A DNA stretch of 64,000 bases, taken from assembly GCA_008933995.1 (NCBI GenBank), contig WARS01000011.1:15564016-15628015 (forward strand), given 5' to 3'. Below are positions 1-64,000 of the stretch, piece after piece. This DNA comes from Datnioides undecimradiatus. Taxonomy: Eukaryota; Chordata; Actinopteri; Lobotiformes; Datnioididae. How positions within the stretch are numbered: the stretch's first letter is position 1; every line of letters starts with the position of its first letter. The notes below the pieces were generated by a model. That model worked only from the letters and a program-made list of their open reading frames with translations. It was not told the DNA's origin and did no database searches. The translations under genes and the position numbers were made by a program.

Positions 1-600
1 ATAAAGGAAGGAGATGACAGCTAACATACAGACCTCATTAACAAGCCCACGACAAAAGAATATAATTAAACAACCAGCTGCTGATGGAGAGAACCAGTCT
101 CATGGGCCCTTCAGCCTCCCATCTGACCTTTAACACACACCCACAGTTTTATTTTTCTCAGTGATCATCATCTGGTCAGATACAGTCTATATTTATCACT
201 ACTGGTTCTGAAAATGGATTTGACTTTTTAGGCTGCGATCCCTTTAAAAAAATGTAAACATTATAAACAAAAGCAATGTTGTTCTATTGGCACAAGACGC
301 AGTGTATACGGGCTTACCGTCCTTTGAACTATGTCCGATTTAAATTTACAAGATTTATCAAACATGCACTTTAAAATAAAATGTTTATCGTTTTGTTTAT
401 ATCATATCGAAACTCAGTGGCGTGAGAGCTTGGAACTGCCAAAAGATGAACGACTGAATGTACTTTCGGAGCCGTGCATCAGAGTCAATTTGATCTGTTT
501 GTCGTTGTATTGACGCAGTTGAATGCAATTTCTGTGAAGGTCGGTCTTGAATATTGAATCTAGAAACAGAGCAGGCAGGCAAAATACAGTGCGCAATGGC
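1..600. other. Unique non-coding DNA, no gene seen
   Basis: This opening stretch is AT-rich and has no frame longer than about 60 codons. The overlapping short frames at 331-596 on both strands show no recognisable domain or splice context. I see no repeat, RNA gene or promoter element here. Confidence 0.6.
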
Positions 601-1060
601 GCGCGTCTCTGCAGAGTCTGTTAATTACTAATTACTAATCAGATTGACTAATGCAATCGCGTCAGTCCTCAGTAAAATGCCTCACTAGTTCCTCCAAAAT
701 GTTGCCCCTTTTATTGGTCTGACATGGCGAATGACTGAGCTGCAGCCACACTCACGCGCACCGTGGCTCCATGCAAATGTAGCGACTAAAAATATAATTT
801 CAGAGCAGAAACAACAAGCCCAAATCACATATTCCTCTCAAAACACACAATTAACGGGAGAGTCTGCAAAGGCTGCAATTAAATATAAAAAGGAGGAAAA
901 TCAGCCAAGGGGAATTAGCATTTTCCATGACCATCTGGCATCGGCGCAGGCGACTGGGAACAAAGGCGAGCTGGATGGAGAGGAGAGGCGAGTGTGCCAT
1001 CGCATTGACCTGCAAATGAGGCTTTGTCACCGAGTTAAAGCTCCCTGACCCCCTTTACCC
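601..1060. promoter_or_regulatory. Candidate conserved non-coding element, homeodomain/octamer-like sites
   Basis: The block opens with a run of TAAT cores at 621-642 (two overlapping ATTACTA units) and carries a perfect octamer ATGCAAAT at 771-778. Further AATTAAAT-type sites lie near 850-890. Complexity is high and simple repeats are absent, unlike the flanks. A 105-codon open frame at 731-1048 (+) crosses it but resembles no protein. Dense TAAT and octamer motifs are typical of developmental enhancers in vertebrates. That this block is an enhancer is inference from composition only. Confidence 0.25.
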
Positions 1061-2312
1061 CCCTCCCCAAAAAAGACTTCTTTTTTTTTTAACCTATAGC
1101 GTGACGAATGGAGGCCTGAATTCAGGTCTGAGTGTGTTTTGTAGCTGCAGACGAAAAAAAAAAAATATTGAGAAAGTGTAAACAAACCAGTTCTGCAGGT
1201 CTGTTTGTTTGATTAATGGTCTTAAAATTGGATTTCAGTCAAATCAAAGTGAAGAAGAGCTATTGGCCTCAACTTGAAACGAGTCACAAAAGCAAAAATC
1301 CAAAAATCAGAACCGACTCGACACACACTGAATCCTTAATGTGTATCCGAATAGATTTTATCGCAATCTGGGCTTTAACCTCTTGACGCACGGGCCTTTT
1401 GCGCTGCTTTACGCTGCAAACGTCGTCAAAAAGCCTCTGTAAACTTTCTGTTTGGCGTTTTTCTTGCACGGGCTTCGCATTTATTTCACTATTAATTCTA
1501 TCTGATCGTTTCGATGATCATAAAAACATTTAATCTAGGCTCTACGGTTAATCCTTTTCCACCTTTTTTGCTTCAGTCTTTGCGCTCTGCGACCTGCAGA
1601 ACCCCCCCCCCCCTCCCCTCCACTGGTGAAGTGGGCAGACGGAGGCCCACGTGTTTGCATAAAGGTGATTGGCCTGTTGTTTACGGTTGCGTGTCAGGAA
1701 CGGGTCGTTGGTTGAGCGTCGTTCGTACGAGCTGCACCAAACGTTCTTACAGTAAAAACCTGCGCATCCTGTTACAGGAACAACAGGTGATGGCGACATA
1801 CCAGGAAATAAACCCTCGAAAAATAACAATTCAGTGCGCGTTTCAGTGTTTGAGTCCTAGATCAGACGAATATTTTGAATCAAAGCGCTCTCTCACCTGT
1901 GTCTTGTTAGGATATTATAGGATTATAGTGTTATAATGATGCTAATGTAATATATTTTAGGAGACAATAAGGCCAGAGTTTGAGATTGCGAATAAATACC
2001 CAGTGCAGTGAGATAATTAGAAAAACCAACCGTAAGGCCTTTCAGCCAAGATTATAGAAGTTTTGTAGGTCAAGTTATTTTTGGTTTTGGGTTCGTCTGG
2101 ATGCAGACGTGCCCCCCGTGTTTTTCTTTTTTTTCCCCCTTTCTCCTTTGCCTTTTTTTTCTCTTTACATCCACTCAGTATTCATGCCTGTGGATAACAA
2201 AGAGCACGGCTCAATCCACGCAGGAGGCGGTGTGACAGGGAACTCGTGGCAGCTTTTCAAAAATCTTCTTTCTGTCTCCTCCTTTTCTTTGCATCTCGAC
2301 TTTGGTCTCGGC
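1061..2312. other. Non-coding DNA with short homopolymer tracts
   Basis: Short A and T runs lie near 1080 and 1155, and a C12 run at 1602-1613. The overlapping frames at 1514-1936 (+) and 1548-1829 (-) read through that C run and look spurious. No gene or transposable element was recognised. Confidence 0.5.
1602..1613. repeat. C12 homopolymer
   Basis: Twelve consecutive C on the plus strand, followed by TCCCCTCC. It is one of several long C runs in the window. Its exact length is uncertain in any assembly. Confidence 0.9.
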
Positions 2313-2370
2313 TGGAAGGGGGGAGGAGGAGGAGGAGGAGGTGGAGGTGGAAGGGGAGGAGGGGGGGGGG
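2313..2370 (+). repeat. (GGA)n/G10 purine tract, possible G-quadruplex
   Basis: A tract of about 58 bases that is almost entirely purine on the plus strand: GGGGGG, several GGA units, GGT/GGA units, and a final run of ten G at 2361-2370. Many closely spaced G runs could support a G-quadruplex on this strand, and the purine bias could support triplex DNA. The frame at 2109-2486 translates it as poly-glycine and is not credible coding. Confidence 0.85.
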
Positions 2371-3590
2371 TTAATCAGCCTCCCACCTCAATCTCTAATT
2401 CACTTTGCTCTCCCCACGCATCAAGGGGATCGGATTTAATGCTGCCCAGAAGAAAAGCAGATCCTTTACAATGTTTCACAACGTGATGGAGCGAGCGGCT
2501 TAATGTCTAGTCTGGGCTGCTTCTGCAATGCAAACACACAACATACTGTCTTTGAAAGGTAGCGACGTTTAAACTTTTTTGGGATTTTCTGAGAAAGGTT
2601 GACAAAGTTGCCCCAAACTCCCAAACTTTTGGTTATTATAAATGCAGGAGAATTTAAATTTGATCAACAGTCAAATATTTGATATATAACACCCCATAAG
2701 AAAGATGTTTTTAAATAAAATTTTAGCTTGTTAAAATAAAAAAAATTTGTAACTTTTTTTTTTTTGGCCAAACAGTTTAATTTAATTCCAACATATGCAG
2801 CCAAAAGGCTTCAGTGAGCATTAGGTCTGTGGGCTTTGCACTGGTGGGTTTCACATGTGACTTGCAGCTTTGGAAAGAAAGTACACTGCAAAAAAAAAAA
2901 TAAAAAAAATAAAAAAAAATCATTTGGTCCAATGTTGATTGTAAAATTTTGTTGTTTAAAACATGTCACTTACTGTCCACACCATTTTTTTTGTTGTTGT
3001 TTGTGAGGAATGTCTTTAAATTATTCATAAGAATAATAAATAAATGTATCTAAATAATACTCAACTACATTAATTATGTGATTTATGCAGGAAGTAATTG
3101 AAATATTCCACAGCCTCTCCCGCTGTGGCCTAAAATTTGTCTACATATAAAATTAACAAAATGTATTCAGATGTTACACATCGACCAACTGACTTAATAC
3201 TGACATTTTTCTGTGCAACAAGCATCAAAGGTCGTCTCTTCACAACAGAATTGGCCAGTTTTCCCACCCGGAAAGGTGAAGGGGTCACGCTACTGATTTG
3301 ACAGCAATCGATACTGAATTCCATCATCCTCATCCGACCACGAAACATCCAAAAAGTTTCCACATATTAAAAATAAATAAATACATTTGTTATAATTTAC
3401 TCTGATTACAATGTGGGCCTTAAATTTAAAGCCTGAAAGAGTAAAACATGTGGATGGACAAAGCTGCAGCTTTTTATCTGATGCCAGGTCAAAATGTTGG
3501 CGTTAAAAAGATCAGGACTGTAATTTATAATTGTATTTTATATTATGCTGTACTTGTATCTGCTCTAAAATCCCCTAATTTTAAACTGTA
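2371..3590. other. AT-rich non-coding DNA
   Basis: Holds an A-rich low-complexity tract at 2884-2919 (CACTGC followed by A runs broken by single T) and a T/GTT run near 2986-3003. An open frame of 77 codons at 3130-3363 (-) has no recognisable motif. The CACTGCAAAAA start resembles a terminus shared by several fish DNA transposons, but no matching second end was found nearby. Confidence 0.45.
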
Positions 3591-3642
3591 ATATATATAT
3601 ATATATCTGTCTCTTATACACATCTTATATATATATATATAT
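3591..3642. repeat. (AT)n microsatellite interrupted by a foreign 19-mer
   Basis: An (AT)8 run at 3591-3606 and a (TA)n run at 3626-3642 flank the non-repeat insert at 3607-3625. The two halves look like one original AT array whose true length is hidden by the inserted sequence. Confidence 0.85.
3607..3625 (-). other. Tn5 mosaic end (Nextera adapter) left in the assembly
   Basis: The 19 bases CTGTCTCTTATACACATCT are exactly the complement of the hyperactive Tn5 transposase mosaic end used in tagmentation libraries. One copy is present, with no IS50 or second end, and it sits in an AT repeat where read-through and gap closing are error-prone. By base counting, an exact chance match to a given 19-mer on either strand of 64 kb is well under one in a million. 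Residual sequencing adapter is by far the likeliest origin. Confidence 0.93.
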
Positions 3643-5557
3643 CATATACACAACATACTGTTTCTATTAGCATTATTAGATTCTTTTAAAATAACTTGCG
3701 TGTCAGCCGGTGTTTTGCTGCACTATATGGAAGATTGTAACTTATTGATATTACAAAAGTAGGGGCATGTCCGCTGTGTTAAGCAGCAAAGTCAATGCTT
3801 CTGGTTATTCACCCAGCTCAGCATTAAACAAACAACCCATTTATTCATGCTATGAAGAGTCAAAGCAGCTAGTGTGTCCGCGTAGAAAGACACTGAGTCT
3901 TGTGCAATTGATCATATGGCTCATCCTCAGAGGCCTCAATAGATCACCATCAGCATATGGCGAGTGTCTGTTTTTATGAGTGCTGCATTCCCACAGACGC
4001 GGCGCACCCGTGCAGCCAGTGATGCAATGCGATTAGTGGATGCCTTCGCATCATAGAGTTCGCAGGGGATTTTGGTATTACTTATAAAGACGCCGTGCAA
4101 ACACTGAAACTTATTCTTGCACACAGGAAGCTACAGATTGTAACATTTAGATGTCTTTACAGTAGATTTTTGTATATAAGAAAAGGCGGGCCTGTTGGCA
4201 TGACAGGAAATGGACTTTCTAAGGCCGATGCTGAAGTTGACAGCAGATGATTTAATCCTGCAAGGCCGCTTATAGTCCTGATTTGCTGGTAGCATGTCAG
4301 CGTTCTAGAAATCGTGTTGAGACAAGCTGTCAGGCAACAGCTCACCCCTCAGAATCAAAACATAACCTACTGGGGCCCTTTGAGTCTCCCACTGCCACTG
4401 TACTGATCAAAACCTGCATAGCTTCACTCCAGGGTGATGGCTTTACAATGTGAGCCATATGCAGCTCTGCAGGAAGGGTCTCTTCATTAGTAGTGGACAG
4501 AGACACAGATAGTGCGATGACACTTGAGAAATGAGATCTAACTCCATCCCAGCGCCAGTCCTGACAGCCAGAGTCCTCCACCTCCATTCTTCTCCTCTCT
4601 CCCTTTGTCTGGATGCCTTTCAGTCCCTCTGAACCAAACCTGGTCCCCTTCCTCCCTTCTTGCATGGGGTTATGAGTCCTCTGTTGAGCGGCTGCTGTCT
4701 CTGTTTTATCTGTCCATCCATCCATCTCTGACGCCTCTCCTCCTCGCTCCTCTCCTCCCTGTCTCTTCCCATTGGCAGAGCAGTTTTCTTCTCCTTCAAT
4801 CATCTTGGCTCATAAAACTTGGGGAGGAGGGCTAGCAGGCTGTGTTTTCAGGGCTGGCTACACTGCTATGGGTGCACTGACTCGGACTAATGCTATTCAC
4901 GCCTCACATTTGCTCGCTAGGTCCTATGAAAAGGGATGGCCACGGCAGCCTTTATGGGACACACAACAAAGGACCATCTCATTCATCAGGCAGCGGAGCA
5001 CGAGGGCGATAGAGTTGGGGTTCATACTGCTAGCCGTCCGTACTTGATTTGCTAGCATCATGTTCGACACAGTTAACGTCTGTTTTGAAAAAGTTGGAAA
5101 AATCGTCTTTATTGCATTGATCTATTTCGGATTTTTTGTAGAACTTTAACATATTAAGTCAATATGATATTGTGTGAAATGTGTGTGTGTATGAGGTGTG
5201 TATGTGCGCGCAGTCAACGTCTGGTGGCAATATAGATATATAGCGGCTCGGGTCACCAAGCCACTGTGTCTTCACCTTTACTTGGCTGTTCCTCAACATA
5301 GGGCCAAAGCTTTTGAAGCCTGTTGGCAGCTCTAACCAATACCCAGAATACCCATGAGGCCTTGTCAGCCTGTCCTAATTTGTGGCTGTGGTCCTGGGGT
5401 TGAATTCAGCACCGCTGCTGGCTGCTTGACCTGCATGGCATATTCTGTTGGCGGATTAGCAACATCTTTTTATCTCCACATGAGGGCAACACCAATGATC
5501 GCAGCCTGCAATTACACAGCAAGACAGGCCTGCCCAGGGCTGCATGCATGCCTGCGT

Positions 5558-5558
<1 letters not shown>
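3643..5558. other. Non-coding DNA with a pyrimidine-biased stretch
   Basis: Mostly unique sequence. The part from about 4570 to 4800 is biased to C and T on the plus strand (many CTCC, TCCT and CCATCC words), which explains the glutamate- and arginine-rich minus-strand frame at 4342-4803. A small GT-rich patch lies at 5175-5210. No gene was recognised. Confidence 0.5.

Positions 5559-5598
<40 letters not shown>
5559..5598. repeat. (CA)20 microsatellite
   Basis: Twenty perfect CA units, preceded by a TGCATGCATGCC patch. Likely to be polymorphic in length. Frames on both strands here encode only HTHT or VCVC repeats. Confidence 0.97.
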
Positions 5599-5600
<2 letters not shown>

Positions 5601-6200
5601 AATGTTTATGGATGGATAGATGGAAGAATGAATAGTCTGCTGTGAGGAGAAAGAGAAGCAGCAGGTGATGTGGCCGGTGGAGCTGCTTTGAAGAAGACTT
5701 AAGAAAGAGAGTCTGGAGGCGAAAGGGAAACTGTCTCAGTGTGTGTTTTGGGGTTTTGTACTTTACAGTGGGTGTAAGCTACATTGTGTACATGGAAATC
5801 AATGTGTCGAGGGGCTGAGCTGCAGCTTATCTTCACAGAGATGGCACCATGCCCGATCACAGCATCAGAGCCAACAGATGCCTGCCAAAAGATGGAAACT
5901 GCCAAATGTCTCCAATTCAAATCCATCACAGGATGTTAGTCAGAAGGTGCGACCATGCAACTGGCCCGTAGCGTCTTTGATTTGAGTCAGAAGTGCTTTC
6001 AGCATTGCCGGCAAGTGACCGGTATTGTGTGTCTGGGAAGACTGAGCATTGCATTGTGTTTGACTCCTGATCATCTGCATTAAGCTTTTGGACCGCTAAT
6101 TTAGAAATCATATATTAAAAAAAGATTTAAATGGCCTAATGTGTTTGCATTTCATAAAAGCATTATCAGTTTGTACTAGTGACAATATATAGAGATAATA
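5599..6200. other. Unique non-coding DNA
   Basis: Short frames at 5699-5985 on both strands overlap each other and show no family signature. No element recognised. Confidence 0.5.
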
Positions 6201-6218
6201 TATAGATAAAATAGATAT

Positions 6219-6280
6219 TAAGTGTAAATTTCCCCCACTGTGGGATAAATGAAGTATTATCTAATCTAATCTAATCTAAG
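6219..6280 (+). mobile_element. 5'-truncated non-LTR retrotransposon 3' tail
   Basis: The segment reads AATTTCCCCCACTGTGGGATAA, then an imperfect polyadenylation-like ATGAAGTATT and a terminal (TCTAA)n array at about 6259-6279. Fish L2/Rex1-like LINE 3' ends commonly carry a CCCACTGTGGGA stem followed by AATAAAGnATT and a short tandem terminal repeat. Only the last 60 or so bases remain, so no reverse transcriptase is present. The orientation is plus. The family name is from memory of the pattern. Confidence 0.7.
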
Positions 6281-7807
6281 ACATTTTGACTGTCTAGTCT
6301 GAAACCCTCTGATTAGTGTATGTTATATAGCATCGATCTCTGGTTTATTACAGATTCAACTATTTACTACCCTTATCTTCCTACTAAGGAGGCTGCAGAA
6401 TTCACGTCAAAAGTTGATGCTTACTTTTGCAAATGACATGTGGGGCTGCAGGCCTGCAGTTTTCGGTGTTTGTTAAAGGCATTAAAATAATGGCAGGGTG
6501 CTATAACTAATAATAGTAGTTATAGCAGTAACTAGAAACTATAACCAATCGCGGCTGTGTCATTATTTCATAGAGACTTCAACAAAGAGATTCATGAAAA
6601 AATGGTTTAAGTAACGAACAGGTAGAAATAAATCATGGTTAAAAAAAAATAAAAAAAACCCTCACAGATGCAGTGCATTTTACTGTCTTGATAAAACAAA
6701 AGACCTGTGCCCAGATAACAACAGGCCGATATACACGCTTAGGTCAGCGCAGATCAGAATTGTGGCTGGGATCTTTCAGTGCACACAAAGCCGTGAACGA
6801 TGGGAATAGGGAAATTGGCAAACCTAACATGGTCCCCTGCCATCATCCCTCGCTCCCTCCCTCTGTTTCACAACAGATGCTATGTTCCATGAAGACACTG
6901 TCAGCTGCGCAAGAATGGGCCGAAATTTGTTGACAATAATGACGGTGGGGGACTGGAGGGCAACAAAAGGACAAAAAAGAAGAAAAACACACACACACAA
7001 AAAAAACGTTGTCAAAGTCAGCATCTGAGTTTACAATGACGACACAGCACCAGGGAGGGCGGCGTGCGAGTGTATGCACAGACCTCTCTCCAGGAATGGG
7101 ACCTATCGCTATGAAACACCCCTCCCAACTACTATTACTATAGTATACATACACACACCTTGTCAGCTGCAGGCCAGGCTGTCTGGGCCCAGATGGTGGT
7201 GAACTGCATAACTCACTTATCTGTCTCTGGCCTCCTAAAAGGAATGTAGAGCCTCTCAATTCCCCAGTGGGCGTCACCAAAAAGAGAGAGGAGAGGCCAT
7301 GCATCTGCTCCCCAGACACAAAATGGGCACTCCTGTCGTCCCTAAATGCATCCCCACTTTTTACCCCCAACTACGGAGAATCACCTTCATTTGATTTATT
7401 AAGTGAGTTATTCCCACCAGAGTAATGCTGTGGCATCGTTTTATGAGAGTGGGTAAAATGTGAGGTCACCAAAGTGTTTAACTTTTAAATCGATTAAAAC
7501 CAATGCACAAGAAGCAAGGTGTTGCATATTATGTCATCTTTTATAAAAATATATCTTTTAATAACAACTATTATGTAAATCAGTGGTTTGCTTTTTGCCC
7601 TTTGACCCCTGAAAATGCAACAATGTGTATTTGTGACCCCACAAGACTGATTACTCTTATCCAATTTAAGGAGGCAAACGTATCCAGGATCTCAAAAGAA
7701 ATAAGTATATATTTGAGAAAAATATTAATTAAGATGATATTTTTCGTCTAATAGATTATTTTCTTTATCCATTTCATCTTCGTGCAACTGCTCAGATTAA
7801 TCTTGTG
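6281..7807. other. Non-coding DNA
   Basis: Contains an A-rich tract at 6640-6658 and a short CA/A tract near 6985-7006. The minus-strand frame at 6843-7370 (175 codons) is the longest here, but it runs through low-complexity phenylalanine/cysteine-rich sequence and has no recognisable domain. A stretch near 7581-7660 faintly resembles a hAT end. Confidence 0.45.
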
Positions 7808-7820
7808 CCCCCCCCCCCCG
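7808..7820. repeat. C13 homopolymer
   Basis: Thirteen consecutive C followed by GGGTGTGTCCCGG. A difficult context for sequencing, so the length is uncertain. Confidence 0.9.
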
Positions 7821-8948
7821 GGTGTGTCCCGGCCTCCATGTTTCTACTCACTGGTGTAGATATTGCATAATCGTTGTGTCCAAAAACACAGTGCTCAGCT
7901 CTATAACAAAAAAGCTTGAAAACACTCACTTAATTTATGGTAAGCTGTGGCAATCAATAAAACATAATGGAAGCCAAGTTGATGTTAATTCGTGTTTATA
8001 TGTGTCTCTATACGCTCTTTTAAAAAAATTTTAACTCCTTGAGACTGAGAGAAAATTACTGTATTCTGCAAATACACACAGTATTAAATTGATCAAATAG
8101 CTTCAATAGCAGTTAAACTATTTGGCTGGAGGTTAAATTAGATGAGGCTTATTGTAGGATATTGATCACTCATGTTTAATTTGGCATCAAAAAACACAGT
8201 TTTTTTCATACAAACACTCCTTCTTATGCAATTCTGTACAGACTGTCTTTTTGCCCTACGATTAAGACAGTCCTGAAACAAACAATGCATGGACAATATA
8301 AACCAGGTGCCACTGGCTTCTGTCTATGCCACCATCTCTGTATTAGCCTTCACATCAAATGGCCCTTTCCAGAGCAGCTGTACTAACACCTGCCTTTCCA
8401 TACAAACATGCTGGAAATAAATGTAAAATGCTTTGGCGCAGGAGTTGCACACGAATGCATGACCTTTGAGCTTAGATTTAAATTATTTCATATTGACGTT
8501 TGGAGATTTTACAATAGCTGGTCGTTGCTCTGCAGATGGTTAAACATGTAAGCAGCGGACATGTAAATACTCAAAGTAAAAAGGAAAAGAGACATTAGAA
8601 AACACTTAAAAGAGGGTGGCAAAGGCACTGGCATGTTTTGCTTTCATCACACTGCCAACTCTTTACTCTCACTCTTTAAGCCCCCGATTAAACAGCACAC
8701 CCTTCACCACCTTGTTGCATATTGCTGCACTGTTTAAAGAGGTGAAATCTGGCGAGTTCTGCACCACCCACTGCGTCAAGTGTGGCTCAGGTGTGTGTGC
8801 GCGAGTGCGTGTTCACCACATGTGCCTGTTGTGCATGCTGGTGTGTGGTCCGTCCAGTTCGCGTAAGCATAATCAGATGGTTTTCTCGGTCTTGTACGTG
8901 CCTGCATGTGCACACACGGAAAACAATAAATGTAGCTTTTTCACAAGA
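7821..8948. other. Non-coding DNA
   Basis: AT-rich, with short frames only (for example 7822-8034 and 8616-9008 on the plus strand). The region 8780-8930 is enriched in TGTG/GCGTG words leading into the next microsatellite. No gene recognised. Confidence 0.5.
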
Positions 8949-8982
<34 letters not shown>

Positions 8983-9100
8983 TAAGCAAAGAGAGGGGAG
9001 AGAGATGACCAAAAAGAGAGGGATGGAAACGGGGTGTGAGTGTGTGAGAGAGAAAGAGAGGAAGTGTGAGGAAGAGAGGGGGAGAGAGAGAGATATAAGG
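8949..9100. repeat. Compound (TG)12-(GA)5 microsatellite and GA-rich tail
   Basis: A perfect TG run at 8949-8972 passes directly into GA units to 8982. Imperfect GAGAG-rich sequence continues to about 9100, leaving a long purine bias on the plus strand just upstream of the TATA-like box at 9216. Confidence 0.9.
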
Positions 9101-9215
9101 CAGTAGGGATTAAAATAATGTAATTCATGAATAATATAAAAGTTTTGTAGTGGGTCAAAACATTTTTAGGGGGGACAAGAAGCAAGAACAGAAGTGCTGA
9201 CTGGCATCCAGTTTG

Positions 9216-9225
9216 TATATAAAAG
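9216..9225 (+). promoter_or_regulatory. TATA box, candidate core promoter
   Basis: TATATAAAAG is a near-ideal TATA box, immediately followed by GGCAGAGG. A start site about 30 bases downstream would fall near 9246. It lies below a GA-rich tract and above a possible first exon with a strong splice donor at 9541. TATA-like strings also occur by chance in AT-rich DNA, so promoter function is inferred from the arrangement. Confidence 0.3.
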
Positions 9226-9245
9226 GGCAGAGGCAGCCGCAATTC

Positions 9246-9540
9246 ATGGTCGTTTAAGAATGAGCTGTGCACACATTCTGCTTATCAGAGCGGATCTGTC
9301 CTGGCTGTTGTCCCGAACTCGATCTCCGTGTTATCTTCACTCCTCCCATCAGATCACTGGAATCGTCAGTTAGACAGTGACAGTCCCTCCTCGTCCAAAC
9401 GTCCACGCTGTCCAGAGGGCACTTCTCAGTGAGCATGCAGAATATTTTACATCAGGCTAACTCAGTGATCACTGATGCTATGCCTGCTCCGCGACGAGTG
9501 CGTTTGACAGTATGGCTGCGCAACAAAAGCCCCGTTTAAG
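9246..9540 (+). other. Candidate first exon with short coding start
   Basis: Downstream of the TATA box, about 265 bases of high-complexity sequence lead to an ATG at 9512 in the context GACAGTATGG, with G at +4 but T at -1 and C at -3. It is followed by nine codons (MAAQQKPRL) and an AG/GTGAGT donor at 9540/9541. At least three upstream ATGs exist: a three-codon frame at 9246, a frame of about 37 codons near 9260, and one at 9435 ending in a stop at 9536-9538. No following exon was identified and the nine residues match nothing I know. This could be a real TATA-driven gene, a non-coding transcript, or chance. Confidence 0.2.
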
Positions 9541-10338
9541 GTGAGTTCAAATAATGCAACAGTATAGATATGAAATCAGGGATTGTTTTCCACAGCGACA
9601 GTCCACAGACCTGCAGGAGCACGTGAGCTTATCAGACGTGTTCGGACAATCGTGATGTGCAGTAAATAACAGGATGCTAAGCTTTTTAACTTAGGTGCAG
9701 AGCTTGTATAGGTTAGTTTTTTGCTGAATGCGGTATCTTGGTGTACACATATTGCTTCAGCTTGTCCTGTCTGCCCATTGGCCCCACGGCCTTCATGCAA
9801 AACGTTTACAAAAGCATGCACATCCAAGCACTAAATAAATCTACAAGTTGGACAATAACACATGCATGAGACGTTTAAGGTGCAAGTATATATAGTATAT
9901 ATATATGTACATATTTACTTTATACATGGCATAATTTTATCTTGGAGTAAAACCTGCCATAATATGGTTTCCCCCATCAATTGCAGACTTTGTCTCAGTC
10001 AGACAAAGGCATGTACTGATAACTGCAACAGTAGGATAACCTCAAAGTCCTCGTATTATAAAATGTTAAGCAAGCCGAATCTCTCAAAGCCTCACTGTTC
10101 TAACAGCAGAGTCATCAAAGTTTCCCGTGTTTGGAGAGCATCGCTCGTTTGATTAGATAAATGCTCGGTAAAGTCTCAGGTCACGACACAAGTCTCCAAC
10201 AAGTCAGGACAAGCGCTTCCATCATGTGGCCTCAGAGCACCACCAGCCCTGAGCAGCTTCCCGTCAGCCACCAACAAAACGTGTGGAACAAATGGCACCA
10301 GCCAAATGGAGGGGCAATAAGGCGAGGGGCCCTCTGTG

Positions 10339-10340
<2 letters not shown>
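9541..10340. other. Non-coding DNA
   Basis: A short TA-rich tract lies at 9885-9908. The frames at 9576-9827 (-) and 9862-10152 (+) have no recognisable motif. If the exon at 9246-9540 is real, this is the start of its intron. Confidence 0.45.

Positions 10341-10374
<34 letters not shown>
10341..10374. repeat. (GT)17 microsatellite
   Basis: Seventeen perfect GT units. Imperfect GT/GCGT-rich sequence continues to about 10590. The minus-strand frames here encode only HTHT repeats. Confidence 0.97.
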
Positions 10375-10377
<3 letters not shown>

Positions 10378-10541
10378 AGCGTGCATGTGTGGGAGCGTGT
10401 GTGCGTTGATGAAGTGTACCCAAGCAGACAGGACGTGGTGTGTGTGGATTTTGCAGAGTGAATGGTGATTGTGTATTTTCAAAAGAGAGGGGGTGTCTCC
10501 CTGTGTGAGAGTGAATGTCGGAGCCCTCTGTGAGTGAGGGC

Positions 10542-10590
10542 GTGTGTGTGTGTGTGTGTTTGTGTGTGCACGTGCGCACGCGTGTGTGTC
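10542..10590. repeat. Imperfect (GT)n tract
   Basis: (GT)9 at 10542-10559, then TTGTGTGTGCACGTGCGCACGC, an alternating purine-pyrimidine run with Z-DNA potential. Confidence 0.85.
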
Positions 10591-11530
10591 ACGACAGTCC
10601 AGAGTGGGTGAGAAAGAGCAGTCTGTCGGTTCAAGTATGCCCCCATGTGACCGTTGTGAGAAGTAAAAAGGTCAAGACGGGAGGATGACAGACTTCTGCT
10701 CGCATCCAGTTCATTCTGATTTCTTTATCTTTAACACCGATAAAATTCAGGGGTTTTGACATCACCTGGGAAAATACAGATGAGTGGTGACATAAAGAGC
10801 AATCCATGGTGAACTGTCTTAGGACCGGAGCAGCTTCGGCGCCCCACTGACACACCAGGTATCTGAAATGCTCCCGCAGAGATGACCTGTATTCTTACAC
10901 AGTGAATATTCCTAAACGTTCTCTCATTTGCTGTTTCGGTGATTGTGGTTGAGAGCGCTGAGTAACACTAAACTCTCACACCGGTGCTCGGCTGTGGTGA
11001 GATCTGGTGACTGTGAAGGTAAGAGCGTTTGATCCACAACATTTTCCGACTTGTCGAACCATTTGGGGAGCCATTCTGAGCTATCGCAGCCAGACCTCGC
11101 TCTTTAAGCTCAGAAGACATCACTCGCGCCGTAGGCCCAAAATCAAACTTGCAGTTTCTGCTCATCACCATAGTTGATGAATATTTGTTCCTGTGCAGCT
11201 TCAACCCTAACTTTGTTGATTTAAGTGCAACGACACCACAGCAACATCCTGCCGCACTCAGCTGCACAGATCTGCACTGGTGAAAGTCTCATCACGTATC
11301 TTCCCCTGAGAGAACTAATGGTTAACGTGTTCTCCTGCGGAGGATTTGGCTCTTTGGTTGCTGAGTGGCTTGTTGAGCGTCTCAGTAACAGATCCAATCC
11401 CTGCTCCCACTGCATCCAAGAGGATTTTCACTCCTTTGACTCAAACAAAGGAGGAGAGTGTTAAGATTTTAAAGCCCCCAAATAAGACACTGTCAGCCTC
11501 AAGAGACACTTGCAACACAGACGGGAGGGG
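10591..11530. other. Unique non-coding DNA
   Basis: No repeat was recognised. Overlapping frames at 10968-11464 on both strands have no consistent coding signal. The part around 11300-11420 has a loosely tRNA-SINE-like feel (GGTTAACGTGTTCTCC), but no A/B-box pair could be confirmed. Confidence 0.4.
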
Positions 11531-11610
11531 AGGCTAGCAAAGTAAGCAAACAAAGCCACTGGGACTGAGACATTGTGTATTTATCTTTTGTTATGAAAAC
11601 ACAAATCAGC

Positions 11611-11625
11611 TTTTTTTTTTTTTTT
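11611..11625. repeat. T15 homopolymer
   Basis: Fifteen consecutive T, followed by GTTTTGCTCTTTTTTT. Confidence 0.9.
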
Positions 11626-11962
11626 GTTTTGCTCTTTTTTTATCAGATGGCCGTAATGAGCTGCCTTCTGGGTAGTTTCGATAATTAAGGCCTTTATGAT
11701 CAGAGGGCGCTCTTATCGTCAACGGCAAACTTCAAACCGAACAACAACAAACAGTGTGAAGAGCCAGCTGAACCCCGGGAGCCGAGCTTCTTTTATCGCC
11801 TTCCCTTATGTCCACTCGCTGTGGCGGGGTTGTGATATGGTTTCAAGACGGACTGTCCGCTCTTATCACGCTATTATTCAAATCTTTTATCTGTTCTTCT
11901 ACAAACAAAACCTTCCGTCACGGAATCAAGCGTCCACTCGCTCATTGCTTCTGTGGATGGAG

Positions 11963-11977
11963 AAAAAAAAAAAAAAA
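11963..11977. repeat. A15 homopolymer
   Basis: Fifteen consecutive A following GGATGGAG. No target-site duplication or retrotransposed body was noticed beside it. Confidence 0.9.
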
Positions 11978-11992
11978 CTTGCCCGTTAAACT

Positions 11993-14056
11993 CTTTCATC
12001 TGCCCACAACGTCACATCTGGGCTGGGATCTGACATCAGTGCAGAGGCCTGTGTCAGATGTGGGTCCCAATTAGCTAGCGAGGCTGGTTCACCGCCTCCC
12101 ACCCCTCCTTTTTTTTTTTTCCCCCACATTTCGAGCGGAGACAGACAGAGGAGCCTACATGAAAAGGCCAGGGGCTGCTGGGGTAACAGGGCCGGAGTGT
12201 AAAAACAGTACTAATTGCGCTTGGCTGCTCTTTATGAAGTTGGAAGTCATGTCGCTCCGCGCCACGCCTACCTCCTCGGCGTTAAAGTTCCAAAGAGGCG
12301 AAAACTACACACTATAAACACCGCCCCCGCTGGATTTGTGGTCGCCGTGATCAAAGTCACCAATGGGGATGATAGGTCTGGTGCTGCATGTGTGTGTGTT
12401 TGTGTGTGTGAGAGAGAGGAGGTAATGTATAGCTTCTGCCGTTGTAATTCTTTGCGATTGTAACCGCTGTACAGCTTGACGAGCGAACATGACGCTAATC
12501 TGCTGCCTTCTGACGCACTCTGTGTGTTCCTTACGAACAACGTGTGCGCACGTACGCCCCGCTTCAGAAACATGCTGCTGAAAGCTCCCAATAGAAACCA
12601 TTCAATCCGTCCATACACAAGATGCATCTAAAACAAACCTGGGACGTGTCTGAACTATCTCAAACCAGAGTTCTTGAGGTGGAGAGCTCTGACGAAGGTT
12701 GGAGTCTTTGGAGATCTACTGCCAGGTTCACCTCACCTGTTGGACAGCTGTGTCTGGGGTGGGACCTGAAGAAACACAGGTCAGACACAGCATACTACAT
12801 TACATGTATCCAGGTCTAATCCAGATTTCTCCTTCAGCTAGATGCTAGCAAAATGAAATTTGAGATAAGATGCTTTACGGAGTACAAACAGGTCTACTGG
12901 TTGAAACTGTACACATCCGGTACAGGACCACCATGCGGTTGTGCTGGTCTTCACATAAGTGCAATAACTGTGTGCCCATACAACTGCAATGAGACTATAT
13001 GAAAACTGACCGCCTGTTATGTCCTGGCCTAGCGGAAACCATGACGCAACATGAGAATGAGACTCCCCTCTTCTCAACTCCCAAGACTAGAGGTTACAAA
13101 AATAATTTAGATTAATTCCTTAAAAACATCTTTCAAAGAAAGAACCATGCTGGCAGTCTGGGTGGAAGTGGAGAGAGGAGAGCCCACAGGAACTGGTGGA
13201 AGTCGGCCTTTAGGTGGGAATCTTAGAAGGCTGGAACCAATCAGGAACCAGGAACCATCCACACCGTTGATCCTCCACTCAGTCAATTAACCAGACTCAG
13301 GTGCAACCTATCAGACACTCACAGAAAGATCTACACACACACGTGATTAAAACATACATGCTTTCACAGAATGGACGACCCTGGGGTCGTAACACCACCG
13401 GAAGCTGTATTTGAAGGTCAGTGTGATTAAAACAACCTGTGCATGTCGTCCAGTCTCCAGCATCCAACATGCTCTATCTTCATCAGTTATTATTATAACC
13501 ATGATGAAAAAGCTCCTTAACCATTACAAATTAAGCATTTTGCCCGAATCATTATCTGAACTTAACACAGCCTCCTCCATAGTGTTTGATTATTGATTGG
13601 ATTTCTGAAAGTCGCATCCGATGAGCACTTTGGATGAAGGGTACTGATGCCGGTATCATCTTTGCATTGATAAACGTAATGTGATTGCTCACTGATCACG
13701 AATCTATGCGCTACAAAGAGCAAAAATGATCTGGGTCACCAAAGTGATCAGTGGGTCGTTGCATCCTGATGAATGAAGGATCCGCACCGCTCTCTGCTGC
13801 CGATCGCTGAGCAGCTGCACCGGGATAGTTTACGATGCAGCGGCTCGCTTATCACATGGGCGGTGCAGAGCAGCAGCAGTGGTGATTACCGCTGGTTGTG
13901 GCGCCTCTGAGGTCTATCTCCTGGTGCCCGTCTGCTCAGCTGGCAGTGCACTGCGAACAGATTATTCTGGACAATGTCCTCTCTCTGATTTTCTGAACTT
14001 TGCTCACAGTGTTATCTTCAACATCACTTTGGAGACACTGACTTAAAGTGCACAAT
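11993..14056. other. Non-coding DNA, some conserved-looking blocks
   Basis: Holds a T12 run at 12109-12120 and a short GT then GAGAG tract at 12391-12420. The part from about 12190 to 12380 is high-complexity with several CG dinucleotides and may be a conserved element. 13780-13960 is GC-richer with CAGCTG-type E-boxes. The segment 12838-13400 has a mobile-element-like texture, but no ends or coding remnants were identified. Confidence 0.4.
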
Positions 14057-14460
14057 GTCCGTTTTCCTCCTCCTTCTCCTCTCTTTCCTTCCTCTCATTG
14101 TTCCCTTTGTCCTCTTTTCCTCTTCCTGTTTCGTATCCTCCATTTTCCCGTCAGTTCCCTTTCCTATTTTCCCTTTCCCCCACTTTGTCTTACTCCTCTT
14201 ACTCCCTCCTCGTCCCCCTGTTGCTCCAACATGAATCATCACGCACAAGGACAGTCAACCCATTCTCGCTCTTCTCTGCTTTTCTCTCTTTTTGCCTGTG
14301 CTTTGTGTCTGTGTATTTATTGTTACTCTCACCTCTTCTTTCTCTTTGTCCCGCTCCGCCGTTCATTCCCCCCTCGTTCTCTATATCTAGTTGGGTTTTT
14401 TTTTGGTCAGTCTCACTCTTTCTCTCTCTGCTTCTCTCCTCTCCATTTATTATCGCCAGC
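14057..14460. repeat. Polypyrimidine-rich low-complexity region
   Basis: For about 400 bases the plus strand is dominated by C and T in words such as CTCCTTCTCC, TTTCCTTCC and CTTTCTCTC. This explains the serine/leucine/phenylalanine-rich plus frames and the lysine/glutamate/arginine-rich minus frames, none of which is plausible coding. Such tracts can form triplex DNA. Confidence 0.75.
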
Positions 14461-17254
14461 TGAGAAAAACAGAGTCTTTTGGGGCCAAGCCAGAGCAAAC
14501 ACTGATATCCAACCAGCCCCCCTCGCTGCTCTCTCCTTCCACTGGCAGCTGTCCATAACTAAACACACAATGTAACAGAACAGACACACACACACACATA
14601 CGCACACTCCCTGGAGTGTCCACTGTAGCTGTTTGCTTGGCTGACATGCTCTACTATGATTGCAGTGGTCTGTACGGTACACTACAGCCTGCAGCTGTGG
14701 ACCTTTCCAAAGCTTAGGCTGCAGCCAACCAGAAACAGCAACAAACTCTGGACAGGCAGAAAATAAACAGACACTTGTAGTCTTTTGCATGGCCTCTCTA
14801 GTCATTTTTCCCCTCGCATTTTTGTTTTTGTCTGCGTTTTCAGACCATATGCAGAGAAAAACTAGAAGGGTATGAGCAAAGAGTCGTCATCGGCACGACG
14901 CATCGGAGTTAAACCCTTGTTTTTTTAGGAAACGGGATGAGTTTATCACACTGACTCATCAAAAACAAGAGTAAAGTGCAGCAGTAGTAGCAGCATCATT
15001 AAGTTCCTTCTTTATAAACTCACACTCTCACTTCCCTCATCTGAGCTATTTTCATATTCTGGACACATTTTTGTGGAGTTTTGCTCCTTTTTCTTGCTGT
15101 TGCAGGGTCTTTTATTCAGCTCCTACTATTTACTTGCACCCCAACATATTTGCTGTGTTGTGTTATTGTTGTTGTTTTTTTTTTTTTTTTCAAATACAGT
15201 TTATTTTGATGTTAACCACACACTTTCTCTCATTTCTCACATTGGTCTCTCGTGGCTGCAAGCTCCCATCCATCATGAAGCAGCGCACTGAGTTCCTGCC
15301 AGGAGTTCTGCAGCCCTTGACTCTGACCTCACTGTGGAGATAGACGAGCAAACGGATCGTCCCCTCAGTGGAAGAAATAAAGAACAAAATCCATTTTATA
15401 GACAAAAATGATTAAATAAGAGGTTGTTCACAAATGCTTATGTTATAATAATGCGATGTATATGTTTATGTTTATGTTTACACCATGAATAAACCATTTT
15501 TCATCTGGCCTCTGACGGTCCCCTGGGTTTGATGTTCACATTACAGCGGACAGCTATCTTTGTATCAGAGCAAATAAAGTATGCCATTGCCAAAAGTGTG
15601 TTTTTCAAAGCCTGTTGCAACATGCTGCATTTGTAGAAAAAAGGAAGCAAACAGTGTTTTGCAAGGCTTTTGCAACAAATATGCTTACTGCAAGGGTGAC
15701 ACTCAGATGTATCGTACAATCCAGTTCCCAGGTCAAAATGAGTTCTTCACTAAACAGAAAAATAATGTGTAGACGCAGTTTTCCTTAAATTCCACACAGT
15801 TTGTTTGTTCTCAATACATAGTCTGTCTCAGTCTGTCATTGAATCCCACTTTAAGTTACTGTTTAATTCACACCCAACAGAAGCTGTGAGCAGTCAAGTT
15901 TCAGGTAACTCGTTTATTTCAAACCTGGACCCCTTTTCACTCCATCTCCTGAATTTTAAACGACTGCTTCCAGTCTTTGTGCCAAGCTAAAGCGAGACTT
16001 AACATGCCTTGGACCGCTCTACCACCTGCAAACACTTGACATTAATATAAATATATTCTTAAATCTACTCCAGTGTAAGGTTAGGGAGCAGACGAGGTTA
16101 TCTTCTTTCGCTTGAAGACATCTTTTTGTACTTTTCTCAGTTTTTCAGGTCATATGCACCGATTCAACCCCTGCACATGTGTCTCTGAGGTAAACCTTCA
16201 ATTGTTTTGACACACACACACACACACACACAGACACACATGCTGACAGCTCGTTAATGACAGGTAATAAAGGTTGTGTAAACACATCTGTTGGCGCTGA
16301 GTTACCAGACAGTAAAAGGCTGTAAAACTGCAGGCCATCAGGCCCCAGCACAGAGCGCCCATTATCAGTTCAGTGTCCTCGCTCGGAGCGCCGACCCTCA
16401 ATGACAATTCAGTTGCTCGTCACCACAGTTGTTTTTTTTGTTTGTTTGATTGTTTTGCCTCTGGTGCGGAACATCGTTTGAGGGATACCCTTGATTTTTA
16501 GGTGCTCGCCCACGTTTTGTGTTTTGTCATTGTGTTTTATCACTTCACAGTCAGGGTGTTCCATAAAAATTCAGTGACACCAAACAAAAATGATTTGGAA
16601 AAAAAATCAAAATCTGCAGAAAGCTGCTCCAAAATGCAACAGAATGAAGCTAATGGGTATAATTACCCCCCAACACAAGGTGTGCAAGGCAGTAGTGCGA
16701 GGCAGTAGCTTCATATATTTTTTAATGTATGACTGCAACGTAAAAAAAACACAGGTTATTTCTTCAGAAGCACAGGAAATTTCACATTTAATTGAATGTG
16801 AAAACAATTTTGAAGATTAAAATCAAGAGATGGTGTGATGCCCCACTGCCCCACACACACACCCACCCCACAAACACCAAGTGTCCTGTAGGAAACACAG
16901 TAATAAAGAGCCGGTGGGCAGGAGCATCTCCATACTTGATGAGCAGGTCGTCTGAGCGTTGCATGTGCATGTCTGCAGGGAATAGGTGCCACATGGCTGA
17001 TAACCAGATCTGCCTCGCGCTCTGAACAGATGGCGCTGGGCGTATCATTATTACTGCAGAACTGTTCACCAAACGAGATGAAACCAAAAGCAGTGATTAA
17101 GGACAATCAATAGCAGTGATTAAATGAGATTTGACACAAAGAACAGGACGCCAGGACACTGAGACAGAAGGGTTAAACACGTCCCAAAGCACCTATTTGG
17201 TTCCCCAAGAAGCGCAGTCGATTGATCTGAAAACGAGGCTGTTGGATAAGATCA
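14461..17254. other. Non-coding DNA with scattered simple repeats
   Basis: Contains a CA tract near 14582-14600, a T16 run at 15175-15190, three tandem TTTATG-like units near 15460-15480, and (CA)11 at 16211-16232 followed by GACACAC. Frames are short and mutually overlapping. No gene recognised. Confidence 0.5.
16211..16232. repeat. (CA)11 microsatellite
   Basis: Perfect CA run, followed by an interrupting G and further CA units. Confidence 0.93.
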
Positions 17255-17345
17255 CTGGCAGGGATTCAGAAGAACGATGCCAATGAGATGCAGATTAATT
17301 TAACTGAAACATTATTGATGCAAATGAAAGCATTGATTTTATTCT
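17255..17345. promoter_or_regulatory. Candidate conserved non-coding element with octamer
   Basis: An ATTAATTTAA stretch near 17293-17303 is followed by ATTATTGATGCAAAT, whose last eight bases (17319-17326) are a perfect octamer. Paired TAAT and octamer sites in high-complexity AT-rich DNA are characteristic of vertebrate conserved elements. A TTCTCTGCAG acceptor-like string follows at 17342-17351, but the frame after it closes within 20 codons. Confidence 0.25.
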
Positions 17346-17660
17346 CTGCAGGTCAATGAGCTTCGGCGCCTTCCTTTTGAAATTCGGATCGAACACTGGT
17401 TTCTATAAAACACCCTATTGGTGCGATTCACAGAAATGTAGTTCTGTAAAACCCGCGTGTACTCCCTCTGAAGGGTTTTTCTTAAATAACTGACCCTCGC
17501 AGTCCTTTAAAACTCACACTTCCTTCCTCAGTCACGCAGGTGTCACTGACCACCTGTATTTTTAAATACCTGCTGCACAGGAACTGGTTTGTCGTGCGCA
17601 CCTGTTACTTTCAGCAAAAGCAACTTATTTCCCATTCAGTCTTTCACGTCTGCACCTGCA
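17346..17660. promoter_or_regulatory. CAGGTG/CACCTG E-box cluster
   Basis: Four exact CAGGTG or CACCTG hexamers lie at 17537, 17551, 17599 and 17653, all within 122 bases. By base frequencies far fewer than one would be expected. This hexamer is the high-affinity site of Snail/ZEB zinc-finger repressors and also of E-proteins. Whether they act here is unknown. Confidence 0.4.
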
Positions 17661-18950
17661 CAGAGCAACCTCGGTCAGCCCGTGAGAGCAATTGAGACAT
17701 GAGTGAAAATGGGACGGATAATAGTTTAATTTAATTTTGAAGCATAATTCTAGTTTTTTTTTCATTTGTCGTAACAACTTTGTCTTACCAAGAGGCCCAA
17801 CGGGATGGAAAACTGATTGTCCGAGCCTTTATTTGGATGAAAAGCACCTGAATGTTGTAATGTACACACAGTAGCAAGTACAGCTAAACCAGGAAGTCTT
17901 AAGCCTGCGAGTAAACTGTGACGGATGTTTACAACCGACAATGGGATGTTAATTTTACTGTTCTGTCATTGTTTTCTCTTCCCAAATAACCTCCACTGTT
18001 GCCAACACCGTTTGCTGCTGCAGCTGCATCCATCAGTGTGCTAAGCTTTTGGGTGCTGCTGACTTAACTTGAGATCTGTGTAAAGTTGGGAGCAGGTTTT
18101 GCAGCACGAACCTCACTGCCGCCCGGGTTACTGGAGATCTCACTGTACTATCATTTACTATAAATGCTCAGTTGTTGTAGCTGACAGATCTGGGATTTAA
18201 CTTTTAATTTTGACACCATGCAAATGGTTTCTCTGCTTTTACTGGGTATGAAAAGGGTGCACAGAGGGCTATTTAATGTAAGATTCCAGTAAATGCACAA
18301 GACAGTGCAGAGGGAAAAGGCGATATGGTGCTCTTAACAGGCACACACACAGAGCACAAACACACACATTGGCACGGAAAGCGTAACCTGTCTATCTTAA
18401 AAATCTCAGAGTGATTCCAGGTGCTTTTGGCATCCCGTTCTTTCCTTCTCTGCAGGGACTATGAATTAAAAATTATATAAAATAAAACGCTGGCTACGTC
18501 TCAAGGCCGATGCAGCACATATGGTTCTAATCAAATTCACACCTTAGGGAAAAACATGGGAGCATGATGCAGAAGAAGAGAACGAGAGCAAAAGTGAGAG
18601 CGTGAAAGGGCAAAAGAAAAGAAAAGGAGAGTTTCTCAAACAGAGAGCGACGTACATAAAAAGCAGTGTTGTTGCTTTAATGTGTGCAGGGTTTACTCTC
18701 TGCGGCCGATGGCAAATCGTGAATGATGTGTCATAAAATGATCATAATGATATTCTCTTTCCTTCAATCCGTCCACATCCTCCCCCATTGGGAATGATTG
18801 AGAGATCTGGGACATGAAGCGGAGCCAAGAAGGAAAAGTGAGCACAGCGATCCGTCCTGGCTTGTTTTCATCCAGCCTCTCTGACTTGTTTATGTCAAGT
18901 CAGCAGAATGGGGATCGGGGGGGCTGGGCGAGGTTTTATGTTTGTCCGCG
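17661..18950. other. Unique non-coding DNA
   Basis: Only short CA patches near 18341-18368 stand out. No gene, transposon end or RNA recognised. Confidence 0.5.
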
Positions 18951-19008
18951 TGTGTGTGTGTGTGTGTGTGTGTGTGCTCTGAGTTTGCATGCGTGTGTGT
19001 GTGTGTAT
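18951..19008. repeat. (TG)13 plus second GT tract
   Basis: A perfect TG run at 18951-18976 and a second run of about eight units near 18991-19006, separated by CTCTGAGTTTGCATGC. Confidence 0.93.
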
Positions 19009-19134
19009 GTTTTACCAACACGTGATTGTTTGGCAATACACATAAAAGTTTACAGGGAAACAAGTGGGCAGTAAAAGAGTGGTGTGCTACCCCCGTAGAT
19101 GATAAGGAAATTAAAAGTGAGGTGGAGAGAGCTA

Positions 19135-19138
<4 letters not shown>

Positions 19139-19167
<29 letters not shown>
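19139..19167. repeat. (GA)14 microsatellite
   Basis: Fourteen and a half perfect GA units. The minus-strand frame reading SLSLSLS here is a repeat artefact. Confidence 0.95.
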
Positions 19168-19169
<2 letters not shown>

Positions 19170-20347
19170 TCTTAGTTCAACATTACAGCTTAAATTAGCA
19201 TTAAATCTGACACAAACAGTAATGTAGATCACACCCTTTACACAACACCAAGATCATTAATTGATTAATGGACCGAAAATGCACTATCATGGCTCTGCTT
19301 TTATGGATTTTATGTTTTTCTTCGCCATATGTGAGGTACAGTCAAACAATTCAGCGACTGATCCGATGATAAGCAAAGCACCTGATTTTAATTTGGCTGC
19401 CGTGCCCTTTTAAAAAGTCGCCTTATGCAGCGATACACTCCTGTATCTCCACCGTGCGTCATCAAGTGGTGCGTTGCGCCTCATGATGGTGCACCGATTG
19501 CCATCAGGCCACAGCTCAGGTCGTTTGCACCAAATGTCCTCCCTCAGATGCTTCGAAAGGTGCGGCAGAGCTCAGCTTTGACAGTCTGACACTAGGGGTC
19601 AAATTCACAGTGCGCCACCTCGATATCAAAGACAATGACGCGCATGCTGGTCGAGCTCCTTACCTGACAAGCCTTCCTCCGTCTGGCAGCTTCTTTCACC
19701 ATGCTGTTCGGTCTCTGGTTCGCAGCTGCAGACTCCTCTCTCATCACCGGTGATGGTTCTCGACACGAAGGTTGGGTTTGACACGTGATCTGATGTTCGC
19801 TCTCTGTTAAAGTTCGAAATCTCGTGGTGAAATCTCAACTGGACAAAGCATATTGACCGCGCAACGTAACTCAGATTACTGATCCTCGAAAGTCATTGCT
19901 TACACTTGCCGCATTAGCTTTACTGTGCCATGATCAGTTCATTCTGAATAGGGACAGTTTGGGAAGTTTTTGATCGTACAAGTGAATACATGTTGCTTTT
20001 GGATTGTTGGATCAGACAAAAACCATGAATATGTCCCCTTGCGTTTAATAAATTACATTTGAAAAGTCATTTTCACTATTTTCTGGCTATAAAATGCCAG
20101 ACTATCATCCTATATCTCAGAAAAAAAAAATGTTTCTAAGAAGGCTTCATGTGTTTCAACAGCTGCCATATGTTTACATTCAATTGACAAAGTCTTGTAG
20201 CATCCATGGTAATTATGAGGGGAAGCGATGGTATCATAGAGGGACAAACCTTGCATAAGCAGGAGGTCAGGGTGTAAGGATGGGTCAAAAACACTGGACC
20301 ATCGGATAAGAAAACACTTGCATGTCTCTTTGTGAAAAATGATGTAT
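19168..20347. other. Mostly unique non-coding DNA
   Basis: Includes the exon candidate described separately. The final part (20200-20347), together with 21151-21230 beyond the hAT element, has the texture of an older dispersed repeat into which the hAT element inserted, but no ends were found. Confidence 0.4.
19664..19838 (-). other. Candidate minus-strand exon ending in a strong donor
   Basis: On the minus strand the sequence reads CTTGTCAG/GTAAGGAG, a near-consensus 5' splice site with the exon ending at 19664. An open frame runs through 19626-19838 without a stop, in sequence of high complexity with above-background CG dinucleotides. A CTTTGTCCAG string at its upstream edge (about 19839) could serve as acceptor. 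The deduced residues match no family I know. It could be a 5' untranslated exon, a real coding exon, or chance. Confidence 0.15.
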
Positions 20348-20355
20348 ATTTTTGC
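20348..20355. other. Left target-site duplication of hAT-like element
   Basis: ATTTTTGC abuts the left end and matches the right copy ATTATTGC (21143-21150) at 7 of 8 positions. Eight-base duplications are diagnostic of hAT transposition. Confidence 0.85.
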
Positions 20356-21142
20356 TAGGGGTGGGACTTTAACGCGTTAATTACGATTAATTAATTACAA
20401 AAAAATTAACGTGTTACAAAAATTAACGCATTTAATCGCAGTTTGCTTTCCAAACAACACGGAACGTTTGTCAGTGCATGATTTCCGAGTACCAATTACA
20501 CTGATGCACACGTCAGAGCTCGGCTAACGGCTACCAATAAGGAAGAATCGGATGAAAGCGCGTTGCTAGGACTGATGCAATTCAACCCTGCGGTGCCGTC
20601 TAAATGCAAAGCATGTTGCAGCGAACACAGAAACTGCCAGAGCCGTTAGCGCTAGCAGTCCCGGTCCGAGTACGAACAAGAGGTGTCGGCAGCCCAAACT
20701 CGATCAAATGACTGGCCTCAGGACCAAAATCAGTAAGAGCCTAGCGTTAGAGTGTTAGAGCCTAATGTACAAAATAATTTAAGCCTGTCAAATGACCATT
20801 TATATTTACATAGTTGTTTTGTTTTGGGTTTTTTTTTTTACCATTTAAAGTCAATACTATTCTGAAAAAGTACTTTAACTTTAGGTCTGTTCGGTTTTTC
20901 TACTGTTTTTAATTAAAATGCAATTAAATGCATTTTTCCAGACATTAAAAGAGCTTGAGTTTACAATATTCATGTCTGTGTCTATTATTTGATTCAGTCG
21001 TCCACTAAAATCCATTTAAATTAAAAAATGTTGCTTTTTAGGGCAAATATTCTTATGCGATTAAAATGCAAGTAATCAAGATTAATTAATTACAAAGCCT
21101 CTAATTAATTAGATTAATTTTTTTAATCGAGTCCCACCCCTA
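20356..21142. mobile_element. Complete non-autonomous hAT-like element (787 bp)
   Basis: The element has perfect 13-bp terminal inverted repeats (TAGGGGTGGGACT at the left, its complement at the right). Longer subterminal inverted similarity is rich in TTAATTA and GATTAATTAATTAC on both sides. It is flanked by an 8-bp duplication with one mismatch. The interior (about 20480-20760) is GC-richer and has no open frame long enough for a hAT transposase, so mobility would need a transposase supplied in trans. The left terminus and the AACGCGTTAATTA motif are ones I associate with an abundant fish hAT family. The single TSD mismatch suggests moderate age. Confidence 0.92.
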
Positions 21143-21150
21143 ATTATTGC
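21143..21150. other. Right target-site duplication of hAT-like element
   Basis: ATTATTGC, paired with 20348-20355. Confidence 0.85.
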
Positions 21151-22559
21151 ATGAAATGGGGACCAGGGTACCATAGCAGACCAGAATTGAGAGGATGTTA
21201 GTAAGCTGTGTGTCCCATCCCTCCCTTTTTTCATTTTGGCTTTCATCAGATGCAGCTGATTCATCCAGGTCCAGATCCAGATGCAGGTACCGCAACGCCA
21301 TTATCCATTATTTATATTCCACAAGTTGGAAAGCCCCATAAAAACAGGTGGACGGGAACATACGTACTTTAAAATGCTGCTGCCAATCAAAAGAGGGTAA
21401 TGCTTGGGCTGATGCATGATCTCTCTGAGCTGTTCAAAACCTTTTCAGTCCCTTAAGAACAAACTGATCCTGTTTAAACCGTTCATCAATGTTACGTTGA
21501 GACTTAATTAATCACTGGAGGTTGGCAACCGCAGTCAAGATACATTTAGGCAGACACAGACACATTTTCACTGTACACCAGCGACCCAGGTCCAATCAGC
21601 AACGCCAGCTCGTCTCCGTCCTTCCCAGCCCGACATTCCACCCCACTGGACGGTGAACATAATCCCTCAATTTCTCCCTCTCCTGGTTTCCATTGCAGGA
21701 AGCCAGATGGGACTGTGGCATGCCAGGCATTTCACCTGGTTCTAGTCGTGACTCTTGACGCTCCACCTCCACCTTCCCCCCCCCCGCCCCCGCCGCCTGG
21801 GCATGAACCACCTCCTGCTGAGGCACGCGACGCCCCTCGCATTGTTCCTGGCTTTGGCTGCTCCTCAGGACTGCACCGCAGGCTATTGTTCCTGCCAGTG
21901 GGGAACAGAAAGAGGCATGTTCACACGAACACGGACAAACTCCCTCAGACTGACACACTCGGGTGCACGCTTTAATACTTGGAACTGTTCAAAGATGAGA
22001 GAAGACATTTTCATTTCCAGGAAGAAACCTAAAAAGGGCACACACCTACATGTCTCTATATTCCTTATTTTACTGATGAGAGTAAATCAACGCCTTCCCT
22101 GACTGTACAGATCACTTAGTGTGTGTCTCTCTTAGCCTTTTTGAGCAGGATTCAGACTCTTACTCTTGCCTTTCCTCCTCCTCCCTTATTACTCTGGTCT
22201 CTATATAGTCCACCAGTGGTTTTTCAGTCTGTATACCTCCTTCTTTAACATATTGCATTACGTTTCCCTGGTCGCAGGCTGTTGACACGCAAGAGCAGTG
22301 AAACCTCTTTCTAGGTCAATGACTTTGTGGTAAATCTGAATACACTGGGTTGGACCAGCTGGTGCCAAAGGCTTCAAGTGTAATATTTGTGAACGTATGG
22401 GTCAGAAGCATGCATTTTGTGCTAAAACTCTAGAGGTACTTTGGAGCGAGGTGAGAAGACAGTACTGTGATACACAGCCTTTAGAAGTAACAAACAAAAA
22501 GACAAAGATTGAACATTGACAAAATGTGTGACAACGCCCTCTTCAGCTCTAATTCACAC
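21151..22559. other. Non-coding DNA
   Basis: A C-rich tract (C10 at 21776-21785 within CCACCTTCCCC...GCCGCC) makes proline-rich plus frames and glycine-rich minus frames at 21596-22102 that do not look coding. No gene recognised. Confidence 0.45.
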
Positions 22560-22799
22560 GCATCTTCTCTCTTCTTGCAGTCTGTTTGTGCTTCGAGAAC
22601 AAAATAAGGATGGTCAATGACTTTATGGTCTTGCATGTGCTCCCTCTTGATACATTAATGGCTGCGTCTCTGGTTTACTTGTTTCTGTTATTTTCCGACA
22701 CAGTCAAAAGTGCTTCGACTTACCCGACCAATGGTCTTCTGCCATTACCTAATTAGCTTCTGATGCTAAGCTCTGCGCTCTTAAATGAACAATAGCACA
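22560..22799. promoter_or_regulatory. Candidate conserved non-coding element
   Basis: High-complexity sequence with ATTACCTAATTAGC near 22745 and balanced composition, lying directly against the dispersed repeat that begins at 22800. It starts with a TCTTCTTGCAG acceptor-like string (about 22571-22581). A frame of roughly 57 codons without an initiator follows to about 22755, but the residues are not recognisable. Either a conserved regulatory block or chance. Confidence 0.2.
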
Positions 22800-22937
22800 A
22801 TTCAGTTCAATTCAATTTTACTCACAGAGCGCCAATTCCCAGCCAAGGTCATCTCAGGGCACTTTACAAACACAGCGGGTCTAGACCACACTCATTATTA
22901 TTAATTACACCCAACAGTTTCACCATGAACAAGCACT
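22800..22937. mobile_element. Dispersed teleost repeat, left part (split by insertion)
   Basis: Starts ATTCAGTTCAATTCAATTTTA and continues AGAGCGCCAATTCCCAGCC, then CTCAGGGCACTTTACAAA and CACCATGAACAAGCACT. This word order matches a very common fish repeat (TTTATATAGCGCCAATTC... CACTTTACAAA... GAACAAGCACTTGGCGACAG). It is broken at 22937 by a retrotransposon tail and resumes at 23129. No coding capacity. Confidence 0.75.
22931..22937. other. Left target-site duplication of nested LINE tail
   Basis: AAGCACT, repeated exactly at 23129-23135. Confidence 0.8.
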
Positions 22938-23128
22938 GCACTGATTGTTTGTAAACATGTTACATTTTATACATTTTTTATTTATTTATATATTTCTTTT
23001 TTCCCTTAGCCTAAATTATCTTTTCTCTTTTAAAGTTATTTGCACTGCATTATTCATGGCTGCTGTAACACCAGAATTTCCTGCAAAGGATTAATAAAGT
23101 ACTATTCTATACTATTCTATTCTATTCT
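22938..23128 (+). mobile_element. Nested 5'-truncated LINE 3' tail (191 bp)
   Basis: The insert ends with GCTGCTGTAACACCAGAATTTCC, GGATTAATAAAGTACT and a terminal (CTATT)n-type array, the signature of a fish L2/Rex1-like LINE 3' end. It is bounded by the direct repeat AAGCACT. Removing the insert and one copy of the repeat restores the continuous host-repeat order AACAAGCACTTGGCGACAG. Only the 3' untranslated part remains. The orientation is plus. Confidence 0.85.
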
Positions 23129-23135
23129 AAGCACT
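23129..23135. other. Right target-site duplication of nested LINE tail
   Basis: AAGCACT, the exact copy of 22931-22937. Confidence 0.8.
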
Positions 23136-23390
23136 TGGCGACAGCGGCAAGGATAAACGTCCTTTTAACAGGCAGAAACCTTGGGCAGATCCTGGCTCTA
23201 GGTGGACGACCATCTGCCTTGACCGGTTGGGGGAAAAGAGATGGTACTGGTATGATGGCACATACAGCTGGTGTATACTCTAAAAGGCCCGGGACTGACA
23301 GTAACTCTTTTGGCTCAGTTCTTGGCTCGGTTTCCATGTTCTGTGGAATTGGCCAGAACAATGGAAAAATCATTTCGAGGGGATAGGAGT
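23129..23390. mobile_element. Dispersed teleost repeat, right part
   Basis: Resumes AAGCACTTGGCGACAGCGGCAAGGA, then TTTTAACAGGCAGAAACCTTGG, CATCTGCCTTGACCGGTTGGGG. This is the continuation expected for the repeat begun at 22800. The right boundary is not sharp; similarity to the remembered pattern fades after about 23245. The overlapping frames at 23122-23412 on both strands are therefore repeat-derived and not genes. Confidence 0.75.
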
Positions 23391-24054
23391 CAAATTTCTC
23401 TCCCTCCCTCAAACAACCACAGATATTTGAGTATTTGATGGTGCGCTATGCTGCAGCCACGTTAGGCAAAACAGAAAAAAAAACCCAAAATGTAAAATCC
23501 GGGTGCGGCCACTCCTTTTTCCCCCAGTTGTTTTTGTTTTTGTAAAGGCTGTACTCCAAAAGTAATGCATAATACATGAACCTGGCTTATTTATGTGTGT
23601 TTTTTTAAAGTTGGTTAGTGTGAGCATAGATAGCAAATCGTAAAACAATGAAATAAAGATGATTTAATGGATTTTCATGGCTTTAATTAAGCCAAAGCAA
23701 AAAGTCACAGATTAACAGATAAACTGCACATGAACTGCAAAAGTGCACAGGCTGGGTAGGATAAACCGTAGAGCGCAGCCGCTACCATTGTGCTACTTTT
23801 GCTGAGAATTACATCCTGGACTCTAAGATCCTCGTAGACGTTGCTCACCCTGTGGGTTTCTCTTCTGCTGGGTTTCTGTGGCGTGTCCCATTGCACATGC
23901 AGTTTCTCTTCCCCCGTCCTAAACACTGTTCCGTTTATCCGATCCGCTGTTGCAGTGTTGCAGTTTGGCCACTGAGACAAATTGGCAGCAGCGATGACTC
24001 ATCCCACTACATCCAGTATAGTTTAGAGAAAGAATCTGTATAGTTCATCCATAG
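23391..24054. other. Non-coding DNA
   Basis: Short opposing frames at 23409-23648 and 23705-24043 lack any recognisable motif. No simple repeats of note. Confidence 0.45.
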
Positions 24055-24262
24055 TACTTCAATTTCTTCCATTTCGTCCACCGCATATATTGTTTATAGC
24101 TTCTTCTCAGTAATTTATACACCTGTATATTTTGTATAATAGCCTGTACATATTGTAGATACTGCACATCCTGCACTTGCTGCTTATTGCACTTCTGGTT
24201 AGATGCCAAACTGTATTTCGTTGCCCTGTACTGTGTACATGTGTAATGACAATCTAAAAATG
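24055..24262 (+). mobile_element. LINE 3' untranslated tail, diverged
   Basis: The series CTGTATATTTTGTATAATAG, TGTAGATACTGCACATCCTG, GCACTTCTGGTTAGATGCCAA, CTGTATTTCGTTGCCCTGTA and ACATGTGTAATGACAATC follows the 3' UTR of a common fish LINE, which normally ends AATGACAATAAAGTTGAATC. Here the terminal AATAAAG has decayed. No open frame of reverse transcriptase is present. Confidence 0.75.
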
Positions 24263-25129
24263 AACATTTGTGCCTTGATGGCTTTCCTGAAGTGCAAAAA
24301 TCATGCAATATGGTGACTTCAGGGTGAGACTTTGTTACCTTTAATGTAATCACCAGACTATGCAGCAATCTGACCATGCCACTGAAGATCAATGAATTGC
24401 ACGCAGCACTTCTAAAATGTTACTCAACCTCTTATCATTGTGATGGATAAAGGGCTTCGTGTTGTTTACAGACAGAAATGAAAGGGTCACCACTTTAAGC
24501 CTGCTGAATTACCTATATATATTTTATTTTTAGTCAAATTTGTATTTAGTGTCTACTCACAGAAAGAAAAGGCACTGGACAACAGCTGTATTTAGCTGTG
24601 TCCTAACCACTTGGCTGCAGCCCAGTTTAGATTATCACCCTCGTAAACTGCAGCCATGGCTAATTACGTGGGAAGGGAATCCGTGACTTGTGCAGTTTTG
24701 GGCAAAACGCACACTTGCAAAGCCACACGGACGGAATTTATTCACAAAACGTGCAAGCAACAAGACACAAACTCCCTAACACGTACACACTCAGATACAC
24801 ACATATTTACACATACTTGGGGCCGACACATGGCGAGGACCACCCAAGAAGGAGCAGCCTCTTTGAAAATAATGAAAATTCCGCTGCAGCCTGGTGCTGC
24901 ACAGCAGGCCAAGGCAGCGCCGCGTCTACACAGGAGAGTCTGTGGAGGCTTGCATCCCACCTGGCTGCAGTGGTTGCTGAGTAGAGGCAGAGAGCCATAG
25001 TGATAAACAGTTTTTCCATCTGCAGAAAACCCTCAGTCAGACGCCTGTGATGTCGCAGCCTGTGGATGCTGTCAGGAGGAAAGTGAGAGATATCAGAGGC
25101 TGGGCAGATTCCAGGCTTAATAGCTGTAT
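24263..25129. other. Non-coding DNA
   Basis: The plus frames at 24656-25000 and the minus frames over 24742-25175 overlap fully and show no domain. A short CA-like patch is at 24785-24815. No gene recognised. Confidence 0.45.
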
Positions 25130-25390
25130 ATATAATAAAAATAACAATAAAGTTTATTTGTCTAGCACTTATCAAAACCAGCTACAACGTGCTTTACACA
25201 TAAAACACAATAATAAAACTCAGTAATGTAAAATAAACAGGCAAGAATAAGGAATAAAAAAAAGAGGGAAAAAAGCTTGAAATGATAGACAGACTGTAAA
25301 TAAAACACACAAAATAACATAAAAACAAAACAATGGGTAAATCAAGACTAAAAACAGAGCTTTGCAAGACTTAAATGCAACTTCAAAGAA
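25130..25390 (-). mobile_element. Minus-strand LINE/dispersed-repeat fragment
   Basis: On the plus strand it reads AATAAAGTTTATTTGTCTAGCACTT, then AAAACCAGCTACAACGTGCTTTACACA and an A-rich stretch of AATAAA/AAACA words. Reversed, this is TGTAAAGCACGTTGT...AAGTGCTAGACAAATAAACTTTATT, a usual 3' end of fish non-LTR elements. The limit to the right is uncertain. Confidence 0.6.
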
Positions 25391-25466
25391 TAAGTACTGT
25401 GTAACACATGAACTGGTAACGATGAAATGATGAGAATTTCTCAAATTCCAATTTCAGATTCCTCTG

Positions 25467-25531
25467 TATAAATATAATATAATATAATATAATATAATAT
25501 AATAGCAATATAATATAATATAATATAATAC
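25467..25531. repeat. (TAATA)n pentanucleotide array, one interruption
   Basis: Tandem ATAAT/TAATA units at 25467-25503, interrupted by GCAA at about 25505-25508 and continuing to 25531. About a dozen units in all. Confidence 0.93.
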
Positions 25532-28320
25532 ATGATTTTATCTTTGAAATTATTTTTTATCTTGAAAACTACATTACTGTTTCCTGCAGATCCAATATAG
25601 TAGTAGTAAATCTGCCCATCCCATAATGCGATAGGTAGTCTTTTACTCGTAAACCAAAGTATTCAGTTTGTCTTACTTGTTCACACAATATTCTGTTGCC
25701 GTGGTTACAGCCTGTTTATCTGTTTATCCTGATTACACACGCGTGGGCATCTTATATATTGTATTTAAGTTTTGTCGGAACAAAGCCCGACCCAGGCAAT
25801 CCGGCCTCTGCGGGGAAAGCCTTTATAACCCGAGGCTTCTTCCAGTCGCTGTGTTGATAACCTCATACCGGCACTGCTTGACGGCAAAACTCACTCCATC
25901 ACCTCAAACTCCTCCTTAGGCTTTTTTAGTTCTCCCAACAGAGTCCGTGTCGGTGGTTGGATTCTTTGAGAACTCCCTCACTGGGGAAAGCATTTTATAC
26001 TTAGTTTAATGATAGAGCCTTTTGCAATAAATGGTCAATGACATAAGTAACTCAAACTGAATATAATGGCTGTAAAAGCATTTGTCATGGTGCTGTTGCT
26101 GATCTGCTCTTATGTGTAATGCAGATGTACTTCAGCAATAAAGGAACCAAAGAAAACCAATAAATCTTGCTGGTTGCCACTTTTATATCAAAACTTAAAA
26201 CAAACCTTAAAATAATTTTTATTTAAGAAAGCATGCAGTATAGTATAGGTTTAATAACCTCTTGATGGGTTGACTTGGATTTCTTAGTACTTCTGTGAAC
26301 TACATTTGAAGTGTTTGATGGACTGTAATTATCCTTGCATTAACATTTGCACGCAACTTGCCAAAAATGCAATGATCAGCCCTGACTGGGTTGGACACGC
26401 ACGCACACACATGTGCATGAAAACATATATGATCTTCAAGCCACCTACGTGCACACAACCGCCCACTGGGCACAAGAGCAAAGCAGCAAGTGAAAACATG
26501 GCAGTAGTGAAAATCAGTGCTTTCCTGCTGGTTGAGACAATAAGTAGGAACCGCACAGAGTCAGGAGGCTCTCCGGCTTCCTGTGACCAAACATTGTTCA
26601 GCCCAAAGAATGCACCAAACCCATTTTTACAGTTGAAGTTAAAAGGCAGAGGAGGAAGGGGCAGGGATATTACTTGGACCACAGGACCAGACCTCAACAT
26701 CCATCACTGAAGTCAAACCCTGGCCTCCCTCTCTTCGGCATGAAACAAGAGGAACATTCACAGATTCCACAACTCAGGCCGCCAATCATGCAGTTATAAA
26801 ATGATCACCCAAAACCCCTCTGTGGTAAAATAGGTGATTATTAAATATCCCTCTGCTGCTCCACAAGCCTTTCCCTGTTCCTGTCAACCCCCCCACGGTG
26901 ATGGCTCACAAATCTTCCGTCTTGTACAAATATAATTTTAGTTTTGTAGCACACCCAAGTCTTGTGAAATAACCAGAGCTGAAATTGTGAATGAAGAGGT
27001 CCCAGAACGTAGAACTAGAGCTTCACAATCCTGAAGGTCTACCAAAACTTCTGTCCTTTTAAGATAATGAGAATAAAAGTATGACATTTTACTTGGTTAC
27101 TGTTTCCTCCCTACCAGCTGCTGGTCATCAACTAACAGCTATTGTTACCGGTCTGAAAATACTGTAACATGGTGTGCTAAAACTGGACTATTGATGCTGG
27201 TATAGTCCACATTCTTTCCTTTAAAGCTTCAACGTGGCACCAAGTGTTCTTCCTTAAAACAAAAAAACAAAACGACATACAAATCTAACATTAAGCCTCC
27301 GTGCTTAAGTCTTCAGGAAGAAACTGTACCTCCAAAGACATGCAATGGAAAACAATGCACACTCGAAATACAGTTAGTTTGAAGTAGGTCGCACCTCCCA
27401 GTAGGCACATAGCCAATCGTAAGTGTGCATAACTGGATGACACTTGGGCTGGCCAATCATATTTCAGTGTTGACAGTGAGTTTGCATCATTGGCAACAGC
27501 TGAGTAAATTTTGCTAGCATTTGCCATTTTAGTCAAAAAAATGTATTGTTTGTTACCACGTAGGACAAAACATGAGTTATCAAATCAATAGCATTTTGCA
27601 GATGCTACCTAATAACCTTGTAAATGTGCAAAATTAGATACCTGACTACTTAAATTACAGGTTCAGAATCTGCTACACAGCCCCATCATGTCAACGAGGA
27701 AATCAGAAAAACAAAGCTGCTACCTAGACTGTTATTACTGGCTAGTGTCAGAGGAAACAGCCCAGTCCATTTTCATGCTTTACTGGAAGCAGAGAGGATC
27801 TCGACTCCATTGTTTAGATTTAAAAAAAAAAAATAGAGCACAATAAGTGAGACAATGCAATGAGGTCCATTAGCAGCATTACAAAGCAACAATAATAAAG
27901 TGGTCAGAGGTCAGAACACATTACGCCCCGAGAGACCAAACAGATGAGGATTAAAGAGAAAATATACAGGAAAGAAATTACAACAGCAGCCAAGAAAAAA
28001 AGGTGTGATATAAGTGTTGATACTTTTAGAAACGCTCTGTGAAAGATGCTTATCTGTGTGTATTTTGGCCACTGCTCCCAGTCCAGGATTAGAAGGACAT
28101 ACATCATACCATGAGGTAAGTTTAAATTTGCATTAGTGTCTGTTTGTGTAACTCCGCGGGGGTCAAGCTTGGGCTTGGTTAATGTAAGCCAGAATGAGAC
28201 AGATATGGAGCAGCGAGGCTGAGGTTACTTCAGTCCAGAGACTTGGTGTAGTGCCAGCTCTCCTGACCCAGAACATTTTGTACCGTAGTAAAGGCATGCA
28301 GTCAACAGCCATTGTCCTCG
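25532..28320. other. Non-coding DNA, largely unique
   Basis: Opposing frames at 26306-26710 (+) and 26329-26700 (-) are the longest but match no family. An A12 run is near 27821-27832. Low GC throughout. No RNA gene, transposon end or promoter recognised. Confidence 0.5.
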
Positions 28321-28540
28321 TGCACTCTCACTTACACAGGCACACACATGCACACGTGCATACTTGTTTCTCCTGGTGAGAGGCAAAGATTTATCTTCTA
28401 TCTAGAATCCTATTTTCCTAACCCTAAACCCTTAAATGAACCCAAATATTCAGCCTAAACCTGTATTCCAGTGCCAAACACCTTAAAACTAAACCTGATC
28501 ATAACCCCAGTGCTAAAGAAATAACCCAAATTAACTCTGT
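28321..28540. repeat. Eroded (CCTAAC)n-type dispersed repeat
   Basis: After a CA/TGCACACGTGCATAC patch comes TTTCTCCTGGTGAG, and then a series of degenerate CCTAACCCTAAACCC, CAGCCTAAACC, AACTAAACCTGATC and ATAACCCCAG units to about 28535. Fish genomes hold a family with a CTGGTGAGGACAT-like head followed by many CTAACC units. This looks like an old copy. It resembles telomeric DNA only superficially. Confidence 0.55.
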
Positions 28541-31106
28541 GAAAGTGAATAATGATGATACAGAACAGAAACAAACAGAGACTCCTGCACTCCAAGCATC
28601 CTGCTGCTCATAGATGACTCACGCTCAAGGTTTTTGAGGGTCATGGTGCAAGTCTTGGCAAACATCAGGCTTAATTAAATGTGTATTTGAATGTAGCATG
28701 TAATTATTCAATCGTGTGTTATTCGGCTTTGGCAGTAATGCAACTTTTATATTCGTGCCAGCAGGGCTTATTTCAGTGTGTGCTGGACAGATAATCACAA
28801 AGATGGTCATCTTCAGCCTCCTGAAGCTCGCAGTGCGTTGATGTTGTTCAGAAATCTAGTTTGAGGATTTAAAGACATAGCTTGGTTTGCACAAGGAATA
28901 AAAAAAATAAAATTTGTAATATACTCACTAGATGTGCATGCATGTATTCTGTTTGGATTGGCTTATTCGGGTCCACTTGCACGGGACCTTATTCAGCATT
29001 GTTCATTTAGCTTGTAGAAGTTTTTTGTCTTAAGTTTATTCATATAGTTAAGAGAAGGATGATGAAATTTGATAACGCATCATCCTCTGATGAGGGCATA
29101 TGCATACATTTTAAACATCTCGACTTCCCACAAACCAACAGGGGTTTTTAAAGTTTATCCAGTCTTGTTTGAGTCCACATGTGTCTGCTTCTATCACTTA
29201 ACATGTGTGCTAACCAAAGGGAAGTAAAGTCAAAGGAGGTTGGTAAGTGGCTTTGATGCTGCAGCAAAACACATATACGTTTGGCGACAGAATGAGCAGC
29301 CTTCGGTGCAGCAGACATGTTTTACCCCTTCATTCATCCCGTGCTGCTGTTTGTTTCCTTTAAAGTCTCTTTCAGCATCTCTTCATCTCATATTCACTTT
29401 GCTTTTCCCCAACGGGTTGTAAATATGGACCCGAATACAAACACACAGTGCATTCCAGGCCCAGTCTCCATCTCTTGCACACACACACACACGCACATAT
29501 AAACAGAGACTGAACAACTTCAACAGAATTTTGAACTAAGCTGACAGTTTTACACACATATCTTCCACTAATGCGCTCTAGGCCTGGATTTACAAACAGC
29601 TCAATTTAGCTGTGGTTAGTTTTAACCGTTAGCCACAGCCCCCACCCCAAGAGAATTAATAGGTAGGGGTGGACACAGGCATCCCCTTGTCTCTATCTGG
29701 CAGACCCCACACCAAACACACACACATACAGGGTACCCTAGGCTAAGTATAGTCATGCCGGCTAACCACACATTGAGTTGGAGGTTTGGCTCGGAGACAG
29801 CTCGAGCTGCCAGGCTAGCTTTTCCCCCGCTTTTAGAAGTGTCCGTCACACATAAACACACAATCACACTGGGGCCAGAGCTATTTTGAGCAGCCCAGTA
29901 AAATAAGTGCACGAGCTGCCCAAGATGCAGCCTGAATAGACACAGGCAAGTATGCAGCGTATGCACACAATGTAAATACGCAAACCCAAAGGCAGACATC
30001 AGGCGGACACGGAATCACATGGCACACGCAAACGCATGTTTACACTTGATAAACACCTGGTGGCTGAGAATAACCATCTCAACAGCCCCTTTTACCTGAG
30101 CTCAACGGTGCTTTTAAGACCTTAAAATACCCAAGTGGTGGTCTCAAGAGGTTCTCAGAGCTGTATTTTGATAGGCTGAGCAACCTGGTGTGAGCAAAGG
30201 AGTGAGCCGCGAGCGAGGCTACTCGAAAAATGAAATCAATTACTCAGAACACATTAGTCATTGAAACAACTTCAGATCTTCAAAGCCGACATAGTCACAT
30301 ATTCCCTATTTAATGTGTGTGCTGATAGAAAACAGAAAATAATAGGTCTACAGCAGTTAGCCTACAATTTGAAGGTATTTACTGACCATAGACAGGTAGC
30401 TTAGCGCTAGATATAGTTCAGCATGAAATATAAGCAGGTGATGGCTGGATGTAGATTAACCTGTGGCTAACTCTAAGTGTTCCACTAGTGTGATTACATG
30501 GCTAGCAACTGGCGACATTTAGCTCTTAAATGTGTAAACTAACCACGCTCTTGACTGAAATTGCGGCACGATTAAGCAGTGAATTACTTTTTTTTCTCAT
30601 TGGTGCTGCTTCAATACACAGAGGAACCTTTTTTCTTTTCAACATAGCAAATCCATAATACAACCCCTGTCACTTAAAGGCTTGCAAGCATCATTAATAG
30701 TGTCATGACCCCAGACGACAGTGAAAACAAATGAGACACTGTGCTCCTGAGCAGCTGTGGATCAGAGGTATACAACTCCACTGAGGACTGTAACTCAGCT
30801 AAATTAGTGGACTATCAAATAATTACAATCACGGTCTCCTTTCTACCAGATTGGAAACAAAAAAAATAGTCAGGGTCTGCAATTTAAAACCTACTCAGTA
30901 AAATGTGACCACCTCAACAAGGACCTCAATTATCTGGCAACGCGCCCCCAGCTCGGGTCCGACCCCACTTCCACGGTAATAACCTCCCAGAGCAGACAGG
31001 AGACCCCTAAATAGCAGCACTTATGTGACCACGGGTGGGCAGATATCTCGCCATGGGGCAGCCACTGTTCCATAGTCTGCAGATTCATATATACACACAC
31101 ATACAG
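28541..31106. other. Non-coding DNA
   Basis: Contains a short CA run at 29478-29492. The minus frame at 29622-29999 has no recognisable domain. The part 30880-31100 is GC-richer, high-complexity sequence that might be a conserved element. No gene recognised. Confidence 0.45.
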
Positions 31107-31119
31107 CCCCCCCCCCCCC
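31107..31119. repeat. C13 homopolymer
   Basis: Thirteen consecutive C after ATATACACACACATACAG. Confidence 0.9.
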
Positions 31120-32019
31120 AGCCGACAGAAAACCCAGCCAAGTGATTAGGATTGGGCTAATGAGTAGCCTTCGGTAAACCAGTGGCTCCTGTAGGCTCCT
31201 GGGTGTACCAAACCACTATTTCCTGTCCTCTGGGATCTCCCACCTATCGAGAAATATTGCCGCTCAAAGGATATCAAGGCTGAGGTGAATGCTTAACCCG
31301 GTTTCTGCGGTCGCTCGATGGAAAATCACACCAGAAATCACATCATCACAAACCTGAAAAAGTCATTCCCTCTCCTCTTGAGCCTTGTTGACTCTGAGGC
31401 ATCCTGCACCCACTCCTCTCAGCAAAGGTCAGAGGTCAGGAGAGAAAAATGGACACTCTCCAGAAATAACAGCTTGTCCTCAGACACAATGGGATTAGTG
31501 CCGCACATGACAAGCGCTGTGATTAGTAATGTTTAGGGGGTAACAGAATGGTATTTTGAGCCAAAAGGTATCAGGAATGACTGTGTTACTAATCTGTATT
31601 TTAAAAGTTTTATCTTTTTCCAGACAACCCATTTAAGTTCAAAAGCAAAAACAGATATAGTTCTGGACCATGCACACAGGGAAATGTGGTTTTAGTGAAG
31701 ATGATGAGTTACATCATGCTCCAAAACATCGATATTCATGACGATTGTAGATTTAACTAATCTCTTATATTCCCATCACTGATTAAGGCGGTTAAATAAA
31801 AAAATCTCCACAAACAATGTTAAACCTTAAATCCACGTTTGCACATACTTTAAAGCACCTTATTACAATGCGCCCAATATGATCACACCATTAACAACGT
31901 TTCCCAGCGTCTTCCAAGTTGGCAGCCGTTCGGTGAAAACTTAATTGCGCCAAAACACAGGAGAAACAACCACCGAGGGAGAAGTTTTATCTTTATAAAT
32001 AAACACTTTAACTGATGTG
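31120..32019. other. Unique non-coding DNA
   Basis: Includes AAGTGATTAGGATTGGGCTAATGAG-like homeodomain words at 31140-31165. No repeat and no credible coding frame. Confidence 0.45.
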
Positions 32020-32175
32020 GCGGTAATAATGAAGGGTGTGGCTGACCTGAAATCATTTCATTAACGTGTTACAAGTTAATCTGTCTATTGGTTCTTTGCC
32101 CCTCCAAAAGCCCTCGTTTGTACTTGGGGAGTGTGAACTCACGTTAAGCAGATTAAAAATGCTGAATTCAGCAGA
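32020..32175. promoter_or_regulatory. Candidate conserved non-coding element
   Basis: AATCATTTCATTAACGTGTT and ACAAGTTAATCTG around 32050-32083 give several TAAT/TTAA cores in high-complexity DNA, followed by CTATTGGTTC (a CCAAT-box-like site). No coding frame. The regulatory reading is from composition only. Confidence 0.2.
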
Positions 32176-33255
32176 CCTTTTCAAAAACAGTGTGTTTATA
32201 CAGTGAATGTATTCCTTATTTTCCTAAATTGTGCTGTTGTTCCTGTCCGTGCTATAGAGAAGCTGATTAGCACATATCTATGTGTTAATCAGTCTGTGGT
32301 TGATCCCTCTCGCACGCCGCAGTCACCCTTATTTCCAGAACTATTTCATTGCAATTTGGGGGCAGTTCTACTCTTTTCTGTGAAATGCAATCCCAGGAGC
32401 TACTTGGTGCTCTTCTTTCTCAGAATCAACTTCACCCTCCCACACAGACGTGATCTCAGTGTTGTCTCATTTCAGCTCTGTGAATCTGCCTGTCGGAACA
32501 TGTTGTGATGCAGCCCGGGAGAGTGAATGCAGCCTTTGACACAACACGTGTTTAGATATGCAGATGGGAGGACACACTTGTTTGTCTATTGGTTAAATAT
32601 GAAATATATTTATCTGCAGTATTTATTTATGAAATTTGAGGTATTTGGCCGTTGCTGCCATCCTGACCATCAGGGACGGGTGATCTACTGAGAGTGACTC
32701 TGTTGCTCTCACTTTCTATGATTTGTGTGTCCATGTAAAGGTAGACACAAGGGAGAATCAAAAAAAAAATATATATATATATATATTTATATTTTAAACT
32801 GCAGGTTTGTGGCTTGCAGGCTTACATAAAACCTGTATTTAAAAACATGCCCTAACAATTTCCATCATATAAAAGACCCATCAAAACTTGACCAAGGTGA
32901 AAAAGCAATTAAAATGGATGCTGCTCATTTTTATATCTTTAAGTTTGGCCATGTAATTTGGAATTACCCATGAAGGTCTACTTTGAACCCCACACATGCG
33001 TCACAGTGAGGATGCCATCACACTAGAGCAAAAATAAGCTTGTCTTAAAGCTGATGCACCCAGCAAGGTGAGAGTGGGTGAACCCAAATAGAAATTTCAG
33101 AAGTCACAAGATGACTAAAATACTAAATATATTCCCTTCTTTGGGCCTCTAAACTTAAATTAAGTAAAGTTTTAGGTCTCTGTCACACAAAGCTATCAAA
33201 TAACGGAGATCTGACACCGGAAGACTTTCCTTCACTTTAAAGGGTCAAAGAGGTT
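32176..33255. other. Non-coding DNA with A/TA tract
   Basis: An A run followed by (TA)n lies at 32759-32786. The plus frame at 32203-32508 (101 codons) is rich in leucine and phenylalanine but has no identifiable domain or splice context. Confidence 0.45.
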
Positions 33256-33570
33256 CTAAATAACTGGTAAATTTAATGCAACTTCATTATCAAATGTCCA
33301 TAAACTTGCCTCTCTTAGTCTTCTCCCAAACCTGTCCACAATGCAGCCCAGTTCAAATGTTTGGTTCGTCTGTACAAACATACATCTCATTTTTTGACGA
33401 TCGGTCATCTTGTTAAAATTGAGAGTCTGGACTTTGATGCTGTAATTCTTTGATCCGTCCATCTGCAGATGTATAAACAAAGCCTCCGAAAGTAAACTGT
33501 GGGTGAAGCCGGAGCACAATCGGTTCGGTGTTTTCCGCTGCTGGAGCTTTATGAGTGAATCACGCAGCAT
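33256..33570 (-). other. Unrecognised open frame, 104 codons
   Basis: The longest minus-strand frame nearby that does not run through a simple repeat. Its composition is mixed and protein-like (segments such as DGSKNYSIKVQTLNFNK and RQKMRCMFVQTNQTFE). On the minus strand CTTTGTTTATACATCTGCAG near 33475-33494 would make a fair splice acceptor just before an in-frame ATGGACGG. I cannot assign it to any family and see no partner exon. It could be an exon, a decayed transposon frame, or chance. Confidence 0.15.
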
Positions 33571-34878
33571 CCAGACGTCCAGACATGCCTCTGTTGGAGT
33601 GCATCCCCACTGAGGCCCCTGAGGGTAAAGGTCAGGCTGCTGTTAAAGGAGCGAGGATGTGAAGTGTGTGGGTGTTTGCAGTCTGCAGGTGTGTGAGTGG
33701 GAGGATTTCTCCCCCTTCTGGGTCGGTCAGTAGTTGGTACGGTGTGAGAGATGATGTGTCATCGCTGAGTCAGTGGGTGACTCTTGTGTGTGTGTGTGTG
33801 TGTGTGGCTTTGTATGTCTGTTCTACTGTTCTTTACACCAATATTATATTGTGTGTTTCATACATACATGCAGAGCTATAGGCCAAAACATGCTTCTGCA
33901 GGCTACATATGTATGAATACTGTATGCACACGACTCATTTGTGTGATTTCTTTTGTACTTTTCACATAAACATTCTGTGTTTTGCTCCTGACTCCCAGCA
34001 GCCACCTGGTCTGCTTAAGCTGCATGACCTGTTCTTTAAATCTGGAAAGCGTGGATTCTCTAAGATCAACACATAACACCTGCGGATGCATTTTCGTGCA
34101 TGTTCACAGAGGAAAAAAACCCCAAAAACCCACATTGCATAAAGTCCAAGAATCCTGCATGTGAATATAATATGTGTTTAAATTTGTTTTCCTGCTGCCA
34201 CATGCAATGAACGACTTCACACTTGTCATGCTCCATGGTGCAAACACACACAAACACCCGTCCTCTCACTAAGTGTCAGGGTGCTCTGCAGTAATCCTAA
34301 ACTTTAAGGCACCTGGCCGACATCCAATCTCTCCAAGCAAACATTAAGAAGACAGTTCCTCTAATCAGCCCCTATTACACACACTCTCTCGCGTACACAC
34401 ACGTTGTGCCTGCACTATCCCGAGCACACACTCGCACAGAGCTGGAGTGTTGTAATCACACTCGCAGCTCTGTTCTGGTTTTAGGGCACCGAGCCAACCA
34501 AACCCTCTGTCTAGGCTGTTACTTCTGCACCACTTTGGCTGCAAAAGCCCAGATAACATCAATCACTACGCTGAGCAGGGAGAAGGGTGAGAGAGGGGGG
34601 GCTGCACTGATAGAGTGTAAGAGAGGATTACTTGTAACAGATACAGAGAGAGTGAGAGCCAGAGACAGACACAGGGGGAGAGGGACAGTGTTTTCCATGC
34701 TCTTAAGGGGCCAGTAATACCCATCATAGAACATTGTTGGCTAGCTGAACAGCGTGAGACCAGCGTGTAGCTTTTCTAGCGTATGTGATAAGAAACAGCA
34801 TTCTGAGGCTACTTAGCTTCCCTTTTGTGACGTGACGTTTGGGGGAATTCGATTTGCACGCTCAAAAGTGGATGGGTC
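33571..34878. other. Non-coding DNA with (GT)11
   Basis: A GT run lies at 33785-33806, and a GA-rich purine patch at 34580-34690. Frames are short and overlapping. No gene recognised. Confidence 0.5.
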
Positions 34879-34895
34879 ACACACACACACACACA
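34879..34895. repeat. (CA)8 tract
   Basis: Short perfect CA run. Confidence 0.85.
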
Positions 34896-37590
34896 GAAAA
34901 TGCAGTGATTCAGATTTGGTTGACAGCCTTAAGGTTCAGGTGTTCACCACCTGAAACCCTGCTGAGGTGAACTCCTGAACTCCTAAAGACACAGCAACAT
35001 ACCTCGATGCTGTAGCCAGCTTACCAATGAATCTGATCTCTGTGCTGCTGAATGGTTGAAGCTTAACTGGTGGGTGAATGTCATCACATTATTGATTGAA
35101 ACTGGTTGGTTCAAGCTTATATCAGGCATACTGTAAGGCATATTTTGTGTTGCACAAAGAAAATATCTTATTTTGGTATGAGGAAATGGATTTTTTTGTT
35201 TTTATTTTGGTCCATATTGTTGAAAAGGTGCACAATGAAAATTGACTTATAATCCAAAAAGGTTGAAAAGCCATTTTTTCATTTCATCCTGACTTCAAAA
35301 CTAATCATTTATTGAGGAAACCTGAAGTAATTTCATTATTCTTTTGCATAAAACATCTATTTGAACTCATCAAGAGCTCAAAATGAAATACCAGTGTCAT
35401 GAATTTGAGCGTGTGGTAGATATAAGATCAAAGCTCAATGTAAACAGACATAATACATATTTAAAATGAATGAGCAGAAGCTGGAAATACAAACCAGTGA
35501 TTAGGTTAAATGTTAAAATTCAAAGGATAAGGGGCAGTCATGCAGTCATGACTGAACTAATGTGTTTTCAACTCCAAATGCATGGAGAGAACAGTTGCTG
35601 TGTATACATATCTGATGTGCGTGTAACCGCAGTTTGTAATTAAACCTTCCATATACTTTGTGAACCCCCGTCCGCCACCTACTCTCTGATGCAAAGCTGA
35701 TTAGACTGCAGCCACACTTCCGTCTCCCTCCACTTTGACCTGCCATAAGGTGCTAATTATAGGCTGACCTTGACAGTTCTGCTCTATGGTCAACTGCTGC
35801 CCTCCCACTCTCTGTGCAGTGCCCAGTCATTACGTAAGTAACTATCACTCTGAGTCAAAGGCACCCACACTCTGTCGTCCAACACTCATCAACCGGTAGA
35901 CTCCTGACAGCGGAAGGAGAGTGGGTGAGGAGCAGTTTGACATTTTGAGAAAGGCGCTGATGTGCTGTCTTGATAATCTCTTGACAAAAAAAACAGCTTG
36001 GCACAATGACAGCATATTGTCTTTATTATATAACATATAATAACATTACCTGTTATTACTTTAAAACTTTTAACTGTCAAAACTGTCACAGACAAACCAA
36101 TGGAAAAAGTCCCAGAGAGCGCAGCGGTGCCGTCTGTGGCACTATATACAGCATCACTGTTTATAATTATACATCTATGCATGCATGTGGAGCCACTGCA
36201 GAGGCGTTGAGCTGGTACCTACACACCCATGACCTGGATTTGTAACAAAAAAAAAAAAATGCCAAGCATGATGAACAGTGCAGATCTGTGTCTTTGCTGA
36301 AAACATTTAAGAGAGCACCACATAGAGAAAAGCCTTTATTCAGTCCTTTAGGATGCGTCTCGATTCACTTAAAAGGTAAAGATTTATAGCTTTGCTGGAA
36401 ACATTTGGGACTTGAGTGTTGTGAAGCCGCCCCCTGGCCTTCGGTGCACAGACAGAACAGTGGTGTCAATGTTCAGTCTCTGCAAGATAGCAAAACGTGT
36501 ATTCATTCAACATCAAGCGACTCCTTTGAGGGAAACTCTAACCTAAAAAGACTAGAAGAAACCTTTTATAGGTTGTGGTAAAATTATATAGTGTCTACAA
36601 TGTTTGTGATATTAACATTACATGTGGAGTGAAAGGAAAATCTAAATCATCATATTTGAATAAGTTATTACTTCAAAAATCAAAGACCCGCCATGAAAGA
36701 GCTTCCAGTCCCACAAACTTGCACCCGTGTTCAAAGTTAACAGGGGGAAATCCACCGTTTCAAAGGCCAACAGAAAGGAATCACTGAAGTAGGAGAAGAA
36801 GTGTGAAAGGGACTGGGTGAACAATAACTGATGAGAACGGCACAATCAGGGAAATTAATGTGTTATATTCAGATGAATTTCCAAGAGTTTGACTGTCAAA
36901 CTCTGCCCCAGTCTCCGCTTGAAATAAACGTTCAAACGAAAAATACGTCGGAAGTCAAACATCTGATTTTTCTTCGAGGGGGAAAGAAGAGAGGACTCCT
37001 TCATCCATGTTGCTTCTGCCAGACTGGCATGAGTCTGACTTGTTCACCACCACATGATGACTAAACTAAAATTAAAGTGGCACTGATCACATGCAGCTCG
37101 CCACATCTGTCTGAAGACTCCGCGACTAACTGTAGACCACTGGAGCCGGAGTGGAGCCCTCCCCAGACAGAGCTGCCCCGGGGCAAATGCGCTTCATGTT
37201 CCACCAGCTTCCCCAAAACAGTAATTTTGTTTCTTTGAGGTTGCTTCAGCAGACGGACTTAAAAGACATTGGCCATGAAGTATCAAAGGACAGTTTCAGT
37301 TGCTCTGATTTTTATTTTTTCTGTGACATAAAGGGAATAAAGATCTTAAAATATGTCATAATATAAAAATAACAGTATACATCTAGTGCTTCCTCACAAG
37401 CCTAAAAAGCTTCTTTCAGCAGACCGTATGTGTGCATTTAAGGTGTGCTCAGACTGAAACGTGCACTTCTTTATCATGTTTGACTTTGTCTGATTGTCAG
37501 ATTTCTGTCTGCTGAGGGATTAGCTGAAGGAAAACATTTGTTTTGAATCAAGTGGCCACTAAAACAGTAGTTTTAAGCTGCTAGCATCAC
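34896..37590. other. Non-coding DNA
   Basis: AT-rich and mostly unique, with an A14 run at 36246-36259. Frames at 35546-37366 are all under 100 codons and unrecognised. No repeat family identified. Confidence 0.5.
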
Positions 37591-37910
37591 TCAACCTTTG
37601 TCCCCCTCTCATTAAAATCATTTGCTGAATTTGGGGCTATAAAAGCAAATGCTGCAATTGCTGGCATGAGGCTTCAATTAGAGTTACGACCAGAGGTGGG
37701 GGCTATCTGGGGGATTTTTCCAGATCTGTGTCTGTGCGTGTGTGTGTTCAGTATGCACTAAAACTGGATGCACTGCAATATGTCTCCCATGATTTATTAT
37801 GTCTTTAAAACTCCTATGTTCATCTGTGACAGACTGTCGGAGAAATATGATTAATCTCTTTCGATAAGGGCAATTGATCGTGTAGCAGCTTGATATTCCT
37901 CTCCTCTTTT
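37591..37910. promoter_or_regulatory. Candidate conserved non-coding block
   Basis: CTCATTAAAATCATTTGCTG, AAGCAAATGCTGCAATTGCTGG and GCTTCAATTAGAG (37608-37683) are followed by ATATGATTAATCTC near 37846. The sequence is high-complexity and free of repeats. GGCTATAAAAGC at 37636-37647 is TATA-like. A possible acceptor CTTTTCACCTGCAG ends near 37920, but the frame after it closes in 16 codons. Confidence 0.2.
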
Positions 37911-39804
37911 CACCTGCAGACGACCTGCGAGTCGTGGCTTCGGGCTGTTTTCTGTTTCGTTACCGAGTAGATTTTAAGCGCCTGAATGGTAAATCCATAA
38001 TCAAAATGTGCATATGCATATACTTTTTGGCATGTACGCAGTAGTAAAAAAGTCTGATTTGGGCTTGACTGCATAATATCCTGACGAGTGCTCTCAGGTT
38101 TATCTTTTGGATTTAGTAATACACATTATAATTAACTGGTGACTCAGTCTGCTGCTGTTGCTGAGGCTTTTTTTTTTCTTTTTCTGTAAAGGAAATGTTT
38201 GCCGCCTGCGCCATCCGTATCACTTTCAATAGCCAGTCAGCGTTTGCTTGTTGTCTGCACATCCTAACGCTACAATGCAGTTTTGAATTTTGTTTAAATC
38301 CCTTCATCAATATTTAAAACACTTGCTGAAATCACAGCAATCGCACATCTATTACTTAAGGTGTTGGTGAACGATATAAAAAACAGTTTTAAATGTTGTG
38401 TTCATCTGCAGCGCCTGTGCACGGTAAGGACAAACTACTGCCTGCACTGGCATGAATGTAAATCTTGATGGTTGCAATGCTTGTCGACACTGGGCCTGAA
38501 AAACAGATAGCTGTACACTTTGGGTGGTAATTTGAACTAAATAGTATTCGTCAAGTCAAGAGACTGATAGATGATTTGGAGAAGTGATATAAAACTGCAT
38601 TTTGCTCCATTGGCACATTGCAAACGCATGAATTGGGAAACATTTATAAAATTACTTTGCACATGCTGGTTGAAAACACAAGTAACGTTGTCGTAAAGGG
38701 GTGGAAAAAGAGTTTCATGTAACTTTAGATGAATCGTATTTGAATGATGGCCGTCAGCAATATCAGATTTTTAATGTGATGCACTGCACAGTTCCAAACA
38801 TCTCTCAGTTCATATCGAGAGCAGCTGTATCACCTGAGGCCCTACAAGAATAAACACAGTCCCAGTCTCCTGTTGGCTCCAGGATATTGAACCGCATCCA
38901 ACATGCACAAGGAGCTGAAGAGCGACTGGAGAAGAATAAAGTGAGGACGGATATACATACGGGTTAGATAAGACAGTGAGGGAAGTAAAGAGTGGTGAGA
39001 GAGAAACGACTGATCAAAACAATGCTCTTTGTTTAATGGTTATTTGAATGGAGACAGATATCTGAACACAGATAATTCAGCAAATATCCCGATGCCATAA
39101 AACATGAGGTTTCTAACAGTTAGGCTGCAGTGTTTGTCCCTAATGGGCTTTTGTTATAAATCAGATCAGGGAGGGATGAGGGACCGTTACATAAGTACAT
39201 GACTGGTGGCCTCAGCTTCGTCAATTTATACTTTAAGTTGTCCACATTATGATTAATTCGGAGTTGGATGAGACAGACTGCCCATTCATTGACCTGCCGT
39301 GCAATGCTTGGACGCATATTTTATTCAGCTGTTCAGTCACCGAAGCAAAATACGGCAGGGGTTTCACCGGGTCACCGACAGTCTCAGGAGCCTGGTTGTG
39401 TAAACATTTACGGATGAGATTAATGTTGGCAGATTAATGACTCCGTCAAAACCTAAACAGTTATTTTTCTGTGGGAAGCTGGCATGGAAGTTTTTATGAT
39501 CTCGGAAGATTTGATTTTTGGCAGTGTTTGCTGAGGAAAAAAACATATAAATCAGCACAAAAAGATCCTATCTACTGAACTTAAATGTGTATAAATTTGC
39601 TTTGATACCGTCCTCTTAAATAACATTGGATTCGCTGTGTATACAAGATGTTTGACCCCTGAAACCTCAAGAAAAGGGATTCGTAGTTTACTCCAGAGGC
39701 TTAAAATATTATCTTTACCCAAGCAGGAAGTTATGGCAGTTCCACTGAAACAGCATCTGGTTCCCAATATCATTTTGACAGACTGATGATGTGGTATTCA
39801 TAGT
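37911..39804. other. Unique non-coding DNA
   Basis: A T-rich run lies near 38168-38182. Frames are short and unrecognised. Nothing else was seen. Confidence 0.5.
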
Positions 39805-39918
39805 GAAAGGAATAGTTCCACATTTTGGGAATTTCATGTGTTTGCTTGCTTGCAATGAGAAGATTACGTGGCTGGAGCCAGCAGTTGGTTAGCTTAGCGT
39901 AGCAAAAGACAGGAAGAA
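39805..39918. mobile_element. Fragment of a dispersed teleost repeat
   Basis: GAAAGGAATAGTTCCACATTTTGGGAA is followed by TTGCTTGCTTGCAATGAGAAGAT, then GGCTGGAGCCAGCAGTTGGTTAGCTTAGC and AAAAGACAGGAA. The order matches a short non-coding repeat widespread in percomorph fish (AGTTCGACATTTTGGGAAA ... GCCAGCAGCTGGTTAGCTTAGC). The middle portion of the usual pattern is missing, so this is an internally deleted copy. Confidence 0.7.
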
Positions 39919-40892
39919 AGCAAATGAAGGTCCATGAAAAGACCTTCAAAACATGCTGAAGAGACGACCCGGCCAAGACATTAGATAACCGGTTTTGTGA
40001 AGGGATTTTTCGTTCCATCACGCTGACGAGTCACTCCACTCATTCATCAACGGTGATTCACACAACAATGCGGCTTTCCCAGAAAGAAAACTGAAAGAGA
40101 AACAATCTGTTCACAAAAGAAAACCCTGTCTCTAACTTCACTTTCTGTATCCTTACACTTGTGTGGTGATGTGTGGTGACTCTGACCACAGCGTCAGAAA
40201 ACAGGAATCTGGCATTATTGCACAACAACATGACATACAGGTCAAGTTTTCTTTGACCGGATTCCAGCACAAACCAGATCACCATACTGTACATAAGTAC
40301 ATAATCCTCCCATGTATGAGGCCTTAACTCCTGACTTAAAGTATAATTATGCTCAGATCTTTGGGCTACAGTTAATCGTCAATCTGCGTTGGACCGTGCA
40401 TTCCAGGATTCATTTTTGACACTGCCTTGTAATTTATTTCTTGCAGTGCATTTACCAGAAGTCCCTTTTGACAATGCCCAGAGAGCTTAAAATAAACACG
40501 GACCCCAATAGTTGTGGAGGAAATAATGAGCCCCTGTGCTTCAGTAAAACTGGTAATATCACACTGTGAAAATGCATTGACAAGTAAATGTAAAAAGGAA
40601 TTACGATTACTTAAAGAAAAGAAGAAGCACCTAATGTTAAAAAAATGGTCCCTGCGACTGTTAAATTAATACACATTATATCATTAGATCATCAACCGAC
40701 AGCCAAAAATGGAAATCATTAGAAAATATATTTGAATTTTGAAAATAATTAAAAGAAAATGCAAGGCAAATCTTTACATTTGTAAAAAAAATGTTTTTGC
40801 ATGGAATGATATCGATTATCACAAAATATCAACTTTATACAACAAGATATTATATTTTATAAACACATCATACGTTTTAGGTGCAAAATTCT
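39919..40892. other. AT-rich non-coding DNA
   Basis: Frames at 39770-40294 (-) carry no motif. From 40600 to 40890 the sequence is very AT-rich with A runs. No gene recognised. Confidence 0.5.
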
Positions 40893-41002
40893 TGATTAAC
40901 TATTAAATCTAAAGCTTTCTTATAATTGTATTACAGTGAAAAGTGCAATAGTTTCCTCTGAAGTACCTTGAATTTGAACTTAAAGTGCTTGAGTGAATGT
41001 AG
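40893..41002. mobile_element. Relic of an AGTACTT-rich fish MITE-like repeat
   Basis: The series TTGATTAACTATTAAATCTAAAGCT, AAGTGCAATAGTTTCCTCTGAAG and TACCTTGAATTTGAACTTAAAGTGCTTGAGTGAATGTAG parallels a common fish repeat (AACTAGTAACTAAAGCT ... AAAGTACAATATTTCCCTCTGAAATG ... TACTTAAGTACAGTACTTGAGTAAATGTA). It is strongly diverged. A second relic in the opposite orientation lies at 61558-61684. Confidence 0.5.
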
Positions 41003-43800
41003 AAACAGAAAATGCTCTCGCAACTTTCATATCAGGTCCAAAGTACATAGTGTGCGTGAATTACACTGCAGGATTACTGTTGTTGTTAATTTAAGCCTTG
41101 AAAAGCACAGCGGGTTGCGCGAATGACTTATTTTGTCACTTGAATTACGCAACCAAATCACATGTGCTGTTTCAGTGACGTGCTCAGTGTGCAGAACTTG
41201 CCCAGACATGCCTGCAGTCAGCGTGGATGGACAGAGAAATACCAGAAACAACAATAAAGGGTTCTTTTAAAAAAAGCCTGAAACAGCAAGAGACAAGTGA
41301 GTCACACCCTTAACTCGTAAACTGCATACTGTACAACTGGTCTGTCGGGGCTGCGCGTGGAGAATGGTGCACCCCCGTCGTCACCCTGAGGGATGTTGCT
41401 ACTGACTGTTGACTTTACAAGTAGCATTCACTCAGTCCTGACACTGTAACCTGACGTTTTGACGGGTCAGAAAAGTGGTTACGCTGTAGACGTCAAGGAA
41501 ACGCAGAGTAAAGTCTCTCTCTGATGGTTCACTGACAATGCAGCAGCACAGCTTAATGCCTTTAGTCTCTGAAACCATTCACAGAAATAACATTTGGATG
41601 GTTTTGTCATTAATTTCCCAATACTGTAAACTTAAATTCGCTTATAAAGGGACAGTGCACATAAAATACAATCAAAGAGGGTTAGAGCTGATGAAACTTT
41701 GTACGTTTTAACTATTTTAGACATTTATTTATTTTACATGCTCATATACAGCAGTTTCCACAGTAAGTAGTCCTGACATAACCTGACTTCACAGGACACT
41801 TGTGTCAACATCAGGCACACTGTAGTACTTAGGGCTAATTATTGACAGTTCTGGGTTCTCCTTAGTGACGCTTGATGACAGAAGCAGCGCCTGATGCCTC
41901 TTTTTACATTACAATTAGGCACCTACTTAGAGCCTACCACAGGTAGTGACAGGTATCTCTCTATGTTTATCTATGCAGGAATGCCTGGATGCAGATGATA
42001 GACGTGATTACTTTCGCTACAAAGACAAAGGCGAAGTTGATTGACTCGTTTGTTTGACACAAAAGTGATGGCAGACATCTCGGCTGGAGACTACTCTCGG
42101 GTGTAAAACCTTTGCTGTCGCTGTCCAGACGACAACTTTCACATGCTAATCGATGCTAACGATAGGCAGAGTTTGGCTGGATGGGCAGCTCAAAGAGGAG
42201 TCTCCATTTTATCATTTTGGTCAGCCTAGGTACCTCTTTGCTGTTCAGGGGCAAATCTAAGACATTATGAGGGGTATTTCATGTATTCGTGTATTCTGCA
42301 AGGTGAATGTATTCTACACGGACTTTAACAGCAGCCAGCAGGTATCTTCAGAGAGAAACATGGCACAAATACAAAAGCCAACTCACTTGTTTTAGGTTTG
42401 CTTCAAAGGAAACTGGGGGTGGATTTGAGTCAGGTTCAAACTGTCTCATGCACTGTCAAATACACATCAGGCAGGACGGCATCATCACCACCCCGCTGTG
42501 AGAGTTACTCCACTATCATTGAGCACCACAGTTCGGCAAGGCCCGTTTGCATCAAACGTGCCCTGGTGTTTGAGAGGAGCAGGTCGAACAGTTTGACCAA
42601 TGAAATGCTGCTCAGGTTTTTCTGCTGCGGTTTTCATTTTCTTTACGAACTCCACTGAAACTGTGGCGATGTACGAGGTGCCTGCCACTTGTATTTAGCT
42701 TCATTTGGTTGTGCACTTCTGTATTGCCTTTTAAATAATGTAAGTGATCCAGTTTGGACAGAGGTGATCTCTGGAACGGCACAGAAACGCTGGTCTGGAC
42801 AGAGATAGTTTTAGTTTTAAAATGCTGGGTTTTTTTTACATGAACGGAGCCATAGATGTGGCCTGTACCCCACCTGGACCATTGTTATGTTGATTTTTCT
42901 GTGGTGTGAACAAAACCAGACTCACCAAATTTTGAAATGCCAAGTCTGGTCAGGCTTGTGAAGTGTGAACTGGCCCAAGAATCATCAGGACTGAATTGTA
43001 AAATGATTCCTGACCTACACTTGAATGACTCTGTGTTTTTACTGGCAGCAGTACTCCTCTAGACTTAGAAAACCTTCTGCACAGTCATGCACATTTCCTA
43101 GTCAAGCATCCCATCATCTCAGAGAATCAGAAAACAAATACAGGATTCGGTTCAGCTCAGTCACTCACTCCTCAGTGGTAGATGTTTTCCAGACTTCGGC
43201 TGAGCTCATGGGATGAAGTTGGGCTTTGTGAGGCCAGAGAAGAAGCTTTTCTCCATCCAATCTGTAACATTATGGATTCTAGCACCTACAGTGTTTTGGA
43301 TCTGAATAAGGACCAACTATACTCCACTCTAGCTCTAGAGCAGTATCTGAGGTGGTTAACGGCTTTGGGGACAGTCATGATTGTCCCCTGTCCAATGATG
43401 TCACCTGCAGGTGAAAGTGACACTAGTGTTTTTGTGATCTCCTTCTTTTCTTCCTGCGCCACCATTACATAATCCCCTCTGAATAAAGAGTAGCGGATAC
43501 TTACCTGCCTACTTTATTCAACATACATGGTGGCTTTATATCCCTTACCTGTGGTGAATAGTACTTAGTGCAGCAGGTTCTATTGTATGTGCAGATATAG
43601 AGAGGGAGGCCCAGGCCCCCCTTGGTGATCCGGTGTCCTCTCAGGTTTCCTTCAGGGAAGCCCTGGTATCTTTCCGTTTGGCAAACATTATGTGTGACTT
43701 CCTGTCCGTGGCAGGGATATGACTGGAGGATCTCTCCGGGGACAAGGTGACAATTGTTTTCCTCTTTAGTTTCTCTCTCTTTTCTTTTTGTTCGACTTTT
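41003..43800. other. Non-coding DNA
   Basis: The plus frame at 43182-43472 (96 codons) and the minus frame at 43501-43935 have no recognisable domain; the latter runs into the CA/GT-rich tract. The stretch 42500-43020 has repeat-like texture (GTGTGAACAAAACCAGACT, TGTGAAGTGTGAACTGG), but no ends were found. Confidence 0.4.
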
Positions 43801-43880
43801 CTTTTTTTTTTTTAACAAGGAGATGTGCAGATGTGTGTGTATGTGCATGTGCATGCGTGCATGTGTGTGTGCGTGCATGT
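43801..43880. repeat. T-run and alternating GTGCATGC tract
   Basis: A T run at about 43802-43813 is followed by GTGTGTATGTGCATGTGCATGCGTGCATGTGTGTG at 43833-43877. This is a long alternating purine-pyrimidine stretch with Z-DNA potential. Confidence 0.8.
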
Positions 43881-45373
43881 GAGAAAAATGGTGACAGATT
43901 AAGGTCCATTGTTGTTTTGCTGCTCTATAGCTCATGAGCTCTGCAGGTTCTTCTCATAGATGTGTATTGTAGTGCAACCTGTATCCATTTCTTACACCAA
44001 GGAGGAAATTAATAACAGTTCCTGTTCACTTTATAAATGTGTTAAAGTTCAGATGAGGTTGTTATGAGGCTTCAGCGGTCTGATTCAGACAAATACAGGA
44101 AATCATAAGGAGAGATTATGGTACTAAAAATAGTTTAAATTTGCATTAAGCCCACGGCTCTTTTACTGTACCTATGTGCATACGAATATTGTACTTCAAA
44201 AGCACAATACAGTCTCATAATGTACAACACATTCAGTTAGCACTGTGGTCATGTCAATGCCGGGTGAAATCCAACTCTGAGCTATAAATCAGAGGCACCC
44301 GCCAGTGTGCACTGCGATGCAGAAGCATAAATCCACTTTCAGGTAGAAGATAGCCTCATTTGTGGCCTCAACACACCAGATGTAACTCCGTGATTCTGTC
44401 ACCTGGCGTTTCTATCATGAAACCTGCTACCGGGTTGAATCTTCAAAGGTATTTTTGTGATCACGCAGATGTCTGCTTATGGATAAAACCCTTGTTTAAT
44501 AAATCCAGACTTTCCATATAGACTATGTGGCGACACTGGCCGTGGCAGGCCGAGGCGCAGTCTAAGGAAATGTTGGATTTACACGCTGGTGTTGCCCAGG
44601 GCAGACATTTTATCATTCAGGGAGGACAGGACACATCTGTGGGATCACAAAAATACCTCTGAATATGTATCTTCCTGCTGAATTATGAGTAAAAAGACTC
44701 CACAGAGTAACATTTGCACTGTTGAGGCCATAAATAGTACCAGGTGAAAGAGTACAATATTGTTTTCTTTCAATTTAAATGACTGCTTCCCATCTGAACC
44801 TATCTCGGCTACACCCTTCATTTGCCCATTAGCAGATATTTATGCATTTCAGTAACTCTGTTAAATGCACAGTATTGAATTTTATCCCAACATCAGTAAG
44901 TGAATACTTCCTTTGAAATGCATGTCAGAGTCCTTTCTGTCCCGCTCATTTTGTTTAGAAAAGGTTGTCATGTTTTCCTCAACCTGAGAAAGCCGAGCGC
45001 ATCCTCATGGGACTCTGGTAAAAGGTGAAACCCAATACGATGTCTAGTTAGTGTAGCGTAGGTTAAAGCATCCTCTTTTCAGAGCCAGGCGGAGAAAGAG
45101 GGAATGAGACAAATAGGTTCCCACCGGCAGAGAGAGGTCAGCTCTCCTGGGAAGCTTCTCCACTATTCTCTCAGAGGGGAGGTGTGCTAGAAAAGAGTAT
45201 TTGACTTGTGTCTAGAAGAAAAGGCTCCCACCCATAACTCTGCAATCTGCCTCCAACATGCACGCAACAACATGCACCACTCTTCGCACACATACGCACG
45301 CGCACACACTCTGCATTAACCTGCTAATGGATTGACCCTCTCTGCCCTGTCCCCCCTTTGTTTCGAGGCACAG
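43881..45373. other. Unique non-coding DNA
   Basis: Short frames only. A CACACGCACGC-like patch is at 45287-45309. No gene recognised. Confidence 0.5.
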
Positions 45374-45464
45374 ATCACGTTCCTCCAGCTCGATTGGAGA
45401 ACAGCAGGCGAGCTGCGTTCCCTCGCAGACGCGCAAACATACGCGTCGAAATGTTCAAGAAGAG
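45374..45464 (+). other. Candidate CpG-rich internal exon (91 nt)
   Basis: The segment is preceded by a pyrimidine-rich tract (CTCTCTGCCCTGTCCCCCCT) and CAG at 45371-45373, and followed by AG/GTGAGC at 45464/45465, so both splice sites are good. It is open in one frame (ITFLQLDWRTAGELRSLADA...) and holds 10 CG dinucleotides in 91 bases, far above the surrounding DNA. The residues match no family I know. CpG richness could equally mark a small regulatory element. Confidence 0.2.
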
Positions 45465-47691
45465 GTGAGCAACCTTTCATATGCATTGTGTCGTATGGAG
45501 GGAGGCCTGTGGTCTCACACAGAAACAGCAGCTGTGGTTTTGCTTGATTTGACTTGGCATCTTTGCGTGTTTGCCTGCTGCACACTTTTTGCATTTGAAA
45601 GGCATTTCTCGTCATTACTATGCATAAACAAGATTGTTTCCTGGCTCCTTCATTTCTGCATGTCATCACACAAACATTCTCAGGAAATGAAACCAAAAGC
45701 AGACAGCAGTCATCTTTAATGAGGAAGCAAGAAGCACGGTTAGTGTAGTTCTGCTGAAACTCAATACCTGATGTAATACATACTGTAATACCTAAAATCT
45801 GAACTGGGACTTCCCATAAACTGAAAATCTAAGAACCTACCGAGGCCTTGGTGGTGGTTCTTCTGCGTATTTCACTGCATTTTACAAACCCAAACGAATA
45901 TCTTCTTCTTCTTTTTTGAGGTTTTAGCTGACGTCCTTGATGTTGCATTAAAGCCACAAACCGGATCTATGTCACTTAAAAACCAAAGGGGTGTTTGGTA
46001 GGCATGCGAAGTAAGCAGCTGCTTTTCACAGACATCAGTGCTTGAAGTGGTGCTGCGTTTGCACAAGCCCGACAGCGCCCCCAGTCTTACCGCCATTTAG
46101 TGTCAGCTTTCTCCACTATATGCAGTACGACCCTTCCTTTATTCATTATATTTTAGTTGTTTCTTCCCTACACTATTGTTCTTCGTATCCTGTCCCACTC
46201 CCTAGACCCAGACCTTCTGTTTGCTCTTGTTGTGTTGACACATCTGCTTGTTCAGTCACAGCCAAAAGTGTTGCCGGCGAACCCTTAAAGTACCTGGAAC
46301 TTTTTGCATTCACTTTCTGAGTAGAGCTAAAATGTAGTTCCAGGAACCCGTCCCAAAGTGCGCAAAGCAGTGGAAAGCAGAACCTGCGACGATGGTTACA
46401 TGATGCGTTTTCTTTTCTTTAGCTCTATGGCTCTGAGTGCACCGTTGAGTGAATGGATGTTAATTTTCAGCTTGAACCCAAACTGGCAGGTTTGAGCTGG
46501 TTTAACGGTTGCCTTTGGGCTTGAATCAGATGGGGTATTATTTTATTAAATTCATGCATTCAGGTTAATTAGATGCTAAAGTTGTTTGGTATCAAGTCAG
46601 GTTAGAACTAAAACCATGTTGGCTCAAGTGGGAACAAGTTTGAAATCTATGCGACCTTTACGTAGCTTAAAAAAATCATAAGAATGATGGTATAGTCGGT
46701 TTATGCTTGGATAAACAGCGGGTGAAGGCATTGCGATCAAATGGTTTAACTAAATGTGAGTTTTTTATTTGATGTGAAGTCACAAAATGGTTTTCCAAGG
46801 TTCAGATGTATGTCAGTACCAGCATTGTTCCTAGACAATACCATTTTTTGTGTTTCTAATCCTTTTGGAAAGTAATCTGTTACTCTTGAACCTCTTTGTG
46901 TGATTCAGGATCCAGGCCGTCTTCTCATTGATCTTAGCTCCCTCGCCGTGACCTTTCATTTTGAACAGATAATCCCTCTGTCCACAGACATGTGCGATGT
47001 TTGCGTGTGTGACGAACGCCCTTGATCCGCCGGGCTGAAGGATTCTGTGACAAACATGCTACCTCACACCAGCGTCTGACTCGACACAACCGCTTCAAAG
47101 AGATCTGGTAGACGACTAGAGTTTCACATTTATCCGTCTTGTTTGGGCTTCAGCCCAGGAGTTGTATGTCTGTGTTTAAATGTATTTGAGCAGGACTGTT
47201 TGTGTGCGTGTGAGTGTTTGTGAGTCTCGACATGACGGGTACCATTCGGTGTGCAGCCTGTGAATTGCTTAAAGCTTCCAGTGAATGCCAAAAGCCTGGT
47301 TTTCTGCAACCGTGTTGGAGAGGCCTTGTTGAATTTAAAGCAGCAGAAACGTTGGATCATCATATAAAATGATGTATTAACTAGCGTAGCTCTGTCAACA
47401 TCTACATCGTGTGGGTCTTGTTCCAAAGCCGCCTGTCTAATAAAATTGTAGTTTACAAGCAGGAACGCTCGTTATTCCCGCTCACTGGTGATCCATAGTA
47501 TTAATAACTCCTGTCACTACAGTGAAAATGGGTAAAATTAAAAATATAACAGTTGCCTTCACAGTTGCCTCACATTGTAATGTCACTGCAACACTTATAA
47601 TATCTCAAAATTGATGCAGACACATTAATGTTAATTTCTCTTGTACCTACCAATTACTGCTTATAAAACAACATCAAAGCAGTTTATTAGT
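45465..47691. other. Non-coding DNA
   Basis: The minus frame at 45316-45696 runs antisense over the candidate exon and continues past it, with no family resemblance. The rest is unique sequence without repeats or recognisable genes. Confidence 0.45.
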
Positions 47692-47715
47692 TTTATTATT
47701 ATTATTATTATTATT
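47692..47715. repeat. (TTA)n trinucleotide repeat
   Basis: About eight perfect TTA/ATT units, then a T run. Confidence 0.93.
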
Positions 47716-48787
47716 TTTAGAGAAGTAATAGTAACTATAATAAAGTGTAACTTTACTAATTTTCAGTTCTATCTCTGTCCATAACATAGCTCCTCCTCAT
47801 GTAACTCTAAAGGTCACAAGTGAAAACATCTTCAGTCTTTGTGTTCAGATGTTCTTCAACATGACAGTGAACATTTACCTGCTTAGTCACTGAGCATTAG
47901 CCAAATGCTTAAGGTGGCATGTAAATGCATCAAGGAATGTCTTGTCCAAACACTGGCTGCGTTCACACTGAACTGCTCTTTACCGCTGCTGAACAGATCC
48001 GTTTTCAGATCATTTGAACCAGGATTGCGTGATGCCTCTCTGTTTGATGACAGCAGGCTGTTTGTGACTTTACTTTTTGCTGTCAGATGACACTACATCA
48101 TAATTTGTTTTCGAAAAGACAGATTCCTTTGCCTCAATCTTCCTCTTCATGATCTGTTTTCTAATAAATTAAGTTAATCAATTAAGTTATTTGTCTTTTT
48201 TCTGTAGTTGTGACCTCCTCCCATCAATGCTAACTGCAGCAACACCAACGTACACATGCAGGGTTATGCCAGGTTTCTGTGGTGAATGACATAAAGTGTG
48301 GTTATCCACATTAAGCCCTGTTGTTACAGGAGTGCAGTTTGCCACCTTATGGTCTAATCAGTCTGTGTGCAAAGTTAACATTGAAATACGTATTCTGCCT
48401 TTCTCTCAGAGTATACAACAATCGGGCGTCAAATACTTTTGGGACTGCAGTGTGAACTTGGGGTCAAAGACAGTATGCCTTGCCTGACACAGATACAACT
48501 GCACGTTACCTCACAGAGGATTTATAACATAAACCATGTGTCTTTAGCTGTTGCTCAGATTATATGAGGAGGAGGAAACCAACCTCCGATTTTATGGTAT
48601 GTTTGTCTTCTTGTACTTCACAATTTATGCTGATCTGTGTTAGCTGGAGAATAAATGTTTGTCACTGTCTTTGTCTGTTTATAACAGACCGAAAGGGGGA
48701 GGGATGTGTGTGTGAGTGTGTGTTTGTGATGGTGATGGGGGGTGCAAGTGGATGAAATGTGATCCCATTAAGCAGCAACCCCCTGTA
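47716..48787. other. Unique non-coding DNA
   Basis: Frames are about 60 codons and unrecognised. A GTGTGTGAGTGTGTG patch is at 48703-48727. Confidence 0.5.
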
Positions 48788-48802
48788 CCCCCCCCCCCCC
48801 CC
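48788..48802. repeat. C15 homopolymer
   Basis: Fifteen consecutive C following CCCTGTA. Confidence 0.9.
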
Positions 48803-48829
48803 GAAACCCCAAGGCCATTATAACTCTCT

Positions 48830-48945
48830 TCTCTTGCAGTCCCCCCTCCTGCTTCCAACCATCCCTCTCTCGAAGTTTGGACACCTGCCAGGTCCCACAG
48901 TAATTATCCTAATGAGCACTGACAGCCTAAAGTCAGTCTGGCTAC
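48830..48945. promoter_or_regulatory. Candidate conserved non-coding element
   Basis: CTTCTCTTGCAGTCCC starts a high-complexity block containing CACAGTAATTATCCTAATGAGC near 48897-48918, with two TAAT-type homeodomain cores. No long frame follows the acceptor-like string. The regulatory reading is inference. Confidence 0.2.
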
Positions 48946-48969
48946 AACACTAGCATGCACACGCGCATG

Positions 48970-48993
48970 CACACACACACACACACACACACA
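48970..48993. repeat. (CA)12 microsatellite
   Basis: Perfect CA run after ACACGCGCATG. Confidence 0.95.
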
Positions 48994-49616
48994 TTAACCT
49001 TATTTTGATACACAAACCACATACCTTGGGATGTGGATCAGTCTTATCACCTTGATCACAGTGTTAGTATGAATCACTGAATGACACATGGTAGCTGACT
49101 ACAAGGCAGCAAGCTTGTGTTCATTCACTTGATTACTGCCTTTATTATTCCTGCACGCGACATTTAGTAGTGTTAAGTTTTCAAACATTGTTTATCATCA
49201 GAGCTGAAGACAGGAAACCTCGAAAAGACTAGTTCTTGAGTGTCCTTGCAGTTTTTTTTAGCACTAAGCTGTAACTTAAGGAGCTTATGACCATAAAATT
49301 GAGGTAATGGCTTACACGACTTCATGTCAGTGACAATTCTCAAGCAGCCAGACGGAAAACAGACCTGTGTTAAAACAAAGAATGAGGCTGCTTTGGTGGG
49401 GCTTGTTGCTTGAGGGACTGGTGAGACAATGAAATACAAACCAGGCGGTCCAGGGAAGCTTTGTCAGTTGCCAAAACACTCTGCAGTGCTTTATAATACC
49501 CCAAAACAGGGTTTTTACAGCTGTGAAAGCTTATGACAGCTCTAATATATCTTTCATTGCTATAATACAATGTAAAAAATAAAAATGACTGTTTGCATTC
49601 CAGTGTAATATGCCAA
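48994..49616. other. Unique non-coding DNA
   Basis: Two short minus frames (49173-49570) overlap and are unrecognised. Confidence 0.5.
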
Positions 49617-49775
49617 GATAGATAGATAGATAAACTTTATTAATTTCCATGTTGCAGCAGCAATTTACAAGCACCCAGCATGACAGATAGACAAATATAC
49701 AAAAAATATTTATAAAAGATAAAAGGAGATAAATATATATAAGAAAATATATACAAAAAAAGAATAAAGTTTAAT
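49617..49775 (-). mobile_element. LINE 3' tail, minus orientation, with (GATA)4 terminus
   Basis: GATAGATAGATAGATA at 49617-49632 leads into AACTTTATTAATTTCC, GTTGCAGCAGCAATTTACAAGCA and then A-rich ATAAATATATATAAG words. On the minus strand this is a typical fish LINE end: TGCTTGTAAATTGCTGCTGC ... GGAAATTAATAAAGTT followed by a (TATC)n terminal repeat. It is 5'-truncated with no coding part. Confidence 0.8.
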
Positions 49776-49854
49776 TAAGTTCACGGTATCTGGAGAATTA
49801 AGTTTTGTGTAGATTTGAGTGGCAGTCATGTTGTCCTAATGCAATGTCCTCTGC

Positions 49855-49990
49855 ATTAGCTCCCATGCTACATGTGCTAGTTCAGATCAATGAGAGGGTT
49901 TAGCATTGTCACACCGAGGCTGCTAGCATGCTGCTGTTAGCATTTAGCTCAAGGCATGCAAACCTTTTACAAACTGCCTGTAGCTGATAG
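49855..49990. mobile_element. Probable dispersed teleost repeat fragment
   Basis: GAGGCTGCTAGCATGCTGCTGTTAGCATTTAGCTCAA resembles the TTAGCATTTAGCTCAAAGCA core of a common fish repeat. The flanks do not match what I remember, so only a core is claimed. Confidence 0.45.
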
Positions 49991-51372
49991 TTGATGTAAT
50001 GTATTCTGGACCGGCGGTGGAGCTGAATGAGAGGACAACATTCCCATCCCTACAACATGGCTAAAAATATGTCAGAAAAAGAGGAACATGTATGAAGAAT
50101 GATTGTTCTGCACAGGATTTTGTAAAAGTTAAAAGGGTCTTTTATATTTTTTCTGTGGATCTGTTAAAATAGGATGTCTGGGATTTTGTGGGAAAGTTGG
50201 GAAATATAAAATACTGACTCAACAAGCAACATGAGAAACAGACATTTGAGTTGATCAGTTTTAATTTTGAGGTGAACTCTTCCTTAACTCGCAGTGCTTG
50301 GGTGGATTTGGTTCACCATCTGAAAATAAAATCCACACCCCAAACATGACTCAGAAAACATGAGGTCGATCCTTCTCTTGAAAATCACTTTGAGGGCACA
50401 CGATTTCCTTTCATGTTGCATCTCTGAGTAGAAACAAAGTCCCACAAAACAACTTGAAAGCTGGATGATAATTGGAGGAAACCGGCAAAGACAGACTCAT
50501 ATCCAGCCATGTCTGCTTCACATGGGAAATTTCATGCGGGAGACACCTGCCAGCCTGACGAGACGCAACGTGACCTGATGAGACAGCGCAATTCCTGGCG
50601 CGACACCGCCCGTCTGGTAGGAACACATACAGGAAGCAGGTTAGTAAATCGGCTGATGTGTGTGTGTGGGCGTGTGTGTGTGTGAGTGGACAGGCTACAC
50701 CCTCAGGAGTGTGCCGCCACGGCAACTGTCTTCATGGGAACAATACCACCTGTCGCTCGGGGCTACCAGACAATGGAGGCCAGATGGGGAGCAAAGGGTG
50801 GAGGACGGAACCAAAGGCCAACCTAAGCATGGGCATCAAATCAAATTCTTTAGGTATTCCTGATGCCAAGAGCCTATGGTTTTATTGTTTATCATTGTTT
50901 GTATCGGTAAAAGAGTACACGGCCATCTGCCTTTCTCTTTTTGTTTGTAGGTCTTTGTTTCTTTGTCTGCCTGGCTCTTTGATACACATACTGTACGTAC
51001 TGTACGATCGAGTGTTAGTCTCTCCTCATGTGGTCATAGCACACTTCTGAAATTGGCCATGATAAAAAAATAAGAGATAATTATTTTATGCTTATCTAAA
51101 AAATATCTTTAGGGATTTATTTATGAAATCGTCATATAGCAAGAGTGAGAAGCTGTGTGATCCATGGCCCATCTACAGAGCTCAACAAACCCTTAGTCTG
51201 CAATCGCAAATCTACTAGAATAAAGACAAAAAGAACACGTCAGCATTGACGAATGTGCACATTTTATTCTATGTATAGTTATAGTTATGAGTTATAGTCA
51301 TTATTTGATTTTATATGTGGAATAGGGGGGTGAAAACATTCAAAACAAACACAAAAAAATGTTTCTCATGGC
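49991..51372. other. Non-coding DNA with GT patch
   Basis: GTGTGTGTGGGCGTGTGTGTGTGAG lies at 50658-50684. The plus frame after it (50690-50760) contains a chance cysteine-rich stretch. No gene recognised. Confidence 0.45.
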
Positions 51373-51393
51373 ATTATTATTATTATTATTATT
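51373..51393. repeat. (ATT)7 trinucleotide repeat
   Basis: Perfect ATT units, followed by GTTATTATAAG. Confidence 0.92.
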
Positions 51394-53384
51394 GTTATTA
51401 TAAGTGTATGCATGTATTTTTTTAATGACCTGAGCTGATTGACTATATTTTTTTTATCCAGCTGTGAGCTGATATTAAGTTTCTGTCGCGTGATTGGTGA
51501 AGCATGCATTCGTGTACGTACTTTCACTGTTACCAATGTAACAACACTGACTGTTACAATTAGAGTGACGCGACTGATAACATCCACATATAGGAAAGAT
51601 TTAAGGACTTGCAGTGTATCACACCTCGTTCTTCATCATATATCTAAAATTCATTTACAGACTCAGGAGAAGTGGTTTTTTAAAACACAGCTGCATTGTT
51701 TTTCCTTAACATTATCCAAATGTAGCCATCACTAATGTCAAGTGTGACTTATGGTTGTTTTAAATCTTACAGTATATCAACAGCAGCTGCGTTTTGGAGT
51801 CTTTCCAAGCTGCTGTTGTGTGGCTTTCTCTAAGCCTATAAGCCATTAACGGGTCAAAAATACATTCCAGCATCTTCTGACTCACCCAGTGGATGTATTT
51901 CCACCTCAGAGCGTGAGACAGTTGCCACGAGTTAATCTTTTTCCATCACTCAAGTCCGCAACTGCAGTCAGACATTACTGTTAACCCACTGAAGCAAACA
52001 GAACTACTGAGATAGGTCAGGTAGCCAGTCAAATGAGCAGAGGCTGCCCTTTGGCGACCACCGCGAAGGGGCAGAAGGTCTGGTCACAATCCACTTGTTC
52101 TCCAGCCGCACTACTCTTTGTCTCTGTCCTCGAACGCATCCCTCATTTCCTCTCTTGCATCTCTCCTGCCCTCCTCAACGTCTGTCTCTGTGATCCCCTT
52201 CTTCTTTCTCGAGAAACAGGATGTGTAGAAATGTTTGCGGCTCAGCAACATAAACTACCCACTTATTGTAGAATAAGAAACATTCTTTACTGCAATATAA
52301 GCTGTATGTACATTTTGCATCAACACCACTTTAAATGAACTCTATATTTAAGATATTTTTACCTCTTGTTGTCACATATCCAGCAACAGAGGCCGTCCAT
52401 GCTCTCTTCAAAGCCACCAGACAGAAATAGTAATTTTCTGTTTATCTGCCTGTCTCGAATTGTGAGTTTGTTTGTGTTTTGGGTGACTTTTGTGTTTTAG
52501 AAAAGGTCAACTCAGGTTCACCGATGATCGCTGTAGTTTTGATTAAAGGTTTTTTCCCCATCGTGACCATTTCAGTCGACCTGGAAGCTCTGGTTGTGGC
52601 TGCAGACTTAAATGTACATGGTGACAAAAGGCGTGTGTTGTTATTGATCAAAGCTGTCTTCTGCTATTTTTAAAGTAGCTCGGTAAATAAAGGAGACGAT
52701 GCCCCTGTTTTGAATCTACAAAACTGTGATGGGTCAATCGTTCTTCTAACTAGTTGAAAAGGAAGTCAATGAACTTAACAGCAGATCTGTTTATTAACTG
52801 AACCTGAATCTAAGATGTTGGAGGTGACTCACTTTTAGAAGTACTTTTTCTGCTTTTTAGAAGAAAAACAAATGTACAACAACTGTCCATGTAGACGCCT
52901 TTAATGAATTTCAAGTTCAAACAGAATAAAAAACATTAATTGATATATATATATATATTCTTGGACCACAACAATTATAGTGGTATCTCAAGACAGTTGC
53001 TATTTGTGCTTCTCAGCCGTTTAACCTCCATTCACATCAAGACCTTTCACGCTGGTATCATGGCAAAAGGGTCATTCTGGTCTTTAAGTCGCTTCCAGTA
53101 ATTGGTTCAGAGTTCAGAGTTCCCATAACTTGTATGAATATCCCATGAAAAGACAAAGCATGCAAAAGAGAGCCGGTGTTTTTGTTGCTTCTTTATTTTT
53201 TATTTTTTTCTTATAAAACGACGGTGCGAGCCCCGTCACGCATGCCATGCTGCTATTGGAAGTATAGGAGTGAAGGCTGAATAGAACAGGAGAATGTGGG
53301 AACTGGAGGTTTTCTGCCCTGTCAGGGTCGCCATCTGCTCTTTATCCACGCTGGCACCAAGCCCTGGTCCAACCCTTGGCACCT
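51394..53384. other. Non-coding DNA with (AT)n
   Basis: A short AT run lies at 52942-52958. The plus and minus frames over 52442-52673 overlap and are unrecognised. No transposon or gene identified. Confidence 0.5.
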
Positions 53385-53419
53385 ACACGCACACACGCAC
53401 ACACACACACACACACACA
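53385..53419. repeat. Imperfect (CA)n microsatellite
   Basis: ACGCACACACGCACACAC followed by a perfect CA run to 53419. Confidence 0.93.
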
Positions 53420-53677
53420 GAGCATGCATATTATAATTGTAACGTCGCTAAGGAAAGTGTACGTGCAGTGCGCTGCGGACAAACAACTTGAAAAGCAAAC
53501 AAAGCGTTTCAACAACACAACAAAATGTGATTACGCCCGTTTGAAATGTGAAAAGTGAGTGGGGTTGCGTATTTTGGAGCTTCCTACAGCGTTTCTGGCT
53601 TTTATTTGCAGTGAGTCAGTGAGCGGAGGAACAAGAGTAAGTGTTTATTTGTGGATGTTCCTGTGTGTTTGTGGGAA

Positions 53678-53687
53678 GGGGGGGGGG
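53678..53687. repeat. G10 homopolymer
   Basis: Ten consecutive G within GGGAAG...TGCTTGAG. Confidence 0.85.
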
Positions 53688-53792
53688 TGCTTGAGTTTGT
53701 ATGTGTGTGTGAGTGAGCATTTGTATGCAAAACAAAGAATATGTCTTAGTGTTTGAGTGAAAAGACAAGAGGACCATAAGCATTTTGTGTGC

Positions 53793-53812
53793 GTGTGTGT
53801 GTGTGTGTGTGT
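53793..53812. repeat. (GT)10 microsatellite
   Basis: Perfect GT run after TTTTGTGTGC. Confidence 0.93.
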
Positions 53813-53932
53813 ACCACACTGTGAATACAAACCCAGAGTGATTGGCTTTTGTTTTTTGAAGAGAGTGGGTGGGGAAGGTGCGTGACAAGCGTGTTTCTCC
53901 CCTTTTGGCTCAGTCACGGTGTTGGTGCATGG

Positions 53933-53952
53933 GTGTGTGTGTGTGTGTGTGT
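53933..53952. repeat. (GT)10 microsatellite
   Basis: Perfect GT run followed by CTGTGTGT. It is the third GT/CA array within 570 bases. Confidence 0.93.
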
Positions 53953-54327
53953 CTGTGTGTTGACGATGTTGGTTCCCAAAACAAAACCAGCAGCTGTTTT
54001 TACAGGCTCACACACAAACCCATTCATCTGTTGTCATCTTAGACCCCCGTTTTCCTCCTTTTAGCCATTTCGTCACAGTTTCAAACATTCAAATTAACAT
54101 TTTTAAAATGTAAGCACTCAATAAAAATATTAAAAAGCACAAGGTTTTTGTCATAAAGGTAATACATCAATAGTAAAACTTAAAGATGCATTCTTCTGCA
54201 CAGAATATTAATAAAGTTAATAGTGATTTTACCCTTATGTTGTGAATGAAAAGTCCTCTCGAGTTCATTTTTACTGTACGTATGAAAGAGTAACAGAGAG
54301 GAGGAAAGAACAGTGGCTCACTACCTC

Positions 54328-54357
54328 CATGGTAACCAGCAGAGTTGGCATAGCAAC
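54328..54357. promoter_or_regulatory. X-box-like RFX site pair
   Basis: GTTGGCATAGCAAC at 54344-54357 matches the palindromic RFX X-box GTTGCCATGGCAAC at 12 of 14 positions. A further CATGGTAACC half-site begins at about 54329. RFX factors bind such sites in promoters of ciliary and MHC class II genes. Without an adjacent gene start the role is unknown. Confidence 0.35.
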
Positions 54358-55929
54358 CCATGAAGCACAGCTCACCATGGTATACAGCTGGTACCACATC
54401 TGTGGCCAATCACATTATTTGGTTAAAACTTCCTGTTGTATAATGGCATTTGAGAACATCACTCGTCGGAAAACTTGCATGTGTAATCTGGAAAGGCGTG
54501 AGGAGTTTTGGCTAAGTATTAGAGCCACTGGAAGAGCGACGTATGAGGGCAGTGATGATTGTATTTCACGTCAGCATCAAGCTTCGGCAGCTGGTAATAT
54601 CCTGTGGAAACTATTCATCTGTTCTCCAGTGAGAGACCCCGTGCCCCCTTTTAAACGCATCGAATAACTCATTAAATCCCAACATATCAGGACACGCGAA
54701 CATGCATCAGCGTGACGAAAACTACAATGACAGAAACCATTTTTGACGCGCACCTTCACTTTGAGCTACTCTTCAGCCATCCAACAGGAGGTGGTTGAGA
54801 TGCTTTGGCTTCACTTTGGTTGCTCGAAAACGTAAAAAGGAACTGACAGGTTCCCGGCTAATATGTATGTGTGAATGTATGTGAGTCTTCATCTGGTTCA
54901 ACTGTCTATTTATCTCCTTCTGCTCCCTGTGACCGCTCAAATGCTGTGGTTTGATACGGTTACACTTACAATATATGTTTTGTTGACCAAAGCTCAGTGT
55001 TTCGCTGAGAACATCGCTGGCTCCTTAGAGAAAAAGATTGATTTTTAAATGTAGACAGACAGCTCTGATCACTTGGAGTAATCTTGTTAAGTAAGATAAT
55101 CTGATAATGTGGCTCAGTGTTAAACCCCTTAACTCCCAGTTTACGTTCTCTTCGTGGCCTCTCCACACGTGTCTAACATCATTATCAGATTCACTGCCTC
55201 CTGTAAAGTAATTTGCGCAAAGATCACATCGAACAAATGATACAAATTTTATTTACAGTCAGATTTTCTCTGTCCAAGATCCAGCTGCTTGATCTGGGTT
55301 ATGCTTTGCTTAACTTGACAACAAGAAGTCTTTTATTTACGTGCAAATTTCTTAAATTAGATTTCGTCCAAACGTCTGCGTGAAACCGATCATGATCAAA
55401 AAACAACAATAAAGCAAGTCGGAGCCTCACTGGAGTCGTCTACAGACGCTGACTGACAAACAACACGACTACACGTCACTTTGGTTAGTCGCGGTTTGTG
55501 TGAGTGTGCGCCTGCATGTGTTTATGTGTGTATCTGGACGTGTGTGTTTGTGGCTTAGCAGTCAATCCCTCCAAACAGGACTGTCATTAACCCTTGTAGC
55601 TCTTGGAGGACCACCCAGATGTGCGTGCGTGCGTGTGTGTGGCCTACAGGCTGGCATTGTGTTGTGTGTTATCTATCCACTCCAGCCTGTCCATTTATAC
55701 TGCTAAGACAACAATCCTCCATTGGAGTGGAAGAGGGGAGTGCATTATATCTCCGTGGTAACGAACGGCACTAAAAATGGAGGGAAAAAGTTGGCAAAAA
55801 AGAAAACCGTCAGGATAAACGTAAAACGAGATGATATTAAAACGGGGTGCTGCAGAGGCAACCACCCCTTGGCCTTTTGTTTGACTTGAACAGGTCATGT
55901 CCGTGCCCTAATGTGACACTTCCTTGCTC
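54358..55929. other. Non-coding DNA
   Basis: Short frames only. The 55500-55650 part is GTGTG/GCGTG-rich. No gene recognised. Confidence 0.5.
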
Positions 55930-56110
55930 CATTTTACCCATAATGACCCACCAGTGGGACACTTGTGGGGGCCAACATGCCCTCTGGTTGGCCCAAAGAC
56001 CTCACTGCTTAGCTGAAATGCTCTCTGGTTGGCTAATATGCCCTCTGATTGCCCCGATTGCCCCTTTGGTCAACCTAAATGGCCTGCTGGCCAGCTCGAG
56101 TGTTCTCTCT
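55930..56110. repeat. Degenerate tandem of a TGCYCTCTGRTTGGC-like unit
   Basis: TGCCCTCTGGTTGGCCC, TGCTCTCTGGTTGGC and TGCCCTCTGATTGCC recur at about 55978, 56020 and 56039, followed by looser CCTTTGGTCAACC and CCTGCTGGCCAGC. A plus frame (55847-56260) crosses it, but its composition follows the repeat. The unit spacing is irregular, so this is either an eroded minisatellite or part of an unknown transposon. Confidence 0.45.
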
Positions 56111-56599
56111 GCGCAGGGCAAAAATGAACCCTTAACCTGCACATGCATGAAGTTCACCCTTTTCGTTTTTGTCCCTTGGCCTATGACCACTATAAAATTG
56201 GATTGTAGCAGCTGCGGACAGAGAAAAGCAAGAAAGTACTATAATGAGAAGAAACAATGAAACAAATCAAAACAAAAGAACTGTGAATAACACATTTTTG
56301 GGGATACGTTACATATCAAAATGAGCTTTAATGACCAACTGCTGTACAGGTTTGTTATGCAACTCCTATTAACAGACACATTCCCATTCCACTAGTCTTC
56401 ATTAGAGTTGCAATAGAGGCTGTGGCTGCTCAAACGTGACGTGTGACTCGAACAAAAGCTTACACATGTACTGGCAGCACAGCGCGATTCTCAGTTCATA
56501 TAGTCTGTTTTTATGTTTTTGTGTCTCAAACTCATTTAACCCAGAGAAAGACCTTAGCCAGGTTTGATACGAGTCGCTAGAGCAGAGGTAGTATGCAAG
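56111..56599. other. Non-coding DNA, possible transposon remainder
   Basis: The sequence ATAAAATTGGATTGTAGCAG and the A-rich stretch to 56280 follow the degenerate tandem and may belong to the same unknown element. No boundaries were found. Confidence 0.3.
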
Positions 56600-56942
56600 T
56601 ATTCTGCATTACATCCACTTTTTCCCTTATATATTATATTTTTATGGCTTTCAATGCACAGTTTTCAACATGCATCACTGTCAATATATCGCTTTATACC
56701 CCCTACGTTGTATACAGACAAGTATACATTCATGCACTGTACATAACCCACTGCAGGTGTATTCAGAATTTATTTCTTTGCACTATTTGTGTTGTTTCCA
56801 ACCACTGACTTGCCCATTGTCCTTACTCTGAGCAGTTATGTCTACTTCAGTGTAGGAACACTGAAAGCAATGGAAAAAACAGGAGTCAAATGCCCGGCAT
56901 GTGTACACATACTCACCAATAAAGCTGATTCGGACTGTGATT
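56600..56942 (+). mobile_element. LINE 3' untranslated tail ending AATAAAGCTGATTC
   Basis: The segment runs through TATACAGACAAGTATACATTC, GCACTGTACATAACCCACTG, TTTCTTTGCACTATTTGTG and ACACATACTCACCAATAAAGCTGATTCGGACTGTGATT. Fish LINEs with a (GATTCT)n terminal repeat end in CTTGGCAAATAAAGCTGATTCTGATT, which fits here with a degenerate end. The 5' limit is approximate and no coding frame remains. Confidence 0.7.
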
Positions 56943-57319
56943 ACATGGACCTTAAATCAAGTTTCAGTATTTTAAGAGGTTGATTTTATTTCCTGTCTAC
57001 AGTACAAAGGGAGACCACTGTCTAGAGATTTATTTACCTTAAAAAGAGTTTTAAAGTGGCTGTGAGGAAAAGGAGAGTATTTCCTGTCACTTTTCCAACC
57101 CTCACCTTGATTTTGTGCTTCGACATGACAGTCTAGCAGTAACCAGAGCGCTACGAGTCTCCTGCAGCTGCCGGAGCACACAAAGAGTCCCTTCTTTGTA
57201 ACTTTATATTCAACACACTGGTCCTCTGCACGGGATATGTTCAAAGATGGACGGAGAAAGAGCATTACACGGGAGTTTCAAAGAGCAAGCCCGGCTGCAA
57301 GACCTCAAACGCACTCACG
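56943..57319. other. Unique non-coding DNA
   Basis: A minus frame at 56972-57265 (97 codons) is unrecognised. Nothing else was seen. Confidence 0.45.
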
Positions 57320-57344
57320 CACACACACACACACACACACACAC
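57320..57344. repeat. (CA)12 microsatellite
   Basis: Perfect CA run, the first of three in under 300 bases. Confidence 0.95.
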
Positions 57345-57399
57345 CCTTCACACACCTGTGCAAACTCCCTGTCCGACTTCCTCTCTCCAAGTCGCGTAT

Positions 57400-57401
<2 letters not shown>

Positions 57402-57436
<35 letters not shown>
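57402..57436. repeat. (CA)17 microsatellite
   Basis: Perfect CA run after GCGTATACG. Confidence 0.96.
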
Positions 57437-57437
<1 letters not shown>

Positions 57438-57582
57438 TTCCTGTGGGCTCACACACTGCCCAGTCTGTTCTCCAGGGCGTTGGCTGCTGGGCACTTGGTC
57501 AATGTGTACCCAAGTGTAATGCTTCAGTGCTCTGGGACTGGCATGCAGACAGCGCGCGCACACACACATTTTACATGGTAAT

Positions 57583-57606
57583 ACACACACACACACACAC
57601 ACACAC
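57583..57606. repeat. (CA)12 microsatellite
   Basis: Perfect CA run, preceded by a short GCGCGCACACACACA tract at 57552-57568. Confidence 0.95.
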
Positions 57607-58963
57607 CGCAGAGTCACAAAGTGTTTGGTATATCAAGATTCATAGCATCGAGTCTCAGCTTTATTTTGAAGACGTTTACACCCAACGTCAGATGAAGAAA
57701 TGTAGTCCCACCCCATTTGAGAGGACAGTCTACATTAAGTTTAACACAGTTATAAAGTCAAATCTAATCAAAATCTTATGACTTTTGTAAAGTTTAATGC
57801 TCCAGGAACACCAAGAAAGTGGCGCAGTCGACTTTACCCATGCCCCTTTGTAAAATATGTCGTGCAATGAAGCTCGTTGAGATAAAGGCCTCTTGGATAG
57901 AGGGTTAGTTTGAGAACACTAGCCAGCCAGCTACTAGGGGACTATATGCAAAACAGGATGGAAGTCCCACAAATACACTTAAAACTGAAATGCGGCACTT
58001 TAAACCTTGCAGTCAGTGTTTAATGTCAGATCCAGTGTGCTGGACTTCTGAGCCAGAACAATGAAAAACACATAATTATCCAACAAAATCCTGTCGTATC
58101 CACACAGCTGGGCAACTGAAAAGGAAAGAGCTGCGCCTCCTCCTCCTCCTCCTCTGTGTACACACCCCTGAGCAAACGTCTGAAGAACGACGCAGGCGTG
58201 AAAACCCAAACTAAAAAGCTTGTGTTTCAGATGACATCTCACTCATCATCGACTCAGCGTCAGTCCACACCACACAGGTGACACGACACACCATTTGTAA
58301 ACACACTGTACGCATAAGCAACGCACACAAAGGCGCACACACACACACAACTATACTTCCTTATATATATATTTCCTTAGTTTGGTCACTGTGCACAGAG
58401 ATATGATGAGACATGCACAGTTTGTGTGACTGGACGCTACGCAAGGACGCCCACCGTCTCTCTTGTCATTATGCTGAAAAAGAGATCGAGGTGTTATTTG
58501 ATGAAAACATGTTGTATGTAAAAGCATCTGCACTGACTCATAGGTGTTTCAGACTCACTGTAAAGAGGCAGAAACAGGAAACAATGTCCAGTCTGTGTTT
58601 TAGACAAAGGAACATGCAGCAGTGTGCCACCAAACCAGTCGTCTGGCCGAAGCTAAACTGTAGATATAAGGAGGTTTATTTAAGCACACGCAAGCTTCCA
58701 CATCCATCTCGCAGTATTTACCCGCCCGCCGGCCCTTTACTTCCTACTGACCAAGACAATCTCTCCCTCTGACCTGGCCCCTGACCTTTCCCCTTGGTAT
58801 CACCTGCCATAAACGCCCAACGTTTGAACAAGGCATTCTTAGTCGGGGTGAGGCAACAATCTGTATCAAGAGGCAACAGCAGCCCTCGGGGAGGGCTGGA
58901 GCCGGCCCCCCTCACTGCTTTATGGCGCTCATTTGGGACTGCAGGCAGCTAGAGCGATGTGAT

Positions 58964-58964
<1 letters not shown>
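57607..58964. other. Non-coding DNA with (CTC)n and CA tracts
   Basis: A CTC/TCC run lies at 58137-58155 and CA units at 58335-58349. Frames at 58000-58915 are unrecognised. No gene found. Confidence 0.5.

Positions 58965-59006
<42 letters not shown>
58965..59006. repeat. (GT)21 microsatellite
   Basis: Twenty-one perfect GT units, the longest uninterrupted dinucleotide run in the window. Confidence 0.97.
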
Positions 59007-59011
<5 letters not shown>

Positions 59012-59110
59012 CTGATTTAGGGCTAGAGGCAATAAGTGTAGAAGTGTAGACCAGTGCAGGAATCCAGCTGGCTCCACAGCTAGCTAACCATCAACTAGTA
59101 ATGAGTCCCC

Positions 59111-59130
59111 GAGACAGACAGTCAGTCAGG

Positions 59131-59163
<33 letters not shown>

Positions 59164-59164
59164 A
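59111..59164. repeat. Imperfect (GACA)n tetranucleotide repeat
   Basis: Degenerate GACA/GTCA/GCAGAC units from 59111 pass into perfect (GACA)n at about 59136-59164. Confidence 0.93.
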
Positions 59165-59668
59165 ACGGCAGATAATAACTAGACAGACAGATTGAAAAGA
59201 AACACAAAGAAGGGTAAGAATGTAAAAAAACACAAAAAGCTTTCCTGATCACCAGCAGGGAAATTGTTGCCGGCTGCACAATGACAGAAGTATTTGCAGG
59301 TAAGTGAAGGAAGGAAGTTAAAATAATGCAAAGTAGAAACTATACAAGAGCACTCAGAGACAAAATCATGGATAGAGTTGCAGTAGCGCGGTTAAAGTGG
59401 CATGATTAATAGCAGCAAAGTCAACAAGTCTATGTAAACAGCAAACCCTGACTAATACGATTAAGTAATGCAGTCTAGCTTCTGTCTGCAGTCAGTGCAA
59501 CATGGTATTATATGATATGATGTAATTTCAATAAAGTTAGAGAACTTCAGTCTTTTAATATCATTTAAATTCAGGAGGAAATGGTAGAAACTGTGTGTCT
59601 GGGTGAAGGAAAGTCAGAAATATGTAGGACAAGTGTAGTAAAGTTAAGATGTCTCTTATTTCAGTACA
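59165..59668. other. Unique AT-rich non-coding DNA
   Basis: Nothing beyond short A runs. Confidence 0.5.
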
Positions 59669-59695
59669 TACACACACACACACACACACACACAC
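59669..59695. repeat. (CA)13 microsatellite
   Basis: Perfect CA run after TACATA. Confidence 0.95.
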
Positions 59696-59843
59696 TCAAT
59701 AAATAACCGGACTTCCACTATGATGTTCCTCAAAGGTCACGGCGGGTTTTGGTAGCAACCGAAATTGTCACCATCAATAAAACTGGGCCGATCTTTTTAA
59801 ACAAAGGGGAGGTGTTTAATAATTAGTGATAAAAGGTTAAAGT

Positions 59844-59844
59844 C

Positions 59845-59875
<31 letters not shown>

Positions 59876-59898
59876 ACTCACACACACTCACACACACA
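59844..59898. repeat. C18 run fused to (CA)n
   Basis: Eighteen C (59844-59861) pass directly into CA units, broken by two CT interruptions, to 59898. The combination is very prone to length error. Confidence 0.95.
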
Positions 59899-61557
59899 AA
59901 AGCCTCGCTCCCTAATAGGAAGGAAGAGTTGCTGTAAATTTGTTTCACACTCAGCAGGGGACATTCGTCGGCGTCAGGGATGCGGGGCGGGGGGTGCCGG
60001 TGTACACCGCAGGAAGCAAGCCGGCAGGAAAGAGGACGTCATGATTTTGGTGCGAGTAAAGCCCTCACTTCCACCACGTTGTTGTGTCTGTGGTGTGTTT
60101 CTTTTTCCTGTCCGCCGCACAGCTTAATCCACCTCACAGAGCATTTCGGCAGAGGGTGCAGCCTGAGTTTGTTGTTGCTGTTGTTTCTTTTAAATCAGTT
60201 TTGTTTTATTTTGAAAATTGACAGGATGCTCAGTCCTGTTCCTGTGTCTGACGTCTCGCCTTGCTGAATAAGCAGCTTGATGCAGCTTGTGCCAAATAAA
60301 ACCTATGTTATAGGTGGAGCAGACTGGAGATCGGCCTCTGAAACGTACTGCAGCGTGTCTGAGAAGTATTGTCTTGAATGGCTGCACATCAGCTCCATCC
60401 AGCTCAAATGTGGCTCTGCTATCGTGAGTTCTTTGTTTTTCATTGCTCATACGCGTGCACACGTTTTAGCATGAATACTCCTTGTGTCCAGGCCAGCTAA
60501 GATCCAGCACACTGCATTTAATGGGGGAGAACACTGGATCAGCAAGCAGCAGCTGCGTCAATCAACTCACCTGGCGCTGCTTCTCCACACCTTTGTCTGT
60601 TCCGAAGCTCAGTGTCGTCCACACACACACCCCCTCACATGGGCTTACTTAAAAACAATAACTGTGGGTTTCAGCTCTTTAACTTTCAGCTGAAACTTTA
60701 TCTCTGAGCATCGACGGCGGATGATTCTTCCATAGATAATTCAAGCAAAGCATCAAACAATGGAAAGAATAAAAGCGTGCATGTAGTTAATATATAGTGT
60801 AACATTATATTGCTGCTGTTGAGAGGCAGTTCAGATTTGTTTTGTTAACCTGTGCTGGCTCATCTTTCCTGTAGGAGACCATCAATATGTTTCAGGGTTT
60901 GGTTTCCATTTAGCAGCAGATGGTATACACAGAGTTGGGGAGATGCCTTTAAACATGTAACCTTATACGGCAAATCCACACAGAGACGTGGGTACTGTTT
61001 CAAAATATCTGTTGAACCTTGAAAATATCGCCACTTATCTGCTGGTCAGCCATTATTGTCCCAGCACTGTGGATTTCTGTACTTCAGTGACACAGCCTGA
61101 TTCCTGCCAGGTGCGCTGGGTCTGAAGCGTCCGACGAGGCTGATTGTTCCAAAATCAAACTATTGTCTGTAACCAGCGTTGTGTTGTCTGGATGTGTTCA
61201 AGTCCGTTCAAGTTCACCTCCACAAGTCATTGTCTGAGTGTAATCCAAGCACACCACTTCATCTGTATTTGACCTTGATGCAGTTTTTCATTTAAACAAC
61301 GACTAGTGCGACTAATAACTTGCCGCTCTTCAACCCAAGAAGCGTGAGCTTCTGTTGTCAGCTGTAATTGTCTATGTAAACACCGGGACGCTCCGGATTT
61401 GCTCATTTTGAATTAAAATTTTTCAAATCAACCAAAGGGATACCTGTTTCTTCATGGACAGAAGAACTTCTCCCACGAGTCTATTGGCACCAACCCTAAC
61501 TACAGAAATGCTACGAATGTATTTTCTAGAACATGATGCTGGAGATTAAACCCAACA
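59899..61557. other. Non-coding DNA
   Basis: A GC-rich patch lies at 59965-60045. Opposing frames at 60190-60474 have no domain. No gene, RNA or transposon recognised. Confidence 0.45.
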
Positions 61558-61684
61558 GTACATAAAGTAATTAAAATTAGGGTAACTTAAAGTAAGTTAG
61601 AAGTAAAAGGCACCATTTTACTGCTGAGTACTTTTAAATATTACTGTACAATGAATAAAAGATCTGACTACTCCCACCAGTAGG
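61558..61684. mobile_element. Relic of the AGTACTT-rich fish repeat
   Basis: ACATAAAGTAATTAAAATTAG at the left and ACTGCTGAGTACTTTTAAATATTACTGTA followed by AATAAAAGATCTGACTACTCCCACCAG at the right parallel the edges of a common fish repeat that ends AAAGGATCTGAATACTTCTTCCACCACTG. The middle is deleted. It is in the opposite orientation to the relic at 40893-41002. Confidence 0.6.
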
Positions 61685-61779
61685 TCTGGCGCACCACCTC
61701 GGGTACACTGTGGTCTGCAACTGCAGTGACATGTTGAGTTTTTATGCAGTGACCTACCTCAAAACATTACATCTGTATA

Positions 61780-62230
61780 TTCATCAGTCAATCAGACTCT
61801 ATTCATACTGTGTTCTTGTATTTCTTTCTCACAAAAATGTACATTAATGTATTTAAATCTCACAACTGTAGATAATACCTGTTTATTCACCAAAGCTACT
61901 GATTCATATTCTATTTGTATCTATATTTATATTTAACATGACATCTGTATATTCTCTACAGTCAACATATACATATTTATATTTATATTTTATATCCTAC
62001 AACACTGTACATAAGAATATTCTTCATTCACAGACATGTTCTCCATTCCATACCAGATTCGTATACTTGTATATTTGTATATTTGTTATTATTTTCTTAC
62101 TGGTTTGTTATTTTTTATACTGTTCACTGTTTATACTGTTCATACTGGGCATCGTACAGAGCTGAAAACAATCTTGTTGCACTGTCCACTTGTGCTCTGC
62201 AATGACAATAAAGACTATTCTATTCTATTC
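61780..62230 (+). mobile_element. LINE 3' untranslated tail with (CTATT)n terminus
   Basis: ATACTGTTCATACTGGGCATCGTA, TCTTGTTGCACTGTCCACTTGTG and TGCAATGACAATAAAGACTATTCTATTCTATTCC at 62120-62230 are the hallmark of a fish LINE 3' end with AATAAAG and a terminal pentanucleotide repeat. The upstream TA-rich sequence with many TGTATATTT words is the UTR. The 5' limit is approximate and no reverse transcriptase remains. Confidence 0.8.
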
Positions 62231-62786
62231 CAGTAAATAGACTACATCAGGTTAGTAATTATGTATTTGTGTTGACAAACCTAGATGTTTTCTTTCTGCT
62301 CATTTTGCACTAGAGTAATGAAGAAAATGTCACATTATGTAGATTTTAAGCAAAGAAAGACACAAATTTTGTTCATCGAGGTGATTTCCACAAATAAGGT
62401 TGCTTTCTTCCAGTATGTTAACCACAAACTGATTTTATAACAAAGTTAAACTGTTAAGCTTTCAAATTCCTGCTTGATATATCCACTACATTAAGGACAT
62501 GGGATTAAAGTGAAAAGCTTGGTGCAAAAAATGTTTGTTTTTTTTACATCTAGAGATAAAACCCACACACACATCAAGAAACTACCCAACTACGTCACAG
62601 AAAACTCCAACATCTTCTTAAAGAGAGCTCCTTCTTACTCGTTTCAGATGGTGGGTATAAAATAAAGTGCAAAACTGATCTCTATCACACCGCTTATCTT
62701 TCGGGGTTAGAGCAAAATTCAGTGGAAGTTCAAGCCTACAGTGAAGTTTGGTTTCACATCTGCACAGACAATAGTGCCTGCAATGC
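62231..62786. other. Unique AT-rich non-coding DNA
   Basis: No repeat or credible frame. Confidence 0.5.
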
Positions 62787-62801
62787 TTTTTTTTTTTTTT
62801 T
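62787..62801. repeat. T15 homopolymer
   Basis: Fifteen consecutive T. Confidence 0.9.
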
Positions 62802-62847
62802 CCTGCCCCACAATCATCCCAACCCCCACTGACTTCCTTCTTTCTTC

Positions 62848-62858
62848 GTGTGTGTGTG

Positions 62859-62893
<35 letters not shown>
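62848..62893. repeat. Interrupted (GT)n microsatellite
   Basis: GT units at 62848-62858, a CTA interruption, then a perfect TG run to 62893. Confidence 0.96.
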
Positions 62894-62895
<2 letters not shown>

Positions 62896-62899
62896 TCTC

Positions 62900-63290
62900 C
62901 CTCCACAGCACAAAGCTGCCATTGGTTGGCCAGATTTGTTGGAGGGAAAAAAAAAAAAGAGCCGAGTAGCAGGGAGAGTGAAGCGGGGAGATAGTGCTGA
63001 CTCAGGCGCTCGGCCCATTGTTCTCGGCGTCTCGTAACCCTACACCTCCCTGCCTCCAGCCAGACAGCCCATTGGCCAGCCACAAGTGCTGGAGCCAGGG
63101 GGACTGCGGTGTTAAACAGCACCAAAAAGTCTTATCTCTTCCTCCATTAGTCCCACAATGAGAGAATTCAGCAGCCAAAATCACAATGGACACAGGGCCA
63201 CTCAGGTTGCGATATCTCTGCTGCATCTTGACGAGCTGCAGAGGAGTATTTTGGTGATAATCGGGACATTTCATGTGAGGGGGTTCTACC
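62900..63290. promoter_or_regulatory. Candidate regulatory block with CCAAT-type sites
   Basis: GCCATTGGTTGGCC near 62919 and GCCCATTGGCCAGCC near 63067 are strong inverted CCAAT (NF-Y) contexts about 150 bases apart. A third CCCATTG lies near 63014, and GTGCTGACTCAGGC (an MARE/AP-1-like TGCTGACTCAG) at 62994-63007. GC is higher than in the flanks. The following TCTTATCTCTTCC (about 63130) adds a GATA site. The minus frames over 62814-63331 are unrecognised. Promoter or enhancer function is inferred from motifs only. Confidence 0.3.
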
Positions 63291-64000
63291 TGTTTGTTGT
63301 GCTGCTCTGACGGAAAATCCACATTTTGCAACCGGGGCTTTCTGCAAGTGTGGGTGTGTCAGGTCTGGTTGTTGTATTAGAGCTCTATTAGACCTTGACT
63401 GTGAAGTTTCATAGTTTAGGCGAGTGTTTTCCCAACCTTTTCGGCTGTAAATCAACATCAAATCCCTTAATCATCACTTGATGCTTGCCTGCTGTAACCA
63501 GTTCATCTAAAAAGTGATTTTGTTTTGCTGTTTTTTTCCTTTTTAAGACCCCACAATGAGACAGAAAACACAAACATTACAGTAAAGGCCAAGCATTATC
63601 TTGTATCTATACCGATACATATAGTACGATGATAATATATTATCAGTCAGGGTCTTTAGTGCGGTTTGTGACACACAGCTTCTGGCCTGTTTACAGTCAT
63701 CTCTGTGCGCTGTAAACAAAGCAGCAGGAAAAACTTGGACATCAGTGTGTAACGTTAGTGGAATATTCATTTAACTGCCTATGTGAAAAGCTCAGTATAT
63801 AGTTTTTTTAAAATAAGGGCAAAAAACAGAATATTTATGCATGTTAGTGTGCCATTGTATCACAACTGCAGGTGGTTGGAAATCAATTTAGATGTACTTT
63901 GGAGTAAAAACAGCAGCACTTGGCGTCTGTTTTTACAGTGACCGACTGAAGATGCACGTAAACTCTCCTGGACCCTTTCACGTGGTACCTAACCACCCCT
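63291..64000. other. Unique non-coding DNA at window end
   Basis: The TTTTCCCAACCTTTTCGGC string near 63428 faintly recalls a hAT end. The minus frame at 63543-63770 is unrecognised. Nothing else was seen. Confidence 0.45.

Follow-up and report, generated by a model that had tools for sequence, protein, structure and literature searches.

The Tn5 mosaic end and its surroundings

The window, the whole stretch of 64,000 nucleotides of the Datnioides undecimradiatus assembly analysed here (G000:C334:15564016-15628015), contains the exact 19-base Tn5 mosaic end CTGTCTCTTATACACATCT at positions 3607-3625 of the + strand, with 0 mismatches. It is the sole match on both strands of the window when up to 3 mismatches are allowed, and 100 shuffles yielded 0. 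After masking of the 19-mer, Markov models of orders 0-6 were trained on the window; they predict 0.012-0.057 copies per 1 Gb, both strands counted. The 19-mer separates two halves of an AT repeat that are read directly, (AT)n at 3591-3606 and (TA)n at 3626-3642. An exact mosaic end set between two AT-repeat halves had been described at this place in the initial annotation, and both points hold, the copy being single in the window. The locus is organised as follows:

2960-3590: left flank, single-copy; 1 assembly match, itself, at 100%
3591-3606: AT repeat, left half (alternating AT over 16 nt, read directly); presumed left edge of a closed gap
3607-3625, + strand: Tn5 mosaic end, exact match to bases 1-19 of the stLFR forward adapter; almost certainly an artefact
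3626-3627, + strand: TA, which may belong to the adapter tail (its opening two bases, TAGGAAGAC...) or already to the repeat; comparison with the tails of other copies does not separate the two
3626-3642: AT repeat, right half (alternating TA over 17 nt); presumed right edge of the closed gap
3643-4300: right flank, single-copy; 1 assembly match, itself, at 100%

Since both flanks (2960-3590 and 3643-4300) are single-copy, there is no sign of a foreign locus pasted beside this mosaic end. The adapter tail that follows other copies is cut here to at most 2 bases, the TA that is also repeat sequence. The edges at 3591-3642 overlap by 15 nt, which is weak evidence within an AT tract.

The window holds 0 Ns, and no piece longer than 11 bases of either stLFR adapter was detected elsewhere in it. 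Its longest stop-to-stop frame has 212 codons and lies in a repeat-rich stretch, and the lists of open reading frames give short frames only. Rfam gave 0 matches on the window and Pfam 0 families in two of the six frames of positions 1-14700.

Immediately downstream lies DNA (TATACACA) that agrees with the 19-mer at 13/19 positions and is paired with it by tandem-repeat tools. A 30-base tandem pairing was considered as the origin of the 19-mer and rejected: much of its identity is that of the AT repeat, and agreement at 13/19 is also reached by 2.4% of random 100-mers of the window. A 19-base stretch (CAAACACACAACATACTGT) is present at 2531-2549 and, with 89% identity, at 3643-3661, where the second copy lies directly right of the AT tract; this likeness is probably due to chance.

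Copies across the assembly and identity of the adapter

The assembly that contains the window comprises 581,297,614 bases in 497 contigs. A search for the 19-mer on both strands, which the initial annotation had proposed, gave the 1 copy in the window and 84 exact copies in the whole assembly (31 forward, 53 reverse), while the same letters reversed gave 0. The flanks of all 84 copies were taken as 81 stretches, three of which contain two copies each. A further place, G000:C480:10025144-10025174, carries the stLFR tail behind a mosaic end of 15 nt that follows an ATA repeat. As the mosaic end is cut to 15 bases there, the count of 84 is a floor.

Most copies are followed by a common tail, TAGGAAGACAAGCACTGACGACATGA, exact over at least 4 bases in 65/84 and over at least 10 in 55/84. 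The full tail is TAGGAAGACAAGCACTGACGACATGATCACCAAGGATCGCCATAGTCCATGCTA, cut at varying lengths and exact over all 54 nt in 12 of the 84 copies. Five further copies carry an edited tail (L271, L283, L300, L308 and L322), and in 14/84, the window copy included, no tail is recognisable. Exact tail lengths cluster at 10-16 bases, found in 42/84 copies, 8 of which are the sites with a shared downstream segment described below. A second cluster lies at an exact tail length of 0, with 12/84 copies, three of them with edited tails; the lengths are thus not evenly spread.

The stLFR forward adapter is given in a passage of the MetaTrass paper in the form supplied to SOAPfilter (PMC10989976). The mosaic end plus the first 26 bases of the tail agree letter for letter with the adapter printed in that passage. 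With at most 1 mismatch, the first 31 bases of the tail occur at 15 places in the assembly (control 0). In fourteen cases the match adjoins the end of one of the 84 copies, with a one-base overlap in a single case; the fifteenth is the C480 place. The reverse stLFR adapter quoted in the same passage (PMC10989976), searched as a 24-mer with at most 1 mismatch, was found at 2 places in the assembly (control 0):

G000:C337:12730525-12730548: 24-mer match to the reverse stLFR adapter
C468:18684586-18684609: 24-mer match to the reverse stLFR adapter

One of the two places has all 45 nt of the reverse adapter followed by Ns, and the other has 24 nt joined to other DNA. No pieces of the reverse adapter were seen in the loci examined around the 19-mer copies. 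The artefact stems mainly from the forward adapter.

The library is, as far as the adapter letters tell, an stLFR library (BGI/MGI) and not an Illumina Nextera one. The 19 bases of the mosaic end are the same in the stLFR forward adapter, and other copies in the assembly continue beyond them as printed, CTGTCTCTTATACACATCTTAGGAAGACAAGCACTGACGACATGA, while the copy at 3607 has lost the tail after at most 2 bases. As the window copy has no tail beyond TA, the kit is assigned through the other copies. The Illumina Nextera i5 and i7 adapters have the mosaic end in common with it, but their tails stand behind none of the 84 copies. The attribution to Nextera in the initial annotation is accordingly not sustained: Nextera tails follow 0/84 copies and the stLFR tail 65/84, plus the 5 edited ones. 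In the Nextera mate-pair junction, as described in part of the NextClip paper (PMC3928519), the 19-mer is one half of a 38-nt double junction, which is absent here.

Position of the copies relative to repeats and gaps

The surroundings of the copies are one-sided. A simple repeat lies to the left of the 19-mer in 62/84 copies, compared with 4.9% of random 24-mers of the window, and to the right of the tail in 20 of the 74 copies that could be scored. Ns occur within 400 bases downstream in 17/84 copies and upstream in 0/84; the remaining 67/84 have no N within 400 nt downstream. Among the 17 copies near Ns, the N run is at least 186 bases long in 12 and a single N in 5. At L281, 28 bases separate the copy from the contig end. 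The pattern is that expected of a program which starts at the left edge of a gap, crosses the repeat and enters reads that continue into adapter. Tandem pairs of adapters are found at L299, L330 and L337, an arrangement that fits the same walk from a gap edge. At L324 the 32 nt preceding the adapter recur immediately behind a single N; the edges of that gap apparently overlapped and left no sequence to be filled in.

Overlap between the two edges was measured in 68 of the 81 stretches, 13 being omitted for a short right edge. It reaches at least 15 bases in 12/68 stretches, against a mean of 3.8 and a maximum of 8 with shuffled partners (30 shuffles).

A foreign segment pasted at eight sites

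At L279, L285, L307, L311, L319, L324, L328 and L344 the adapter is followed by one identical sequence. A 227-base piece of it has 9 matches in the assembly, which are the eight adapter sites and a locus on C478:

G000:C478:6180940-6181166: source locus of the shared segment; no 19-mer within the 3,227 bases examined

The eight sites are identical to C478 over 339-865 bases; L319, L324, L328 and L344 were measured in stretches of 819 bases, and L279, L285, L307 and L311 also in longer ones (L352-L355). The shared segment stops at a single N in six of them (L307, L319, L324, L328, L344, and L279 as L352). In the other two, L285 (as L353) and L311 (as L354), it breaks off abruptly at a join. Because eight adapter copies run into a C478 segment that is itself free of adapter, the adapter led the closing program into an unrelated locus, which was pasted eight times. 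L302 and L321 (G000:C325 and C389) also have the same sequence as each other after a partial tail, then Ns, and are probably a second case of foreign paste-in.

The mosaic end in public assemblies

In parts of two papers the mosaic end is described as a hyperactive engineered replacement for the natural Tn5 ends, its 19-base strand being the oligonucleotide CTGTCTCTTATACACATCT (PMC4248319, PMC3046479). Mate-pair junctions and the harm done by unclipped reads are treated in a section of a third (PMC3928519).

The 19-mer was found in at least 120 stretches (at least 127 matches) of the collection viral_contigs and in at least 119 stretches (at least 133 matches) of genome_contigs. Among the 260 matches listed, 246 are no more than 100 nt away from one end of the examined locus, all pointing outwards and none inwards, and 14 lie further in. 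Seven of the 14 stand 1-4 bases before an N run (L130, L162, L183, L199, L215, L228 and L239) and six are followed by 14 or 15 bases of i5 or i7 tail (L005, L120, L198, L232 and two in L160). The remaining one, at L192 (CAJXPN010000583.1, 3073-3091), is internal to an N-free contig of a prokaryote MAG, where the mosaic end has just three tail-like bases and joins straight onto other sequence. The 19-mer thus behaves as an adapter in public prokaryote and viral assemblies.

Control searches of viral_contigs gave 1 hit with the reversed letters and 0 with a dinucleotide shuffle. The natural Tn5 outside end gave 0 matches in this collection, as did the mosaic end extended by TATATATATA. The inside end is present in 15 stretches (L248-L262, IMG/VR), several of them with the match 72-98 bases from the locus end. 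Three stretches from IMG/VR (L242, L244 and L245) have 38-base mate-pair junctions well inside viral contigs, and the stretches examined are N-free.

A likeness to the window is offered by scaffolds of NRRL actinomycetes (L130, L162, L183 and L199), which likewise have a single mosaic end within a scaffold, adjoining Ns. There the gap is still open and the tail reads CTG or CTGA, whereas the gap in the window would have been closed over a repeat. CTG or CTGA after the mosaic end presumably represents the tail of an older Nextera kit.

Origin of the 19-mer in the window

The 19-mer at 3607-3625 is almost certainly an stLFR adapter artefact, a false join made in software by gap closing, and not DNA of the animal. 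Adapter read-through retained during gap closing had been suspected from the window sequence, and the suspicion is borne out by the 84 copies against a control of 0, their common tail and the one-sided Ns. The copies, tails and downstream Ns across the assembly likewise support the view that positions 3591-3642 do not represent the organism.

The adapter's identity, its presence throughout the assembly, the one-sided placing of repeats and Ns around it and the copied foreign locus are all observed; they would have arisen by the following course. The stLFR method uses Tn5 loaded with the mosaic end to cut long DNA on barcoded beads. Where inserts were short, reads would have passed through the AT tract into the adapter, that is, into the mosaic end and next TAGGAAGACAAGCAC... 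The draft assembly would have had a gap within the AT tract at 3591-3642. The closer may have recruited such reads through the common repeat and continued from the left edge into adapter sequence; the right edge would then have been attached either to the last base of the mosaic end or, past the TA, two bases further on. As the tail starts with TA and the right edge reads TATATA, the join can be placed no closer than these two bases. The true locus is probably a single AT tract.

A single N left at closures is a habit of SOAP GapCloser. This habit, together with a published pipeline for an stLFR fish genome, is the reason for our guess that SOAP GapCloser was the closing program (PMC11240236). 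The pipeline, used for cobia, is set out in part of that paper as stLFR, Supernova and Gapcloser v1.12, and is of the kind that we infer here (PMC11240236).

Read-through of an Illumina Nextera paired-end library would leave the same 19 bases, as the mosaic end is common to the Nextera and stLFR kits, and among the matches listed from public prokaryote and viral assemblies 216/260 do go on with the beginning of a Nextera i5 or i7 tail. This origin is nevertheless very improbable here, where the first six bases of the i5 and i7 tails follow 0/84 copies and the stLFR tail follows 65/84 plus 5 edited. A mate-pair junction of the Nextera type, in which one mosaic end abuts another and of which one half was kept, has a precedent in the 38-nt junctions that persist in public contigs (7 stretches from 6 contigs of viral_contigs, 3 of the 7 well inside the examined stretch). 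However, the assembly has no match to the 38-mer at up to 1 mismatch and its second half follows 0/84 copies, which makes such a junction exceedingly improbable. The first six bases of mate-pair or old-Nextera tails were found after 0/84 copies.

The 19-mer could also be native DNA, a chance product of the decay of an AT/CA microsatellite: TATACACA comes naturally where TA meets CA, and the downstream DNA agrees at 13/19 positions. Against this stand 84 copies in 0.58 Gb, with a control of 0, where chance would give the small fraction of a copy per Gb noted above. The 13 other copies without a tail lie mostly behind simple repeats or base runs, other kinds among them (AG, TC, ATT, G or C), so that a decaying AT/CA repeat does not account for them, and a native origin is extremely improbable. 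A real Tn5/IS50 insertion, or another mobile element ending in the 19-mer, would find some likeness in the segment shared downstream of eight copies. That segment, however, derives from a single other locus that lacks the 19-mer; it starts partway along the adapter tail and has varying ends (a single N or an abrupt join). The natural inside and outside ends have 0 exact matches in the assembly, and the probability of such an element is practically negligible. The initial annotation argued from the lack of a second end and of IS50 genes. As the mosaic end is engineered and replaces the natural outside and inside ends (passages of PMC4248319 and PMC3046479), this lack is not the best argument against an insertion.

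Consequences for users of the assembly

It is an evenly balanced question whether gap closing bridged by adapters is a systematic fault of stLFR short-read assemblies. Foreign paste-in is visible at 8/84 adapter sites of this one assembly. If it is, any repeat that ends in read-through would be a door to the adapter, and the adapter a hub into unrelated loci. Hundreds of foreign bases would then enter many gaps and create false segmental duplications, with about 32 adapter bases as their trace. Were the fault general, other stLFR assemblies would show the 19-mer followed by TAGGAAGACAAG, with duplicated segments behind it.

Users of the present assembly would meet adapter sequence at no fewer than 84 places, and the eight paste-ins would read as recent, 100%-identical duplications. 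Vector and adapter screens require internal matches longer than 19 bases, and copies as short as that of the window may slip past them. The biology of the locus is unaffected, except that masking of positions 3591-3642 is advisable.
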